From: Marinicella sediminis
GTDB taxonomy: Bacteria; Pseudomonadota; Gammaproteobacteria; Xanthomonadales; Marinicellaceae
Assembly (NCBI RefSeq): GCF_002000055.1
Contig: NZ_MVBD01000003.1
Location: 62,001 to 126,000 of the forward strand
Reading direction: 5' to 3'
Length of the DNA: 64,000 nucleotides
Shown one piece after another: positions 1 through 64,000 of the stretch (its first letter is position 1; every line of letters starts with the position of its first letter). The notes below the pieces were generated by a model, which made no database searches, was not told the origin of the DNA, and saw nothing but the letters and a program-made list of their open reading frames with translations. The position numbers and the translations under genes are program-made.

Positions 1-296
1 AGCCACAAGGTCAGCCACAGGCCGACAAATTCATCCCAGACGATACCGCCGTGGTCATGCACCCCCAAATCACGGCTGGCTTTGTCGCACAGGTAAATGC
101 CGAGCACAAAGGCCAGCACCACAACAGCCAGATACAGCCAGTGGTTCAATGGGGTCAGCAGCAGGTACAGTGGGATGGCGGCCAGCGTACCGAAGGTCCC
201 GGGCGCCTTGGGGGCCAGGCCGCTGCCAAAGCCAAAGGCCAGCAGGCCAGCCGGGGTTTGCAGGGCCACCTGGCGGGTTGTCATGGGATTATTCAT
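1..296 (-). CDS. pgpA: Phosphatidylglycerophosphatase A (partial, N-terminal 98 residues)
   Basis: The gene runs off the left edge, so only the N-terminal part is visible. The product removes the phosphate of phosphatidylglycerophosphate to make phosphatidylglycerol at the inner membrane. The visible protein has the family's APKAPGTFGT loop, two hydrophobic segments, and the conserved acidic motif DHGGIVWDEFVG. Its ATG (complement of 294-296) overlaps the thiL stop by 8 bases, which suggests translational coupling. The order nusB-thiL-pgpA is standard in Gammaproteobacteria and supports the call. Confidence 0.9.
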   Translation of the reverse strand, partial: MNNPMTTRQVALQTPAGLLAFGFGSGLAPKAPGTFGTLAAIPLYLLLTPLNHWLYLAVVVLAFVLGIYLCDKASRDLGVHDHGGIVWDEFVGLWLTLW

Positions 297-1194
297 GGGC
301 AAAATGCTGATAACCGGTCAATCCGGTGTGGATGGGTTTTTGGTGATGGGTCACGGTGATTCCGCGGTCTTCAGTCAAGCGACCAATGACCTGACAATCC
401 GCCGGCAGTCGGTGTTGATCACAGGCTTTGATGGTGAAGCAAAGCTGATAATCATCTCCGCCAGCCAGCACATGCGTGATCCAGTCGTCACTGGTTTGAA
501 TCACCGGTTTGATGGGAATGCGTTCCAGTTCAATGGTTGCACCGACTCCACTTTGTTCACAGATGTGGCCCAGGTCTGCCAGCAAACCATCAGACACATC
601 GATCATGGCGGTGGCCATTGTTTTGATGCTGGCGGCCAGTTCCAGTCGCGGTTGTGGGGTATGCAGTTGTGCCAGACAGGCGTCGTCGGCTTTGGGATGA
701 TGCAAGGCGAATGCCGCCGATCCCAGCTGACCACTGACCACAACAGCTTCACCGGCACTGGCCGTGTCCCTTCTGACTGGTTGCTCGCAGTCACCCAGCA
801 CGGTGACGCCAATACTCAGCGGGCCACGGGTGGTGTCACCTCCGATCAATTGGACATCGTACTGGTTGAGCAACTGGCTGAAACCCTGGACAAATGCTTT
901 GATCCAAGATTCGTTAACCGCAGGTAACGTCAGGTTGAGTAGTACCCATTTGGGCTGGGCACCCATCGCAGCCATGTCACTGAAATTGACGGCCAATGAT
1001 TTGTGACCTATGGTTGAGGCCGGGTCATCTGGTTTGAAATGGACCCCACTGACCAGGGTGTCGGTAGCAATCACCCAATGCCGGTTTGCAGCAGGTTTGA
1101 GGATGGCAGCGTCATCGCCAATGCCCAGCACCGTGTCTTTGTTGGTGCTGGTACATTGTGACTGGAGGTATTGAATCAGTTCGAATTCTTTGAT
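289..1194 (-). CDS. thiL: Thiamine-monophosphate kinase ThiL, apparently without a canonical start codon
   Basis: ThiL phosphorylates thiamine monophosphate to thiamine diphosphate, the last step of the cofactor pathway. Visible motifs are GIGDDAAIL, the DTLV segment, GGDTT, DVSDGL and GGDDYQLCF, in family order. The first ATG/GTG/TTG in this frame is a GTG at 1131, but a start there would remove about 21 residues. Upstream, the same frame encodes KEFELIQYLQSQ, a good match to the family N-terminus, and the only codon placed like a start is ATC at 1192-1194. The next codon boundary with a stop lies just upstream. I give the extent from that ATC (301 residues); the conservative start is 1131. 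The N-terminus overlaps the nusB 3' end by 19 bases, which suggests coupled translation. Confidence 0.88.
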   Translation of the reverse strand: MKEFELIQYLQSQCTSTNKDTVLGIGDDAAILKPAANRHWVIATDTLVSGVHFKPDDPASTIGHKSLAVNFSDMAAMGAQPKWVLLNLTLPAVNESWIKAFVQGFSQLLNQYDVQLIGGDTTRGPLSIGVTVLGDCEQPVRRDTASAGEAVVVSGQLGSAAFALHHPKADDACLAQLHTPQPRLELAASIKTMATAMIDVSDGLLADLGHICEQSGVGATIELERIPIKPVIQTSDDWITHVLAGGDDYQLCFTIKACDQHRLPADCQVIGRLTEDRGITVTHHQKPIHTGLTGYQHFAHE

Positions 1195-1649
1195 GCGGCA
1201 CCCATTTCAATCGATCGGGTGGCTGCTGCCACTTTGGTCAGTACGCCGTTGACGAAGGTGTGACCGCCTTCGGCACCAAATTCAGTGGCCATCAGAATGG
1301 CCTCATTGATCACCACTTTAAACGGGGTCTCCGGGTGTTTGAGCAGTTCATATGTGGCCATGGTCAACACGGCATACTCGACGGCACCCAAAGCGGATTT
1401 TTCCCGCCCCAGATGGGGGTCTATGTATGATTCGACTTCTGCTCGATTGGCTTCAATGTAACGCAATGCGGCTTTGAAAAACTCGGTGTCTACTTTGTTG
1501 AAATCCTGCTCTTCAAGGAATTGTTCGATCACCACGCGGGCCGTCATGTCGTTGTAATGCATCTGATACAGCGCCTGTACCAGTCGCTTGCGGGCACGGT
1601 GTTTACGTGCCAATGGCTCAGGGAGTCGTTTGTGTTTTTTGTTGACCAT
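1176..1649 (-). CDS. nusB: Transcription antitermination factor NusB
   Basis: NusB binds boxA RNA with NusE (ribosomal protein S10) and promotes antitermination in rRNA operons. The 157-residue protein carries the family pattern: the ARKRLVQALYQ helix near the N-terminus, EYAVLTMATYEL, and PFKVVINEAILMATEFGAEGGHTFVNGVL near the C-terminus is partly quoted here as VVINEAILMA and FVNGVLTKVA. An in-frame start at 1697 would overlap glyA, whereas the ATG at 1649 is preceded by AGGA at proper spacing, so I chose 1649. It lies 20 bases after glyA and overlaps thiL. Confidence 0.93.
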   Translation of the reverse strand: MVNKKHKRLPEPLARKHRARKRLVQALYQMHYNDMTARVVIEQFLEEQDFNKVDTEFFKAALRYIEANRAEVESYIDPHLGREKSALGAVEYAVLTMATYELLKHPETPFKVVINEAILMATEFGAEGGHTFVNGVLTKVAAATRSIEMGAASKNSN

Positions 1650-1669
1650 GTTTGTTCCTGCTGCCTGGT

Positions 1670-2923
1670 TTATCCGTAAACCGGAAATTGCTGACACAGT
1701 TGTGATACCTGTTCACGCACCCTGGTGACAACTTCATCGTTGTCCATGTCATCTAGGATATCACACATCCAATGGGTCATTTGAGAAAACTCCGCTTCAC
1801 CGAAACCACGGGTGGTGCCTGCCGGGGTGCCCAGTCGTAAACCGCTGGTGACGAACGGTGATCTTGGGTCATTGGGAACGGAATTCTTATTGACGGTGAT
1901 GTGGGCTTCACCCAGCCGCGCTTCAGCGTCTTTGCCGGTGATGTCCTTGTCAACCAGGTCCAACAGGAATAAGTGGTTTTCCGTGCCGCCTGAAACCACA
2001 TTGTAACCGCGATCAATGAACACCTGAGCCATCACCTGAGCATTGTTCACCACCTGTTGCTGGTAGGTTTTGAATTCGGGTTGCAGGGCTTCTTTAAAAG
2101 CCGTGGCTTTGGCGGCGATGACGTGCATCAGTGGACCGCCCTGAATGCCCGGGAACACCAGTGAGTTGAGCTTTTTCTCGATTTCAGTGTTGGCTTTGGC
2201 CAGGATGATGCCACCCCTTGGTCCTCGCAAGGTTTTGTGGGTGGTGGAAGTGGTGACATCAGCGATGTTGACTGGTGATGGATAGACATCGGCCGCAATC
2301 AGGCCAGCGACGTGGGCCATGTCAACCATAAAGTAAGCACCCACTTCATCAGCAATGTCCCTGAAGCGTTGCCAGTCGATGCGTTTGGAATAAGCCGAAA
2401 AGCCGCCAATGATTAACTTGGGCTGATGTTCTTTGGCCAGAGCACGGACTTCGTCGAAATCAATTTCACCGGTGGTTTCATCAATGCCATACTGAATGGC
2501 ATTGAACAGTTTGCCTGAGACATTCACTTTGGCACCGTGGGTCAGGTGGCCGCCATGGGCCAGTGACATGCCCAGAATGGTGTCACCTGGTTGTAACAGG
2601 GCCAGAAACACGGCCTGGTTGGCCTGTGATCCAGAGTGTGGCTGGACGTTGGCATAGGCTGCGCCGAACAGTTCTTTGACCCGTGCAATCGCCAGGTTTT
2701 CTGCCACATCTACGTGTTCACAACCACCGTAATAGCGTTTGCCGGGATAGCCTTCTGCGTATTTGTTGGTCATCTGGCAGCCCTGGGCTTCCATCACCGC
2801 TGGTGAACAATAATTTTCTGAGGCGATCAACTCGATGTGATCTTCCTGACGTTGGTTTTCTGCTTCTATGGCAGCGTACAATTCCGCATCGGCCTGGGCC
2901 AGTTTCAGTGATTTGTCAAACAT
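1670..2923 (-). CDS. glyA: Serine hydroxymethyltransferase
   Basis: A cytosolic PLP enzyme that interconverts serine plus tetrahydrofolate with glycine plus methylene-tetrahydrofolate. The 417-residue length equals the E. coli enzyme. Visible motifs include [36 protein letters not shown] and the PLP-lysine segment [15 protein letters not shown] with the lysine at residue 230. It is the first gene of a leftward run into nusB-thiL-pgpA. In many relatives nrdR and the riboflavin genes stand between glyA and nusB; here they are absent. Confidence 0.97.
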
Positions 2924-2954
2924 GGGCGTGTCAGTGGTGCTTTAAAAAGGCGGT

Positions 2955-2983
2955 ATTTTAACCTGTCCAACCAGGCCTGTCAC
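2955..2983 (-). promoter_or_regulatory. Predicted sigma-70 promoter of glyA
   Basis: Read leftward, the site has -35 GTGACA, a 17-base spacer and -10 TAAAAT. Transcription would begin near 2948, about 25 bases before the glyA start. Each box has one mismatch to consensus. Confidence 0.5.
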
Positions 2984-2996
2984 CAAAAGCCGTTAA

Positions 2997-3428
2997 TCAA
3001 AAAGGCTTGGCAATCACCAGGTAAACCACCACCAGCAATGCCAGGGCCGGTACTTCATTGAAGACCCTGAACCAAACGTGGCTGTGTTGTTCAGTGCCGG
3101 CCCGGAAATGGTGGTGGATGCGGATACACCAGAAATGATAAAACACCAGCCCGGCAACCAGCGCCACTTTGGCAATAAACCAGCCTTGTTTGATGTAGTC
3201 CAGCCAGAAACTGCCGGCGATGCTGTATACCAGCAGGAGGGCAGATATCAAGGTGCCCCAAAAGGTGAACCACATCATTTTGATCAGCCGGTGCTCCATT
3301 CCCAGCAACATCTCACACAAGGGCTTTTCGGTGGTTTGGGCATGGTTGACATACAGTCTGGGCAGGTAAAACAGACAGGCAAACCAACTGACCACAAAGA
3401 AAACGTGAAAAGTTTTGATCCAGAGCAT
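2997..3428 (-). CDS. hemJ: Protoporphyrinogen IX oxidase HemJ
   Basis: HemJ is a small membrane oxidase that converts protoporphyrinogen IX to protoporphyrin IX in heme synthesis. The 143-residue protein has four hydrophobic segments, the N-terminal conserved FHVFFVVSWFACLFYLPRLYV-type segment (histidine at residue 8) and the later HHHF cluster after the third helix. An upstream start at 3473 is possible in frame, but the ATG at 3428 has GAGGAA six bases before it. The gene is divergent from the DUF6776-like operon, so a short shared promoter region lies between them. Confidence 0.88.
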   Translation of the reverse strand: MLWIKTFHVFFVVSWFACLFYLPRLYVNHAQTTEKPLCEMLLGMEHRLIKMMWFTFWGTLISALLLVYSIAGSFWLDYIKQGWFIAKVALVAGLVFYHFWCIRIHHHFRAGTEQHSHVWFRVFNEVPALALLVVVYLVIAKPF

Positions 3429-3497
3429 GATTGATTCCTCGCTGATGATGTGATTCTGTGGGTGTTGGGGCATTTTAACCTGAGATTACCAAGCCGG

Positions 3498-3506
3498 TGT
3501 TATAAT
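3498..3506 (+). promoter_or_regulatory. Extended -10 promoter of the DUF6776-bactofilin-erpA-nudC-mutM cluster
   Basis: TGTTATAAT is a perfect -10 with the TGn extension. No good -35 stands at 16-18 bases upstream, which is typical for extended -10 promoters. Predicted transcription start is near 3513, about 24 bases before the proposed GTG start. A leftward -10 (TAAAAT, complement of about 3473-3478) for hemJ lies just beside it. Confidence 0.5.
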
Positions 3507-3536
3507 GCCGTTTTTTTTGAACAATCGACAAGTGCA

Positions 3537-4292
3537 GTGACTGTCAAAACCCCAAAATATGTGCTTACCCAGGCTGAGGAAAAACCATCCTTTATCCGTC
3601 AGCATTGGTTGCTGTTTTCTTTGTTGGGACTGGCGGCCATGGCTTTCGTGATTGGTCGATACAGCAACATTGATGTATTGAATGCCTTTAAAGGGCAGAA
3701 AGAAACCTGGGAAGAGGTTAATCAGGAGTTGGCGCTGACCAATGAACAACAGCTGAAAACCATCAGTCGTCTGCAAACCGAGGTAAAAGTCAAAGAACAG
3801 GCCATCGCTGAGTTGCAGCGTAATCTGATGCTGTTGACCGAAGAAAAAGACACACTGAGGGTTGATCTGGCTTTTTATGAGAATCTGCTGAGTCACAAAG
3901 ATGACATCAAGTCACTCAGGGTCTTTGATCTGGAAGCCTCCGGCGATACAGACATGCTTTCAATTAAGTTGGTGCTGGCACAAAAACTGCAGCGGGCTCA
4001 AGTCGTTGAAGGCGTGATTGGATTACAATTGACCGGCATTGTTGAGGGTCAGGGACAGGTGTTGGATCTGGTCGATCAATTCAAACTGGATGATGCCTAT
4101 TCATTCAAATATTTTCAAATCAAGAAATACACAATCAGTTTACCCAAAGGTTTTATTCCCACCACGCTTTTAGTAGAATTACAAAGCAACAATAAACGGC
4201 AGTCTGCGATCACAGAAACCTTTGACTGGAGTGAAATCTGGCGTGAAAAAGCGCTGGAACAGGCTCTGTCAGCTGCATCGCAAACCGACTAA
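3537..4292 (+). CDS. Membrane-anchored coiled-coil protein, DUF6776-like
   Basis: From the GTG at 3537 the product has 251 residues: a short cytoplasmic tail, one membrane helix at about residues 20-38, a coiled coil of about 65 residues (KETWEEVNQEL to DLAFYENLL), and a C-terminal globular part of mostly beta character. No enzyme motif is visible. Its place just before bactofilin and erpA matches the conserved Pseudomonas-type arrangement in which a protein of this kind precedes bactofilin, so a role with the bactofilin scaffold is an inference from context. The start is uncertain: an ATG-like start at 3450 would overlap hemJ, and the promoter at 3498-3506 argues against it. Confidence 0.7.
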   Translation: MTVKTPKYVLTQAEEKPSFIRQHWLLFSLLGLAAMAFVIGRYSNIDVLNAFKGQKETWEEVNQELALTNEQQLKTISRLQTEVKVKEQAIAELQRNLMLLTEEKDTLRVDLAFYENLLSHKDDIKSLRVFDLEASGDTDMLSIKLVLAQKLQRAQVVEGVIGLQLTGIVEGQGQVLDLVDQFKLDDAYSFKYFQIKKYTISLPKGFIPTTLLVELQSNNKRQSAITETFDWSEIWREKALEQALSAASQTD

Positions 4293-4308
4293 CACAGGCT
4301 GAAATCAC

Positions 4309-4752
4309 ATGTTTAACAGCAAGCAACAAAAAAACAACAAAGAGACAGGAAAAATTATGGCCAGTAACCAACCTCATCAGGACATTGATACCATCATCGG
4401 ACCCAACACCACCATCAAGGGTGATCTGACTTTTTCAGGCAACATGCATCTGTTGGGCAGTGTTGAAGGTTCGATCGTTTCAACCACTGAAAATGACACC
4501 CTGATCATCAGTGACTCAGGCCGCATTAATGGTTCACTGAAAACGGGTAACCTGAACATCAATGGCACCGTGGAAGGCGACATCACGGTGACCGGTAAAA
4601 TGGAAGTCAACTCCAAAGCCCGCATCAACGGCAATATTTTCTATGTCAACATTGAAATGGAAACCGGTTCACAGGTGAATGGCAAACTGATTTATCAGGG
4701 CGGCGATGTAACTCCGATCAGCAACAAGAAAGCTGAAAAAGATGGAAAATAA
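4309..4752 (+). CDS. Bactofilin
   Basis: Bactofilins form nucleotide-independent filaments that act in cell shape and envelope placement. The 147-residue protein has a short polar N-terminus followed by the right-handed beta-helix core with the repeated I.G.I/G.L pattern ([42 protein letters not shown]). The N-terminal MFNSK stretch resembles the membrane-targeting tail of bactofilins and favours the ATG at 4309. An internal ATG at 4357 has a better ribosome site (AGGA, seven bases upstream) and would give 131 residues. The stop overlaps the erpA start by 11 bases. Confidence 0.92.
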
Positions 4753-5077
4753 CCCCATTCATTTGTCATCATCAGCGGCCAGTAAAATCAGTCAGCTGGT
4801 TCTCGAGGAGATGAACCCTGATTTGAAATTCAGGGTGTACATCATTGGTGGAGGCTGTTCAGGGTTTCAATACGGATTTGCCTTTGAGGAAGACATCACC
4901 GATGGCGATGTGGTGGTTGAAGATCACGGGGTACAAATGATGGTTGATCCAATGAGTTTCCCTTACCTGATGGGTTCCACGGTGGACTATCTGGAGGATC
5001 TTCAGGGCTCCCGTTTTGTGGTGTCCAATCCCAATGCCAAATCCACTTGTGGTTGTGGCAGTTCATTTGCCATATGA
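4742..5077 (+). CDS. erpA: Iron-sulfur cluster insertion protein ErpA
   Basis: An A-type carrier that delivers Fe-S clusters to apoproteins, including those of isoprenoid synthesis. It has 111 residues and the three family cysteines, one in [11 protein letters not shown] and two in the C-terminal STCGCGSSF. The ATG lies inside the end of bactofilin and the stop overlaps nudC as ATGA, so expression is probably coupled along the cluster. Confidence 0.95.
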
Positions 5078-5958
5078 AAGCCGATCAGATTCACTTCATC
5101 CGAACCGAACTGGATCGCTGTGCCAATATGCGCGAACAAAAGCAGCGCATCAAACAGCTGAAAAAATTCAAAACCTGTCATTATGTGCCGGTTTACCGGG
5201 GTAACCACATTTATCCTGACTCGGATGAGGAATTCTATGTGTCACCGATGCCGCTGGGAAAACCAGACAACCAAAGTTTTCTGGGTATCCTCAACGACGA
5301 ACTGTGGTTTGGATGTGGGTTGACTGAAAAAGAAGCCGTCGCTTTGGAAATTCAATTGGAATGTCAGTTTGAGTCAATTCGTCAATATGCCATGGCGCTG
5401 AATGATGACATGGCCCACATTGCCTTGTATTCCAGAGGATTGGATTTGTGGCAGCGGCAGAAAAATTTCTGTTCCAAATGCGGCACCCGTAATCACCTGG
5501 AAAGCTCAGGTCATAAAATGGTCTGTGAAAACGGTCATGAACAATTTCCGCACATTGAGCCAGCGGTGATTGTGCTGGTTTCCAAAGGTGATCAGTGCCT
5601 GCTGGGTCGTAAGCACACCTGGCCCCCGAACGTGTATTCAACTTTGGCTGGCTTTGTAGAAGCTGGCGAGTCAATCGAAGATGCCGTCCACCGGGAAATC
5701 TATGAAGAGTCCAATGTACGGATCAAAAACGTCACTTATTTCGGTTCACAGCCCTGGCCCTTTCCTTCTTCGCTGATGTTGGCATTCAATGCCGAAGCGG
5801 TCTCTGATGACATCCGTCTGGACGATGAGATGGAAGATGTTCGCTGGTTCCACAAAGATGAACTGATTAAATGGGCCAAAGATGGCTCAATCATTTTATC
5901 ACCACGTTTCACGGTGGCCAATAACCTGATCAGTCATTTCCTTGGCAAACGGATCTGA
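5074..5958 (+). CDS. nudC: NAD(+)/NADH diphosphatase NudC
   Basis: This Nudix hydrolase cleaves NADH or NAD caps to NMN and AMP. The 294-residue protein has an N-terminal domain, a zinc-ribbon region near residues 135-170, a complete Nudix box ([16 protein letters not shown] followed by EE) and the NudC signature [11 protein letters not shown]. In the zinc ribbon the first pair is CSKCG, but the second pair reads CENGH, so the expected fourth cysteine is missing and a histidine may replace it. The start ATG shares bases with the erpA stop; mutM follows after 10 bases. Confidence 0.93.
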
Positions 5959-5968
5959 TTGATCACCG

Positions 5969-6784
5969 ATGCCTGAGTTACCCGAAGTTGAAACCACCCT
6001 CCGGGGAATCGAACCCTGGCTTGATCAGCAGGTCATTGATTCGGTCAATGTGCGCAATGCATCTTTACGCTGGCCCATTCCGCCTGAAGTCAATGACCTG
6101 ACTGGTCTGAGCATCAAGCGCTTGTGGCGCAGGGCCAAATATCTGTTGCTTGAATTGTCTGATCAATCACATCTGATCATGCACCTGGGCATGTCGGGCA
6201 TGATGCGTGTGGTGCGTCCGGATGAGGTATACCAAAAACATGATCATTTTGAGTTGGTCATGGAAAACGGATATGCGCTCAGGCTCAATGACCCCCGTCG
6301 TTTTGGTTGTGTGTTGTGGACTGATGAGCCCATTGAATCCCATCAATTGCTGGCATCTTTAGGTCCTGAGCCGCTGTCAGCTGGGTTTGACGGCCAATGG
6401 CTGAAACAAGCCGCAGGAAAACGCACAGTGGCAGTTAAAAACCTGATCATGAATAATCATGTGGTGGTTGGTGTGGGCAATATTTATGCTTCAGAAGCCC
6501 TTTTTTTGGCAGGTATCAGGCCCGACAGACAGGCTGGCAGAATAGCTTTACAGCGGTATCAAAAACTGGCCGCAACCATTAAACAAGTGCTGGAACTGGC
6601 GATCCAGGCTGGTGGAACTACCTTGCGGGACTTCCGTCGTACCGACGGCCAACCCGGGTATTTCAAACAACAACTGAATGTTTATGGCCGGGCTGATCAA
6701 TCGTGTCTACAGTGTGGTAAAACCATCATCAACATCACCTTGGGTCAGCGAGCCAGTTACTATTGCCCGGGTTGTCAAACCTGA
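5969..6784 (+). CDS. mutM: Formamidopyrimidine-DNA glycosylase (Fpg)
   Basis: Removes 8-oxoguanine and ring-opened purines from DNA, with AP-lyase activity. The 271-residue protein begins with MPELPEVETT, whose proline 2 and glutamate 3 are catalytic. It has the helix-two-turn-helix region (NNHVVVGVGNIYASEALF) and ends with a four-cysteine zinc finger (CLQCG ... CPGCQ). It is the last gene of the rightward cluster; no clear terminator was found after it. Confidence 0.97.
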   Translation: MPELPEVETTLRGIEPWLDQQVIDSVNVRNASLRWPIPPEVNDLTGLSIKRLWRRAKYLLLELSDQSHLIMHLGMSGMMRVVRPDEVYQKHDHFELVMENGYALRLNDPRRFGCVLWTDEPIESHQLLASLGPEPLSAGFDGQWLKQAAGKRTVAVKNLIMNNHVVVGVGNIYASEALFLAGIRPDRQAGRIALQRYQKLAATIKQVLELAIQAGGTTLRDFRRTDGQPGYFKQQLNVYGRADQSCLQCGKTIINITLGQRASYYCPGCQT

Positions 6785-6957
6785 TCTTAGATGAAAAAAG
6801 GTGCGCTAAATGGCACTGCTTTTCGTATCACCTATAACTGAAGCTGTTTCTAATAATCCAGTGTAAGTCAATGAAATTTAACCAGAGTGCTGGTTCATCT
6901 GTGCTTGAATAAACACAGGGCTTTGGTTATCATCATTAAGATGTTTTCGGGTGAATT

Positions 6958-9723
6958 GTGAGAAACGGTGTTCAGTCATTGTTGAAGTGGACAGCTATCA
7001 ATCTGGTGGCCGCACTGGTGTTCACCACTTGTTGTATCCTCGCCCATAAATACATGGTCAGACCCACTTTGTCAGTGACCATCTGGCCTGCTGCCGGGAT
7101 TGGTGTGGGCCTGATCATGGTTTGGGGCAGAAAGATCATCCCGGCGATCATGCTGGGTGAGCTAATCAACAGTTTTGTGTTGTACCAGGTGCACGTGGAT
7201 TTTGGCTGGAACAAAACCACATTTTATGATTTTTTGCTGTACCTGAATAATGTTTTCAGGCCATTGTTTGCTGGTTTCCTGGCCAGGCGTATGATGGGCC
7301 CCCACCCACGACTGATTCAGTTCAGGAAAATCAGTAGATTTTTTCTGTATGCCTGTGTCCTGCCTTGCTTGCTGACCACCACTGTATTTGCCATATTGCT
7401 AACCGCTGCAGGGCATTACAACACCGGTGATTATTTCACCAAAGGATTTTTGTGGTACTCAGGTGATTTGCTGAGTGTGATGATCTTCACCCCCATCGTG
7501 ATGTCATTACTTGCCCGTCCGAGAACCATCTGGCAACCCAGAATCATCACCGTGGCTTTGCCAAGCCTGGGCGGTTTTTTATTGGTCTTTATGCTGTTCA
7601 ATTCTTTTAAGAACTATGAAGAACAACGCATCAATGAAATCATCAGAACACATCAAAACTACCTGGTCAATGTGGTGATTTCTGATGAGATGGATGCCGG
7701 TGAACTTCAAAGTTACCTGCAACAGGAACAGGATTTGTTGAATCTGGACAGTTATAAAACAGAACTTGAAGTCTGGCAGGATGGCGCGTTTCGGCAACTG
7801 TATCTCAGTCAGGATGTGGTGACCACCCGTTATGAAAACCATGTGATACGACGCGAATTCGACATGACAGGTCAACGCCATCGCCTGACGATGACCCCGA
7901 CCAATCAGTTTTTTGCTGAAGAAGGGTCGTCAGGTTTATGGCTCAGTTTATTCATTGCCCTGACCTTTGCCGGATTTGCCAGTGTGGGCATGCTGACTTT
8001 AACCGGCAGACATGTGCTGACCGCACGCGAAGTCACCGAACGCACCCTGCAACTGAATTTAATCAATAAAGAATTGCAGGCTCGGAACCTGGATTATCAG
8101 CGCATCATTGACACCCAGCCAGTGATTTTCTGGAAGGTAAACCTCGGTCTGGATCAGGTGACTTTTGTCAGCCAGGAAGCAGAAGCGATTTTGGGTTACT
8201 CGGTCAACCAATGGCTCAGTGAACCACATTTTTTCACCCGGAAAATCCACCCCAATGACCTCTCCATGGTTAAAGATGCCATGCTTCAGGAACATGATCA
8301 GGAAGCCAATATTGAAATAGAATACCGTTTGCGACATGCCGATGGTCAGTATCGATGGTTCAGGGATGTGTTGCATATTCCTGAAGATTTCTCTGACTCC
8401 AGGGAGGTGATGGGCATGCTGGTCGACATCACTGACAAAAAAAATGACACCGAAAAAATACATCACCTGGCCTTTCATGACTACCTCACACAGTTGCCTA
8501 ACCGACAAAAATTTCAAAGCGAATTAAAGGCGCTGTTGAAAAAAAGTCAGCAGCACAAAACCTATGGTGCGGTGTTGTTCCTCGATATGGATCGTTTCAA
8601 GGTGCTCAACGATGCCCTGGGTCATCATTTCGGTGATCAATTGTTGCTGAACATTGCTTCCCGGCTGGAAACCTTTGAAGCCGAATTTAAAGTCATTGCC
8701 CGGTTTGGTGGTGATGAATTTGTTATGGCCACCGATTGTGAATACAGCAATGCCAATGACGCCGGCGTGCAGATCATTATACTGGCGGAACAAATCATTG
8801 ATCAGTTGGCTGAACCTTATGACATCAACGGACACCATCACATCTGCACAGTGAGCATGGGAATTGCCATTTATCCGTTTCAAGATGTCACAGTCAACGA
8901 TGTGATCAGGCAGGCAGACGTGGCAATGTACCGTTCCAAGGAACAAGGTCGTAATCAGGTGACCATGTACCATGAAAGCATGAAAAAAGACAACGACAAG
9001 ATGTTGTTTGTCGAACAGGTGTTGCGCAATGCAGTAAACCATGATCACTTTATCTTGAAGTATCAGCCTATTGTCGATGGGGATCGTCAGGTGGTGGCTT
9101 TTGAGTCCCTGATCCGGATTTTCAGTGAGCAGGAAACCTTGTTCCCTGATGAGTTCATTCCGGTGGCAGAAGACACTGACCTCATCCAGTCAGTGGGTCG
9201 CTGGGTGATTTCTCATGCTTGCTTGAAAATCATGGACTGTCAATACAACATCTCGGTGAATGTGTCATCCAAGCAGTTTCACCAACAGGGCTTCATCATG
9301 TACATCGATCAAATGATGAAACGCTTTAACATTGGTAAAAACAACCTGGTGATTGAGTTGACTGAAGGGGTGGTGGTCGGTAGTTTTAATGAGATTCAAT
9401 ATAAATTCAATCGCCTCAAAGAAATGGGTGTGATGATCGCCATTGATGATTTTGGCACTGGTTATTCATCATTGGAGTACCTCAGGCAATTGCCGATTGA
9501 TTACCTGAAAATAGACAAAAGTTTTGTGTTCGATCTGGACAAGGACAATTCATCACGGGTGATCATTGAAACCATCATCTCAATGGCCAAACACCTGAAC
9601 TTGCAAACCGTCGCCGAAGGGGTGGAGACGGAACAACAATTCAGTATCCTCAAAGACATTGGTTGTGACTATTTTCAGGGTTATCTGTTTGGTAAACCGG
9701 GTGACTTGTTAACCTTGAGTTGA
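6958..9723 (+). CDS. MASE1-PAS-GGDEF-EAL cyclic-di-GMP signalling protein
   Basis: A membrane protein of 921 residues. The N-terminal ~225 residues form a MASE1-like sensor with several helices and the conserved WPAAGIGVG segment. A periplasmic or linker segment with a further helix at about residues 325-345 follows, then a PAS domain (about 375-500), a GGDEF domain and an EAL domain. The cyclase signature RFGGDEF (residues 582-588) is intact; I see no RxxD inhibitory site before it. The phosphodiesterase signature is ESL (716-718) rather than EAL, but DDFGTGYSS (830 on), KIDKSF, AEGVET and QGYLFG are present. It may therefore be a cyclase, a phosphodiesterase or both. The start is GTG. Confidence 0.93.
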   Translation: MRNGVQSLLKWTAINLVAALVFTTCCILAHKYMVRPTLSVTIWPAAGIGVGLIMVWGRKIIPAIMLGELINSFVLYQVHVDFGWNKTTFYDFLLYLNNVFRPLFAGFLARRMMGPHPRLIQFRKISRFFLYACVLPCLLTTTVFAILLTAAGHYNTGDYFTKGFLWYSGDLLSVMIFTPIVMSLLARPRTIWQPRIITVALPSLGGFLLVFMLFNSFKNYEEQRINEIIRTHQNYLVNVVISDEMDAGELQSYLQQEQDLLNLDSYKTELEVWQDGAFRQLYLSQDVVTTRYENHVIRREFDMTGQRHRLTMTPTNQFFAEEGSSGLWLSLFIALTFAGFASVGMLTLTGRHVLTAREVTERTLQLNLINKELQARNLDYQRIIDTQPVIFWKVNLGLDQVTFVSQEAEAILGYSVNQWLSEPHFFTRKIHPNDLSMVKDAMLQEHDQEANIEIEYRLRHADGQYRWFRDVLHIPEDFSDSREVMGMLVDITDKKNDTEKIHHLAFHDYLTQLPNRQKFQSELKALLKKSQQHKTYGAVLFLDMDRFKVLNDALGHHFGDQLLLNIASRLETFEAEFKVIARFGGDEFVMATDCEYSNANDAGVQIIILAEQIIDQLAEPYDINGHHHICTVSMGIAIYPFQDVTVNDVIRQADVAMYRSKEQGRNQVTMYHESMKKDNDKMLFVEQVLRNAVNHDHFILKYQPIVDGDRQVVAFESLIRIFSEQETLFPDEFIPVAEDTDLIQSVGRWVISHACLKIMDCQYNISVNVSSKQFHQQGFIMYIDQMMKRFNIGKNNLVIELTEGVVVGSFNEIQYKFNRLKEMGVMIAIDDFGTGYSSLEYLRQLPIDYLKIDKSFVFDLDKDNSSRVIIETIISMAKHLNLQTVAEGVETEQQFSILKDIGCDYFQGYLFGKPGDLLTLS

Positions 9724-9765
9724 CCATTTAAAGAACAACCCTAACTTTTTTGCTGCATCAATGGC

Positions 9766-9795
9766 TTGTCAATGACCCCAATGATTGGCTAAGAT
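9766..9795 (+). promoter_or_regulatory. Predicted sigma-70 promoter of rep
   Basis: -35 TTGTCA, an 18-base spacer and -10 TAAGAT, with a predicted start near 9802, about 20 bases before the TTG start of rep. Confidence 0.55.
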
Positions 9796-9824
9796 GGCCG
9801 CTTTTCTAAAGACCGCCATTCACC

Positions 9825-11804
9825 TTGCTGAATCCGCAACAACAAGCAGCCGTTGAAAAAACCGACCAACCACTTTTGGTGCTGGCTGGTGCCGGCTGCG
9901 GGAAAACCCGGGTAATCACAGAAAAAATGGCATATCTGGTGAATCTGGATTTATGTGAGCCGCAGCGGCTGTTTGCCATCACCTTCACCAACAAAGCAGC
10001 CAAAGAAATGAAGCAGCGGGCGATGTCGATGGTAGCCGGTGGCGAGGCCCTGAATATTTCCACCTTTCATGCCCTTGGTCTGAGACTGATGCAGCAGGAA
10101 ATTTCACACACCAGTTTTATGCGGGGCTTCAGCATCCTCGATGCAACTGAGTGTCAGAAAGTCATCCAGGAGTTGTTACCCAGAGGCATAAAAAAAGAAT
10201 TGGCAAACCAGTTGCAGTGGCAAATTTCTGGCTGGAAAAACAAAGGCTGGCGGCCTGATCAGGTAGATACCACTGTTCCCATGGCGGCTGAAATCTATCA
10301 GCATTATCTGGATTATATGTTGAGCATCAATGCCATGGATTTTGATGACCTGATTCTTCAGCCCTTGTGGTTGTTGAACAACCAGCCAGAGGTTCTGCAT
10401 CGATGGCGTCAACACATTGGCTATCTGATGGTCGATGAATATCAGGACACCAACACCAGTCAGTATCAGCTGGTCAGGCAGTTGATGGGGCAGGGCAGTC
10501 ACCTGACTTGTGTGGGTGATGATGACCAATCCATTTATGGCTGGCGGGGTGCGCAAATTGAAAATCTGTCATTGCTGCAAAAAGACTTTCCAACGCTGGC
10601 AGTGGTCAAACTTGAACAAAATTACCGTTCCAGCAGCACCATTCTGAATGCCGCCAATGCGGTGATCAAACACAATCCACATCCGTTTGAAAAAAAGATC
10701 TGGAGTGATCTGGGACAGGGTGAACTGATCCACCTCACTCCCTACCGAAGCGCTGAAGAAGAGGCTGAGCAGGTGATCACTGATATCATGTTCCAACGCA
10801 AGGTACATCATAAGAACTATCAGGATTATGCCATTCTTTATCGTTCGAACCATCAGGCTAAACTGATGGAACAGGCATTGCGGGTGAATAACGTACCTTA
10901 TCAAATGTCGGGAGGCCGTTCTTTTTTTGATTACGCTGAAATCAAAGACCTGATGGCCTATATCCGGCTGTTGAGTAACCCCAAAGACAACGCTGCTTTC
11001 CTGAGGGTGATCAACACCCCCAAACGGGGTATCGGTATGCAGACGGTGAAACACATTTCGCAATTGGCCAAACAACAAAACATGGGCTTTTTGGCAGTTT
11101 GCAACCAACCGGAGAAATTGTCTGCGTTACCCGCACAGGCACAACTCAGGATCAAGGAATTTGTGCGCATCATCAAACACCACCAACAACTCAGTCGCAG
11201 TGCAGAACAGGTGGTGGCTTCACTGGTCAGGGAGATTGACTACCTGAATTGGGTCAATCTGTCAGCCAATAACAAAATGGCAAAGATCAACAAAAGCAAA
11301 TTGGTAAAAGATTTTCTTAAGTGGGTTGAGGCCATTGGTGGTAAAGAGCACCTGGCAATGGAGGATCTGCTCAATTACCTGTCATTGCAGACCAGTCAGG
11401 ATGATGAAGAAGCGGGTGACGCAGTCAGGTTGATGACCCTGCATGCCGCTAAAGGTCTGGAGTTTGAACATGTTTACCTGATTGGTGTGGAAGAGGGCAT
11501 TTTGCCACACGCGAATTCAATGGCCGACGCCGATGATGAAAACGAAGCCATTGAAGAGGAACGCCGGTTGATGTACGTGGGAATTACGCGGGCGATGCGA
11601 CAGTTGAAAATTTCTTATGTAAAGAAGCGCAAACGGAAATTTCAGCCTGAAGGTACAGAAGACGTATTCGGTCCCAGTCGTTTTTTGGATGAAATTCCTG
11701 AAGAATTGCTGGCTGGTAAGCGGCAAAACGCACCCACAGAAGCCGAACAAAAAGCCAATAACAAGAAAAATTTTGCCGCCCTTAAAGCGATGCTGGATTC
11801 CTGA
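9825..11804 (+). CDS. rep: ATP-dependent DNA helicase Rep
   Basis: A superfamily 1A 3'-5' helicase that helps replication forks pass obstacles. The 659-residue protein has motif I GAGCGKTR near the N-terminus, motif II DEYQDTN, motif III GDDDQSIYGWRGA, motif IV QNYRSS, and motif V/VI LMTLHAAKGLEFEHV and EERRLMYVGITRA. The sequence LNPQQQAAVE matches the family N-terminus directly after a TTG codon, and a stop (9807-9809) lies five codons upstream, so TTG is the start. Length and motif order fit Rep better than UvrD or PcrA. Confidence 0.94.
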   Translation: MLNPQQQAAVEKTDQPLLVLAGAGCGKTRVITEKMAYLVNLDLCEPQRLFAITFTNKAAKEMKQRAMSMVAGGEALNISTFHALGLRLMQQEISHTSFMRGFSILDATECQKVIQELLPRGIKKELANQLQWQISGWKNKGWRPDQVDTTVPMAAEIYQHYLDYMLSINAMDFDDLILQPLWLLNNQPEVLHRWRQHIGYLMVDEYQDTNTSQYQLVRQLMGQGSHLTCVGDDDQSIYGWRGAQIENLSLLQKDFPTLAVVKLEQNYRSSSTILNAANAVIKHNPHPFEKKIWSDLGQGELIHLTPYRSAEEEAEQVITDIMFQRKVHHKNYQDYAILYRSNHQAKLMEQALRVNNVPYQMSGGRSFFDYAEIKDLMAYIRLLSNPKDNAAFLRVINTPKRGIGMQTVKHISQLAKQQNMGFLAVCNQPEKLSALPAQAQLRIKEFVRIIKHHQQLSRSAEQVVASLVREIDYLNWVNLSANNKMAKINKSKLVKDFLKWVEAIGGKEHLAMEDLLNYLSLQTSQDDEEAGDAVRLMTLHAAKGLEFEHVYLIGVEEGILPHANSMADADDENEAIEEERRLMYVGITRAMRQLKISYVKKRKRKFQPEGTEDVFGPSRFLDEIPEELLAGKRQNAPTEAEQKANNKKNFAALKAMLDS

Positions 11805-11807
11805 AAG

Positions 11808-12500
11808 TCAGGGTTGGTTGTCAAAAGCCTGCTGGCCGGTGAAGACTGCTTCCCATTGGTTGAACAAAAATTGCGGAGCGCTGGACAGATTAATTTTCAA
11901 ATCACCCTTGCGGCTGGCCAGACACTGATTGGCGAAATCGCCGGCCAGGTTTTCTTCAGTGAGGTTGATGCACGGATCATTTTCCGCCATGTCCGTTAAT
12001 GCCTCAGTCAGTTCTTGTGGACTGATGATGTGTGCCAATTGGGTGCGAAGCTGATAAGCACAGCCCTGTTGTTGAGATTCACAGGCGACAAAATCGATTT
12101 GACTGGGCGCCACCAGTAATTGTTCGCGCTGTAGAATTCGAACCTGCTTGGCAGTTTCCATGCGGTAAATCGGATGCGCATAAGCCCACAACAGCAGTGG
12201 CTTGAGCAGCAGTTGCTGATAAAAACTGTAGTGGTGAATATTGGGCAGTAAGACCTGGGCATGATTGATCAGCTGATAAGGTTGATCTTGCATGGCATAG
12301 GTGTACAAAGTAATGATGTTGCTGTTTTTGGTGCCGATGTTCAGCTGTTCACGCAGGGCGATGATGCGTGTTTTGTCCTGAGCGATCAATGCCGCGATCA
12401 GTGAATCATGATTTGTTTGCGGTTTTACCGGTTGACTGCCACAGCCGGTCAGTATCGCCAAAACCACACCAGCCATCACTGTTTTTACGTGCTGAATCAT
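11808..12500 (-). CDS. Predicted lipoprotein of unknown function
   Basis: The 230-residue product starts with a lipoprotein signal (MIQHVKTVMAGVVLAILTGC) whose lipobox LTGC gives a cysteine at residue 20, with Gly-Ser following. The mature part is mostly helical and contains four further cysteines (VACES, GCAYQ, DPCIN, NQCLA) that could pair in the periplasm. No family was recognised. It is divergent from the ECF sigma gene with 127 bases between starts, and ends three bases from the rep stop. A longer in-frame start at 12617 would lose the signal peptide at the N-terminus, so 12500 was chosen. Confidence 0.65.
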   Translation of the reverse strand: MIQHVKTVMAGVVLAILTGCGSQPVKPQTNHDSLIAALIAQDKTRIIALREQLNIGTKNSNIITLYTYAMQDQPYQLINHAQVLLPNIHHYSFYQQLLLKPLLLWAYAHPIYRMETAKQVRILQREQLLVAPSQIDFVACESQQQGCAYQLRTQLAHIISPQELTEALTDMAENDPCINLTEENLAGDFANQCLASRKGDLKINLSSAPQFLFNQWEAVFTGQQAFDNQP

Positions 12501-12570
12501 CTTGAGAAACCCCTTTACAGTTGCAAATGAACAGCATAATGTAATTAAGGGTGATTTTTTTTTGAAATTT

Positions 12571-12595
12571 GTAACAAATTTAAAAATAAACCGTC
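12571..12595 (+). promoter_or_regulatory. ECF-type promoter before the sigma-factor gene
   Basis: GTAAC (12571-12575), 16 bases, then CGTC (12592-12595). This two-part pattern resembles ECF promoters, which often have an AAC core at -35 and a CGTC or TCTA-like core at -10. It lies about 33 bases before the ATG of the ECF gene, as expected for an autoregulated sigma factor. The assignment is by pattern only. Confidence 0.5.
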
Positions 12596-12627
12596 TTAAA
12601 CATAGAAAAGCGCACATAACTGATAGA

Positions 12628-13119
12628 ATGAGTATTTGGTACCGGTTACAAGTAAGTAAGAACCAGCATGGATTGTACGCCCTCGCGTATCAGATGTTGG
12701 GCAATCAGCTGGAAGCTGAAGATGTGGTTCAGGACACCTTCATTAAGTTGTGGGAGCGCCGTGAACAAGGCGGAAAATTTGAAAAGGCCTGGTTGTATAA
12801 AGTCACCAGGAATCAATGTCTGGACATACTGCGCAGAAGAAAACATGCCGTGGAATACCAGATCGCCCAGGCGGTGGGCTGTGATGTATCGCCTTCTGCC
12901 AGTGATGAAGTCATCAATCAGGAATTGTCCGGAGAAATTGCTGACGCGATCAGTCAGCTTGATGAACCGTACAAATCACTGGTGGTGATGCGGGAAGTGA
13001 ATGGCCTGAGTTATCAGGTATTGGCCGATTCCCTGGACCTGAGTTTATCTCAGACAAAGGTGTATTTGCACCGGGCCAGAAAACAGTTAAAAGAAAGTTT
13101 GGAAAGAACATATGCGTGA
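12628..13119 (+). CDS. RNA polymerase sigma factor, ECF family
   Basis: The 163-residue protein has region 2 (YALAYQMLGNQLEAEDVVQDTF, with the DVVQDTF helix), a linker, and region 4 (LDEPYKSLVVMREVNGLSYQVLADSL followed by QTKVYLHRARKQLK), so it is a small two-domain sigma-70 of the ECF type. The ATG at 12628 gives a normal length; an upstream in-frame start at 12502 would add a basic leader without family features. The stop overlaps the next gene by 8 bases. The likely partner is the downstream membrane protein. Confidence 0.92.
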   Translation: MSIWYRLQVSKNQHGLYALAYQMLGNQLEAEDVVQDTFIKLWERREQGGKFEKAWLYKVTRNQCLDILRRRKHAVEYQIAQAVGCDVSPSASDEVINQELSGEIADAISQLDEPYKSLVVMREVNGLSYQVLADSLDLSLSQTKVYLHRARKQLKESLERTYA

Positions 13120-13468
13120 GCAATCAATTGAACAACAGGTGTCAGAAGAACTGACCAATTATTTTGAACAGGCACGGCAGGTTAAATGTCCGTCCTCAAT
13201 GAAGCAAGGTTTGTATGACCGGGTGGGACTGAATAATTCAGTGCAGTGGCTTAAACCGGCCATGGCTTTTTCCTTTGTGGCATTGTGTTCATTGGGCCTG
13301 GTGTGGAATAACCATCATCAGGATCAGTTGGCACAGGCTGAAAGGGACATGCAAATTGCCATGCACTATATGCAAAAAATCAGTGAAAAGACCCTGGAAG
13401 ACACCAACACGCTGGGTATTAAGCCAGCGATCATCGTACCAGTTTCTAAATCCATGGCACAGATTTAG
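13112..13468 (+). CDS. Small single-pass membrane protein, candidate anti-sigma factor
   Basis: 118 residues with a cytoplasmic N-terminal ~48 residues, one membrane helix (about residues 49-67, PAMAFSFVALCSLGLVW) and a short extracytoplasmic tail. It overlaps the ECF gene by 8 bases. The topology and position are those of anti-sigma factors, although no zinc-binding HxxxCxxC motif of the ZAS type is present. The role is inferred from context only. Confidence 0.6.
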   Translation: MREQSIEQQVSEELTNYFEQARQVKCPSSMKQGLYDRVGLNNSVQWLKPAMAFSFVALCSLGLVWNNHHQDQLAQAERDMQIAMHYMQKISEKTLEDTNTLGIKPAIIVPVSKSMAQI

Positions 13469-13480
13469 TGGAGTAACAAA

Positions 13481-13996
13481 ATGAAAAAAACCATCATCTT
13501 TATACTGGCATTGCTGAGCATGCCGCTCAGTGCGCAGAATGTGCTGGATAAATTGCAAACCCTGATGCAGGTTGAGCCATCGGTTGAAATTAACCTTGGT
13601 CCGGCCATGCTCAGTTTACTCAGTGGCATGACCAGTGAAGAAAAACAAGTATCTGATGTGATGAAAAACCTCACTGAGATTTCAGTTCGGGTATATCGCC
13701 TGGATGACGGAGATTTTAAAGGAGACCTTGGGCAGATCAAGTCTTTCATCAATGCCACGGCCAGTGAAATGAAAGCTTTGGGCATGGAGCAATTGGCGGC
13801 CATCCGTGAAGATGACTCAACGGTGTTCATCATGGCTGAGATGGGTGGTGAAAGCATGCAGGGACTGTCAGTGATGTCATTGGATGATGAATCGGAGCTG
13901 GTGGTGATTAAAATCGGTGGTCAGATCATGCTCAAGGACCTGGCTGGTCTGATGGGTCGTTTTGATGTCGATCTTGATGATTTGGAGCTCAATTAA
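13481..13996 (+). CDS. Exported DUF4252-like protein
   Basis: 171 residues with a cleavable signal peptide (MKKTIIFILALLSMPLSA, cut before QN). The mature part reads like the DUF4252 family: an acidic segment, a KNLTEISVRVYRL strand, and the C-terminal LVVIKIGGQI. Members are often found behind ECF sigma and anti-sigma genes. GGAG stands before the ATG. The third position in the cassette suggests an envelope-stress output or sensor; its function is unknown. Confidence 0.7.
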   Translation: MKKTIIFILALLSMPLSAQNVLDKLQTLMQVEPSVEINLGPAMLSLLSGMTSEEKQVSDVMKNLTEISVRVYRLDDGDFKGDLGQIKSFINATASEMKALGMEQLAAIREDDSTVFIMAEMGGESMQGLSVMSLDDESELVVIKIGGQIMLKDLAGLMGRFDVDLDDLELN

Positions 13997-14020
13997 TATC
14001 CTGCAACCCCAGATCAGTGA

Positions 14021-14056
14021 AAAGCCCGCATAAAAAGTCAATTGCGGGCTTTACTT
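14021..14056 (+). terminator. Terminator of the ECF cassette
   Basis: A perfect 10-base stem, AAAGCCCGCA paired with TGCGGGCTTT, with a 12-base loop, ends the ECF cassette 25 bases after its last stop. The following T run is short and interrupted. Confidence 0.75.
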
Positions 14057-14114
14057 TACCAGGACTAGTCTTTAAAATACGCCGTCTTGTTTGAACAGAA
14101 CATTGGAAACAGTT

Positions 14115-14360
14115 ATGAAAAAAGATATTCATCCAGAATACAGAGAAGTGGTCTTTCAGGACGCAGGCGCTGACTTTGCCTTCCTGACCCGTTCTTGCAT
14201 CCACACCAAAGACACCATTCAATGGGAAGATGGCAATGAGTATCCGTTGGTAAAAATCGAGATTTCTTCAAAATCACACCCATATTACACTGGTAAGCAA
14301 AAAGTGGCTGATTCCGGTGGACGTGTGGATCGATTCAAACGCAGATACCAAAGAAAGTAA
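14115..14360 (+). CDS. rpmE2: Ribosomal protein bL31, type B (zinc-free)
   Basis: The 81-residue protein starts [16 protein letters not shown] and has [11 protein letters not shown] and [12 protein letters not shown], typical of L31. The CxxC zinc ligands of type A are absent, so it is the zinc-independent paralogue. Such paralogues are commonly repressed by Zur, but I could not find a convincing Zur site upstream. An ORF start at 14091 adds eight residues that do not fit the family. Confidence 0.92.
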
Positions 14361-14381
14361 ACATCTCAATACATTCGCATT

Positions 14382-14407
14382 AAAGCCCGAAGTTTTCGGG
14401 CTTTTTT
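14382..14407 (+). terminator. Terminator of rpmE2
   Basis: A 9-base stem (AAAGCCCGA with TCGGGCTTT), a loop of five bases and a run of T residues form a classical intrinsic terminator 22 bases after the gene. Confidence 0.9.
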
Positions 14408-14488
14408 GTGTCTGCTATTTTGACAACACTTACAGACCAAACATCAGACATGCTGACCATTAGACCAAGGTATGATTGGTAAACTGCT

Positions 14489-14516
14489 TTGTCTCAGGTG
14501 GTTAAGGTGTTAAAAT
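14489..14516 (+). promoter_or_regulatory. Predicted sigma-70 promoter of gltA
   Basis: -35 TTGTCT, 16-base spacer ending in TGT, and -10 TAAAAT. The predicted start is near 14523, giving a leader of about 80 bases before gltA. A partly matching GC-rich hairpin segment lies in the leader, but no known riboswitch was recognised. Confidence 0.5.
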
Positions 14517-14601
14517 GAACGATTGTATGAATCGGGTCCTGCACGCCAGATTGACCCGCCTGATGAAATAATAAAAAAGACCCGAAATTGGAGAGTTCTA
14601 A

Positions 14602-15891
14602 ATGAGTGAAGATGTCGTTAAAGTGATTACCCCGGAAGGTAAAACCGCAGAATTGCCGGTGATCCGGGCTGCCATGGGCCCACCCACCTTTGATGTCAAA
14701 ACCCTGCATAAGCAAACCGGATACTTTACCTATGACTCAGGTTTTGCAGCCACCGGAGCCTGCAAAAGTGACATCACATTCATTGATGGTGGCAAAGGTG
14801 TGTTGTTGTACCGCGGTTACCCGATTGAACAACTGGCAGAACAAAGTAACTTCATGGAAGTCACTTACTTGTTGATGAATGGTGAGTTGCCAAACAAAGA
14901 GCAGTATGATGCCTTCAACCAGGAAATCACCCGCCACACGATGGTTCATGAAAAGATTCGTTCATTCATGAAAGGCTTCCAGTATGATGCCCATCCAATG
15001 GCCATGATGATGAGTGTGATTGGTTCTTTCTCTGCTTTTTATCATGACGGTATGAATGTCAATAACCCGGAAGACCGCCGCATGGCTGCCATCCGCCTGA
15101 TTGCCAAAATGCCCACAGTGGCTGCCGCAGTCTATAAGAACTATGTCGGACAGCCATTCATGTACCCGAAAAACAAACTGGGTTTCACTGAGCGACTGTT
15201 ACACATGATGTATGGCGTGCCTGCTGAACCATACGAAATCAATCCGGTGGCCGCCAAAGCCCTCGATTTGCTGTTTATCCTGCATGCCGATCACGAACAA
15301 AACGCCAGTACATCAACAGTGCGTCTGGTGGGTTCGACCGGAGCCAACCCGTTTGCCTGTATTTCAGCCGGTATTGCTTCATTATGGGGACCAGCGCATG
15401 GCGGGGCCAATGAAGCCGTACTGAACATGCTTGATGAAATTGGTGACGTCAGTCAAATTGATAAATACGTGGCCAAGGCCAAAGACAAGAATGATCCGTT
15501 CCGTTTGATGGGTTTTGGGCATCGGGTGTATAAAAACTTTGATCCCCGCGCCACCATCATCAGAAAAGCCTGTCATGAAGTGCTGGAAGACCTGGGTATT
15601 CAGGATCCGCAGCTTGAGCTGGCCATGAAGCTGGAAGAAATTGCTTTGCAGGATGAATATTTTGTGGCCCGTAAACTGTACCCCAATGTGGACTTTTACT
15701 CAGGCATCATCTACAAAGCCCTGGGCATCCCTGTGCAGATGTTTACCGTGATGTTCGCCATCGCCAGAACCGTGGGTTGGACTTCGCAATGGTTGGAACA
15801 GTACGAGACACCAGATACCCGTATCGGCCGCCCCCGCCAGGTCTATGGTGGAGCGACCACCAGAGATTACGTGTCAATCAACAAGCGTTGA
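14602..15891 (+). CDS. gltA: Citrate synthase, type II
   Basis: Condenses oxaloacetate with acetyl-CoA, the entry step of the TCA cycle. The 429-residue length and the motifs [38 protein letters not shown] and [14 protein letters not shown], which hold the catalytic histidines, fit the hexameric NADH-sensitive type of Gram-negative bacteria. It is followed at once by rsmJ. Confidence 0.97.
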
Positions 15892-15898
15892 TGCTGCG

Positions 15899-16594
15899 GT
15901 GACTGTGGCAACGCACCTGACCTCGTTGGGTCTGGATGCTGCTGAAGTCATCAGGCATGTGCCCACATCGATGACCCTGTCCCTGGTGGATGGGGTTTTG
16001 TTTTTGCAGGACCGGCAACAGCCTAAAACACGGGTGACGGTGGATTTTGTGCAGGGTTCACTGGCCTACCGGGCCAGTGGCCATGTGGGTGGTGAACACC
16101 TGATCAAAGCCTGCCAGATCAAGTCCATACAGCGACCTCACATCCTGGATGCCACCTGTGGCATGGGTAAAGACAGTTTTTTGCTGGCCAGCAGTGGTTT
16201 TCAGGTGACTGCGTGTGAGCAACATCCATTGGTTCATGCATTGCTGACAGATGGTCTTCGGCGTCTGCAGCAAGCTGGTGGTGAGGCCTTTGAATTGCAG
16301 CTGATGAGTGCGGAAAAACAAATGCAGCAACCAGGGTTTGATGTGATCTACCTGGATCCGATGTTCCCAGCCAGAAGTAAATCTGCCAAAGTCAAAAAAG
16401 ACATGCAACTGTTTCAGCACATTCATCAACAACAGGATGACAATGCTGTTGATTTACTCAACATGGCACTACAGGCAGATTGTCAGCGGGTGGTGATCAA
16501 ACGTCCACCCAAAGCTCCATTGCTGGTGAATCGTAAACCCACTTTCCAAATCAGTGGCAAAAGCTGTCGTTTTGATGCATATCAACTGCTTTAA
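15899..16594 (+). CDS. rsmJ: 16S rRNA (guanine1516-N2)-methyltransferase RsmJ
   Basis: A SAM-dependent methyltransferase that modifies G1516 of 16S rRNA. The AdoMet motif DATCGMGKDSFLLAS and the catalytic-type motif VIYLDPMFP, together with the C-terminal RVVIKRPPKAP, match RsmJ. The start is unclear: GTG at 15899 gives a 231-residue protein beginning eight bases after the gltA stop, while an upstream ATG at 15845 would overlap gltA by 47 bases and lacks a good ribosome site. No ATG exists in between in frame. Confidence 0.85.
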   Translation: MTVATHLTSLGLDAAEVIRHVPTSMTLSLVDGVLFLQDRQQPKTRVTVDFVQGSLAYRASGHVGGEHLIKACQIKSIQRPHILDATCGMGKDSFLLASSGFQVTACEQHPLVHALLTDGLRRLQQAGGEAFELQLMSAEKQMQQPGFDVIYLDPMFPARSKSAKVKKDMQLFQHIHQQQDDNAVDLLNMALQADCQRVVIKRPPKAPLLVNRKPTFQISGKSCRFDAYQLL

Positions 16595-16670
16595 CAGCTC
16601 ATTATGTCGAATTCAAGACAAAATACACGTTAATTCACAATATTTAATGATTACTTATATGTATATTTTA

Positions 16671-16676
16671 TATAAT
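16671..16676 (+). promoter_or_regulatory. AT-rich promoter region before the small basic protein
   Basis: TATAAT (16671-16676) stands in an unusually AT-rich stretch (about 16610-16706). No strong -35 was seen at the usual distance; TTACTT is 14 bases upstream, which is short. The predicted start would be near 16683. Confidence 0.35.
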
Positions 16677-16706
16677 GTAAATGTGTGAATAAAAAAGTGT
16701 GTAAAA

Positions 16707-17258
16707 ATGAAAAACAACGAAGTTACCGTGACTCCGATGAGTCAGGCCGTCTCGCAGATCGCGAAAATTCTTGCTCAGGCCACCTTGCAAAACGACTTTT
16801 CTTATAAAGAATTGGTTGAATACTATAAGATGCACATGGTGCGTGAAGCCAAAAAAGAAAAGAAGAAATCCACTGTGGTTGAAATTTCAGCCAGAACTGG
16901 TATTGACCGGCGTTTCATCGCGCCCTATCTGAACAGCGATGAAATCAAGCTCAAACCAACTAAGGTGCAGAAAGTATTCCTTGATGTGGTGGCCTATTGT
17001 GAAAAGAATAACACCAAAAAAATCCTCAAAAATGATCACAAAGATTCTTTTGAAGCGATTTGTCAGAAACATGCCAATGGCAGCCTGACACCCAAAGCCA
17101 TCTACACAGAGCTTTGGCGTCTTGGTTACATGAAAGATGTGGAAACGCATTACAAGCTGAAAAAACCAGTTGTGGCAGAGAAGAAAATTGACAAAGCCAC
17201 CAAGCGCATGGAAAAAATCAGTTCAGCTGTCATCGACTCAGTGGAAGACTTGCTGTAA
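16707..17258 (+). CDS. Small basic protein with a DUF6502-like DNA-binding region
   Basis: 183 residues, lysine-rich. The middle part, STVVEISARTGIDRRFIAPYLNSDE, looks like a winged or helix-turn-helix segment with a recognition-type helix; the N-terminus (SQAVSQIAKILAQATLQNDFSYKELVEYYK) resembles the DUF6502 group of proteins. It may be a nucleoid-type or regulatory protein. I could not assign a family with certainty. Its upstream region is clearly more AT-rich than the surroundings, and neighbours on both sides are unrelated core genes. Confidence 0.6.
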   Translation: MKNNEVTVTPMSQAVSQIAKILAQATLQNDFSYKELVEYYKMHMVREAKKEKKKSTVVEISARTGIDRRFIAPYLNSDEIKLKPTKVQKVFLDVVAYCEKNNTKKILKNDHKDSFEAICQKHANGSLTPKAIYTELWRLGYMKDVETHYKLKKPVVAEKKIDKATKRMEKISSAVIDSVEDLL

Positions 17259-18761
17259 TCAATTTGGACTGAATTTACTTTGGTTCTGCCGATAGAGGTA
17301 GCGACTGAGGTGTTTGTCCATGTGATTATCGTGGAAGCCCCCTGTTTCCTGACTGACCAGATGTCTGGATACGTAATGATACAGGGGGATGACTGGCAAT
17401 TCCTCTGCCAGGATGTCTTCTGCCTCATTGATCAGCCTGACCCGTTCGAGAGAATCCTGGGTCTGGTTAAGTGTGGACAAAATCTGATCATAGCCTGAGT
17501 TGCTAAAAGCATAGAAATTGAAACGGGAAGCTGAGTGAAACAGGTTCAGGAAGTCTACCGGATCAAGGTAGTCTGCGATCCATCCTGAACGGAATATCTG
17601 TTTGTTGGGGCCTTTACGGGTGTTGACGAAGACTTTCCATTCCTGACTTCGTAAACGGGTTCTGATGTTCAGGTTTTGTCGCCACATGGCAGCCACAGCC
17701 AACGCCACTTTTTTCTGGTTGTCACTGTTGTTGTAAATGATTTCGAGTTGTTCGGATTGTGCTTTGAAGCCACTTTCTGCAAGTAATTTGCGGGCTTTTT
17801 CCGGGTCAAAATTACCCATTGGCTGCGCCTGTTGAGGCGGGATGATGCTTTGTGCAGGTAACTGGCCTGACCTGAGCACTTTATCAACCAGTATGTGTCG
17901 GTCGATGGCCAGATTCAAAGCCTGCCGGAGTGATTTACTTTTAAGTTGTGCGTCCTGCAAATTTAAACCCAGAAAAAAAGTGCCGAAGTATGGTGCCAGT
18001 CGTAACTCATTTGCCAGGTGTTGTTTCAACCATGCGGTTTGGTTGTCCGGTATGGTTTCTGTGATGTCCAGTTCTCCAGCCCTGAATCGCAGCAATTCAC
18101 TGTTCTGGTTTTCGGTGACCCAATACCTGACATGTGAAAAATACACGTCCTGTGCATCATGAAAAAACGAATTCTTATGCAGTTCGATGTATTCCTGTAA
18201 ACGCCAGTCTGCCAGCACATAGGCACCATTGCTTACTTTTCCTTCAGGCTGATGGGATGGTAATGGATAAAACACCGGTAACACCAGTTGATTGAGCAGG
18301 CTGCTGTCTGGCCGGCTAAGGGTCAAGACCAGTTCGTGTGGGTTGAGCACCTTAACATTCAGTTGATTGTCCTGCATGAGCGGCTCGAACAAGTGGCGGT
18401 AAGGTGCAGCTACTGCGGGGTCGGTCGCCCGTTGCCAGGCATAAAGGAAGTCGTGGGCAGTGACTGGTTGACCATCACTCCATTTGGCATCGCTTTTCAG
18501 GGTGAAGTGCCAGGTCAGCTGATCGGCCGATACGCTGTGTTGACTGGCCACCCCAGTCACCACCTGGCCATGGGCATCGAAGGTCATCAGGCCTTCATAA
18601 AGGTCCATCAACAGGTTGTGGCTGTTGATCCCCTGGGCCTGGTGAATGTCCAGTGAATCAGGCTCACCGCCATTGCCACGATTCAGGGTTTCGGTTGCGG
18701 CCCAAAGGATTTGAGTACCCAGGCAGAGCAGGTAGCAAAAGAGGATTTTCATGGCCTTCAT
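17259..18761 (-). CDS. Peptide-type ABC transporter substrate-binding protein (OppA-like), orphan
   Basis: The 500-residue protein has a signal peptide (MKAMKILFCYLLCLGTQILWA) and the SBP_bac_5 fold: an N-terminal RGNGGEPDSLDIHQAQ and WHFTLKSDAKWSDGQPVTAHDFLYAWQR, both family signatures. It is likely periplasmic and binds oligopeptides. The signal peptide contains cysteines but no usual lipobox, so a soluble form is more likely. No permease or ATPase genes stand beside it. The gene ends one base after the small basic protein on the opposite strand. A start at 18752 (MKILFCYLL) is equally possible. Confidence 0.85.
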   Translation of the reverse strand: MKAMKILFCYLLCLGTQILWAATETLNRGNGGEPDSLDIHQAQGINSHNLLMDLYEGLMTFDAHGQVVTGVASQHSVSADQLTWHFTLKSDAKWSDGQPVTAHDFLYAWQRATDPAVAAPYRHLFEPLMQDNQLNVKVLNPHELVLTLSRPDSSLLNQLVLPVFYPLPSHQPEGKVSNGAYVLADWRLQEYIELHKNSFFHDAQDVYFSHVRYWVTENQNSELLRFRAGELDITETIPDNQTAWLKQHLANELRLAPYFGTFFLGLNLQDAQLKSKSLRQALNLAIDRHILVDKVLRSGQLPAQSIIPPQQAQPMGNFDPEKARKLLAESGFKAQSEQLEIIYNNSDNQKKVALAVAAMWRQNLNIRTRLRSQEWKVFVNTRKGPNKQIFRSGWIADYLDPVDFLNLFHSASRFNFYAFSNSGYDQILSTLNQTQDSLERVRLINEAEDILAEELPVIPLYHYVSRHLVSQETGGFHDNHMDKHLSRYLYRQNQSKFSPN

Positions 18762-18862
18762 TAAAACACATACTGCAGACAGAATAAATGCGCCAGTCGG
18801 GATAAACTTGGTGGCAGAGCAGAGATATTTTGGTAAGATTTATGGTTCTCAGCAAACCACCA

Positions 18863-20221
18863 ATGAGCATGGCCAACCATACCCCCACACTGACTAAGCA
18901 ACACCTGATTGACTACCTGGCTTCGGGTTGTAAACCAAAAGCCGATTGGAAAGTGGGCACCGAGCATGAAAAATTCGGCTTTCACCGGCAAGATAACAGT
19001 CCTTTGCACTATGCCGAACCTGGTGGCATCAAAGACATATTACAGGGACTCATGGAACAGTTTAATTGGCAACCGGTTTATGAAGGTGAACACCTGATTG
19101 CCTTGCAAAGGGACGGTTGTTCAATCACACTTGAGCCAGGTGGGCAACTGGAATTATCAGGTGCACCGCTGGCTGATGTACATCAGACCTGCACTGAAAC
19201 CGGGGTTCATCTGAAAGAGGTCAAGGCCATCGCGGAACCGTTGGGCAGTGCCTTTCTGGGCATGGGTTTTCAGCCGGCTGCCACCCGTGAGGACATACGC
19301 TTCATGCCCAAAGGTCGTTATGACATCATGAGCAACTACATGCCCAAAGTGGGTACCCTGGGACTCGATATGATGAAGCGGACCTGCACCATTCAGGCCA
19401 ATCTGGATTTTTCAGATGAGGCAGACATGGTGAAAAAATTCCGCGTGTCATTGGCTTTGCAACCATTGGCCACTGCGCTGTTTGCCAATTCCCCATTCAC
19501 AGAAGGACAGGACAATGGTTTTGTCTCATACCGTTCGCACATTTGGACAGACACCGATGCGGACCGTTGTGGCATTATACCGTTTGTATTTGAAGCGGGA
19601 ATGGGGTTTGAGCGTTATGTGGATTACATGCTGGATGTGCCGATGTATTTTGTTTACCGCAATGGCCAATACATCAATGCAGCTGGACTGTCGTTTCGTG
19701 ATTTTATGCAGGGTAAGTTGTCAGTTTTGCCCGGAGAATACCCAACCATCAAGGATTGGGAAGACCACCTGACCACCGCTTTTCCAGAAGTTCGCTTGAA
19801 AAAGTTTTTGGAAATGCGTGGTGCCGATGGTGGACCCTGGCGTCGGATCTGTGCCTTACCGGCCTTATGGATTGGCTTGTTGTACGATCAGCAACAGTTG
19901 GATAAAGCCTATGACTGGATCAGTGACTGGACCTTGGCTGAACATCAACACCTGCGCAATGAGGTGCCACGCCTGGGCTTAGACACCACCTTCAGAGATC
20001 AAAAGGTACGTGATCTGGCTTTGTACATGCTCAGTCTTTCACGTCAAGGGCTCGAAGAGCGGGCCATCAAATCACCTTGTGGTAAAGACGAAAGCATCTA
20101 CCTTGAACCCTTGCAGATCATTGCTGATACTGCGGTCACGCCTGCGGAAAGGAAGCGGGGTAAATACCACGGAGTGTGGCAGAAAAAGATGGATCCATTA
20201 TTTGACGTATACGCATACTGA
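18863..20221 (+). CDS. gshA: Glutamate-cysteine ligase, plant/alphaproteobacterial type
   Basis: Forms gamma-glutamylcysteine, the first step of glutathione synthesis. The 452-residue protein belongs to the GCS2-like family used by Xanthomonas and plants and not to the E. coli GshA family. Visible parts are GTEHEKFGF near the N-terminus, the glycine-rich ITLEPGGQLELSGAP motif and the C-terminal GGPWRRICALPALW. The start at 18863 (MSMANHTP) was preferred over 18830, which adds a leader not expected from the family. It may be the only gene of its transcript. Confidence 0.92.
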   Translation: MSMANHTPTLTKQHLIDYLASGCKPKADWKVGTEHEKFGFHRQDNSPLHYAEPGGIKDILQGLMEQFNWQPVYEGEHLIALQRDGCSITLEPGGQLELSGAPLADVHQTCTETGVHLKEVKAIAEPLGSAFLGMGFQPAATREDIRFMPKGRYDIMSNYMPKVGTLGLDMMKRTCTIQANLDFSDEADMVKKFRVSLALQPLATALFANSPFTEGQDNGFVSYRSHIWTDTDADRCGIIPFVFEAGMGFERYVDYMLDVPMYFVYRNGQYINAAGLSFRDFMQGKLSVLPGEYPTIKDWEDHLTTAFPEVRLKKFLEMRGADGGPWRRICALPALWIGLLYDQQQLDKAYDWISDWTLAEHQHLRNEVPRLGLDTTFRDQKVRDLALYMLSLSRQGLEERAIKSPCGKDESIYLEPLQIIADTAVTPAERKRGKYHGVWQKKMDPLFDVYAY

Positions 20222-20238
20222 AGATCAACACGGTCACA

Positions 20239-20268
20239 AAAAAACCCGGGTAGATCCCGGGTGTTTTT
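20239..20268 (+). terminator. Bidirectional terminator between gshA and the large secreted protein
   Basis: ACCCGGG and CCCGGGT form a 7-base GC-rich stem with a five-base loop, with an A run on the left and a T run on the right. It can end both the rightward gshA and the leftward secreted-protein transcripts. Confidence 0.85.
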
Positions 20269-20288
20269 GTTGCTTTGAGATCAGCTGT

Positions 20289-23200
20289 TCAGTGTTCCTG
20301 CAACAAGGTCATGATCTTGATGTTTTCCCGCAACCAGCGACCGCCTTCGGCTCCCTGATATGTGACGTCAATTGACGAGGTGCCGTCGGTGTCCAGATCC
20401 CTGAAGGTGTTGGACAGGTTAAGGACCACCGTGCCTGAGGGCACAATGGTGGTTTCTTCCAGAGGTGCAGTCCGGCCATAGCCAAAAATGTCAAACATGG
20501 GTACGGTGATGTCGGTGTCTGGTTTAAAACCACCGGCCGTGCCTGCAGCCCAGCGGGGATTACCTGCTGCATCAAAATAGAAGACATAAGCGATCATCAC
20601 GTCTCTGGCCTGGGCCAGTGAATAACCCCAGCCATTTTCAGACTGGCCTCCCCACCAACCGGTACCAAAGTCTGGGTCAGGTCGTGTTTCATCAGCGATC
20701 AAAGGCTCAATGCACCATTCTTCGGTGACATTGTTGATGCGCCAGGTAGCCAGTGCCACAAAATCCAGGTTCCGACTGGTACCATCCTGACAAGCCGGGT
20801 GGTTACGGATTTCTGCGGTATTGAAGTTGATGCTCAGCCGACCGTCCGTCAATGCCGGATCATCGATGAAAGGAATGCCGTCATTGGGGTCAATGTCATA
20901 TTGGTAAACGGCTTTGTTCAGGGTGTTGGGTGCGAAGCCCTGGTTGAGCACGCCATTTTCCAGGTTGGTGAGGGAACTCAGCCACTCTGGGTTACCCAGA
21001 TCATCAAAGGTGTAAAACATGGTGAAATACAGATCCTGTGCACCATAGGACTCAATGATGAAGCCGTGACCATCGCGGGCAGGATCATACCAGTGTCCTT
21101 TGTTGGGGATTGGGTTGTTGCCGCTGACACATACATCACATGACAGCTCAGAATCGGTGATTACACGGGTTATGCTGATGTCGTCAATCCACACCCCTTC
21201 CTGAGCGGTGTTGATGTCAGAGACCATACGGAAACGAATCTGACCGGTCTGACCGACATACTGACTGCCCAGATCAACGGTCGCCTCACGCCAGTTCAGT
21301 TCAGTACCTGACCAGGCAAAGCGGGCCTGAGCGGTGTTGTTGGTGTAAAGTTGACCATCATAGGCCACTGAACTCAGATGGCCAATATCAAACCACAGGT
21401 CACTGCCAGCCAGACGCATTTCCAGGATCATGCCATCCCAGTACTGACTGGGTGAACCTTCGGTGTCATAGGCCAGTGAGAAGGTCAACACGTTGCCACC
21501 ACCATCAAAGGTCATCCACGGGGTGACCAGTGACTTATCAGAATACTGACCTTCATTGGTGGTGAACCAGCTTTGACTGCCAGAATTGACCCGGTCATTG
21601 ACCTGAATCCAGCCGTCATCACCCAATGATAATACAGAAGTCATCAGGCTGTTGGGGTCTTCGGCACCATCAGTCCAGGTACCTTTGTCATTGGACTTTT
21701 TGGCTGCGGTGGTGATGGCCAGTTGGTCATTGTAAGTGCCACTGGTGGTGTTGATGGTCACTGGAATGGTCAATTCAGCCAAACAACTGGCTTGGGTATC
21801 CAAGCTGATTGGCAGCGCAATGATACGCGTTTCAAATCCATCCAGTGACAGGTTTTGGTTGGCCTGGGTGAAGTCAACAAATTGAGGTGCATCAAATGTC
21901 AGGCTGATGCCAGACAGGTTTTTAGCTGAGTGATTGGTTACCCTGATGAGTAACTTGCCTGATTCGCCACGGTCAAGGATGTTGTCATCACCGCAGGTTG
22001 AATTGGTTGCTATGAAGTTTAACAATTCCAAATCAACCGCTTGTTTTGAAGCCACATAGGTGCCCCGGCCATGGGTGCCCAGGTACAACTGGCCATTGTT
22101 CCAAACCAGGTCAAGAACCCGGGTATTTGCCGGACCGTAGTCAAATTGGTTCCACACATAGGTATTGCCTGATTTGCGTCCTACCCACAGTCCCAGTTCG
22201 GTACCCAGATACAGCAGGTTGGGATCCTGGGGATCGTTGATGATCTGATAGACCGGAATGTCAGGCAGGTTATTGGAGATGGTACTCCAGCTGTTACCAC
22301 CATTGGTTGAACGCAACACCCGGTTGTCCTTATAACTGCCAAAAGTGGCGTACAGGGTTTGTCCTGAAGTATCAAACAGGTCAACCCTGATGTCTGTGAC
22401 CACATCATCAGCCACACCCAGAAATTGTGCCGGTCCAATATCAACCACGGTATTGCTTGAGCCGAGGTTGGTGATTTTGACGATTTGACTGGCCCCACTG
22501 GCCTGTGAAGCTGCCATGCCGGCATAGGCTTCAGAGGTGATGTGTGGATTGAATGCCACTGCTGAGACTCCGGCGCCATTGATGGTGCCGGTCACGTCTT
22601 GCCAGGTGGCATTGCTCAGGAAGCGGGCGTTGTTGGTGAAGTAAACATTGTCGGTACCAACCAGCATGCGGTTGCCGTTGTTTTCATCCAATACAAAAGG
22701 TTGAATGAAACGGGCACCTTCGGTGTCCGGCAGTTCCATGGCCTGGGCGCTGAAACCACCATTGTTGGACCCATACATTTGTCCATTGACGTAAGAACCG
22801 TAGACGAATTCCCCCTGTTGTTGGTCCCAACCGCTGTAGCCGCCATCGCCACCCTGCCATTCCAGCCAGTCCTGTTGATCGCCAAAATACAGTTGTGAAC
22901 CATTGTCTTGGGTGCCGGAGGTGACCCTTTGTCCATCAGGGCTGACCGCGATGCCATAGCTTTGCGAAATATTCAGGCCATTATTAAGACTGAAAAAGGA
23001 TTGTCCGCCGTCTTCAGATTTGGTCACCCCGCCGTCACTGACGATGTACAGGTGGTCATTATTGAATGGGCTGAAAAAGTAGCCGTGATGATCGGCATGG
23101 ATGTAGCGGTCAACGGCGCCAAAAGAAGGGTTCCAGAAGCTGCGTTTGGAAATCGTTGTGCCACCATTGGTGGTACTGAACATGTCCACTGCTCCCATAA

Positions 23201-24776
23201 ATACTTCATTGGAGTCAGCCGGGTTCACGGTGATGGCCAGGTCATACCAACCCTGACGTTCAATGAAATTGGTGTTGGAAGCGGTTTTGATCAGGTTGAG
23301 GTTATTGCCTGGTGGGGAACGGAACAGACCGATGGTGCCATTGGTGCTGCCATTGTCAAATTCTTCGGTTTCCTTGGCAGCGGCCACATAAACCGTGCCA
23401 TCTGAACCGAAACCAATTTCAGCGCGCAACATATCAGGCTCATCCAGTCCGGGGACATTCAACACCGACCAGTTGTCACCACCATTGGTGGAGCGTACCA
23501 GGTAGCGGTTTAATAAAACATCCTGGGTGCCGGAAATGGTGATGTTCACAGCGGCACCGCCGGCGTTGCGGAAACTGTTGCCATCGGCTCTGGAGATCAT
23601 CACTGCTGGTATGGAAATACTGTTGTTCTCACCACCCATCACAAAAGGGTCGTCTGTGGAATTCTGAAAAACCACCACCGCAGTGGCTCCGGCGTTCTGC
23701 GCGTTGATCACTTTGTCAGTGAAGTTGCAGTTGCCGCGCTCAATGAGCGCAATCTGGCCACTGATGTCATTGTTGATGGATTCACAGCCGTCGCTGGTGG
23801 GGTTGGTGCCGTCATTGACCTGAATCAATTGACCGTTGATGCCACCATTGGGGATGGCTGGCCCGAAGGAGGCCTGAACCGAGCTGTAATCGCCGGCCAG
23901 GGAAGCAGGTGTTGATACGCTCAGGGTGTTTTGTACGGCATTGGGGTCACCAAAGTGATATGCCAGCAGATGACTGGAATTACTTGGGTCAATCTGCAGG
24001 TCAGTGAAGCCCCGGCCACTGGTGTTGATGCCGGATACTTCGCTCCAGCTGTTGCCGTTGTTGGTGGATTTGAAAATCCCTTCGCTGGTGGCTGCCAGGA
24101 ACACATTGCTGCCCGGAATCCGGGCCATGCGGTTGACATAGAAAAAATCGCTGTTGTCGGTGGTACCAAAACGGCTCCAGGTTTCACCAAAGTCGTGCGA
24201 AACAAAAATGCCAAACCCCTGAGCGGCATCAAAGTTAAAAAATCCTTCACCAGTACCCGCATAGACGGTTTCCGGATTGTCCGGATCCAACAACATGCTG
24301 CCTATGGCAATGCTGGCAAGGAAGTCGGTTTTGGGTTCCCAGTTCTGGCCATCATCGGTGGTTTTCCAGATGCCACCGGATACGCCGCCTGCAAGCAAAT
24401 GACCTTCCCGGTCAGGATGAGCGACAAAGCCTCTGATGCGTCCGCCAAAAATTCCCGGGCCGATTTCTTCAAAGCGCAAGGCGGTCAGATCCTGGCTGCT
24501 TTTCTGGCTGCTTTTGGCTTGACGCTGTTGTGCAAAACTTTCCTGGTAAGCCAGGTTCAGTGCCGCCGGTGTGAGCCCTTTGGGCGTCTGACGCATGCTG
24601 TGCAGCCAGGCTGCTGCTTCACTGGGTTTGTCGTATTGTTTGGGTTGTTTGATTTCTTTGATCAGGTTTTTATCAGCCACTTTGAAAGCCTGTTCCGGGA
24701 GGCTTATCCGGGATTGATTATGATGAGCGATGCCGGTAAACAGCAACAAGGTGAGGCAAGATGTGAGTAAACGCAT
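20289..24776 (-). CDS. Large secreted beta-propeller protein with inserted PA domain
   Basis: 1495 residues with an N-terminal signal (MRLLTSCLTLLLFTGIA). Residues ~100-960 contain many sialidase/VPS10-like blades with the Asp-box (for example TTDDGQNWEP, STNNGNSWSE, STNGGNSW). A protease-associated (PA) domain is inserted at about 285-420 (GQIALIERGNCNFTDKVINA and AVVVFQNST). After the propeller comes an Ig-like or cohesin-like part, a jelly-roll domain at about 1040-1190, and two copies of a Gly-x-Trp domain (GHWYDPARDGHGF near 1229; GWWGGQSENGWGY near 1373). No catalytic motif was seen. It may act as a surface or binding protein. Confidence 0.8.
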   Translation of the reverse strand: MRLLTSCLTLLLFTGIAHHNQSRISLPEQAFKVADKNLIKEIKQPKQYDKPSEAAAWLHSMRQTPKGLTPAALNLAYQESFAQQRQAKSSQKSSQDLTALRFEEIGPGIFGGRIRGFVAHPDREGHLLAGGVSGGIWKTTDDGQNWEPKTDFLASIAIGSMLLDPDNPETVYAGTGEGFFNFDAAQGFGIFVSHDFGETWSRFGTTDNSDFFYVNRMARIPGSNVFLAATSEGIFKSTNNGNSWSEVSGINTSGRGFTDLQIDPSNSSHLLAYHFGDPNAVQNTLSVSTPASLAGDYSSVQASFGPAIPNGGINGQLIQVNDGTNPTSDGCESINNDISGQIALIERGNCNFTDKVINAQNAGATAVVVFQNSTDDPFVMGGENNSISIPAVMISRADGNSFRNAGGAAVNITISGTQDVLLNRYLVRSTNGGDNWSVLNVPGLDEPDMLRAEIGFGSDGTVYVAAAKETEEFDNGSTNGTIGLFRSPPGNNLNLIKTASNTNFIERQGWYDLAITVNPADSNEVFMGAVDMFSTTNGGTTISKRSFWNPSFGAVDRYIHADHHGYFFSPFNNDHLYIVSDGGVTKSEDGGQSFFSLNNGLNISQSYGIAVSPDGQRVTSGTQDNGSQLYFGDQQDWLEWQGGDGGYSGWDQQQGEFVYGSYVNGQMYGSNNGGFSAQAMELPDTEGARFIQPFVLDENNGNRMLVGTDNVYFTNNARFLSNATWQDVTGTINGAGVSAVAFNPHITSEAYAGMAASQASGASQIVKITNLGSSNTVVDIGPAQFLGVADDVVTDIRVDLFDTSGQTLYATFGSYKDNRVLRSTNGGNSWSTISNNLPDIPVYQIINDPQDPNLLYLGTELGLWVGRKSGNTYVWNQFDYGPANTRVLDLVWNNGQLYLGTHGRGTYVASKQAVDLELLNFIATNSTCGDDNILDRGESGKLLIRVTNHSAKNLSGISLTFDAPQFVDFTQANQNLSLDGFETRIIALPISLDTQASCLAELTIPVTINTTSGTYNDQLAITTAAKKSNDKGTWTDGAEDPNSLMTSVLSLGDDGWIQVNDRVNSGSQSWFTTNEGQYSDKSLVTPWMTFDGGGNVLTFSLAYDTEGSPSQYWDGMILEMRLAGSDLWFDIGHLSSVAYDGQLYTNNTAQARFAWSGTELNWREATVDLGSQYVGQTGQIRFRMVSDINTAQEGVWIDDISITRVITDSELSCDVCVSGNNPIPNKGHWYDPARDGHGFIIESYGAQDLYFTMFYTFDDLGNPEWLSSLTNLENGVLNQGFAPNTLNKAVYQYDIDPNDGIPFIDDPALTDGRLSINFNTAEIRNHPACQDGTSRNLDFVALATWRINNVTEEWCIEPLIADETRPDPDFGTGWWGGQSENGWGYSLAQARDVMIAYVFYFDAAGNPRWAAGTAGGFKPDTDITVPMFDIFGYGRTAPLEETTIVPSGTVVLNLSNTFRDLDTDGTSSIDVTYQGAEGGRWLRENIKIMTLLQEH

Positions 24777-24820
24777 GGTGGTTATCAGCCATTTTAATTA
24801 ACAGGCTAAAAATTGTAGCA

Positions 24821-24856
24821 AAAAAAAAGCGGCTTGGATATGCTCCAGACCGCTTT
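24821..24856 (-). terminator. Terminator of nhaB
   Basis: Read leftward, AAAGCGG and CCGCTTT flank an inner TGGA/TCCA pairing, giving a long stem, followed by a run of nine T residues. It stands 20 bases after the nhaB stop. Confidence 0.88.
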
Positions 24857-24876
24857 GCATCGTGGTTTGCAATGCT

Positions 24877-26349
24877 TTATTGGAAGATGTAACCCACAAT
24901 GGTGAGTACCACCGTATAGGGCAGTGCCATCCAGACCATCTGCATGTAACCCAGGCGAATGGCCGGAGCCAATGCAGATGTCAGTAAGAACAGGAATGCA
25001 GCCTGACCATTTGGAGTGGCTACACTGGGCAGATTGGTGCCGGTGTTGATGGCGATTGCCAGAGACTCGAAATGCTCTCTGGAGATATTACCGGCATCAA
25101 ACTGGGCTTTCACTTCGTTGATGTAGACCGTGGCAACAAACACGTTGTCACTGATGGCTGATAGAATACCGTTGGCCAGGAAGAAAGCCTTTGGCTGAGC
25201 TTCGATTGGCAAAGCCAATACCCAGTCGATGACTGGTGTGAACAGGTGCAGGTCATGAATCATACCAACAATCACAAAGAAGATACACAACAGGGAAACA
25301 AAGGGCAGTGATTCTTCAAAAGCGTGACCGATGCGGTGTTCCTCATTGATGCCGGTCAGTGCCGTGACCACCACCAGCAGAGACAGACCAATCAGGCCCA
25401 CTTCCATGATGTGTAAAGCCAGCCCAACAATCAGTAACAGGCCGCAAATGCCCTGTACGATCAGGCCATAGGTTTCACGCGGTGTGCGCTTTTCATCTTC
25501 TTCGGTGAGGTAGGTTTCCAGAATTTTGCGCACTCCGGAATCAAGCTTGCCGCCAAAACCAAATTTACCGGTCAGTTCAAGAACAATCACGGTGAGCAAA
25601 CCAGCAATCACCACCGGAAAGGTCACATGAGCCATTTCAGCAGCAAACTGCACAAAGGTCCAATCCATCTTTTCACTGATCAGCAGGTTCTGTGGCTCAC
25701 CCACTTGGGTGCACACGCCGCCCAGCGCGGTACCAACGGCACCATGCATCACCAGCGAACGCAGGAAAGCACGAAAGCCTTCCAGGGTGTCACCACCGAG
25801 TTGCTGTCGGTCTTTGATGTCATTGTCATCCAGGTCGATGTTCATGGTGGAGTGGACTTTTTCATAAACTCCATACAACGCCACAAATACTGTGATCAGT
25901 ACTGCCATCACAGTCAAAGCATCCAGGAAAGCAGACAGCACTGCGGCGGACAGTGAAAACATCAAAGACAACACAACTTTGTTTTTGACTTTCATCAGAA
26001 TTTTGCCAAATATGTAAATCAGCAAAGGCTTCATGAAATAAATGAAACTCACCATAAAGACCAGCAGCATGATGACGCCCAGGTTTTGCTGGATCTCATA
26101 CCATACCGTTTCCGGTGATGTCAGGCCGATGGCCAGTACCGCCAGTGCCAGCAAGCCCCCAGATTGCAAAGGGTAGCATTTAAGCGCCAATGCCAAAGTC
26201 ATGATAAACATCAGGATGAATGCCCAGCCCATGATGGTTTTACCCAACAGCAGGGTCAGCGGGTAGCAAGCAATCAGGAACGCCAGAATGGTGGTTTTGA
26301 ACCACCTGGGGCTGTTACCCAGGAATTCTGAATAAAAGGTATTAAGCAT
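24877..26349 (-). CDS. nhaB: Sodium/proton antiporter NhaB
   Basis: NhaB exchanges internal Na+ for external H+, helping salt and alkaline tolerance. The 490-residue protein begins SEFLGNSPRWFK, contains about a dozen membrane segments, and has the conserved FLDALTVMAVLI and GEPQNLLISEK segments. GGAG stands seven bases before the ATG. A perfect palindrome lies 34-47 bases upstream. The gene is alone on its transcript. Confidence 0.93.
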   Translation of the reverse strand: MLNTFYSEFLGNSPRWFKTTILAFLIACYPLTLLLGKTIMGWAFILMFIMTLALALKCYPLQSGGLLALAVLAIGLTSPETVWYEIQQNLGVIMLLVFMVSFIYFMKPLLIYIFGKILMKVKNKVVLSLMFSLSAAVLSAFLDALTVMAVLITVFVALYGVYEKVHSTMNIDLDDNDIKDRQQLGGDTLEGFRAFLRSLVMHGAVGTALGGVCTQVGEPQNLLISEKMDWTFVQFAAEMAHVTFPVVIAGLLTVIVLELTGKFGFGGKLDSGVRKILETYLTEEDEKRTPRETYGLIVQGICGLLLIVGLALHIMEVGLIGLSLLVVVTALTGINEEHRIGHAFEESLPFVSLLCIFFVIVGMIHDLHLFTPVIDWVLALPIEAQPKAFFLANGILSAISDNVFVATVYINEVKAQFDAGNISREHFESLAIAINTGTNLPSVATPNGQAAFLFLLTSALAPAIRLGYMQMVWMALPYTVVLTIVGYIFQ

Positions 26350-26382
26350 GTTTGCTCCAATTCTCGATAATCACAATTGAAC

Positions 26383-26396
26383 TGGTCAGCTGACCA
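26383..26396. promoter_or_regulatory. Perfect 14-base palindrome upstream of nhaB
   Basis: TGGTCAGCTGACCA is a perfect inverted repeat centred 41 bases before the nhaB start, near the place of a possible -35. It could be an operator. It is not a good match to FadR sites, which have a one-base spacer between the TGGTC halves. Confidence 0.45.
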
Positions 26397-26522
26397 CATT
26401 CAATCCAAAAAAATAATCGTTAGCTGTATGTATCACAGCAACGGCCAAAAAAACAAGCCACGCATTTTACCACGAGAAGACAAGCAGCATGAAAGAGTTG
26501 GTGGAGATTTTTACTGTATCGA

Positions 26523-26539
26523 CCCCCCAATTCAGGGGG
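26523..26539 (+). other. GC-rich hairpin in the leader of the FG-GAP gene
   Basis: CCCCC and GGGGG arms flank AATTCA about 60 bases before the ATG of the secreted FG-GAP-type gene. It may be an RNA leader structure, or a terminator remnant without T run. Nothing else in 26350-26596 was recognised besides the palindrome at 26383. Confidence 0.4.
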
Positions 26540-26596
26540 TTTGCCAACTGCTGGTCATTGTCTACACTGCAGGCATTATTAAATTTGGAGTAAGAA

Positions 26597-28645
26597 ATGA
26601 AAAGATTTGTGTTGTTGATGTTGAGTTTTCCGGTCTTTGCCCAGAATTGGTCATTGGTGAATGACATGGCTCCCGTTGAAGCTCAACAGTCAGACTATGG
26701 CGTGAATATGGTATTTGCCGGCGATTACCTGGTGGTCAGCTGGCCAAAGATTTTTGAGGAAGCACTGGCTCCCGGAGCCCAGCCCAGTGGCTGTGGCGAG
26801 ATCATCACTTATGAAAAAGTTAATGGCCAATACCAGAGTATCGCCAGCACCACAGCCGAAGACCTCACCGGATCGTGTGTCCCGGGAGATGGCTTTGGGT
26901 ATGGCCTGGCTTTTGACCAGGGCAGACTGGCCATCGGCATGCCGGCGGGAACTCGTGCGGGAATGAACCTGTCTGGTGGTGGCAGTGATGCTGATTCACG
27001 GGTGTTCATCACGCATTTTGAAAATGGTCAGTGGGTGTTGGATGAAACCTTGCAGGCCGATGATCTGGGTGGAGGTCGTGGAATGGGTTTTCAGCTGGTG
27101 ATGGAGGGTGATCTGTTGTTGGTTCATGCCCATGAATACGACAGTATTTTTGGTTTTTCTTTTGTAGTCAGTACCGGCGTCTATGTCTTTGAAGACAGCG
27201 GCAATGGATTCAATCAGACCCAGAAACTGACTGAAAACTTCCATTTGTTTGGCCAGGATTTTGACACCGAAAACGGCCAGATCGTGGTCGGAGCCTGGGG
27301 TGAACAAACCCTCACCGCACCAGGCCGGGTGTATGTCTATGAAAACCAGGGAGGTAACTGGCAGCTAGCTCAGACCATCAATGACAGCAGAAACTCAAAC
27401 CTGGGTAATCAGATTGAGATTGATGGTTCTTTGATGGCGGTTGGTGCTGTACAGGCGGGTGGCATCGGTTCGGTTGTGGTGTTTGAAAACAACAATGGCC
27501 AATGGCAGGAGCGACAGTTGATTCAGGCTGATGATGCTGATTTCAATGATCAGTTTGGCATTGCGGTACGCATCAGGGGTGATGATTTGCTGATTGGTGC
27601 CACTGGCGGTACTGACTCAGGCACAACTTCCGGCGCCAACGTTGGTGCAGTTTATCATTTTGTCAAACAGGTTGATGGCATGTTTATTCAACAACAGAAG
27701 CTGGAGTCGTTGGAATCCAACGAAGGCAATGACCAGTTTGCTGGCAATCTGATTTTCAATGAAACCGATTTGCTGGTCAATGAAACCAGTGGTGGTACCC
27801 TGGATGGCGCATCAACTGAATTTGCCCACTTCAGTCGGGCTGGTACCACCAATCCCCCTGTTCAGTCACAGGTAGATAACACCACATCAGGGGTGTGGAT
27901 GGCCGATGGGGTTGCCAACCAATCGATGAGTATTCAGATCCTCAATAACAACCAGGCATTGTTGTATGTGCGGGCCAATCATCAGGGTGAAGATCTGTGG
28001 TTATTGGGTTTGGGTCAATACAATGACAACCACATTGATGTCGCACATTTGTATACCACTTCAGGTGCCCGTTTTGGTGGGGCGTTTGATTCAGCTGATG
28101 TACAACTGCTTGAAGTGGGTACTGCCATCTTCAGCTTAACCGCCTGTGATACCGGTGATTTAATGTTTGACCTGGGCGCGATTGGTTCCGGCGAAATCAA
28201 GCTGGACAAAACCCATGAAATCAGTGGCAATGAGTGTGGTGTCAGCAACAAAAATCTGCCCAATGGAGTATCCGGTTCCTGGTTTGATCCGGGTCGGTCC
28301 GGAGAGGGTTTCACCGTTTACGTGTTCGAACAATCGGGTGTGCAACAGGCTGAAGTAACCTGGTATACCTATGATGAGACCGGTGCGCAGATGACTTTGC
28401 AGGGCGTTGGTCCGGTGGCCGATCAAACCATCAGTATTGATGCCATGAAAAGGGTCACAGGTGCTGAGTTTTTGAGCGGTATAGGTAGTGAGCAGACCAT
28501 GGGTTCATTGCAAATGAGTTGGGATGGCTGTCGTCTGGCAAGAATGGATTATGACCTGACCGCTGGTCAGCTTGGTCAGGGCGGTTCGGTGCTGTCGCAG
28601 ATCAATGACCTCAACAACACCAGTTGTGGCGACCTGGATGAGTAA
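26597..28645 (+). CDS. Secreted FG-GAP repeat protein with Gly-x-Trp domains
   Basis: 682 residues with a short signal peptide (MKRFVLLMLSFPVFA, cut before QNW). Residues 20-420 are made of about seven ~55-residue FG-GAP-like repeats (for example GSLMAVGAVQAGGIGSVVVF and DDLLIGATGGT), which suggests a beta-propeller like integrin alpha chains. The C-terminal part repeats a Gly-x-Trp domain seen in the larger secreted protein: GVWMADGVANQSMS near 432 and GSWFDPGRSGEGF near 559. GGAG stands before the start. No enzyme motif is visible; an adhesion or cell-surface role is an inference. Confidence 0.8.
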   Translation: MKRFVLLMLSFPVFAQNWSLVNDMAPVEAQQSDYGVNMVFAGDYLVVSWPKIFEEALAPGAQPSGCGEIITYEKVNGQYQSIASTTAEDLTGSCVPGDGFGYGLAFDQGRLAIGMPAGTRAGMNLSGGGSDADSRVFITHFENGQWVLDETLQADDLGGGRGMGFQLVMEGDLLLVHAHEYDSIFGFSFVVSTGVYVFEDSGNGFNQTQKLTENFHLFGQDFDTENGQIVVGAWGEQTLTAPGRVYVYENQGGNWQLAQTINDSRNSNLGNQIEIDGSLMAVGAVQAGGIGSVVVFENNNGQWQERQLIQADDADFNDQFGIAVRIRGDDLLIGATGGTDSGTTSGANVGAVYHFVKQVDGMFIQQQKLESLESNEGNDQFAGNLIFNETDLLVNETSGGTLDGASTEFAHFSRAGTTNPPVQSQVDNTTSGVWMADGVANQSMSIQILNNNQALLYVRANHQGEDLWLLGLGQYNDNHIDVAHLYTTSGARFGGAFDSADVQLLEVGTAIFSLTACDTGDLMFDLGAIGSGEIKLDKTHEISGNECGVSNKNLPNGVSGSWFDPGRSGEGFTVYVFEQSGVQQAEVTWYTYDETGAQMTLQGVGPVADQTISIDAMKRVTGAEFLSGIGSEQTMGSLQMSWDGCRLARMDYDLTAGQLGQGGSVLSQINDLNNTSCGDLDE

Positions 28646-28658
28646 TCAGCACATCTGT

Positions 28659-28729
28659 ACCTGAGCAGCCCTGCTCAGGTCTGATGAAGGGGGAACGGCC
28701 ATGTGGTATCGAATACCGGATGGCCGTTT
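28659..28729 (+). terminator. Double hairpin between convergent genes
   Basis: Two strong inverted repeats in tandem. The first, ACCTGAGCAG with CTGCTCAGGT, has a two-base loop. The second (28694-28729) pairs AACGGCCAT with ATGGCCGTT around an inner GGTAT/ATACC, and is followed by TTTT on the right. It ends the rightward gene and probably also the leftward kinase gene. Confidence 0.8.
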
Positions 28730-28734
28730 TGGTG

Positions 28735-31242
28735 TTACTGGTGTTGATCCTTCAGCAAAGCCAGGCGTTTGTTTGAGGCGGCCACCCTGGGATGGTTTTC
28801 GCCAAAAGTTTCAATCAATGCCGGGTTCGAATAAGCCAGTAACTCGGCAGCCTGGTCATATTCTTTGAGTGCAATTTTGATGGCTGCGTGGGCATCGGCC
28901 ATGATCACACACAGCGGGTGTTTGAGGGTCAATTGTTGCTCACAACGGGGACGGTGTTGACGGTACACCTCATCGGCCTGCTGGTATTTTTCCTGTTTGT
29001 GATAAATGACGGCCATATTGTGAGGAATGTTGATGGTGTTCATGTTGTCCTTTGAGTCAGAATTCAAAAATAAATCCTGGGTTTCGGCATACAAGGCCAG
29101 TGCTTCATCCCATTTTCCCACATTATCCAAAGCGCCACCGCGGATGTTCCTCAGGGTCAGGGTATACTGATGCATGGGACCAACATGTTCAATCATCAAT
29201 GGCAACAATTCAGCGGTCATTTCATCGGCTTTATCAAAAGCCCCGGCATACATGTGTGCAGTGGCCTGATTGATCCTTGCCAGCAGAGTAGACAAACTGT
29301 GGGGGCCGTAATTGGTGGTCATGCCTTCAACCAATTGCTGATACATCGCCAGGGCTTCATCCAATCGGTTCAGTTGTCTCAGGGTCAATGCTTGTTCCTG
29401 CAGTAAATCGAGGGTGATCGGATGGTTGCTGCCGTATTGTTTTTCAGCCTGGTTCAACAACCGCTCAAAGATACTCAAGGCCTGTTCCAGTTCCCCGAGA
29501 TCGCGGTGAATGTAACCGAGGTTTTTATCCACGTCCATTCGTTCCTGGAACGATAAATCGGCTTGTTTTTGTAATTGCTGCAGTACCGCAAGGGCCTCAT
29601 CGGTTTGACTGTTGATTGACAGGTAGGTGGCTTTTTCAAATAGAATCCGGTTATTGAACCGTTGTTTTTCCACGCTGTTCAGTGGCGCAGACTGAAGTTC
29701 AACTGACAGCTGATCAATGGCTTCCTGCAAAGCACTGAATTCGCTGTTACTGGTCAGACTGCTGAGTTGCCGGGTGGCCAGTTCAAAATACAGATCGTTG
29801 GTATCAGTCAATCGCTCCAGGCCTTTGTTGTATTGGCTGATGGCTGAGGGGTACAGCTCAATGGCATCAAACACATTGCCCAACACCAGACGAATCTGTG
29901 CTTCCACATCGGCTTCTTCAGCAAGGTCCTGAGCAACGCTGTACTGGGCCCCTTCAATGACCTGTTTAACCGTGATGCGTTCACCCAGGTTATGGGTGGG
30001 GTCGGCATTCACAAACAAGTCGTTGATGAACCTGACCACCTGTCTGTTGGACTCGGCTTTTTGGTCGGCCAGGGCTCGTGCCTGTTGTTCTTTGAGGGCA
30101 AATGACACGGCGAAAACCAGTCCTGTGACCAAGCCGATGAAGGCCAGTGCAGCACCGGTCATCAGGGCTTTGTGTTTGCGAGCCGCCAGTTTCAACCAAT
30201 ACCATTGTGACAATTGTTGTGAGCGAATTGGTTCGCCTTTTAACCAGGCTTGCAGATCTGTGGCAAAACCCAAAGCGGTCTGGAAGCGCTGGTCGGGCTT
30301 TTTCTCGATGGCATGATGTATCACCGCCGCCAGCGATGGATCTATGCCTGGCAGACAACGGGTGATCTTTTTGGGTGGTTCGTTGAGGATCACATTAATG
30401 GCAGAAAAAAACCGGCTGGCATCCACCTGATAAGGCAGTTGTCCACAGATCAGTTCATACAGGACCACACCGGCGGCATAAATGTCGCTGCGTGAGTCCA
30501 GGTCACCACCAGCGGTGATCTGTTCAGGACTCATATAGGCCAGGGTTCCCACGATTTCCCCGGTCTGGGTAAGCTGTGTCATGGCCCTGGTGGCATCGGC
30601 ATCCAGGGTGGCAATGCCAAAATCCAGCAGTTTGGCCACACCATGAGCATCGACGATGATGTTTTCGGGTTTGATGTCGCGATGAATGACACTTTTCTGG
30701 TGTGCATACTGGATTGCCTGAAGGATGGGCAGAAACAATTCAACCCGCTGCCCGGCGGGTAAAGCTTGTTCTGTCACATACACATCAATGGTCTGACCGG
30801 CGATGTACTCCAGTACCAGGTAAGGCAGGCAGCCTTGAGCGGTGTTGTATTCACCCACGTCAATGACCTTGGCGATGTGTGGATGGTCCAGCCGGGCAAG
30901 CAACCTGGCCTCGTGCTTGAAACGGGTGATTTGCTCATTGGTTAACCAGATATTAGGGGTTTTGATGGCCACAGCCTGGCCCTGTTTATTGTGCGCGTGC
31001 CACACACTGCCATTGGCCCCTGAGCCAATCATGCGACTGATCTGGTAGCCCGGAATGTCTGGCAGTATTTGTTGATGAGGTGTTTCTGCAGCTTGCTGAT
31101 CTATCATTTCAAGCCAGTGTGTATGGTCTGGGAACTGATTTTTAAAAGCTGCCACCAGGGCGGCTTTTTCGTGATCTGCGGCTGCAGCAATGGTGTTGAG
31201 TTGGGCAAAGGCTTGTTGGTTGTTCTGATTATTGTCTGGCAT
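28735..31242 (-). CDS. Membrane serine/threonine protein kinase with C-terminal TPR repeats
   Basis: 835 residues. An N-terminal ~60-residue segment precedes a Hanks-type kinase domain (about 66-330) with the glycine loop GSGANGSV, catalytic lysine in AIKTP, catalytic loop HRDIKPENI, DFG in LLDFGIA and the APE-like SPEQI. One membrane helix follows at about 360-382, then a long extracytoplasmic tail of tetratricopeptide repeats (for example EALAVLQQLQKQ, EALALYAETQDLF and QADEVYRQHRP). All kinase residues look intact. It probably senses an outer signal through the TPRs. Its start is 10 bases from the start of the divergent exporter gene. Confidence 0.92.
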   Translation of the reverse strand: MPDNNQNNQQAFAQLNTIAAAADHEKAALVAAFKNQFPDHTHWLEMIDQQAAETPHQQILPDIPGYQISRMIGSGANGSVWHAHNKQGQAVAIKTPNIWLTNEQITRFKHEARLLARLDHPHIAKVIDVGEYNTAQGCLPYLVLEYIAGQTIDVYVTEQALPAGQRVELFLPILQAIQYAHQKSVIHRDIKPENIIVDAHGVAKLLDFGIATLDADATRAMTQLTQTGEIVGTLAYMSPEQITAGGDLDSRSDIYAAGVVLYELICGQLPYQVDASRFFSAINVILNEPPKKITRCLPGIDPSLAAVIHHAIEKKPDQRFQTALGFATDLQAWLKGEPIRSQQLSQWYWLKLAARKHKALMTGAALAFIGLVTGLVFAVSFALKEQQARALADQKAESNRQVVRFINDLFVNADPTHNLGERITVKQVIEGAQYSVAQDLAEEADVEAQIRLVLGNVFDAIELYPSAISQYNKGLERLTDTNDLYFELATRQLSSLTSNSEFSALQEAIDQLSVELQSAPLNSVEKQRFNNRILFEKATYLSINSQTDEALAVLQQLQKQADLSFQERMDVDKNLGYIHRDLGELEQALSIFERLLNQAEKQYGSNHPITLDLLQEQALTLRQLNRLDEALAMYQQLVEGMTTNYGPHSLSTLLARINQATAHMYAGAFDKADEMTAELLPLMIEHVGPMHQYTLTLRNIRGGALDNVGKWDEALALYAETQDLFLNSDSKDNMNTINIPHNMAVIYHKQEKYQQADEVYRQHRPRCEQQLTLKHPLCVIMADAHAAIKIALKEYDQAAELLAYSNPALIETFGENHPRVAASNKRLALLKDQHQ

Positions 31243-31252
31243 GGGTTAAAAT

Positions 31253-32257
31253 ATGCTGATGCTTATTTCTGTAAAGGACTTCCCGGGTATATTGTTGACG
31301 GTCTTATTGGCCCTGGTGGCCCTGTGGCTTGCCAAATATGTTAGCTTAAGCGTAACCCTGATTGCAATCATTCTGGGTTTCGTGATCGGTAATCTGTGGC
31401 GTTTACCCGAAGGACTCCGGGATGGCGTCAGCTGGACTGAATGTCATGTGTTATCAATGGCAGTGGCTTTACTTGGTGCGCAACTCAATGTGCTGGTACT
31501 TGCTCAGTTAAGTGGTTTTTCAGCTTTGCTGGTTACCGGTGGTTTGTTGGTGACTTTTGTGGTCACCTGGCTGTTGGCCAAGCCATTGGGTGTAGACCGT
31601 TCCACCGCAAGTTTACTGGCCAGCGGACAAGGTATTTGTGGAACCGCAGCGGTAATGGCCAGTCAGAAAGTGGTTCAGGCACCAGCTGCCCAGGCGGCAC
31701 TGGTGGTGGCCTGGGTAAATTTTCTTGGATTCGCTGGCATTTTTCTGTTGCCAGCATTGCTCGGAGGATGGTTCAACGGAAATGACCAGCTGGCAGGGCA
31801 CCTGATCGGCAACACCTTACAATCCATGGGTCATGTGGTGGCTGCTGGTTTTACCCTGAGTGACGACACCGGTCAGCTGGCTGTGCTGATCAAAATGGGC
31901 CGTATACTGATGTTGATTCCGGTGCTGTTGCTGTTGATTTTCTGGCAATCGAGGGTGATCACAGCCAATGTACAGGAACCGGTTGAACAGCCTTCATATT
32001 GGCGGTTGGTGCCATGGTTTATCTGGGTATTTTTGTTGCTCACTTTGGCCTCATCAATGGGCTGGTTAGGCGCTCAGGTGCAGGCGGTCACTGAACAGCT
32101 CAGCGACTTCCTGTTCGTCATGGCAATGGTGGCCATAGGTCTGGGTATTCGGCTGAAAACGATTGGCGCCAATGGAGCGCCGCTGATGTTACTGGGTGGG
32201 GTGGTTTTTGTGGTGCAGATTGCCTTCAGTCTGATGTTATTGGTTTATCTGCAATGA
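31253..32257 (+). CDS. YeiH/UPF0324-family putative sulfate exporter
   Basis: A 334-residue membrane protein with about ten helices. The family motif GQGICGTAAVMASQKV lies near residue 120, with RDGVSWTECHVLSMAVALLGAQ before it and VALGLGIRLKTIGANG-like residues near the end (here VAIGLGIRLKTIGANG). The family is annotated as putative sulfate exporters, but substrates are poorly known. Its ATG is either 31253 or 31259. It overlaps the convergent MOSC gene by 21 bases at its 3' end. Confidence 0.85.
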   Translation: MLMLISVKDFPGILLTVLLALVALWLAKYVSLSVTLIAIILGFVIGNLWRLPEGLRDGVSWTECHVLSMAVALLGAQLNVLVLAQLSGFSALLVTGGLLVTFVVTWLLAKPLGVDRSTASLLASGQGICGTAAVMASQKVVQAPAAQAALVVAWVNFLGFAGIFLLPALLGGWFNGNDQLAGHLIGNTLQSMGHVVAAGFTLSDDTGQLAVLIKMGRILMLIPVLLLLIFWQSRVITANVQEPVEQPSYWRLVPWFIWVFLLLTLASSMGWLGAQVQAVTEQLSDFLFVMAMVAIGLGIRLKTIGANGAPLMLLGGVVFVVQIAFSLMLLVYLQ

Positions 32258-33043
32258 CTGGCCCACCTGTAAAGACACCTTTTGTTGTTTGATTCTGGGG
32301 ATGGCGTTCATCCCAAATACCGCCTTACCCTGGTGAGCAAATTGTGATTTCAGGGTCTTCAGCACCTCACTGCCTGTTTGCACGCCACTGCTTTGTTCCA
32401 CCCCGGTCATTACACACCGTCCACAAGGTTTTACCAGGTCCAGCGTCAGGTCAGCTTGGCTCAATTGAAGCCAGTTGTTTTCTGCCCAGGCTGCTGCTTC
32501 AGTACGAAGCACCACATTGGGACGGAACCGACTCATGTTGACTGCAGTTGAAAGTTGTTGGTTCAATGTGTGCAGGGAAGCTTCATGGGTGACCAAAATG
32601 GGATAACCGTCAGCAAATGCCACCTGTTCTGCAGCCTGGGCATAATCCGGATCGATCAAGCGCTGGCTGTATTGCCCAAAGCGAACCAATCTGACATCAT
32701 TTTGCAGGTATTGACTGAGCCATTGATTGACCTCTGCATCACTGAGACTGGCTAACAAATGGTCATTCCATACCTGGACTTTGGTGGCCTCAGATGAGTC
32801 ATTGGGCACTTCGATGGCTGACATGCCTGGTGCATTGAGCAACAATGTGCCACCATTCAGTTGGGGTTGAATCAAAGCCATCGAAGGGTGTTTTCTCTGG
32901 CTCATAAACAAACCATTGGAATCTACCAGCATCCATTGCCGGTCGGCACTCAATCCCAGTGAGGTGACCTCAGCCTGCTCATGGCTCAGGGCACCGCAGG
33001 ACTTAATCGGATAACTGAGCAGTTGAGTGATTTCAGCTTGCAT
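32237..33043 (-). CDS. MOSC domain protein, YcbX/MOSC_N type
   Basis: 268 residues. An N-terminal MOSC_N beta-barrel ([21 protein letters not shown]) is followed by a MOSC domain with [10 protein letters not shown] and the catalytic cysteine region [11 protein letters not shown]. Proteins of this type bind the molybdenum cofactor and act in reductions such as N-hydroxylamino detoxification. The typical YcbX C-terminal 2Fe-2S ferredoxin part is missing, so it needs a partner for electrons. The start at 33043 overlaps queC by 11 bases, so it belongs to the pal-cpoB-que run; the longer start (33127) would lie inside queC. Confidence 0.85.
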
Positions 33044-33713
33044 AACGGGTGGGGTCAGCAATTCCGGCCTGGGCAAAGCCCTCCCGGCGATAATGACATG
33101 AATCACATTGCCCGCAGGCTGCACCATGCTGATCGGCGTTGTAACAGCTGATGGTCAGGCTGTAATCAAAGCCCAGCGCATGGCCCAATTCGATGATCTG
33201 GGCTTTGTTTAAATCAATCAAAGGGGTGATGATTTTCAATCTCTGGCCTTCAACGCCGGCTTTGGTGGCCAGGTTAGCCATGTGTTCAAAAGACGCAATG
33301 TACTCGGCTCGGCAATCCGGGTAACCCGAATAGTCAACCGCGGTAACGCCAATAAAAATGGCCTCGGCACCCACCACTTCAGCATAAGCCAGTGCAGTGG
33401 ACAGAAAAATGGTGTTTCTGGCTGGCACATAGGTCACCGGAATGTCTGCTGCTTCGGCATCATAATCGGGGACTTCGATGTCGGGGTCTGTCAGTGCTGA
33501 ACCACCGATGGCTGTGAGGTTGATGCGCACCACTTTGTGTGGATGGTCAGAGAGCACTTCGGCGATGTTTTTCGATGCCCGTAGTTCAGCCCGGTGGCGC
33601 TGTCCATAGTCGATTGATAAAGTGTAACAGTCGTAGCCATGATCTTTGGCCACCGCCAGACAGGTCGATGAGTCAAGACCGCCTGAGAGTAACACCACAC
33701 ATTTTTTATTCAT
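33033..33713 (-). CDS. queC: 7-cyano-7-deazaguanine synthase QueC
   Basis: Makes preQ0 from 7-carboxy-7-deazaguanine with ATP and ammonia, for queuosine in tRNA. The 226-residue protein begins [15 protein letters not shown] (PP-loop) and ends with the zinc ligands CYN ... [14 protein letters not shown]. The start at 33713 has a very good GAGGAGG ribosome site that overlaps the end of queE. Confidence 0.96.
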
Positions 33714-33726
33714 GAAACTGGCCTCC

Positions 33727-34383
33727 TCAAGTTCCCGGGGTATCGCCCCACAGGTGTTTGTGCAATTGAATTTGAAAGCGCACCGGTAGCTGATCCCTGA
33801 GGATCCAGTCCGCCAATACCTTGGGTGGCAACACATCAGCCACTGGTGACATCAGTACCTGGCATTGCTGAGCCAGATGATGCTCATTGATGATGTCTCT
33901 GGCCCATTGGTAGTCCACCTCATCGGCGATCACGAATTTAACCTGGTCATGACCGGTCAGCAGGGCCAGGTTGGTATACAGGTTTTTATTGACTTCACCA
34001 GAACCAGGGGCTTTCAGGTCAACCACTTTGTGGACCGCGGGATTGACGTCGGCCACACTGATGGAACCAGCGGTTTCCAGGCTCACTGTGTAGCCGGCAG
34101 CAACCAGTTCATCCATCAATGGCAGTACCCTTTTTTGAGCCAGTGGTTCGCCTCCAGTGACACACACATAGGGCGTGTTGTGTTTTTTTACCTCATTGAT
34201 GATTTCATCAAAATCCATCCACTGTCCGCCAAAAAAAGCATATTCGGTGTCACACCAAGTGCAGCGCAATGGACAACCGGTCAGGCGTACAAAAACTGTG
34301 GGCAGACCCACAAAGTGACTTTCACCCTGCAGCGAATGGAAGATCTCAAAGATCTTCAGCTGTCGGTCGCGGTTGGTTTTCAT
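33727..34383 (-). CDS. queE: 7-carboxy-7-deazaguanine synthase QueE
   Basis: A radical SAM enzyme that forms 7-carboxy-7-deazaguanine. The 218-residue protein has FHSLQGES, the cluster motif CPLRCTWCD (CxxxCxxC), and CVTGGEPL. Its ATG overlaps the cpoB stop as ATGA. The order cpoB-queE-queC is common in Gammaproteobacteria. Confidence 0.95.
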
Positions 34384-35246
34384 TTGATCTTGCCTTCCCG
34401 GCGCAGCAAGTTGAGGCGGTTCTGAGCCAGCCGGGCCACCGATTCATTGGGAAAAGAGCGCACCACTTTATTCAATGCCGCTTCGGCCTGTTGGAAATCT
34501 TCCAGTTCATGGTAGGTATAACCAATCTTCAACAGCGCATCAGACAGCTTGCTGCTCAGTGGGAAATTCTGTTCCAGGGATTGAAAAGCAGCCAGTGCCA
34601 GGGGGTAGTTGCGGGTCACATAATAACTTTCACCCAACCAGTAATATGAGTTATCGGTCAATTGATGGTCAGGGTATTGCTGGATAAAATCTTCGAATAA
34701 ACGGGCTGATTCATTGAAACGCCCGGCTTTGAGCTGGCTAAATGCCGCCTGGTATTGTTGTTCAACCGCCGGGTCTGTGGCATCACTGGTGGCACTGACA
34801 GTTGATTGGTTCAGACTGTTGGTTGATAAACTGGCATCCACCGATTCACGCACCAGCGATTCATCCAGTTTCACCGCCTGTGTTTGAGCTCCGGCAGTTG
34901 CTTGCGTGTCATCAATGGCACTGTCTACCACCAGCTCATTATTGCTGTTGGGGGTTTGGGCCAGGGACGTTTTTTCCAATTCCGCCAGGCGGCTGTCAAC
35001 ATCTACATAAAGTACTTTTTGTCGTTCTTTGAGTTCATTGATCTGAAAATTTTGTTCTTCGATGGTGCCTTGCAGTTGTGAAACCTGTTGTTGTAATTGT
35101 TGTATTTGCAGTACCAAATCGCCCACATTGGCAGCAGATCCGGTTTGTTGTTCCAGTTTTTGCAGGCGGTCCTGAATGGACATTTTCTGTGCCGTTGCAG
35201 TGCAACTGATGAGGGTGAGCAAGCTGATCCAGGTGATGTGTTTCAT
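34380..35246 (-). CDS. cpoB: Cell division coordinator CpoB (YbgF)
   Basis: A periplasmic protein that links outer-membrane constriction by Tol-Pal to peptidoglycan synthesis. The 288-residue product has a signal peptide (MKHITWISLLTLISCTATA), a trimeric coiled coil at about 24-90 (IQQLQQQVSQLQG), a polar linker, and a C-terminal TPR domain of three repeats starting near 160 (QYQAAFSQLKAGRFNESARLF). It overlaps queE by four bases and lies downstream of a hairpin that follows pal. Confidence 0.93.
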   Translation of the reverse strand: MKHITWISLLTLISCTATAQKMSIQDRLQKLEQQTGSAANVGDLVLQIQQLQQQVSQLQGTIEEQNFQINELKERQKVLYVDVDSRLAELEKTSLAQTPNSNNELVVDSAIDDTQATAGAQTQAVKLDESLVRESVDASLSTNSLNQSTVSATSDATDPAVEQQYQAAFSQLKAGRFNESARLFEDFIQQYPDHQLTDNSYYWLGESYYVTRNYPLALAAFQSLEQNFPLSSKLSDALLKIGYTYHELEDFQQAEAALNKVVRSFPNESVARLAQNRLNLLRREGKIK

Positions 35247-35283
35247 GATGACCTCCGGTATTGATTGGCTGTTTTTATAAGCA

Positions 35284-35309
35284 AAAAACCCGACCTAAGC
35301 CGGGTTTTA
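35284..35309 (-). terminator. Terminator or attenuator between pal and cpoB
   Basis: Read leftward, AAAACCCGG and CGGGTTTT arms with a short loop are followed by T residues, so most pal transcripts could end here while some pass into cpoB-queE-queC. Confidence 0.75.
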
Positions 35310-35331
35310 GACCTTCAAACGAAGTGAAAGT

Positions 35332-35862
35332 TTATTGTGCGGCGGTATATACAATCACCGCGCGACGGTTTTGAGACCAGCACGACTCGCTGCTGCAAGT
35401 GGCTTCAGGTCGTTCTTCACCATAGCTGACAACATTGATTTGATTGGCGTTGGCGCCTTGTGCTTTGAGCAGATTGGCCACAGCATTGCCACGTTTTTCG
35501 CCCAATGCCAGGTTGTATTCGCGTGAACCGCGCTCGTCAGCGTGTCCTTCCAGGGTCATGCGGGCGCCTGGGTTTTCACTCAGGTAACGGGCGTGCAGGG
35601 CCAGCATTTCGCGGAATTCTGAACGTATGGTGGCCATATCGTAATCGAAATAAACCACACGTTGTGACAGCAGGCTTTCAGAATTGGTCAGGTCAGCTGG
35701 GTTGCAGCAAATGGGACCATTGTCAACCGGAGTTGTGTCAACCACGGGGGTTTGGTTGTTGTTGCTGGTGTCATCCATGTCTGGTTTGGTGTCTTCCTTT
35801 TTACAGGCAGTCATCGCCAGGGCGAAGATCAATACGGCAGCTAATTTTGTTATTTTGTTCAT
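35332..35862 (-). CDS. pal: Peptidoglycan-associated lipoprotein Pal
   Basis: Pal anchors the outer membrane to peptidoglycan as part of Tol-Pal. The 176-residue protein has a lipoprotein signal ending in LAMTAC, a polar linker rich in Asp/Thr/Pro, and an OmpA-like domain with VVYFDYDMATI, LEGHADERGSREYNLALGEKR and RRAVIVY. GGAG stands five bases before the ATG at 35862; an in-frame start at 35898 would extend beyond the signal. No tolB or tolQRA stands upstream. Confidence 0.96.
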   Translation of the reverse strand: MNKITKLAAVLIFALAMTACKKEDTKPDMDDTSNNNQTPVVDTTPVDNGPICCNPADLTNSESLLSQRVVYFDYDMATIRSEFREMLALHARYLSENPGARMTLEGHADERGSREYNLALGEKRGNAVANLLKAQGANANQINVVSYGEERPEATCSSESCWSQNRRAVIVYTAAQ

Positions 35863-35887
35863 AGTCACTCCAAGGCGTTTTTGTGAA

Positions 35888-35916
35888 ATATCATTCAACG
35901 TTGTAGTTTACAACAA
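35888..35916 (-). promoter_or_regulatory. Predicted sigma-70 promoter of pal
   Basis: Read leftward, -35 TTGTTG, 17-base spacer and -10 TGATAT. The predicted start is near 35881. It supports independent transcription of pal. Confidence 0.45.
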
Positions 35917-35941
35917 TTACCTGATAAATAAATAAATTTTT

Positions 35942-35974
35942 GGGGTTAAATCCAAACCCCCGAAATTTAACCCC
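35942..35974. repeat. Inverted repeat between pal and the lipase gene
   Basis: GGGGTTAAAT and ATTTAACCCC form 10-base perfect arms around a 13-base spacer containing CCCCC. It may be an operator or RNA structure upstream of both divergent genes. Confidence 0.55.
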
Positions 35975-36022
35975 GATCTGCATGAAATTACCGTGATGTG
36001 GGACTTGTTTTATCTGAAAATA

Positions 36023-36065
36023 TTCAAACAAACGTTTGAAAAATCACCTTAATGCGGTCTAAAAT
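36023..36065 (+). promoter_or_regulatory. Promoter of the lipase pair overlapping an operator-like repeat
   Basis: An inverted repeat, TTCAAAC with GTTTGAA and a four-base spacer (36023-36040), overlaps a sigma-70-like promoter: -35 TTGAAA (36036-36041), 18 bases, -10 TAAAAT (36060-36065). A protein bound to the repeat would cover the -35 box. The transcript would start near 36072. Confidence 0.5.
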
Positions 36066-36151
36066 AATGCAAGGTAGCCCAAAATCAACAATCAAAAGAG
36101 TGATCGGCGACCTGAATAATTATACATATAACAACAAAAGAGGTGAGTAAT

Positions 36152-37006
36152 ATGAAATCAAAATGTGGGGTACTTCTGTGCCTGCTGATGTCGTCTGCCT
36201 TGGCCTTGGCCAATACCGGCGTGGCTTTTGTCCACGGTACCGGAAAGCAGACCAACGCCGCCAGTGATTACTGGCAATGGGATAACATCAACTCCATCCG
36301 GCAAGGGTTGCCTGATCAAAGCAACTACACTGTGATCAATTGTGATTTTGAGCAGTACATGTGGGATTCACGGGCGGCTGGTTGTCTGGCCGGTCAGTTG
36401 ACCAGTTTCATCAACAACAAAAACATCACCGATCTGGTGGTCATCACCCATTCAAATGGGGGAAATGTGATGCGCTGGATCATGTCTAATCCAACTTATG
36501 ACAGTCGCTACCCGAACATCATCAGCAAAATCCGTTGGGTCAATGCCCTTGCACCATCATCCAAAGGCACACCACTGGCCAATGCAGTGATGCAGGGTAA
36601 TGTGTTTGAGGCCGCTCTGGGGTGGTTATTGGGGTATCAGAGTGATGCGGTGAGGATGCAACAAACCTCATGGATGGATTTTTACAATGGCAATTATTTG
36701 CTGGGTACCTCAGGCCGTCCGGCTTTACCCAAGGGTTTCTGGAATGTGGTGGGAACCGATGTGGAAACGTCGATTTTTGATGGTGATTCCTACTGTGGTG
36801 GTTATCATTTGAATCTGGGTCTGGAAATCACTCAGGCCTGGCTGAACTCATGTTCGGATGGATTTCTGGAATGTTCGTCTCAATCAGGAGCCGGGCAGGT
36901 ATGGTTTTATGACACCAGCCGCATGCGCGGTAGTGAACCATTGAGCCACAACCAAAGCCGTCGCAAATGCTTCGGTCTGGACACCATTTTACGCAACGAC
37001 CTTTGA
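36152..37006 (+). CDS. Secreted alpha/beta-hydrolase, lipase-like
   Basis: 284 residues with a signal peptide (MKSKCGVLLCLLMSSALALA). The mature part has VAFVHGTGKQTN, which resembles the oxyanion-hole HG motif, and THSNGGNVMRW, in which Ser101 stands in a GHSxG-like nucleophile elbow (here HSNGG). Several cysteines may form disulfides. The start at 36152 is preceded by AGAGG; a GTG at 36143 is also in frame. A second exported protein follows 14 bases later and probably belongs to the same transcript. Substrate unknown; triglyceride or phospholipid hydrolysis is possible. Confidence 0.75.
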   Translation: MKSKCGVLLCLLMSSALALANTGVAFVHGTGKQTNAASDYWQWDNINSIRQGLPDQSNYTVINCDFEQYMWDSRAAGCLAGQLTSFINNKNITDLVVITHSNGGNVMRWIMSNPTYDSRYPNIISKIRWVNALAPSSKGTPLANAVMQGNVFEAALGWLLGYQSDAVRMQQTSWMDFYNGNYLLGTSGRPALPKGFWNVVGTDVETSIFDGDSYCGGYHLNLGLEITQAWLNSCSDGFLECSSQSGAGQVWFYDTSRMRGSEPLSHNQSRRKCFGLDTILRNDL

Positions 37007-37020
37007 ACCGGAGTTTACAG

Positions 37021-38238
37021 ATGAAAAATCATACATGTCATGTCTCAGCCATGTTGTTGCTGAGTTTAACGGCATCTGCTGAATTGCGCTGGCTGGAAAC
37101 CCCGGCAGCCCATGAGCTGATGAGCCACACAGAAAAAACCACTTTAATTAATAAGTCTCAGGATCCTGTGGTGTTCAACCAATCCTTACTGGGTGAGGAC
37201 ATGCCGACCTATCGGAACCAGGGTCATCAGGCCGAATCGAAAGAATACTGGCTGGATGTCAATGCCGGTGAACTGGCCAAAGGTGTAGAACTTCCGGTGA
37301 CCGCAGATTTGGCTGTGATCAGGATCAGTCCGCTGGCTGGCAATGCCCAACAAAAAAGCATTGCGCCCGGTCAGGTTCAATTGTCACAACTTGGCAAAGC
37401 AGTGGCGGCTGAGGTCTTCGTCACCGGCGAACAACTCAAAGCAACGGGTATGCCGGCCAGCGACCAGACCGTCGCCCTCAAAGTGCCGGTTATTCCGGGG
37501 CTGTTGAACCTGAAGATGTCCGGTCTTGGCCAATCAGCTGGTTATGTGATCCATGTGCTGGAACCGCACAGTGAGCAGGTGATGACCCTGAGCACCAGCC
37601 ACAAGGCATTCGCCAGTGGTCAGGATGTGGTGGTCCGAGCCAGCCTCAGTGGTACGCAAAAAAATCAACCCATGCAGATTCAGGGTTACATCACCCAGCC
37701 CAACGGTGAGCCCGTGGCCAACCTCAACTTCAAGGCCGATCAAAGCGGACAGTACCAGGCAGTGGTCAGTGGATTACAAGGCCAGTCACTGGCCAATGGG
37801 CTGTGGGAGATTCACAGTGTCAGTGAAGCCATGATCAAAGGCCAGAAGGTGTTGCGTGATGTCTCAACGGCGTTCGCCGTCAACTTGCCCAGCGCCCGGT
37901 TCAATGGTGAACTGAAGATGGATCAACAGCTCATCAGGCTGGGTATCGATAACGCCATGCCAGCCCGTTACGGCATCAGCGCAGTGCTTGCCGGGTACAA
38001 CAGCGCCGGGGAGAAACAACCCATCGCGCTGCTTATGTCAGCTCAGTGGCTGGATGCCGGTAAGGCGTCATTGGCATTCGAATGGCCAGCAGATTTAGTC
38101 AGTGAATCCGGCTTGCAGGGGCCATTTGTGGTGGAACAGCTGTCGCTGAAAAATCAGAGCGTTTTGGCGCCGGTACAGACAGTAGCTGCTGGTTTTGTGG
38201 TGGCTGACCTGACGAAGGAATTAAAGGATATGCGCTGA
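37021..38238 (+). CDS. Exported protein of the DUF4785 type, partner of the lipase gene
   Basis: 405 residues with a signal (MKNHTCHVSAMLLLSLTASA). The mature part is beta-rich: an N-terminal segment (LRWLETPAAHELMSH) and a middle Ig-like part with VKVPVIPGLLNLKMSGLG-like sequence (here LKVPVIPGLLNLKMSG) and VVRASLSGTQKN, followed by a second Ig-like region. It looks like DUF4785, but I state this with some doubt. It directly follows the hydrolase gene, so it may be its chaperone, secretion partner or a co-regulated envelope protein. Confidence 0.65.
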   Translation: MKNHTCHVSAMLLLSLTASAELRWLETPAAHELMSHTEKTTLINKSQDPVVFNQSLLGEDMPTYRNQGHQAESKEYWLDVNAGELAKGVELPVTADLAVIRISPLAGNAQQKSIAPGQVQLSQLGKAVAAEVFVTGEQLKATGMPASDQTVALKVPVIPGLLNLKMSGLGQSAGYVIHVLEPHSEQVMTLSTSHKAFASGQDVVVRASLSGTQKNQPMQIQGYITQPNGEPVANLNFKADQSGQYQAVVSGLQGQSLANGLWEIHSVSEAMIKGQKVLRDVSTAFAVNLPSARFNGELKMDQQLIRLGIDNAMPARYGISAVLAGYNSAGEKQPIALLMSAQWLDAGKASLAFEWPADLVSESGLQGPFVVEQLSLKNQSVLAPVQTVAAGFVVADLTKELKDMR

Positions 38239-38248
38239 ACCAACTGCA

Positions 38249-38283
38249 GACCCCCGGCCTCATTAAACATGGGGTTGGGGGTC
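38249..38283 (+). terminator. Terminator of the lipase pair
   Basis: GACCCCC and GGGGGTC form a 7-base GC-rich stem with a 21-base loop just after the DUF4785-type gene. A second rightward hairpin with T5, GCCCC/GGGGC near 38301-38324, lies inside the 3' end of the convergent acyltransferase gene. Confidence 0.7.
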
Positions 38284-38836
38284 AGCTTTTGACTTCTATA
38301 GGCCCCTGATTCCGGGGCTTTTTACCTTTCACACCGCTAAAAAAAGCACGGATGATTTTCATGTCTTCCTGAATGTCGCCAGTGGGCATGAACGTGTTGC
38401 CCAGCCGGACTGTTTTGTTGCCAAAATCCAGGGTGCCCATGGCGATGGGTACACCGGCTTTGTGGGCGATGTGATAAAAGCCTGATTTCCAGTGTTCCAG
38501 ATAAGAACGGGTGCCTTCAGGAGACATGGCCAGAATCAGTTCATCACGCTCATTGAAAGCCTGAACCATCTGATCAACCATGTTCAGGCGTTTTTTGCGG
38601 TACACCGGTATTCCCCCCAAAGCGCGGAACAACCAGCCAAACGGAGAGTCGAATAAGGCTCCTTTGCCCAGATAGTTCAGCTTGATTTTTTCGGAAAACT
38701 TCACCATCAAACCCAGGGGGAAGTCCCAGTTACTGGTATGGGGTGCGGCAATCAGAATGTATTTTTTGTCATCTGGCAGTTCATTGATGACTTTCCAGCC
38801 AAATAATTTCAGGATGAATCGGGAAATCCAGGACAT
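38282..38836 (-). CDS. PlsC-like acyltransferase
   Basis: 184 residues with the 1-acylglycerol-3-phosphate acyltransferase motifs: HTSNWDF (the HxxxxD catalytic pair) and SPEGTR. An N-terminal membrane-associated segment is present. GGAG stands six bases before the ATG at 38836, and the paaZ stop is at 38839, so the start is coupled. It could acylate lysophospholipids or another acceptor; its place behind paaZ is unusual. Confidence 0.85.
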   Translation of the reverse strand: MSWISRFILKLFGWKVINELPDDKKYILIAAPHTSNWDFPLGLMVKFSEKIKLNYLGKGALFDSPFGWLFRALGGIPVYRKKRLNMVDQMVQAFNERDELILAMSPEGTRSYLEHWKSGFYHIAHKAGVPIAMGTLDFGNKTVRLGNTFMPTGDIQEDMKIIRAFFSGVKGKKPRNQGPIEVKS

Positions 38837-38838
38837 GA

Positions 38839-40887
38839 TCACTCCACAAAGGGTTCGCTGTTAGAAGCCACCATGGTGAGGATGTCATATGCGGCCACCA
38901 CTTCACCATCCTGATTGCTGGCCTGCAAATCCCAACGCACTTCACCATAACCTTTCCCACGGCGATATGATTTTTGTTTACAGGTCAGTTGGATGGTGAT
39001 CACATCGCCCGGATAGACCGGCTCAGTGAAGCGCAGATCATCCAGCCCATAATTGGCCAGTACCGGACCTTCATCCGGATATACAAACAAACCGGCTGCC
39101 ATGGAGACCAAAAAATAGCCATGAGCCACCCGTCCATCGAAAAACGGGTTGCGGGCAGCAGCGTCTTCATCCATATGAGCATAGAAATGATCACCGGAAA
39201 GATCAGCGAACTGTTCAATGTCAGCCAGGGTGATTTCCCGGGCTGCGGTGGTAATTGATTGTCCCACCAGCAATTCTTCGTAGTGCAACTTGAACGGATG
39301 TTTCGGAGGTGCAATGGTTTTTGCTTTGGGCATGTATTTTTCAGTGAGCCGGGTCAGTGTGGTGGGCGAGCCCTGAATCGCAGTGCGTTGCATGTAGTGT
39401 TTGACGCCACGGATGCCACCCATTTCTTCGCCACCACCAGCGCGGCCCGGGCCACCATGAATCAGGTGTGGTAACGGTGAGCCATGACCTGAAGATTCTT
39501 TGGCAGAATCCCGATTGATCAACACCATCCGGCCGTGAAAACAGGCGGTTTGGTTGACCAATTCACAAACTGCATCATCATCCTGACCAAATATGGAACC
39601 CACCAGGGAGCCCTGGCCCAGGTTGGCCAGTTGAGCGGCCTCATCCAGTGACCGGTAAGGCATCAGTGTGGAAACAGGCCCAAAGGCTTCGATGTCATGC
39701 GCGCTGTGATCAGTCAGTGGTTGTTGATTGAGCAGCAAAACCGGTGAGATGAATGCGCCGTTTTCATCATCGCCATTGACCACGGCTACCTGATCGGGGT
39801 CGCCATAAATCAGTTCACAACTGTGCCTGAGTTCAGCCACCCGGCCGCGCACTTCCTGTTGTTGTGATTTGCTGGCCAGGGCGCCCATGTTGACTGCCGG
39901 GTCAGCCGGGTCGCCGATCACCTGTTCCCTGAGCCTGGCACTGATTGCTTCAGCCACTGCATCGGTCAGCTCATGGGGCACAATGGCGCGTCTGATGGCA
40001 GTACATTTCTGACCGCATTTGATGGTCATTTCCTTGACCACCTCATTCACATATAGATCGAATTCAGGTGTGTCAGGTCTGGCATCAGGGGTCAGGATGG
40101 AACAGTTCAAAGAGTCGGCTTCCATGGTAAAGCGCACCGCTTTTTCCGTGATGTTGGGTCTGGACTTGAGGTAAATGCCGGTACTGGCAGAACCGGTAAA
40201 AGCCACCACGTCCTGACAATCCAGCTGATCCAGTAAATCACCGGTTGAGCCACAAATTAATTGTACCGATCCGGCTGGCAGGATGCCTGATTCAATCATG
40301 GCCTGAAACATCAGTTCGGTCAGATAAGCGGTGTCTGATGCGGGTTTTACAATGGCAGGTACACCAGCCAGCAGGGTGGGTGCCAGTTTTTCCAGCATGC
40401 CCCAGCAGGGAAAGTTAAACGCATTGATGTGGACCGCCACACCCTGCAATGAAGTACAGATGTGCTGACCGAGGAAACTACCATGTTTGGAAATGTGTTC
40501 TGGCGGGCCATCCAGCATGATGTGATGATCAGGCATTTCCCGACGGCCTTTACCAGAATAAACAAACAGGGTGCCAATACCGCCATCAATGTCAATCCAG
40601 GAGTCCAGTTTAGTGGCTCCGGTTGCGGTGGATAATTCATAAAAGCTTTTTTTGCGATCCAGCAGATACAAAGCCAGTTCTTTGAGCATCAATGCCCGTT
40701 CATGAAAAGTCATTTTGGCCAGTGCCGGGCTGCCAACAGATTTGGCGTAATCCAGCATGGCTGAAAAATTCAGCCCCTGACTGGAAATATGAGCAATGGG
40801 TTGACCATTGATGGCGTGGTAACAGGTTTTAAAGCCATCAGTGGCGGTGTGCCATTGTCCTTGTGCGTAAGATTTCAAAGTATTCAT
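38839..40887 (-). CDS. paaZ: Bifunctional PaaZ-type aldehyde dehydrogenase / enoyl-CoA hydratase
   Basis: The 682-residue protein joins an aldehyde dehydrogenase (about residues 1-510, with the NAFNFPCWG segment and catalytic cysteine in IKCGQKCTAIRR) and a MaoC-like hydratase (about 540-680, with DLSGDHFYAHMDEDAA and GRVAHGYFLVSMAAG). In phenylacetate degradation it opens the oxepin-CoA ring. No other paa genes are in the window, so either the pathway is elsewhere or the enzyme serves another CoA ring. It follows the DUF4442 gene by 16 bases. Confidence 0.93.
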   Translation of the reverse strand: MNTLKSYAQGQWHTATDGFKTCYHAINGQPIAHISSQGLNFSAMLDYAKSVGSPALAKMTFHERALMLKELALYLLDRKKSFYELSTATGATKLDSWIDIDGGIGTLFVYSGKGRREMPDHHIMLDGPPEHISKHGSFLGQHICTSLQGVAVHINAFNFPCWGMLEKLAPTLLAGVPAIVKPASDTAYLTELMFQAMIESGILPAGSVQLICGSTGDLLDQLDCQDVVAFTGSASTGIYLKSRPNITEKAVRFTMEADSLNCSILTPDARPDTPEFDLYVNEVVKEMTIKCGQKCTAIRRAIVPHELTDAVAEAISARLREQVIGDPADPAVNMGALASKSQQQEVRGRVAELRHSCELIYGDPDQVAVVNGDDENGAFISPVLLLNQQPLTDHSAHDIEAFGPVSTLMPYRSLDEAAQLANLGQGSLVGSIFGQDDDAVCELVNQTACFHGRMVLINRDSAKESSGHGSPLPHLIHGGPGRAGGGEEMGGIRGVKHYMQRTAIQGSPTTLTRLTEKYMPKAKTIAPPKHPFKLHYEELLVGQSITTAAREITLADIEQFADLSGDHFYAHMDEDAAARNPFFDGRVAHGYFLVSMAAGLFVYPDEGPVLANYGLDDLRFTEPVYPGDVITIQLTCKQKSYRRGKGYGEVRWDLQASNQDGEVVAAYDILTMVASNSEPFVE

Positions 40888-40903
40888 GTGATTTGTTGTT
40901 GGG

Positions 40904-41389
40904 TTATGCTTTGGGTGAAAGTAGCCACTGGACGGTGACCTGAGTCACCAGATCCTGGTCCTGGTCGAAAATATCTGCCCTGACATGATGAACGGTTTTG
41001 GGCTCCGTCACGGCAGGGATGTCTGCGTTTGCCACCGCCCGTAACTGGCCTCTGGCCTTTTTCAGGTATTCGGTGTTTATGTGGGTCACAATACCACGAA
41101 TGTGTGGCGGTAAACCGGTCATCATGGCCAAACCGCCGGCCAGTTCACCCAGATTGGACAACGCCAGGGCGTGCACACAATTGAGGTGATTGGTGTTTGA
41201 GCGACGGTACTTGAGTATGACTTCACAGTGGCCTGGTTTCAGTTCCCGGACATCAGCTTTGATGCTGCCTGTGTATGGCACTTTTCTGGCAATGATCTTT
41301 TTGAACAGCCATTTTCCGAGGGGTTTGTTGTGCAGTTTTTGCCAGACAGATAACAATCGATGCCCGGCAGAATCTAAGTTTTTAGTCAT
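40904..41389 (-). CDS. DUF4442 thioesterase-like protein
   Basis: 161 residues with a hotdog-type central part (CVHALALSNLGELAGGLAMMTGLP), which matches the DUF4442 family of putative thioesterases. The first ATG with a family-like N-terminus is at 41389 (MTKNLDSAGHRLL); a longer start at 41449 is less likely. It heads the operon with paaZ and the PlsC-like gene, which suggests acyl-CoA handling. Confidence 0.8.
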   Translation of the reverse strand: MTKNLDSAGHRLLSVWQKLHNKPLGKWLFKKIIARKVPYTGSIKADVRELKPGHCEVILKYRRSNTNHLNCVHALALSNLGELAGGLAMMTGLPPHIRGIVTHINTEYLKKARGQLRAVANADIPAVTEPKTVHHVRADIFDQDQDLVTQVTVQWLLSPKA

Positions 41390-41482
41390 GTCGAAATTAT
41401 AACATGTGTTCGCTGAACCCGGGTTTGGATAAATCTGTGGCTGCAGCACAGCAGTTTTTTCAGACCAGCGGTAAACAACCTA

Positions 41483-44400
41483 ATGGGTCACCCTGTCAGC
41501 TCACTGGTTCTCCCACTTGAATTGCGTTATGATATTAGCCAAAAAAACACAACGGAATCATCAATCAGACGACATCAATTGACCCATAAACTGTCATATT
41601 TCAAGATCAGCCATGGCTTCAGAACCGCCTTGTTCTGTTGTTTGTTGTTGTGTACACACGCGGCCCTGAGTACCTTGGGTAATGATCGCTATGTCAACAT
41701 CACCAATTATGATGTATATGACGGGCTGGCCGGTAACAAGGTCACGCAGATCGCTCAGGATGAATTGGGCTACCTGTGGTTTGGTACGCACAGCGGGTTG
41801 AACCGTTTTGACAGCCAGCAGTTCAGCCAGTTTCGCAAAGACACCCTCGATGCCAGTGCATTACCAGCCAATGAAATCACCTTGTTTCATGTGGTGGGTG
41901 AAGAAATGTGGATCAGCCTGAATGAGGTAGGCCTGGCCCGTTTTGACATGCAGAGTCAACGGTTTGAACGAATTCCGGAAACCCCGGGGAACTCAGCTGG
42001 CATAGAACATTCAGTGGTGTTTGCCATCACCAGTGATGCCGATGACAATGTCTGGATTTTTCAGTTTGACCACGGTATTTCAGTCTATGAGCGTCAGACA
42101 GGGCAATTCACCCACTACACCCCGGAGCACACCGATTGGCTGACATCTGTGCGCTTTTTTGATGCCAAAACAGACGCCAAAGGGCACATCTGGGTGGCCA
42201 CCCTGGAAGGTCAGGTGCTACAAATCAACCCGGCAGACAGAACCGCACGCGCCCATTTGATCGAGTCAGGTGAAGACCCCAAATCTGCAAGAATGTATGC
42301 CCTGAGCCTGACGGATGATCAGCAAGTCTATGCTGCAGGCTATCAGGGGGTTTATCGCTTTGATCAGCAACAGGACCGTTTTCAGCCGTTGATTACTGCG
42401 CAGAACATGGCCGAGCTCATGGGAGAACCGGTGACGGTGCGCAGTTTGACAGCTGATTCAGCAGGTAATCTATGGCTGGCAACCCGCAAAGGGCTGGTGT
42501 TGTTGAAAGACAATCAACTGACCCACATTCGCTTTATGCAAAAAGGTCGACCGGAACAGCGACAGTTTCACATCAGAATGGTGTTTGAAGATCACGAAAA
42601 TAACATCTGGCTGGCCACCGATGCCAACGGTGTGATTAAACTCAATGAAGGCTGGGATCAATTCAACATTTACATGCCCTTTCAAAACCTCGACAGCAGC
42701 AACCACGCGATCAACATCACCATGGTTGACCATGGCACCCTGGATGACACATTGTGGATCATCAACGAAGCAGAACAGACCTTGCTGGTCTATCGTTATC
42801 AACGGGGTCAGTTTGTCCTCAGTCGCAGCTATGGAGAAGCCGATGGTTTGCCAATGCAGGTGTTGACCATCTATCAGGATCAGGCATATCGATTGTGGCT
42901 GAGCTCTGAAACCGGCTTGTATTATTTTGATCAGGCGACACAGCGGTTTGTCTTGCTTGAGACACCGTTGATTCAGGGTGGTGTGACCGAGGTATTTGAG
43001 ATAGGCAGAAAGCTGTATTTCACTGTATTTGGGGAGCAGCAGTTGTATGAGATTGATCCGATCGGACTCACCGTCAGTCAGTCAGACCAGCAGCTGATGA
43101 ATGAAATCACATCCAAATCGGTGACAGATCAGCAGGGTCAGGTTTGGCTGGTGGGTAATCAAGGCCTGGAACGTTTCAATCAGAACCTTGCTCAGTGGCA
43201 GTCTCTGTTACAAACGGATGAAAGCATCAGTGACATCTGGTTGAGTGAAGCCGGTGATGATTTGTGGTTGGTAGACAATGGCAAGTTGATGAATTTCTCA
43301 GTGACAGACGGACAATTGCTGGCCAGAGACACGGCCCAGCTGAATGCCATCATTTCCAGGTATTTGGTACACACCATTCAGCTTCGGGATGATGAATTAT
43401 GGCTGGGATCAGACAATGGCCTGATCGTCATTGACCGGCAAACCAACTCCGTTATTGAGCAATTGTCGGTGGACAACAACCTGCCCAGTAATGTGCTGCA
43501 AAACATCCATCGCCTGTATGACAACAGTTTGCTGATGGTTACTTCATCCGGACTGGCACATTTCAAAACAGTGATTCAAAAGCAGGTGAAGCCAAGTCCC
43601 AGGCTGTTACTCAGTGAAGTTTTACATAATGGCAACACCATCAGTGAATTGGCTGAGTTTGCCTATAATTACGGCAGCCTGACCATTCGGTATCAATTGT
43701 TGTCATTCACAGCCCCGCAGTTTCATCAATACCAGTACCGCCTGCACACCGAAGGTGAGTGGCTGGCAGCCAACCAGGAAACCCAACAGTCCTTTCATCA
43801 ATTGTCTCCTGGCAGTTACCGGTTCGAGGTCAGAGGACGGGTCAGTGACAGTCAATGGTCAGATCCCATGGGTTATGATTTTGAGGTCTTGCCTCCGCCC
43901 TGGAAAAGTCAATTGGCATACCTGATTTATCTGCTGACAGGAGTCGTTTTGTTGGCCATGGTGTTGTTCTTGATCCGAAAACGTTGGCAGTACACTGCGC
44001 GGATTGTGCAGGCCAAACAAAAACAGGCTTTTGCAGAGCATCAGTTGTCGATCACCACTTCGCTGGTTTCGTCACTGGAAACCGAACAGTTGCTGGAAAA
44101 AATCAAGATCCAGATTGGTGGCCAGGTGAAAGCCGATCAGGTTGAACTGTGTTATTGGAACAGTCAGAACAATTATCAGTTATTCAGTGATGCAGAACTG
44201 ACCACAGCCGAGAAAAATAAGTTAGGAGCCAGGGCGCTTGAAATGTTCAGCAATCATTTGGGCCATTTGACTGAAAAGACTGCACAAGGAATGAGTTTGT
44301 GGGTCCTGTTTGGTCAGTCTGAAGATCGCCTGGGTCTGGTGCAATTGCATCGGCATCAGGGCGCATTCAATCGGTCTGACATCACGCTGGCGAAAGCCTA

Positions 44401-45907
44401 TGCCACGCAATCATCACTGGCACTGGAAAATGCCAGGCTGTTTGAAGAGGTCAATCATCTGGCTGAACAAGCCAATGCCTCCAACCAGGCAAAAAGTGAT
44501 TTTCTGGCCCAGGTCTCACATGAAGTGCGCACACCCATGAACGGCATACTGGGCATGAATGAATTGTTACTGACCACTCAATTGGATGAAGAGCAGCGTT
44601 TGTATGCATCTGCAGTCGCAGAGTCAGGTGAACACTTATTACACATCATCAACGACATCCTTGATTTATCCAAAATTGAAGCTGGTGAGTTGGTTCTGGA
44701 AAAGCGGCCTGTGGAATTAACCACGCTGCTGGATGAAGTGGTCAAAGCTTTTGTTTCAGCCAGTAAAAGTAAACAAATCATGTTCTGGACCCAGGTAGAT
44801 CCGCAGCTGGCCACCCATCGTGAAGCTGATTCAGTGCGGCTCAAACAAATCCTCATGAACCTGTTGAGCAATGCATTTAAATTCACCGCTTCAGGCAATG
44901 TCAGTCTGCAGCTGGAAGCTGGAGAAGACCCTGAGGTAATGGTGATCACTGTTGCTGACACTGGAATTGGCATCGAACAGCAAATGATAGATCATTTGTT
45001 TGAGCCTTTTACACAGGCAGACAGTTCCATCACCCGGAAATTTGGCGGTACGGGTCTGGGACTGAGCATAGTTAAACAGCTGACTGAACGCATGGGCGGA
45101 CACATTGAGGTCAGCAGTGAGGTTGGTCAGGGTACCCGGATCAGTTGTCATGTGCCATTGCCGGTCATTGAGCAGGAAGGTGGGAAATCCAAAGACCGTC
45201 ATCAGGCGTTGGTGGTTGGGTACCATCAAGGTGTGTATCAGGCACTCAGGGATCATTTGGCCATTTGCCGGGTTGAAGTCACCGAAGATGCCGGGGAAAA
45301 CTGGGATGTGTTGCTGGTGATTGATGACGATGGGGTTGATCACAGGGAACTGATAGCCAGCGCTAATCGCAATTTAATTCCGGTCTATGTGTTCAAGCCG
45401 GTATACCGTCAGGAGGTGAGACAGACTGGTACGTTCCGGGTGCTGGATGTGCCTTTTACGTTTGATACCATTGGCCAATTGTTCAAGACCGGTTCAGACG
45501 ACTTGTATGGCCTGGTAAAACCACACACAAACACCACTCAGTTACACTTGCTGGTGGTTGAGGACAACCCAATCAATCAACAGCTGCTTTTGGAACTGCT
45601 GGAAAAGGAGGGCCATCTGGTGGATATATTCGATGATGCCAACCATGCTTTGGCTGGGATCAACAATGTCCGCTATGATCTGATGCTGGTGGATTATCAT
45701 TTGCCGGATTTGACCGGCATCGAGTTCATCAAGGCCTGTCGTCAGCAAGGCATTGATGCCAGAGCGGTTATCATGACTGCTGATCTGTCCGACAGTCTGC
45801 AACAGATGTGTGTTGAAAATGGCATAGAAGACATGATCACCAAGCCGTTTAAGATGGCCGAGTTAAAGGCCATCACAGAACGTGATCAGACTGATTGTGA
45901 TGATTGA
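41483..45907 (+). CDS. Hybrid sensor histidine kinase with beta-propeller input
   Basis: 1474 residues. A signal or anchor helix at about 45-63 is followed by two-component propeller repeats (for example [40 protein letters not shown]) to about residue 700, a Y_Y_Y domain (about 735-805), a membrane helix (811-835), a GAF-like domain, HisKA with phospho-His1013 ([11 protein letters not shown]), HATPase ([12 protein letters not shown]), a degenerate receiver-like segment (about 1245-1345) and a true receiver with Asp1404 (LVDYHLPDL). No DNA-binding domain follows, unlike hybrid systems of Bacteroidetes. The ATG at 41483 is uncertain; later starts could fit. Confidence 0.9.
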
Positions 45908-46320
45908 TCAGGCTTGTTTTTACTGTTCAGTTTGCCATTGATCTCATTCAGCGCTTCGTTCATTTTTTTCACCAGTAAGTCCTTCTTTTCCGGATCGATG
46001 TATTTCGACTCAAAGGCCGTCTGGGTTTTGATCAACAGGTCGTCAAAATTTTTACCCTGGTATTTGAGTGGTGCCATTTCATCTTTGCGGGCATCATCAA
46101 ACAAACCAATCCAACGCTCAGACAGTTTACCGTAACTCAACAGTCGATAGACATACCGGCCTGGTCGCTCTGAGTGTTTGATCAGGCCAAAAATGGCCGC
46201 AAATAAACACAAGGGCATCAAAGCCAGGTCACGCAGGCCATCAACAATCAGTTTCAGCTGCAGCACGATGGTGTCGCGCACCACTTCAGTTCTTGAGTTT
46301 GGATCTTCGGTTTCTTGCAT
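45886..46320 (-). CDS. Hypothetical single-pass membrane protein
   Basis: 144 residues with one hydrophobic segment ([16 protein letters not shown], about 33-49) and a charged helical C-terminal part ending in Lys-rich sequence. It was not recognised. Its 3' end overlaps the hybrid kinase stop by 22 bases on the opposite strand, so the two may interfere at the transcript level. The ATG at 46320 was chosen over 46347 because the longer version adds only nine residues without clear ribosome site. Confidence 0.6.
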
Positions 46321-46659
46321 GGCAGTAAGGAGCGTAAAGAGTAACAATGATTATAAATCAGAACAGCCTCATTTGAGAATAGGCCTTAGGTCATCATCAC
46401 TGGTATCTTGCTTGCTTTGTTTGACCTTTGTTAGGTGTGGGTTTGCAGCAATGGTATGGAGCGCTGGCTGCACCTTGCGGAAGCGGCTTGGTATGCTAAT
46501 CACCCGCCATTCATCATTGATTAATTCAATGGACAATTGACTTCATACGGTGACTCCGCCTGTAATGCGTCAAACCGCCATGACTGCTTATTCTGCCTCA
46601 CCGGGGCAACGGGTCGAGCTGATCATCAACTCTCCATGTCTGAGTCAGTCAGATGTTGA
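46321..46659. other. Intergenic stretch without recognised gene
   Basis: 339 bases. Only shadow frames were seen, none with convincing family sequence. A near-palindrome (ATTGATTAATTCAAT, near 46516-46530) is the only repeat-like feature. No tRNA or terminator was identified. Confidence 0.6.
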
Positions 46660-47115
46660 TCAGTCCTTGGTCAGCGATTTTAAAAACACCTCAACTGCGG
46701 CTTCGAAAAAGGTTTTCTCGGCAGTACCAAAGCGGTTTTTAACCGGGCTGTCGACATCCAGAACACCATTGATCTGCTCAGTGTAAAACGGCACCACAAT
46801 TTCTGATTCAGAAGCTGCATCACAAGCGACGTGACCGGCAAAGGCATGCACATCGTCGACCACTTCGGTGGCCTGGTTGGCAAAAGCGGTGCCACATACG
46901 CCCTGGCCGATTTGCAGGCGGGTACAAGCCGGCTGGCCATGGAACGGGCCCAGCACCAGTTCTTCACCCTGCTGATAATAAAAGCCCAGCCAATTGACCT
47001 GTTCCAGATTGTGGTACAAAAATGAAGACAGGTTGGCGGCATTGGCCTGCAGGTCGTGTTCTACAGACAACAGGGCTTCCAGTTGTTTCAACAGCAAAGG
47101 ATAAGATTCGCTCAT
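46660..47115 (-). CDS. msrC: Free methionine-(R)-sulfoxide reductase (GAF type)
   Basis: Reduces free methionine-R-sulfoxide with thioredoxin. The 151-residue GAF protein has WLGFYY, GPFHGQPACTRL, GQGVCGTAF and HVACDAASESEIVVPF, in which the three cysteines occupy the positions of the known reductase. It ends with a typical SLTKD C-terminus. It is in the YebR/fRMsr family. Confidence 0.92.
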   Translation of the reverse strand: MSESYPLLLKQLEALLSVEHDLQANAANLSSFLYHNLEQVNWLGFYYQQGEELVLGPFHGQPACTRLQIGQGVCGTAFANQATEVVDDVHAFAGHVACDAASESEIVVPFYTEQINGVLDVDSPVKNRFGTAEKTFFEAAVEVFLKSLTKD

Positions 47116-47207
47116 GTGCTTCAGTTCAACGGTAAAAAAACCAAAATGGGGATGAGACCGGGCAATTCAAGCCCAATACACAACCCCATTGAATGTCTGT
47201 TTGAGGG

Positions 47208-47244
47208 ATGATGGCGGATCGGAGGATACCTGGGACGCCATCAT
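47208..47244 (-). terminator. Hairpin after mscL
   Basis: Read leftward, ATGATGGCG and CGCCATCAT arms with a 19-base loop lie just beyond the mscL stop. There is no T run, so it may be weak or factor-dependent. Confidence 0.45.
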
Positions 47245-47255
47245 GCTGTATCAGA

Positions 47256-47663
47256 TTATTTATTGTGCGCTTTCATCATGTCTCTGATTTCCATCAGCAG
47301 CTTTTCTTCATTGGAAGGCTCTGGAGGCGCAGCCGGCGCTTCTTCTTCTTTTTTCTTCAGGTTATTCATGACTTTGACCACCATAAACACCGCAAAGGCC
47401 ACAATCAGGAAGTCTATTGTCACCTGGACAAAAGCCCCCCATTGCAGGGTCACTGCTTCAGTGGTTTCAGTGGCTTCTTTGAGTACCAGCGCCAGGTCTG
47501 AAAAATCAACACCACCAATCAACAAGCCCAAAGGTGGCATCAGTACGCCATTGACGAAAGCAGAAACTATCTTGCCAAATGCCGCGCCGATGATGATACC
47601 CACTGCCATGTCCATTACATTGCCTTTGACGGCAAACTTCTTGAATTCCGACATCATACCCAT
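47256..47663 (-). CDS. mscL: Large-conductance mechanosensitive channel MscL
   Basis: Opens under membrane tension to release solutes during hypo-osmotic shock. The 135-residue protein has the family N-terminus ([25 protein letters not shown]), the GLLIGG loop, and a Lys/Glu-rich C-terminal bundle. GAGGAG stands before the ATG at 47663. Confidence 0.96.
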
Positions 47664-47745
47664 GTCATTCTCCTCTAATGTTATAAAAGTAGAATAATTG
47701 TAAATTGAATCAGGCAGTTAGGGGAATTTTTTTGTGAACCAATGT

Positions 47746-47774
47746 AAAAAGGCCAGTGGGATCACCCACTGGCC
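47746..47774 (-). terminator. Terminator of glnA
   Basis: Read leftward, GGCCAGTGGG and CCCACTGGCC form a perfect 10-base stem with a four-base loop, followed by TTTTT. It stands 28 bases after the glnA stop. Confidence 0.93.
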
Positions 47775-47801
47775 CTCTTCATTCACATGACATGTGTTTA
47801 A

Positions 47802-49205
47802 TTATAATGAGTAGTACATATCAAATTCAGCAGGGTGCGTGCTCATGCGGATGCGATCCACTTCAGCTTGTTTCAGCTCGATGAAGCCATCGATCACGTC
47901 ATCAGTGAATACGCCGCCGGCTTTCAGGAAATCACGGTCATTGTCCAGTGCTTCCAGGGCCTGATCCAGTGAATGACAGACCGTTGGAATGCTCTTGGCT
48001 TCTTCAGGTGGCAGGTCATACAGGTCTTTGTCCATGGCTGAGCCCGGATCAATTTTGTTCTTGATACCGTCAAGTCCAGCCATCATCATGGCGGCAAACA
48101 TCAGGTATGGGTTACCCATTGGGTCGCCAAAACGGACTTCGATGCGGCGCGCTTTGGGGTTGTTAACAAAAGGAATCCGAATGGAAGCGGAACGGTTTCT
48201 GGCAGAATAGGCCAGCATGACCGGAGCTTCAAAGCCTGGCACCAAACGTTTGTAAGAGTTGGTGGATGAATTGGCGAAGGCATTCAGAGCGCGGGCGTGT
48301 TTGAATATGCCGCCGATGTAATGCAGCGCAGTTTCAGACAGACCGCCATAGCCGTCACCCATAAACAGGTTTTCACCTGATTTACTCAGTGACTGATGCA
48401 CATGCATTCCACTGCCGTTGTCACCAACCACTGGTTTGGGCATAAAAGTCGCGGTGTAGCCATAATCGTGGGCCACATTATGCACCGCATATTTCATCAT
48501 CAATACTTCATCGGCTTTCTTCACCAGGGTATTGAATCTGGCTCCAATTTCACATTGTCCGGCGGTACCCACTTCGTGGTGATGTACTTCAATTTCCAGA
48601 CCCATGCCTTCCATCACTTTACACATCGCCGAACGCAGGTCATTCAAGGAATCAACTGGAGGAACCGGGAAGTAACCCCCTTTGACACGTGGTCGGTGAC
48701 CGGCATTTTCAGTGGCATCAGAACCTGATTCCCAGGCACCTTCCTGGGAATAAATTTCATATCGGCAATCATTGGCATCGGTTTTCCAGCTGACACCATC
48801 AAACACAAAAAACTCTGGCTCAGGACCAAAAAATGCGGTGTCTGCCACACCAGATTGTTGCAGAAAAGCTTCGGCACGTTTGGCGATGGATCTTGGATCA
48901 CGTTCATAACCCTGCATGGTGTTCGGTTCGAGGATGTCACAACGGATCACCAAAGTGGGGTATTGACTGAATGGATCGATGAAAGCCGTGTCTGGTTCCG
49001 GCATCAGGATCATGTCAGATTCATTGATGCCTTTCCAGCCAGCAATCGAAGAACCATCGAACATTTTACCTTCTTCAAACAGGTCCTCATTGACCTGTGA
49101 AACCGGCAGGGTCACGTGATGTTCTTTGCCGGCGGTGTCACAAAAACGCAAATCAACGAAGTCGATGTTCTCGTCTTTGATTAAATCTAAAATCTTATCA
49201 CTCAT
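47802..49205 (-). CDS. glnA: Glutamine synthetase, type I
   Basis: Makes glutamine from glutamate and ammonia. At 467 residues it fits the GlnA type of Proteobacteria and carries [39 protein letters not shown], and [10 protein letters not shown] with the tyrosine that is normally adenylylated by GlnE. AGGA stands six bases before the ATG at 49205; the in-frame extension to 49349 has no family sequence. A sigma-54-type promoter lies upstream. Confidence 0.97.
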
Positions 49206-49284
49206 GAAAAATCCTGTGTCTGTGTTTGGTTGCGCGTATTTTATGAATGATGGCAGCCAAAAAACATACGCAATTCTGCGTGAT

Positions 49285-49300
49285 TGCAATCGCCAAGCCA
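49285..49300 (-). promoter_or_regulatory. Sigma-54-type promoter of glnA
   Basis: Read leftward, TGGCTTGGCGATTGCA has GG and GC separated by 10 bases, the spacing of sigma-54 -24/-12 elements (consensus TGGCACG-N4-TTGCA), with TGGC and TTGCA exact. The start would be near 49274, 69 bases before the ATG. I did not find a clear NtrC site upstream. Confidence 0.65.
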
Positions 49301-49403
49301 TTATTCTCAGTATTTTGGTCCTGCCAGTGAGGGCAGTCAATCCGATCATCCAGGGGCTTTTTTATGGTAGAGTATTGATTTTAAAAATTGGCTGATTTGC
49401 TCC

Positions 49404-50759
49404 ATGCGAAAACCCTTGATTGCCTTGTTGATGTTGTTAACGATATGTCCTTGCTGGTCCCAGGACCAGGCTGAGGAACAAATCATTCGTGAGGCTGATT
49501 GGAAAGACACCGAACAACAAATCAAAGTCAAACCAACGGTCAGCGATCAGGCGATTGAGGATCGCTTTGAACGCATCCTCAAAGTCAGTCAGCGCATCAA
49601 TGAAGCCCAGGTAAAGGTAACCGAAGGGGTGTTGGTGCTGGAAGGCTGGACCCGGGAAGAGGCCAACAGGGACTGGGTGGAAGCAGCGGCCAATCGCACA
49701 GAAGGGGTGATTGCAGTTGTCAATGACATCGAACTGCGCAACATTGATCAATGGGATTTGCAACCGGCGGTCACTGAAGCCGTGGGTTTGTATGAACAGA
49801 TCATTCGTGCCCTACCCAAGATAACCATCGCCCTGGTGTTACTGCTGATCACCTGGTTGTTGGTGAAGTTCACCATAGCTTTGGCTGTCCGGGCGATGAA
49901 AAATAAGGTTCACAACCCGTTTGTGCTGCGTATGACGGCCCGTCTGTTTGCCATTCCTGTGCTGGTGGTGGGTATTTATCTGGTTTTACAACTGACTGGT
50001 TTGACACAATTGGCCGTGACTGTGATTGGTGGTACCGGACTGATGGGTCTGGTGATTGGGATTGCCTTCAAAGACATCGCTGAAAACTTTCTGGCCAGTA
50101 TCCTGATCAGCATTGAACGGCCGTTCAAGATCGGTGATTACATCCTGGTCAATGGCCATGAAGGGGTGGTGCAAAGTGTGACCACGCGGGGTACCGTGAT
50201 CATGACTCTGGATGGAAACCACATCCACATTCCCAACGCCATCATTTATAAAAACACCATCGTCAATGTCACGGCCAATCCCAATATCAGAAAGAACTTC
50301 ACCGTTGGTATTGGTTATGATGACAACATCAGTGAAGCCCAACACATTGCGCTGGAGGTGTTGCAGAAACATGACGCCGTTATGGATGATCCTGAACCGC
50401 AGGTGTTGGTAGAAAACCTGGGGCCGGCCACGGTGAATCTGGTGGTGTATTTTTGGGTCAATGGACAACAAAACAGTTCAGCCAAAGTTAAATCAGCTGT
50501 CATCCGGCTGGTCAAAAGAGCTTTTGATGAGGCCCGGATATCGATGCCTGATGAAGCCCGTGAAGTGGTCTTCCCCGAAGGTGTCAGGGTGTATCAGGAA
50601 GATCGGCCGAATGAACCAAAACCAATCGCTGAAAAAACCCACGAACCTCAGAGTAATGTCATTGAACAGGATCTTTCCAATGAAGTTGATGACATCCGCA
50701 AGCAGTCAGCTGCCAATCAACTCAGCGATGACAAAGATAACCTGATCAAAGATGGCTAA
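49404..50759 (+). CDS. MscS-family mechanosensitive channel with N-terminal BON-like domain
   Basis: 451 residues with a signal (MRKPLIALLMLLTICPCWS), an N-terminal periplasmic BON-like domain (VKVTEGVLVLEGWTREEA, near 70-110), three membrane helices and the MscS pore/beta domain (GTGLMGLVIGIAFKDIAENFLASI and PFKIGDYILVNGHEGVVQSV). It extends into a polar C-terminal tail. It overlaps modA by 8 bases (ATGGCTAA), an unusual partner for molybdate transport. Confidence 0.9.
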   Translation: MRKPLIALLMLLTICPCWSQDQAEEQIIREADWKDTEQQIKVKPTVSDQAIEDRFERILKVSQRINEAQVKVTEGVLVLEGWTREEANRDWVEAAANRTEGVIAVVNDIELRNIDQWDLQPAVTEAVGLYEQIIRALPKITIALVLLLITWLLVKFTIALAVRAMKNKVHNPFVLRMTARLFAIPVLVVGIYLVLQLTGLTQLAVTVIGGTGLMGLVIGIAFKDIAENFLASILISIERPFKIGDYILVNGHEGVVQSVTTRGTVIMTLDGNHIHIPNAIIYKNTIVNVTANPNIRKNFTVGIGYDDNISEAQHIALEVLQKHDAVMDDPEPQVLVENLGPATVNLVVYFWVNGQQNSSAKVKSAVIRLVKRAFDEARISMPDEAREVVFPEGVRVYQEDRPNEPKPIAEKTHEPQSNVIEQDLSNEVDDIRKQSAANQLSDDKDNLIKDG

Positions 50760-51501
50760 AATCACCTGGTTGTTGCTTTTGCTGCTGTTCACACCGCTGA
50801 CAGATGCCGGTCAATTGAGGGTGGCAGTGGCCAGTAACTTTGCCAAAACCCTGGAACAACTGGCGCTGCTGTTCAAACAACAGCATGGTCATGATTTACG
50901 CATCAGTCATGGTTCAACCGGGCAGTTGTTTGCCCAGCTCAGACAAGGTGCTCCTCATGATGTCTTCATGGCTGCTGACACCACCAGACCGCAGCGCCTG
51001 GTCACTGCTGGATTGGCCACAGATATGAGGGTGTACGCCAGGGGGCAGTTGGTGCTGCTGGTCAATCACCAGCCGGCCGCACAATGCGCTGACTGGCTCA
51101 ATCAACCAGGTGATGAATACCTGGCCCTGGCCAACCCTGAACTGGCCCCTTATGGTTTGGCAGCCCGTAAATACCTGGTAAATCAACAGCTTGACAAAAC
51201 TTTCAGTGGTCGCCTGGTGATGGGAGAAAACGTGGCTCAGGCAGCGCATCTGGTGATCAGTGGTAATGCCCGTGGTGGTCTGCTGGCGGCATCCTTGTTA
51301 CATCAGGTGCGTTTGCCTGAGACCAGCTGTACCTGGCTGATACCGCCGGCAGAGCATCACCCGGTGCGGCAAGGCATGGTGGCCATGACAGGCAGTGAAA
51401 GACGGGCTTTGATTGATGAATTCTATGTATTCATGCAGTCGGCTCAGGCTCGTGAATTGATGATTGATCATGGTTACCTGATGGCAGCTGAAGATGATTG
51501 A
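50752..51501 (+). CDS. modA: Molybdate-binding periplasmic protein ModA
   Basis: 249 residues with a signal peptide (LLLLLFTPLTDAG region) and the family N-terminal LRVAVASNFAKTLEQLALLFKQ, SHGSTGQLFAQLRQGAPHDVFMAAD and the C-terminal GSERRALIDEFYVFMQS. It captures molybdate or tungstate for ModBC. Its 5' end overlaps mscS and its 3' end overlaps modB, each by 8 bases. Confidence 0.94.
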   Translation: MAKITWLLLLLLFTPLTDAGQLRVAVASNFAKTLEQLALLFKQQHGHDLRISHGSTGQLFAQLRQGAPHDVFMAADTTRPQRLVTAGLATDMRVYARGQLVLLVNHQPAAQCADWLNQPGDEYLALANPELAPYGLAARKYLVNQQLDKTFSGRLVMGENVAQAAHLVISGNARGGLLAASLLHQVRLPETSCTWLIPPAEHHPVRQGMVAMTGSERRALIDEFYVFMQSAQARELMIDHGYLMAAEDD

Positions 51502-52171
51502 GTGGCCTGATATGACTGCCTTCTGGCTGAGTTTCAAGTTGGCAACCATCACCACCGTATTGTTACTGATCATCTGTACACCGCTGGCCTGGTGGCTGGC
51601 CCGAACCCGGCTGGGAATCAAACCCTGGATCGAAGCACTGGTGACATTGCCCATCGTTTTGCCGCCAACGGTGATGGGCTTTTATCTGTTGTTGCTGCTC
51701 GGGCCTGAAGGCTGGTTGGGCGGCTTCTGGGTGCAGTTAACAGGCAATGCCCTGACTTTTTCATTCACCGGTCTGGTGATCGCTTCCATGGTTTATAGCC
51801 TCCCATTTGTGGTGCAGCCATTGCAAAATGGTTTTGCTGCCATCAATCCCCGGATGCAGGAAGCTGCCCGCACCCTGGGGGCCAGGCCTATTGAGGTGTT
51901 TTTGACCATAACCATGCCACTGGCCAAAAGGGGTATTTTGACTGCGGTGGTGCTGGGGTTTGCCCATACATTGGGGGAGTTCGGAGTGGTGTTGATGGTG
52001 GGCGGCAACATCCCTGGTGAAACCAAAGTCATCGCCATTGAAATTTATAATCAGGTGGAAATGCTCAATTATCAACAAGCCCACGTATTGTCGGCTTTGT
52101 TGTTGTTGCTGGCCTTTGCATTGATCTTGTTGATGTACGTCATCAATCATCGGAGCGCGCGTCATGACTGA
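51494..52171 (+). CDS. modB: Molybdate ABC transporter permease ModB
   Basis: 225 residues with about five membrane helices and the permease EAA-like loop EAARTLGARPIEVFLTITMPLAKRGILTAVV (the part EAARTLGARP is the conserved core). It starts by overlap with modA (ATGATTGA) and overlaps modC. Confidence 0.95.
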   Translation: MIEWPDMTAFWLSFKLATITTVLLLIICTPLAWWLARTRLGIKPWIEALVTLPIVLPPTVMGFYLLLLLGPEGWLGGFWVQLTGNALTFSFTGLVIASMVYSLPFVVQPLQNGFAAINPRMQEAARTLGARPIEVFLTITMPLAKRGILTAVVLGFAHTLGEFGVVLMVGGNIPGETKVIAIEIYNQVEMLNYQQAHVLSALLLLLAFALILLMYVINHRSARHD

Positions 52172-53243
52172 TCCGGGTAATTGTCAGGTGCGCATTGACC
52201 ACGGCGGATTTCATCTGGCGGTCGACCTGAGCCTGCCTGTTGACCGGGTGTTGGGTGTTTGGGGGCCATCCGGATGCGGCAAAACCAGTCTGTTACGTAC
52301 CCTGGCCGGATTGGATAAACACCCGGGCTCGGTGGTCATAATTGGTGACCAGGTGTGTCAGAGTCAAAGGGTGTTTTTGCCAGCCGAACAACGGGCACTG
52401 GCCTATGTTTTTCAGGATCAACAATTATTTCCGCATTTGACCGTCAGAAAAAATCTGGAATATGCCTGGCAAAGGCGTCTGGTCGATCGGTACATTGTGT
52501 CGGTTGATGAAGCGATTGCGGTTTTTGATCTGGCAGGATTGTTGAACCGCTACCCTCGTCATTTATCTGGTGGTGAACAACAACGGGTGGCGCTGGCCAG
52601 GGGGTTGTTGCGTCAGCCCGGACTGATGTTACTTGATGAACCCATGGCATCGCTTGACCATCAGAACAAAGCCCGTTTATTGCCCTATCTGCGGTTGATT
52701 AACCAGCGCTACCGATTACCCATGTTGTATGTCAGTCACCAGCTGGATGAACTGATGGCTGTGGTCGATGATCTGTTGGTTATTCGTGAGGGTCGGCCAG
52801 CGTTCAATGGTGAGCTGAATGCAGCGATGATTGATCAGGCTGCCGGCTTGTCCACCTTGCCCCAGGCTGGAACGGTGTTGGCAGGTGCAGTGGTGGGGCA
52901 GGATCTTGAACATGGTTTGGTACAAATCAAGTCTCGGGGCGGCCTGTCACTGTGGGTCAAAGGTGAACAAGCCATTGGCACGGCCATCAGAATGATCATT
53001 GCAGCCAATGAAGTCAGTTTATCACTCAAACCACCGGAGCAGAGCAGTGTGTTGAATGTGATTCAGGCCACCGTGGTTGAAGTCATTCCGACAGGCTCTT
53101 TTGATTACCTGATCGCGGTTTGTTCTGCTCAGGATCAGCTGGTGGCAAGAATTTCCGGGCGGTCTTTGGCCAATCTCAATGTCCGAGCCGGACAGTCGGT
53201 ATTTGCACAATTTAAAACCCAGGCGATTGATCCGTTTGAGTGA
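52164..53243 (+). CDS. modC: Molybdate ABC transporter ATP-binding protein ModC
   Basis: 359 residues. Walker A GPSGCGKTS, signature LSGGEQQRVALARGLL, Walker B LMLLDEPMASLD, H-loop VSHQLDE, and a C-terminal TOBE-type mop domain (SVLNVIQATVVEVIPTGSFDYLIAV and the later VARISGRSLANL). The mop domain binds molybdate and senses it. The start overlaps modB (ATGACTGA). Confidence 0.95.
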   Translation: MTDPGNCQVRIDHGGFHLAVDLSLPVDRVLGVWGPSGCGKTSLLRTLAGLDKHPGSVVIIGDQVCQSQRVFLPAEQRALAYVFQDQQLFPHLTVRKNLEYAWQRRLVDRYIVSVDEAIAVFDLAGLLNRYPRHLSGGEQQRVALARGLLRQPGLMLLDEPMASLDHQNKARLLPYLRLINQRYRLPMLYVSHQLDELMAVVDDLLVIREGRPAFNGELNAAMIDQAAGLSTLPQAGTVLAGAVVGQDLEHGLVQIKSRGGLSLWVKGEQAIGTAIRMIIAANEVSLSLKPPEQSSVLNVIQATVVEVIPTGSFDYLIAVCSAQDQLVARISGRSLANLNVRAGQSVFAQFKTQAIDPFE

Positions 53244-53319
53244 ATCAGCAACTGGTTTACAGATCAGGTTTTTGTTAACATAGGGTATTTACTTTACCTA
53301 CTTTCAAAGGAGTGAATGT

Positions 53320-55893
53320 ATGCGCATTTTCCAATCCATGTCCGCAATTTTTGTGGTGCTGATGCTCATCAGCTTTACTGCAAAAAGCGAAGAATTCAAT
53401 ACCGCTGAGGTCATCACCCACAGCAGCAAAGGTTTACAACTGGGAGAAGATGAAGGCTATCTGTACCTGTCATTCAGAACCAACACCGACATTTCCAGGC
53501 TGACCATTGATGGCATTGGCTTTGGCAACAAAATCAGGTTCAGTGATGTCAAACAAGGCATCAACCATGCTTTGCTTAAAGTCAAAGCAGGTGAGTACTA
53601 CATTGAACACATCAACATCTTTGTTGGCATTGGTGCAGTGCGTTCAAACCTGAAAGCCGATGACCACCGCTTTACCGTAAAACCTGGTGTGGTCAATTAT
53701 CCCGGCAGTTGGGATTTTGAGGCTGAGTGGGTGGAAAACCTCAGGGCACAAATGAGATTGGACAGTTATAACTTTTTGAGTTTGGAACTGGTGAAATTCA
53801 AACAGCAATTCGGTCAACAGTTACAAGACCTGAAGTTTGTGTATCAGGGCGCCATTGAAGACCCTTATACCGCCTATCTGGATGAGGCTTTGAAGGACCA
53901 TGGTGGCACCGCTGCTTTGTCATCCATTAATTTCCTTGATCAACCGATGACAGATTGGCCCATGACGGTTCTGACTGAATTAACCACCACTGTATCGGTG
54001 GACATGAAATACCCCCGCATCAGGGACTACTTTCACTATGATGAGCAAACCATTCGTGCGGTCAGTCCTGACGAGAAGCACTTGCTGTTCAGTGCGGTGT
54101 TGGGTGAAGTGGTCACTGTTGGTTTGATCCGGGTGGCGGACTTCAACACCTATGTGCTGTATCAACAAAAGCTACCTGAAAACAGTCGGGTCAGTGAACT
54201 CAGTTGGGTCGACAGGGACAGTTTTTTCATGACCTTGTCCAACAGGGGTGAAGAGCACAATTATGTGGCGCACCTGACGATGGATTCAACTGCCAACTCG
54301 ATTGATGCCCGGTTTGTCCGGTTCAGAATCACCGGTGAATTGTTGGCCGCCTTGCCAGCGGTGGAAAACACCCTCTTTTTTCAGGCCGATCAAGCGGTCA
54401 GATCGAACCACAAAAACACCTTGTACCGGGTTGATGTGACCGATGATAAAAGCATCCAAGCCTCTTTCCACAAACCCCATCAGCCCACCCGCAAGTTAAA
54501 AGACGTGGTCGATTGGCTGGTTGATCCCCGGGGGGTGGTGAGGGCGGCGCTGGCGATCAGCTATGATAAGAAAGCAGAGCAGACCGATCTGCACTACTGG
54601 TTTCTGGAAGACCCGACCAGTAATGATTGGCAGGAAATCAGGACGGTGCATGGTTCTGAAAACCTCATCTGGCTGAAGTCGCTGAGCCCCGATGAACAAT
54701 CGTTTTATGTGTTGACCAATGAATTCAATGACAAATATGCCATTCACCAATATGCCACAGCAGATGGTTCACACATGGGAGTGTTTCATGAAGATCCGGA
54801 TCATGACATACTGAATGTGTTGTATGATCGCTCGACCCACGAAATCATAGGTTACACCTTTCTGGAAAATGGTTTGTTACAGGCCCATTATTTCAAGGAG
54901 TTGGATGAGCGGTTTGAGCGGGCACGACAGGACAATCCGGATGTGCAACTTTTTCAGGTACAGCAACTGAAAACCCAGCAACGCCTGCTGTTGTTTGGAT
55001 TGACCCCCAGCTCAAAGGGAGCCTGGTACATGCTCAATCAGGAAACCGGTCTGGCAGATAAGATTTTTGACATCAGTCCGAACTATGAGCGGTTGCCCAA
55101 GGGCATCCATCATACACTGTTTACCCAGACCGATGACGGTGTTGAGCTCGAGGGTTTTCTGGTGATGCCACAACTTGAGGAGGGGCAAAAAGCGCCCTTG
55201 ATTGTGATGCCTCATGGTGGCCCGATCGGGGTTCAGGACATGGCGCACAACAATGAGGTACAACACTTTCTGGCGGCTCAGGGCTTTGCCACTTTACGGG
55301 TCAATTACCGGGGTTCTGGTGGATACGGCAAAGAATTTCAGTCGATGGGCAACCAACAGTGGGGTGAAAAAATTGAGCAAGACATCCACAGCATGACCCA
55401 ACATGCTTTTGCCACTCACCCACTGGATGTCAGCAAAACCTGTGCCATGGGTGGCAGCTATGGTGGCTATTCTGCACTGATGCTCACTTATTTGTATCCC
55501 GAAACCTATTTGTGCGCCGTGTCATTTGCCGGCGTCATGGATCTGCCTTTGTTGTTCACTTCGCGGGACCTGTCGAAAAATCCAGAGATGGCTGAAAAGT
55601 TGACTGAAATTGTGGGGGATCCGATCAACCAAATCAATCGCCTGACAGAGAAATCACCGGTTTATTTGCTAAAGGAAATGAAGCGTCCGTTTATGTTGTT
55701 TCAGGGCATGAAAGACAGTCGGGTGAGGGTGGAACATGCGGTGCGGATGCAACAGTTGATGACCTTGTATGGAATGACGCATGAAGTGGTGTTGTTTGAG
55801 AATGAAGGCCATTCGTTCAGTCAGAAAAATACCCCACTGTTGTATCTGGACAGGTCTCTGAAGTTTCTTAAAAAACACATGAACCTGAAATAA
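53320..55893 (+). CDS. Secreted S9-family peptidase (prolyl-oligopeptidase type)
   Basis: 857 residues with a signal (IFVVLMLISFTAKS, near residue 20), a beta-propeller N-terminal part and a C-terminal alpha/beta-hydrolase. The catalytic triad is Ser713 in GGSYGGYSALM, Asp799 in MKDSRVRVEHA and His831 in NEGHSFS. The family hydrolyses short peptides or acyl-amino acids. AGGAG stands before the ATG. It is the only gene between modC and the convergent eno. Confidence 0.9.
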   Translation: MRIFQSMSAIFVVLMLISFTAKSEEFNTAEVITHSSKGLQLGEDEGYLYLSFRTNTDISRLTIDGIGFGNKIRFSDVKQGINHALLKVKAGEYYIEHINIFVGIGAVRSNLKADDHRFTVKPGVVNYPGSWDFEAEWVENLRAQMRLDSYNFLSLELVKFKQQFGQQLQDLKFVYQGAIEDPYTAYLDEALKDHGGTAALSSINFLDQPMTDWPMTVLTELTTTVSVDMKYPRIRDYFHYDEQTIRAVSPDEKHLLFSAVLGEVVTVGLIRVADFNTYVLYQQKLPENSRVSELSWVDRDSFFMTLSNRGEEHNYVAHLTMDSTANSIDARFVRFRITGELLAALPAVENTLFFQADQAVRSNHKNTLYRVDVTDDKSIQASFHKPHQPTRKLKDVVDWLVDPRGVVRAALAISYDKKAEQTDLHYWFLEDPTSNDWQEIRTVHGSENLIWLKSLSPDEQSFYVLTNEFNDKYAIHQYATADGSHMGVFHEDPDHDILNVLYDRSTHEIIGYTFLENGLLQAHYFKELDERFERARQDNPDVQLFQVQQLKTQQRLLLFGLTPSSKGAWYMLNQETGLADKIFDISPNYERLPKGIHHTLFTQTDDGVELEGFLVMPQLEEGQKAPLIVMPHGGPIGVQDMAHNNEVQHFLAAQGFATLRVNYRGSGGYGKEFQSMGNQQWGEKIEQDIHSMTQHAFATHPLDVSKTCAMGGSYGGYSALMLTYLYPETYLCAVSFAGVMDLPLLFTSRDLSKNPEMAEKLTEIVGDPINQINRLTEKSPVYLLKEMKRPFMLFQGMKDSRVRVEHAVRMQQLMTLYGMTHEVVLFENEGHSFSQKNTPLLYLDRSLKFLKKHMNLK

Positions 55894-55899
55894 GCAAAC

Positions 55900-55931
55900 T
55901 CAGGCAAGTCCCCGGCTGGGAACTTGCCTGA
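55900..55931. terminator. Bidirectional terminator between the S9 peptidase and eno
   Basis: TCAGGCAAGT and ACTTGCCTGA form a 10-base stem, with an inner CCC/GGG pairing after a one-base bulge. It lies between the stops of two convergent genes. Confidence 0.8.
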
Positions 55932-55939
55932 AGTCAGGT

Positions 55940-58058
<2,119 letters not shown>

Positions 58059-58100
58059 GGGGTTCTCGCTTGCTGATGTGGATGGCTTCATTGTACCTTT

Positions 58101-59809
<1,709 letters not shown>

Positions 59810-59832
59810 CTGTTCAGCACTCAATACTGGCC

Positions 59833-59858
59833 TGAACCTGAGTATTAATTCAGGTTCA
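59833..59858. terminator. Hairpin downstream of the antiporter gene
   Basis: TGAACCTGA and TCAGGTTCA form a 9-base stem with an eight-base loop, just after the leftward antiporter gene. There is no T run on its downstream side. Confidence 0.45.
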
Positions 59859-59892
59859 TTGGTTGATTGACCCGTTTCCCGGTATGCGCAGC

Positions 59893-61149
59893 TTAATGGT
59901 GCTCTTTGATTTGACTGGCAAATTTTACCTTCCAGAACTTGATGGTGATGGGCACCGAAATGTTCAGTAAAAAGGCAGTGATCATCAGGGTGTAAAACAC
60001 TTCGAGGGTGAAGATCTGATACTGCACAAATGCAATGTTCATTACCACAAAGGCCAACTCAGCCCGTCCCAGCATACCAAAACCGATCATCCAGCTGTCT
60101 GGCCAGCTGAATTTGCCGGTGTAATGGGCCGCCACTCCGGCTGACAGGATTTGACCCACAAATAAGCCGGCAAACAGCAGAACGGCTTCCGGTAAAACAT
60201 CCAGCAACATCTGTGCGTCAAAAATAAGATGGGTGCCCATGGTGACGAAAAATACCGGACCGATCCAGGTGAATGCCACGTTGTCGATGATTTTGCGGGC
60301 TTCCATGTAATAGTCTTTTTCATGTTCCTGGTGAAAATCAAAATATTCATTGCGAATGACCAGCCCCGCCATGTAGGCACCGATGGCCGGATGGAAACCA
60401 AATTCATGGGCCAGCAGGCCCACCGAAACAGCGATCAATAACAGCGACAGGATGGTGTATTCACCTTTACCCATGGAGAGGATTTTTCGTAAATTGATGT
60501 GACCGATGATCGGAATGAGCCTGACCCAGCCGGTGCTGGTTGGGAACAACCATTTACCCATGATGACCACAGTGAGGAAGAACAGCACGGCTTTGCCCAG
60601 GATCAGCACAATGCCGCTGACACTGAGTGTGCCTTCTCCAGCTGCGATGGGCACCAGAATGGCCACCAAAGCCAATGAGGCGATGTCATCCAGCACGGCC
60701 GAAGTCATGATGCCAGTGGCAGCCGGCGTGGTGTTCAGGCCTTCCGATTTGAGTGACACCATGGTCAGGGACACCGCGGTGGCAGTCATGGCCAGGCCAC
60801 ACAACAGCGCGATGCTGGCATCGCCCCAGTATTGCCAGGCCAGGAAGTAGGCGATACAAAATGGTGCCAGGGCCCCAAAAAATGCAATCCCCCAGGAGCG
60901 TTTGATGCTGGTCACAAAGGTGTTGACGTTTTCTTCAAAACCCAAAGCAAACATGATAATGATGATACCCAGTTCCGACAGGTCCATGATGAAGCTGGGC
61001 AATTCTTTGGGCAAAATGCCCAGGTTGGCCAGCAGGGTACCGAAAAATAAAAACCAAAGCACTGGGGTCAGGCGTGATACATGGGCCAGCCAGGCGGCGA
61101 AAAAGACACTCACCCAGATGATGGCGAGTAACAGTAAATCATGGTGCAT
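59893..61149 (-). CDS. Cation/proton antiporter, CPA2 type (KefB-like)
   Basis: A 418-residue membrane protein with about twelve helices. Motifs are LWFLFFGTLLANLGILP, LGIIIIMFALGFEEN, ATAVSLTMVSLKSEGL, the GIMTSAVLDDIASLALVAI segment with the DD pair, and MLGRAELAFVV. It probably exchanges K+ or Na+ for H+. There is no C-terminal TrkA-N domain, so it lacks the usual KefB regulation. Confidence 0.9.
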   Translation of the reverse strand: MHHDLLLLAIIWVSVFFAAWLAHVSRLTPVLWFLFFGTLLANLGILPKELPSFIMDLSELGIIIIMFALGFEENVNTFVTSIKRSWGIAFFGALAPFCIAYFLAWQYWGDASIALLCGLAMTATAVSLTMVSLKSEGLNTTPAATGIMTSAVLDDIASLALVAILVPIAAGEGTLSVSGIVLILGKAVLFFLTVVIMGKWLFPTSTGWVRLIPIIGHINLRKILSMGKGEYTILSLLLIAVSVGLLAHEFGFHPAIGAYMAGLVIRNEYFDFHQEHEKDYYMEARKIIDNVAFTWIGPVFFVTMGTHLIFDAQMLLDVLPEAVLLFAGLFVGQILSAGVAAHYTGKFSWPDSWMIGFGMLGRAELAFVVMNIAFVQYQIFTLEVFYTLMITAFLLNISVPITIKFWKVKFASQIKEHH

Positions 61150-61258
61150 GATGCAAACCCTCTTTTCAATCAGTCTGTTTGATTGTACCCTTTGGGTTTT
61201 TGCTGCGGTTGTATGATGGGTGGATTCGCCTGACTAATTGAGCCATGTTTGACGTGGG

Positions 61259-61567
61259 TCAATCTTTCCCCGGCAAGTCAGGCTTGTTGGCCTTTTGAGC
61301 CTGGTGATAAGCCCGGTAAACGTTGATGCGGTCGAACATGTTGATCACTGTACCGACCAGCACCACCAAAGGTATGACAGCATACAAAAACGCTTCCTGG
61401 TTAGCAAACACCATGATGCCGGTTTGAAATAAATGTTCAACGGGCTCTTTGGCGAGGTCTGTGTAGACCTGGTAATTGCCAATGACGATCAATAATACAC
61501 AAATGACGCTGGTGACCAGTGAACCCCTGATGTTGTACAGCAAGCTTTTTTCAAATGCCAGCTTCAT
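61259..61567 (-). CDS. Small membrane protein of unknown function
   Basis: 102 residues with two predicted membrane helices (SVICVLLIVIGNYQVY near 20-35; AFLYAVIPLVVLVGTVINMF near 59-78) and a basic C-terminus. No family was recognised. It follows deoA after 13 bases, so it may share its transcript; the antiporter gene lies 109 bases further on. Confidence 0.7.
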   Translation of the reverse strand: MKLAFEKSLLYNIRGSLVTSVICVLLIVIGNYQVYTDLAKEPVEHLFQTGIMVFANQEAFLYAVIPLVVLVGTVINMFDRINVYRAYHQAQKANKPDLPGKD

Positions 61568-61580
61568 GTCTTACGGGGCT

Positions 61581-62891
61581 TCAGACCCGGTCCAGAATCA
61601 TCTGTGGCTCGTTCGGCTTCTTTGCTTTAATGGTAAAGCAGGCCCGCAGGTTTGTTTTCGCTTTCAACAACGCCTCAGGAGAGCTGGCGTGAACCATGGC
61701 CAACGGCGTCTGCGGATCCACCTGATCACCGATTTTTTTGATTTCTGAATAACCCACCGCCAAATCAATGGTGCCCTCGCTGTGGGTTCTGCCACCACCC
61801 AAATCGATGATGCTCAATCCCAGCTCACGGCATTCGATTGCCGTGACATAGCCTGAATGGGCGGCAAATACCGGCTCCACCAGATCGGCCTGTGGCAGGT
61901 ATTTGGCTGGTTGATCCATGAGGTCAGTCGGACCGCCATGAGCAACCACCATGCGGGCAAACTGTTCGGCTGCCCGGCCACTGGAAATGGCCTGAAAAAC
62001 CTGCAAGCGGGCATCATTGATGTCGCCGGCCAATTTTCCCATCAACAGCATCTCAGCGGCCAGATTCACCACCAGTTCGTTCAATGCCACATCACTGGGT
62101 GGTTGTTTCAGGTAGTCAATGGCCTCGGCCACTTCCAGGCTGTGCCCGGCGGTGTGACCAATGACCTGATCCATGTGGGTGATCAATGCCCGGGTGGGAA
62201 TGGTCGAAACCTGAACGATGGAGGCAGCCAGGTCTTTGGCCATGGTGTAATCATTGGCGAATGCACCGCTGCCACACTTGACATCCATCACCAAAGCATC
62301 CAGCCCGGCGGCCAGTTTTTTTGACAAAATAGAGGCGGTAATCAGTGGTATGCTGTCTACCGTTGCGGTGATGTCACGGGTGGCATAAATGCGTTTATCG
62401 GCCGGCGCCAGATCTGCGGTTTGGCCGATGATGGAGCAGCCCACTTCTTTGACAATGCGTTGAAAACGTTTGGTGTCAATTTGGGTGTTGTAACCTGGGA
62501 TGGCTTCGAGTTTATCCAGCGTACCACCGGTATGGCCCAGCCCGCGACCAGAAATCATTGGCACATAACCGCCACAGGCAGCAACAATGGGTGCCAGCAT
62601 CAGTGACAGTTTATCGCCCACACCACCGGTCGAATGCTTGTCGACCACCGGTCCCGGCAGATTCAGTGACTGCCAATTAAGCACGTCACCTGAGTGTTGC
62701 ATTTCACGGGTCAAAGCGCGGCATTCGGCGACACTCATGTTTTGAAAATACACCGCCATGGTCAACGCGGCAATCTGGCCTTCACTGATGGTTTGCTTGG
62801 TGATGCCTTCCACAAAGAACGCCAATTCTTCGTTGCTCAATTCAAAGCCATTGCGCTTTTTGCGGATGATTTCCTGTGGTAAAAATGTCAT
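61581..62891 (-). CDS. deoA: Thymidine phosphorylase
   Basis: Splits thymidine with phosphate to thymine and deoxyribose-1-phosphate. The 436-residue protein starts FLPQEIIRKKRNGFELSNEE and has VDKHSTGGVGDKLSLML, MISGRGLGHTGGTLDKLE, DVKCGSGAF and GGGRTHSEG. A -10-like TATAAT (read leftward, 62937-62942) lies upstream with a weak -35. It is alone or with the small membrane protein. Confidence 0.96.
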   Translation of the reverse strand: MTFLPQEIIRKKRNGFELSNEELAFFVEGITKQTISEGQIAALTMAVYFQNMSVAECRALTREMQHSGDVLNWQSLNLPGPVVDKHSTGGVGDKLSLMLAPIVAACGGYVPMISGRGLGHTGGTLDKLEAIPGYNTQIDTKRFQRIVKEVGCSIIGQTADLAPADKRIYATRDITATVDSIPLITASILSKKLAAGLDALVMDVKCGSGAFANDYTMAKDLAASIVQVSTIPTRALITHMDQVIGHTAGHSLEVAEAIDYLKQPPSDVALNELVVNLAAEMLLMGKLAGDINDARLQVFQAISSGRAAEQFARMVVAHGGPTDLMDQPAKYLPQADLVEPVFAAHSGYVTAIECRELGLSIIDLGGGRTHSEGTIDLAVGYSEIKKIGDQVDPQTPLAMVHASSPEALLKAKTNLRACFTIKAKKPNEPQMILDRV

Positions 62892-63043
62892 GGTATTCGT
62901 CAGTCAGCTTCACTGGTTGTTCAACAGGGATTGATCATTATACGATGATTGCGCTGAAATTTTATGAAAAACCTCGCAGATGGTTGATGCAACATATGTG
63001 GATGATGAACGGTTGCCTCTCTGGAATCACCAACTCGTTGGAG

Positions 63044-63061
63044 CGTGGACTTCAGTCCACG
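63044..63061. repeat. Palindrome of a REP-like type
   Basis: CGTGGACT and AGTCCACG form an 8-base perfect stem with a two-base loop. The pattern GGACTTCAGTCC is seen as a dispersed element in many bacterial genomes. Confidence 0.6.
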
Positions 63062-63083
63062 TCTGTTGTCAATACATCATCAT

Positions 63084-63096
63084 CGGGCTTGACCCG
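63084..63096. repeat. Short palindromic element CGGGCTTGACCCG
   Basis: The arms CGGG and CCCG flank CTTGA. The longer sequence around it, TCGGGCTTGACCCGGA, resembles dispersed intergenic elements seen in other proteobacteria. Confidence 0.5.
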
Positions 63097-63151
63097 GAGA
63101 TCTCATAATGAATCAGTTCATGCTTTGTGATCAATCTGCACTCTGCTTATG

Positions 63152-63205
63152 GAGATTGCTGCGCCTGCGGCTCGCAATGACTGAGCCGGGGTCCAGTGTC
63201 GTCAT
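63152..63205. repeat. Intergenic repeat-like element with CGCAATGAC core
   Basis: GAGATTGCTGCGCCTGCGG followed by CTCGCAATGAC resembles dispersed repeats with ATTGC/GCAAT ends (internal arms at 63155-63159 and 63173-63177). It is followed by GTCATTCTCGC at 63200-63210, whose ATGAC complement pairs with AATGAC at 63176-63181. The HEAT gene stop lies within the right part. Confidence 0.5.
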
Positions 63206-64000
63206 TCTCGCAGGTTGTTGTGCAGCAGATTCTTTTCGAATGATGCAGCCATACGCCTGGTTTCCGGGTGATGGTCATTTTTCAGGGTGTCTAGAAATTT
63301 CTTGAACATGTCACCATTTGGACCTTCAATTTTGAGTAAGTTCTTCAATATGATCACGTCAGTGTCATCCTCAGTGATGTAACACCCTTCCATATATTTG
63401 TTGTCGTATACATATGGTTTCAAATGCTCAAGTACCGCTGTTGAACGGTTTCCAAAATGGCCAAGTGCCATCAATGCGGCAGAAACAGCGACGGTACTAC
63501 ACCTGGTGAATACTTCGACCAAGGCATCAATGACTTCTGTAGAACCTGAATCAAGTTTGGTCAGGGCGTCACACACGGCGACCAGGGTGTTTTCCAATCG
63601 ATATGTACTGTTCAATTCGGTGTCCAGTAAACCCAGTAAATCTGGAATTGTGAAAGCTGCTGCATGACCGATGTCCGCAAGGGCATCTATGGCGGCATCA
63701 CGAGCAGACCAATCATGTCCCTCGGTGTCATTCAACAAAGCAGCGATGCGTTTGATGATGGCATGCTCTCTGATCTCCAGTCGGCCTAAAGAGTAAGCCG
63801 CTGTGGCCCTTAGGTACCAGACAGGGCTGGACAGTTCTTTATTGAGCAATGTGATGGCCTCAGCCCTCAGTGTTGTACAGGCTGAAGCGGCGAACAGCGC
63901 TTTTGACTTGAGATCGCCCTCTGTGATCCGGCACTGACTGAGCACAAAAGCTGCGGCTTCAACCGGCAACTGAGGACACAACCCAAAGCTGTGGAGTAAG
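63202..64000 (-). CDS. HEAT-repeat protein (partial at the right edge)
   Basis: The frame is open to the window edge, so the N-terminus is missing. The visible ~266 residues are helical HEAT-like repeats (for example SSPVWYLRATAAYSLGRL, SARDAAIDALADIGHAA, VSAALMALGHFGN). The last residues and stop lie within repeat-like DNA that also covers the intergenic region. Partner or function unknown; such repeats usually bind proteins. Confidence 0.75.
   Translation of the reverse strand, partial: LLHSFGLCPQLPVEAAAFVLSQCRITEGDLKSKALFAASACTTLRAEAITLLNKELSSPVWYLRATAAYSLGRLEIREHAIIKRIAALLNDTEGHDWSARDAAIDALADIGHAAAFTIPDLLGLLDTELNSTYRLENTLVAVCDALTKLDSGSTEVIDALVEVFTRCSTVAVSAALMALGHFGNRSTAVLEHLKPYVYDNKYMEGCYITEDDTDVIILKNLLKIEGPNGDMFKKFLDTLKNDHHPETRRMAASFEKNLLHNNLRE

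Follow-up and report, generated by a model that had tools for sequence, protein, structure and literature searches.

An ECF sigma factor that is encoded in a compact cassette, behind a promoter element which it may itself recognise, raises the question of what it controls beyond its own operon. The cassette lies in a window of 64 kb, the whole stretch of DNA that was analysed (contig C23, positions 62001-126000), and the host genome of 3.99 Mb (G000) belongs with Marinicella. A first-pass annotation of the window had described the cassette as a self-contained unit whose targets are unknown. Neither part of that description found support: elsewhere in the genus, other loci that form a conserved set, a small RNA among them, have this element in front of them, and candidate targets can be named from the shared sites. 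We consider it likely, at a probability of roughly 0.75, that the cassette is an ECF/anti-sigma unit with this named candidate regulon, small RNA included, and that the sigma factor reads GTAAC-N16-CGT(C/T).

Organisation of the cassette

The sigma factor of 163 residues is encoded on the forward strand; its open reading frame runs from the ATG at position 12628 to the end of the stop codon at 13119. It matches Pfam Sigma70_r2 (residues 9-72, 62.7 bits) and Sigma70_r4_2 (residues 103-154, 46.7 bits). Only regions 2 and 4 are present, 30 residues apart, in agreement with the hallmark of ECF (group IV) sigma factors, namely sigma2 and sigma4 alone with a linker of less than 50 residues (PMC8103513); the hallmarks given in that source include positive autoregulation. 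The best NCBIfam model is NF058625 (PG0214/GFO_1088), with a score of 114.7 bits that stays below the cut-off of 130. The closest named relatives are the sigma factors of M. litoralis (91% identity), M. meishanensis (88%) and M. marina (86%).

The next open reading frame on the same strand (13112-13468) overlaps the sigma frame by 8 nt and codes for a single-pass membrane protein of 118 residues, probably a short anti-sigma factor. It is followed by the gene for an exported DUF4252 protein of 171 residues (13481-13996, forward strand), which matches PF14060 with 50.3 bits (cut-off 23.9) but remains below the cut-off of NCBIfam NF058626 (GFO_1090; 38.9 against 150 bits). In the search of the whole genome, the two DUF4252 copies scored 50.8 and 70 bits against PF14060. 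Open reading frames and Pfam matches agree with the gene order first proposed. No Pfam match to the RseA or RseB families was found in the operon. The AlphaFold model of the DUF4252 protein has a mean pLDDT of 71.9; a fold search of the PDB with this model yielded nothing at E ≤0.001 (best Mog1 with a TM of 0.35, then PsbP with 0.33), and therefore we claim no function for the protein. A sequence search of the PDB gave no match.

A perfect 10-bp inverted repeat on the forward strand (14021-14052; arms 14021-14030 and 14043-14052, 10/10 paired) closes the cassette. As the first pass had proposed, it is probably the operon terminator, with a T tail that appears weak by eye; its loop of 12 nt lies outside the range of a simple terminator scan for loops of 3-8 nt, which did not report it. 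Directly 3' of the cassette lies the gene for a type B ribosomal protein L31 (window 14106-14360), a neighbour also seen at loci L004, L005, L009, L010, L011, L013, L014, L016 and L018.

The divergent lipoprotein of 230 residues on the reverse strand (11808-12500) is present as described; its N terminus, judged by eye, resembles a signal peptide and carries an LTGC lipobox, and no Pfam family exceeds its cut-off. Its inclusion in the unit is another matter: the single promoter site of the window points toward the sigma gene, and the lipoprotein is therefore regarded as a neighbour that nothing in the window links to the regulon. Lipoprotein-like open reading frames were seen by eye at the same divergent place at loci L006, L007, L008, L012 and L015.

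Conservation of the promoter element

The predicted autoregulated ECF promoter consists of a -35 element GTAAC (12571-12575, forward strand) and a -10 element CGTC (12592-12595, forward strand). The 64-kb window contains this one match to GTAAC-N16-CGTY, compared with 0.31 expected, and at least one match occurs in 27 of 100 shuffled windows; the site alone is therefore no evidence and becomes credible because it is conserved at orthologous loci. Before the sigma gene, GTAAC, the 16-nt gap and CGT are exact at all 15 readable loci of the family, which supports the initial claim of an ECF-type promoter belonging to the cassette. The scan tolerated a single mismatch to GTAAC/CGTC and also accepted gaps of 15 or 17 nt; any mismatch fell on the last base, which is C at eight loci, T at six and A at one. 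The count leaves out a sixteenth locus that is cut by a contig end (L014), and L002 is a repeat of L003. Stray one-mismatch matches occur elsewhere in L003 (with its duplicate L002), L028 and L032.

Beyond the family, the order of sigma gene, second gene and DUF4252 gene is kept in all four cassettes examined from four other families of the order, and in three of these cassettes GTAAC-N16-CGTA lies close to where the sigma frame begins. Among 41 genomes searched, the DUF4252 protein was detected in 21 and the sigma factor in 19. The two sets differ in two genomes only: in G006 the contig starts at the DUF4252 gene, while G015, whose assembly is fragmented, shows just the unlinked DUF4252 gene.

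A candidate regulon

The genome search for promoter sites that had been suggested with the first-pass annotation was carried out and returned sites at the sigma operon and at conserved gene groups. A second, unlinked DUF4252 gene exists in 16 genomes (C40:63407-63895 in the genome of the window), and when all kinds of evidence are combined a site precedes it in 16/16. GTAAC-N16-CGTY was read at all ten fetched loci (L001 repeats L024); for the other six genomes it was seen in the site listing (G007, G011) or located by coordinates (G005, G013, G019, G021), the latter four sites ending some 31-73 nt upstream of the stretch of the gene that was matched.

A scan of 18 genus genomes with GTAACAA-N14-CGTY led to a third target, an exported VNG-repeat protein of 222 residues without Pfam match, which has an exact site at 14/14 family loci. 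Over the three sets of 15, 16 and 14 orthologous loci the spacer sequences have diverged, but the two ends of the element and the length of the gap are constant. At the level of the order, none of 16 VNG loci shows the exact site in the 300 nt before the match (many matches start inside the gene), and two show one-mismatch matches with other gaps; three genomes among these loci carry a sigma homologue. Because the exact site is missing at these loci, autoregulation alone is seen beyond the family, judged from predicted promoters.

The pattern GTAACWWW-N13-CGTY was run on 23 genomes and gave 58 + 3 + 86 = 147 sites, of which 143 were analysed; four (in G013, G005, G019 and G021) were left out of the grouping. 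All genome-wide pattern scans used the fixed 16-nt gap. Each of the 14 genus genomes with a DUF4252 gene, 12 of them with a detected sigma gene, holds 4-15 sites, and three sigma-bearing genomes from a sister genus hold 7-10 each. Altogether 97 of the 143 sites fall into gene groups common to at least four genomes; this figure includes five small RNA loci, two grouped by script and three by eye. The remaining 46 belong to no such group, and several lie within long open frames. The groups comprise pcm (pcm-tolC; 14 genomes), the unlinked DUF4252 gene, the VNG-repeat protein and an RND membrane-fusion protein (12 genomes each), sigma (11), an exported DDGSGS-repeat protein (10), an M16 peptidase that is a lipoprotein (9), an exported protein of 180 residues (8) and a DUF885 protein (4). 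Target families above their Pfam cut-offs are M16, HlyD_3, ACR_tran, OEP, PCMT and DUF885; the DDGSGS protein has a sub-threshold match to Toast_rack_N, and the 180-residue protein matches no Pfam family. The RND pump genes code for the membrane-fusion protein and then an AcrB-type protein. In the genome of the window, 8 of 12 sites belong to shared target groups; its RND site (GTAACCAT) falls outside the scan pattern and was found separately.

Raw site counts were rejected as a measure of regulon size, since, apart from G010 in one scan, every genome gave more matches to a reversed-pattern control than to the real pattern.

As a separate observation, an Anaerolineaceae locus (L327 3001-5116) carries, as judged by eye, an ECF sigma gene followed by genes for a short cysteine-bearing protein and a repeat-rich, secreted-looking protein, an arrangement that recalls the link of sigma factor and repeat protein in Marinicella.

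A structured small RNA with a predicted promoter site

One group of sites belongs to a structured RNA of about 139-140 nt that lies outside the window beside hisD (C1:33699-33837 of the same genome; L233 1501-1639). It follows the site and is flanked on one side by a divergent gene whose match to ThuA is sub-threshold, on the other by the 3' end of hisD. A long hairpin with the loop CUCUCCUCUU is followed by a second hairpin, which resembles a terminator, and by a run of T. The RNA was seen in seven genomes, and CUCUCCU is invariant in all seven sequences. Four of the first five sequences folded better than their shuffled versions (z -3.5 to -6.1). A model built from five genomes and run over a set of 25 (G016 is outside this set) recovered the four training genomes in the set and two new loci, in G004 (79 bits) and G005 (38 bits). 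At both new loci the RNA begins, to within one base, where an exact GTAAC-N16-CGTT ends, and the site is not part of the model.

In the seven-sequence alignment, which was fitted to the structure, 20 of 37 pairs are changed on both sides; the covariation value is 0.529 against a shuffled mean of 0.237, none of 500 shuffles reaches 0.529, and slid alignments give at most 0.131. The minimum-energy fold of the G005 sequence differs from the model. In G000 the end of hisD overlaps the final 29 nt of the RNA, a portion that includes the terminator's 3' arm, so that conservation of this part is not evidence by itself. Four of the seven loci were compared with Rfam and gave no match at E up to 1. The RNA was found neither in the four genomes without sigma factor described below (mostly with 129 first-look candidates scored per genome) nor in the DUF4252-bearing genomes G006, G007, G010, G011, G014 and G015, for which part of the first-look candidates were scored; its absence is weak evidence, because in most genomes only 129 first-look candidates were scored. 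Presumably the RNA pairs with mRNAs, and the loop may mask Shine-Dalgarno sites. A search of the 64-kb window with the anti-Shine-Dalgarno target AAGAGGAGAG gave one match with one mismatch versus 1.89 expected and thus no lead.

Genomes without the sigma factor

Neither the sigma factor nor a DUF4252 or VNG protein was detected in four genomes (G001, G002, G009 and G012). They hold 1, 0, 2 and 0 sites, none of them in a shared group; two genomes of other genera without the sigma factor (G018 and G020) hold no site. In an RpoD tree of nine genomes the four form one clade with a support of 1.000. The absence of sites therefore amounts to one evolutionary loss event, and the p value of 0.0003 from a rank test overstates the case because the genomes represent this single loss.

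Some target genes remain in this clade. The RND gene is kept in G001, G002 and G012 (59-61% identity), where no site is found within 300 nt at up to one mismatch, whereas the site is present in G000, G014 and G016; in the fourth genome of the clade a contig end truncates the gene. The genes pcm-tolC are kept in all four and the GTAAC half is missing there; the CGTT half appears to be coding (in the divergent gene) and stays in genomes without the sigma factor. Among sigma-bearing genomes the pcm site is present in G000, lies 388 nt upstream in G016 and is absent within 300 nt in G019.

Alternative explanations

Gene order, conservation of the promoter, shared sites, a covarying RNA and the absence of sites in the sigma-less clade are the observations made by computation. 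That one sigma factor reads all these sites is our assumption, and the main rival concerns precisely this point. The genome of the window has 19 matches to sigma-70 region 2, and the cassette sigma could read its own operon, the unlinked DUF4252 gene and perhaps the VNG gene, while the sites of the form GTAACTTT..CGTT (pcm, M16, DDGSGS, 180-residue protein, small RNA) and the RND site would belong to another ECF factor, such as the one encoded at L247 (G000:C42:69741-69941, reverse strand). G003 and G014 have both the cassette sigma and the L247 factor, G001, G002 and G012 have neither, and the target groups differ in the A/T triplet that follows GTAAC. Very near its start codon the L247 gene has ATAAC-N17-CGTT (G000, G003) or ATAAC-N16-CGTT (G014). 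These elements, however, start with A, and the gap is 17 nt in two of the three genomes. Moreover, the triplet varies within a single target group (AAA, ATT, TTT and AAT before VNG genes), and of the 45 sigma loci (out of 73) recovered from six genomes, the cassette sigma is alone in having an exact GTAAC-N16-CGTY upstream, in a partial comparison in which 28 loci, including RpoD-like ones and L268, L278 and L279 of G000, were lost at the phmmer step. We regard a division of the sites between two sigma factors as unlikely. The phyletic pattern was rejected as sole proof of the sigma factor, since three other ECF factors show the same presence and absence in the genomes compared. The L247 element is possibly an autoregulated promoter of similar type.

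A second alternative is that the 118-residue protein is a co-activator or an unrelated membrane protein and the sigma factor is under transcriptional control alone. The protein has no match to zf-HC2 and nothing above a Pfam cut-off, and only about 45 residues precede the membrane segment. Against this stands its resemblance to proteins that occupy the same place in the operon in four further families of the order and match a profile of the 118-residue protein (8 of 15 family sequences) at 96.6% with an E value of 6.6e-10, starting from residue 23. The matched region is the membrane and periplasmic part, and the C-terminal part is conserved in eight family sequences with an invariant AMHY and N..GI.P..I.P. 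The counterparts carry an extra front part with a zf-HC2 signal, which in one exceeds the cut-off of 22.2 (22.4) and in three does not (15.1, 18.0 and 19.3). From these comparisons, the 118-residue protein is probably a shortened anti-sigma factor without the zf-HC2-like front part, and we assume that it inhibits the sigma factor; a role unrelated to inhibition seems improbable.

That the sites reflect chance or other constraints such as coding sequence or composition is very hard to believe: a site does occur in 27 of 100 shuffled windows, the reversed-pattern control is rich in matches and half of the pcm site appears coding, but both ends and the gap length are fixed around diverged spacers at three sets of orthologous loci, and two small RNA loci found by a site-free model carry the site.

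Relation to known systems

The nearest working parallel found is the SigAb/SabS system of Acinetobacter baumannii, likened here by features of the system and not by homology of the sigma factors. As far as the available excerpts of PMC12153292 describe it, SigAb recognises GTCAAC, 16-18 nt and CGTT, targets sigAb, relA and sabS, and has a small direct regulon with the small RNA SabS as well as the small anti-sigma proteins AabA/AabB. In these excerpts it resembles the Marinicella system as a gammaproteobacterial ECF factor other than RpoE, with (here predicted) autoregulation, a small RNA in a small regulon, a -10 element CGTT and downstream anti-sigma genes in overlapping frames; the -35 element GTAAC, the fixed 16-nt gap, the other targets and the DUF4252 protein in the operon set the Marinicella system apart. 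With RpoE-RseA-RseB it shares an envelope ECF factor, a (probable) membrane anti-sigma factor and a small RNA arm, but its operon shows no Pfam match to RseA or RseB and its candidate regulon is small. The -10 element of the cassette, CGT(C/T), probably differs from the RpoE consensus. Three non-coding RNAs belong to the E. coli RpoE system according to the excerpts of PMC12153292.

The same gene order occurs in another phylum, in the ECF operons of Porphyromonas gingivalis (GFO_1088/GFO_1090 families), to which the best NCBIfam model of the sigma factor also points, although, as noted, both proteins score below the respective cut-offs. FLL361 is presumably the PG_0686 mutant. The excerpts of PMC10101095 describe PG0214-PG0218 and PG0985-PG0987 as encoding sigma factor, putative anti-sigma factor or hypothetical protein and DUF4252 protein, and report that both are up 5- to 11-fold in FLL361 under peroxide; those of PMC9045371 report that PG0985-0987 are lower in the dhsphK1 (sphingolipid kinase) mutant. 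By analogy, these data hint at envelope or oxidative triggers for such operons. A full-text search for DUF4252 returned, in the excerpts obtained, transcriptome tables in which the family appears and no promoter or regulon of a DUF4252-linked ECF operon. The literature search gave no mention of GFO_1088 or GFO_1090, and a search for Marinicella with sigma factor or small RNA gave no publication on the subject by title.

Proposed model and significance

In the model that we favour, the short membrane protein would keep the sigma factor inactive until envelope stress releases it. From GTAAC-N16-CGT(C/T) promoters the freed sigma factor would then transcribe the genes of its operon together with a small, conserved set of other targets, so that the cassette would stand at the head of a nameable regulon. 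On the protein side this would comprise the second DUF4252 protein, the VNG- and DDGSGS-repeat proteins, the M16 peptidase lipoprotein and the exported 180-residue protein, together with export functions, i.e. the RND pump (membrane-fusion protein and AcrB-type protein) and pcm-tolC. For the DUF4252 proteins we assume a role outside the cytoplasm, either as effectors or as feedback sensors. The C/U-rich loop of the small RNA could mask ribosome-binding sites. A more specific version, to which we give even odds, has a minimal anti-sigma factor and two arms, one of proteins (paired DUF4252 proteins, repeat proteins, peptidases and RND-TolC export) and one formed by a repressing small RNA whose CUCUCCU mimics an anti-Shine-Dalgarno sequence.

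The clade without the sigma factor offers a case in which the absence of one sigma factor accompanies the absence of its sites while some target genes remain. DUF4252-linked ECF operons exist also in Bacteroidota, for example in P. gingivalis. Promoter, conserved target list and small RNA can be read from genomes that include the named strains M. litoralis KMM 3900, M. meishanensis NBU2979 and M. marina X102, which makes the pathway directly testable. The likely targets of the sigma factor, which include genes for a pump, proteases and secreted proteins as well as a new small RNA, can now be put to the test.
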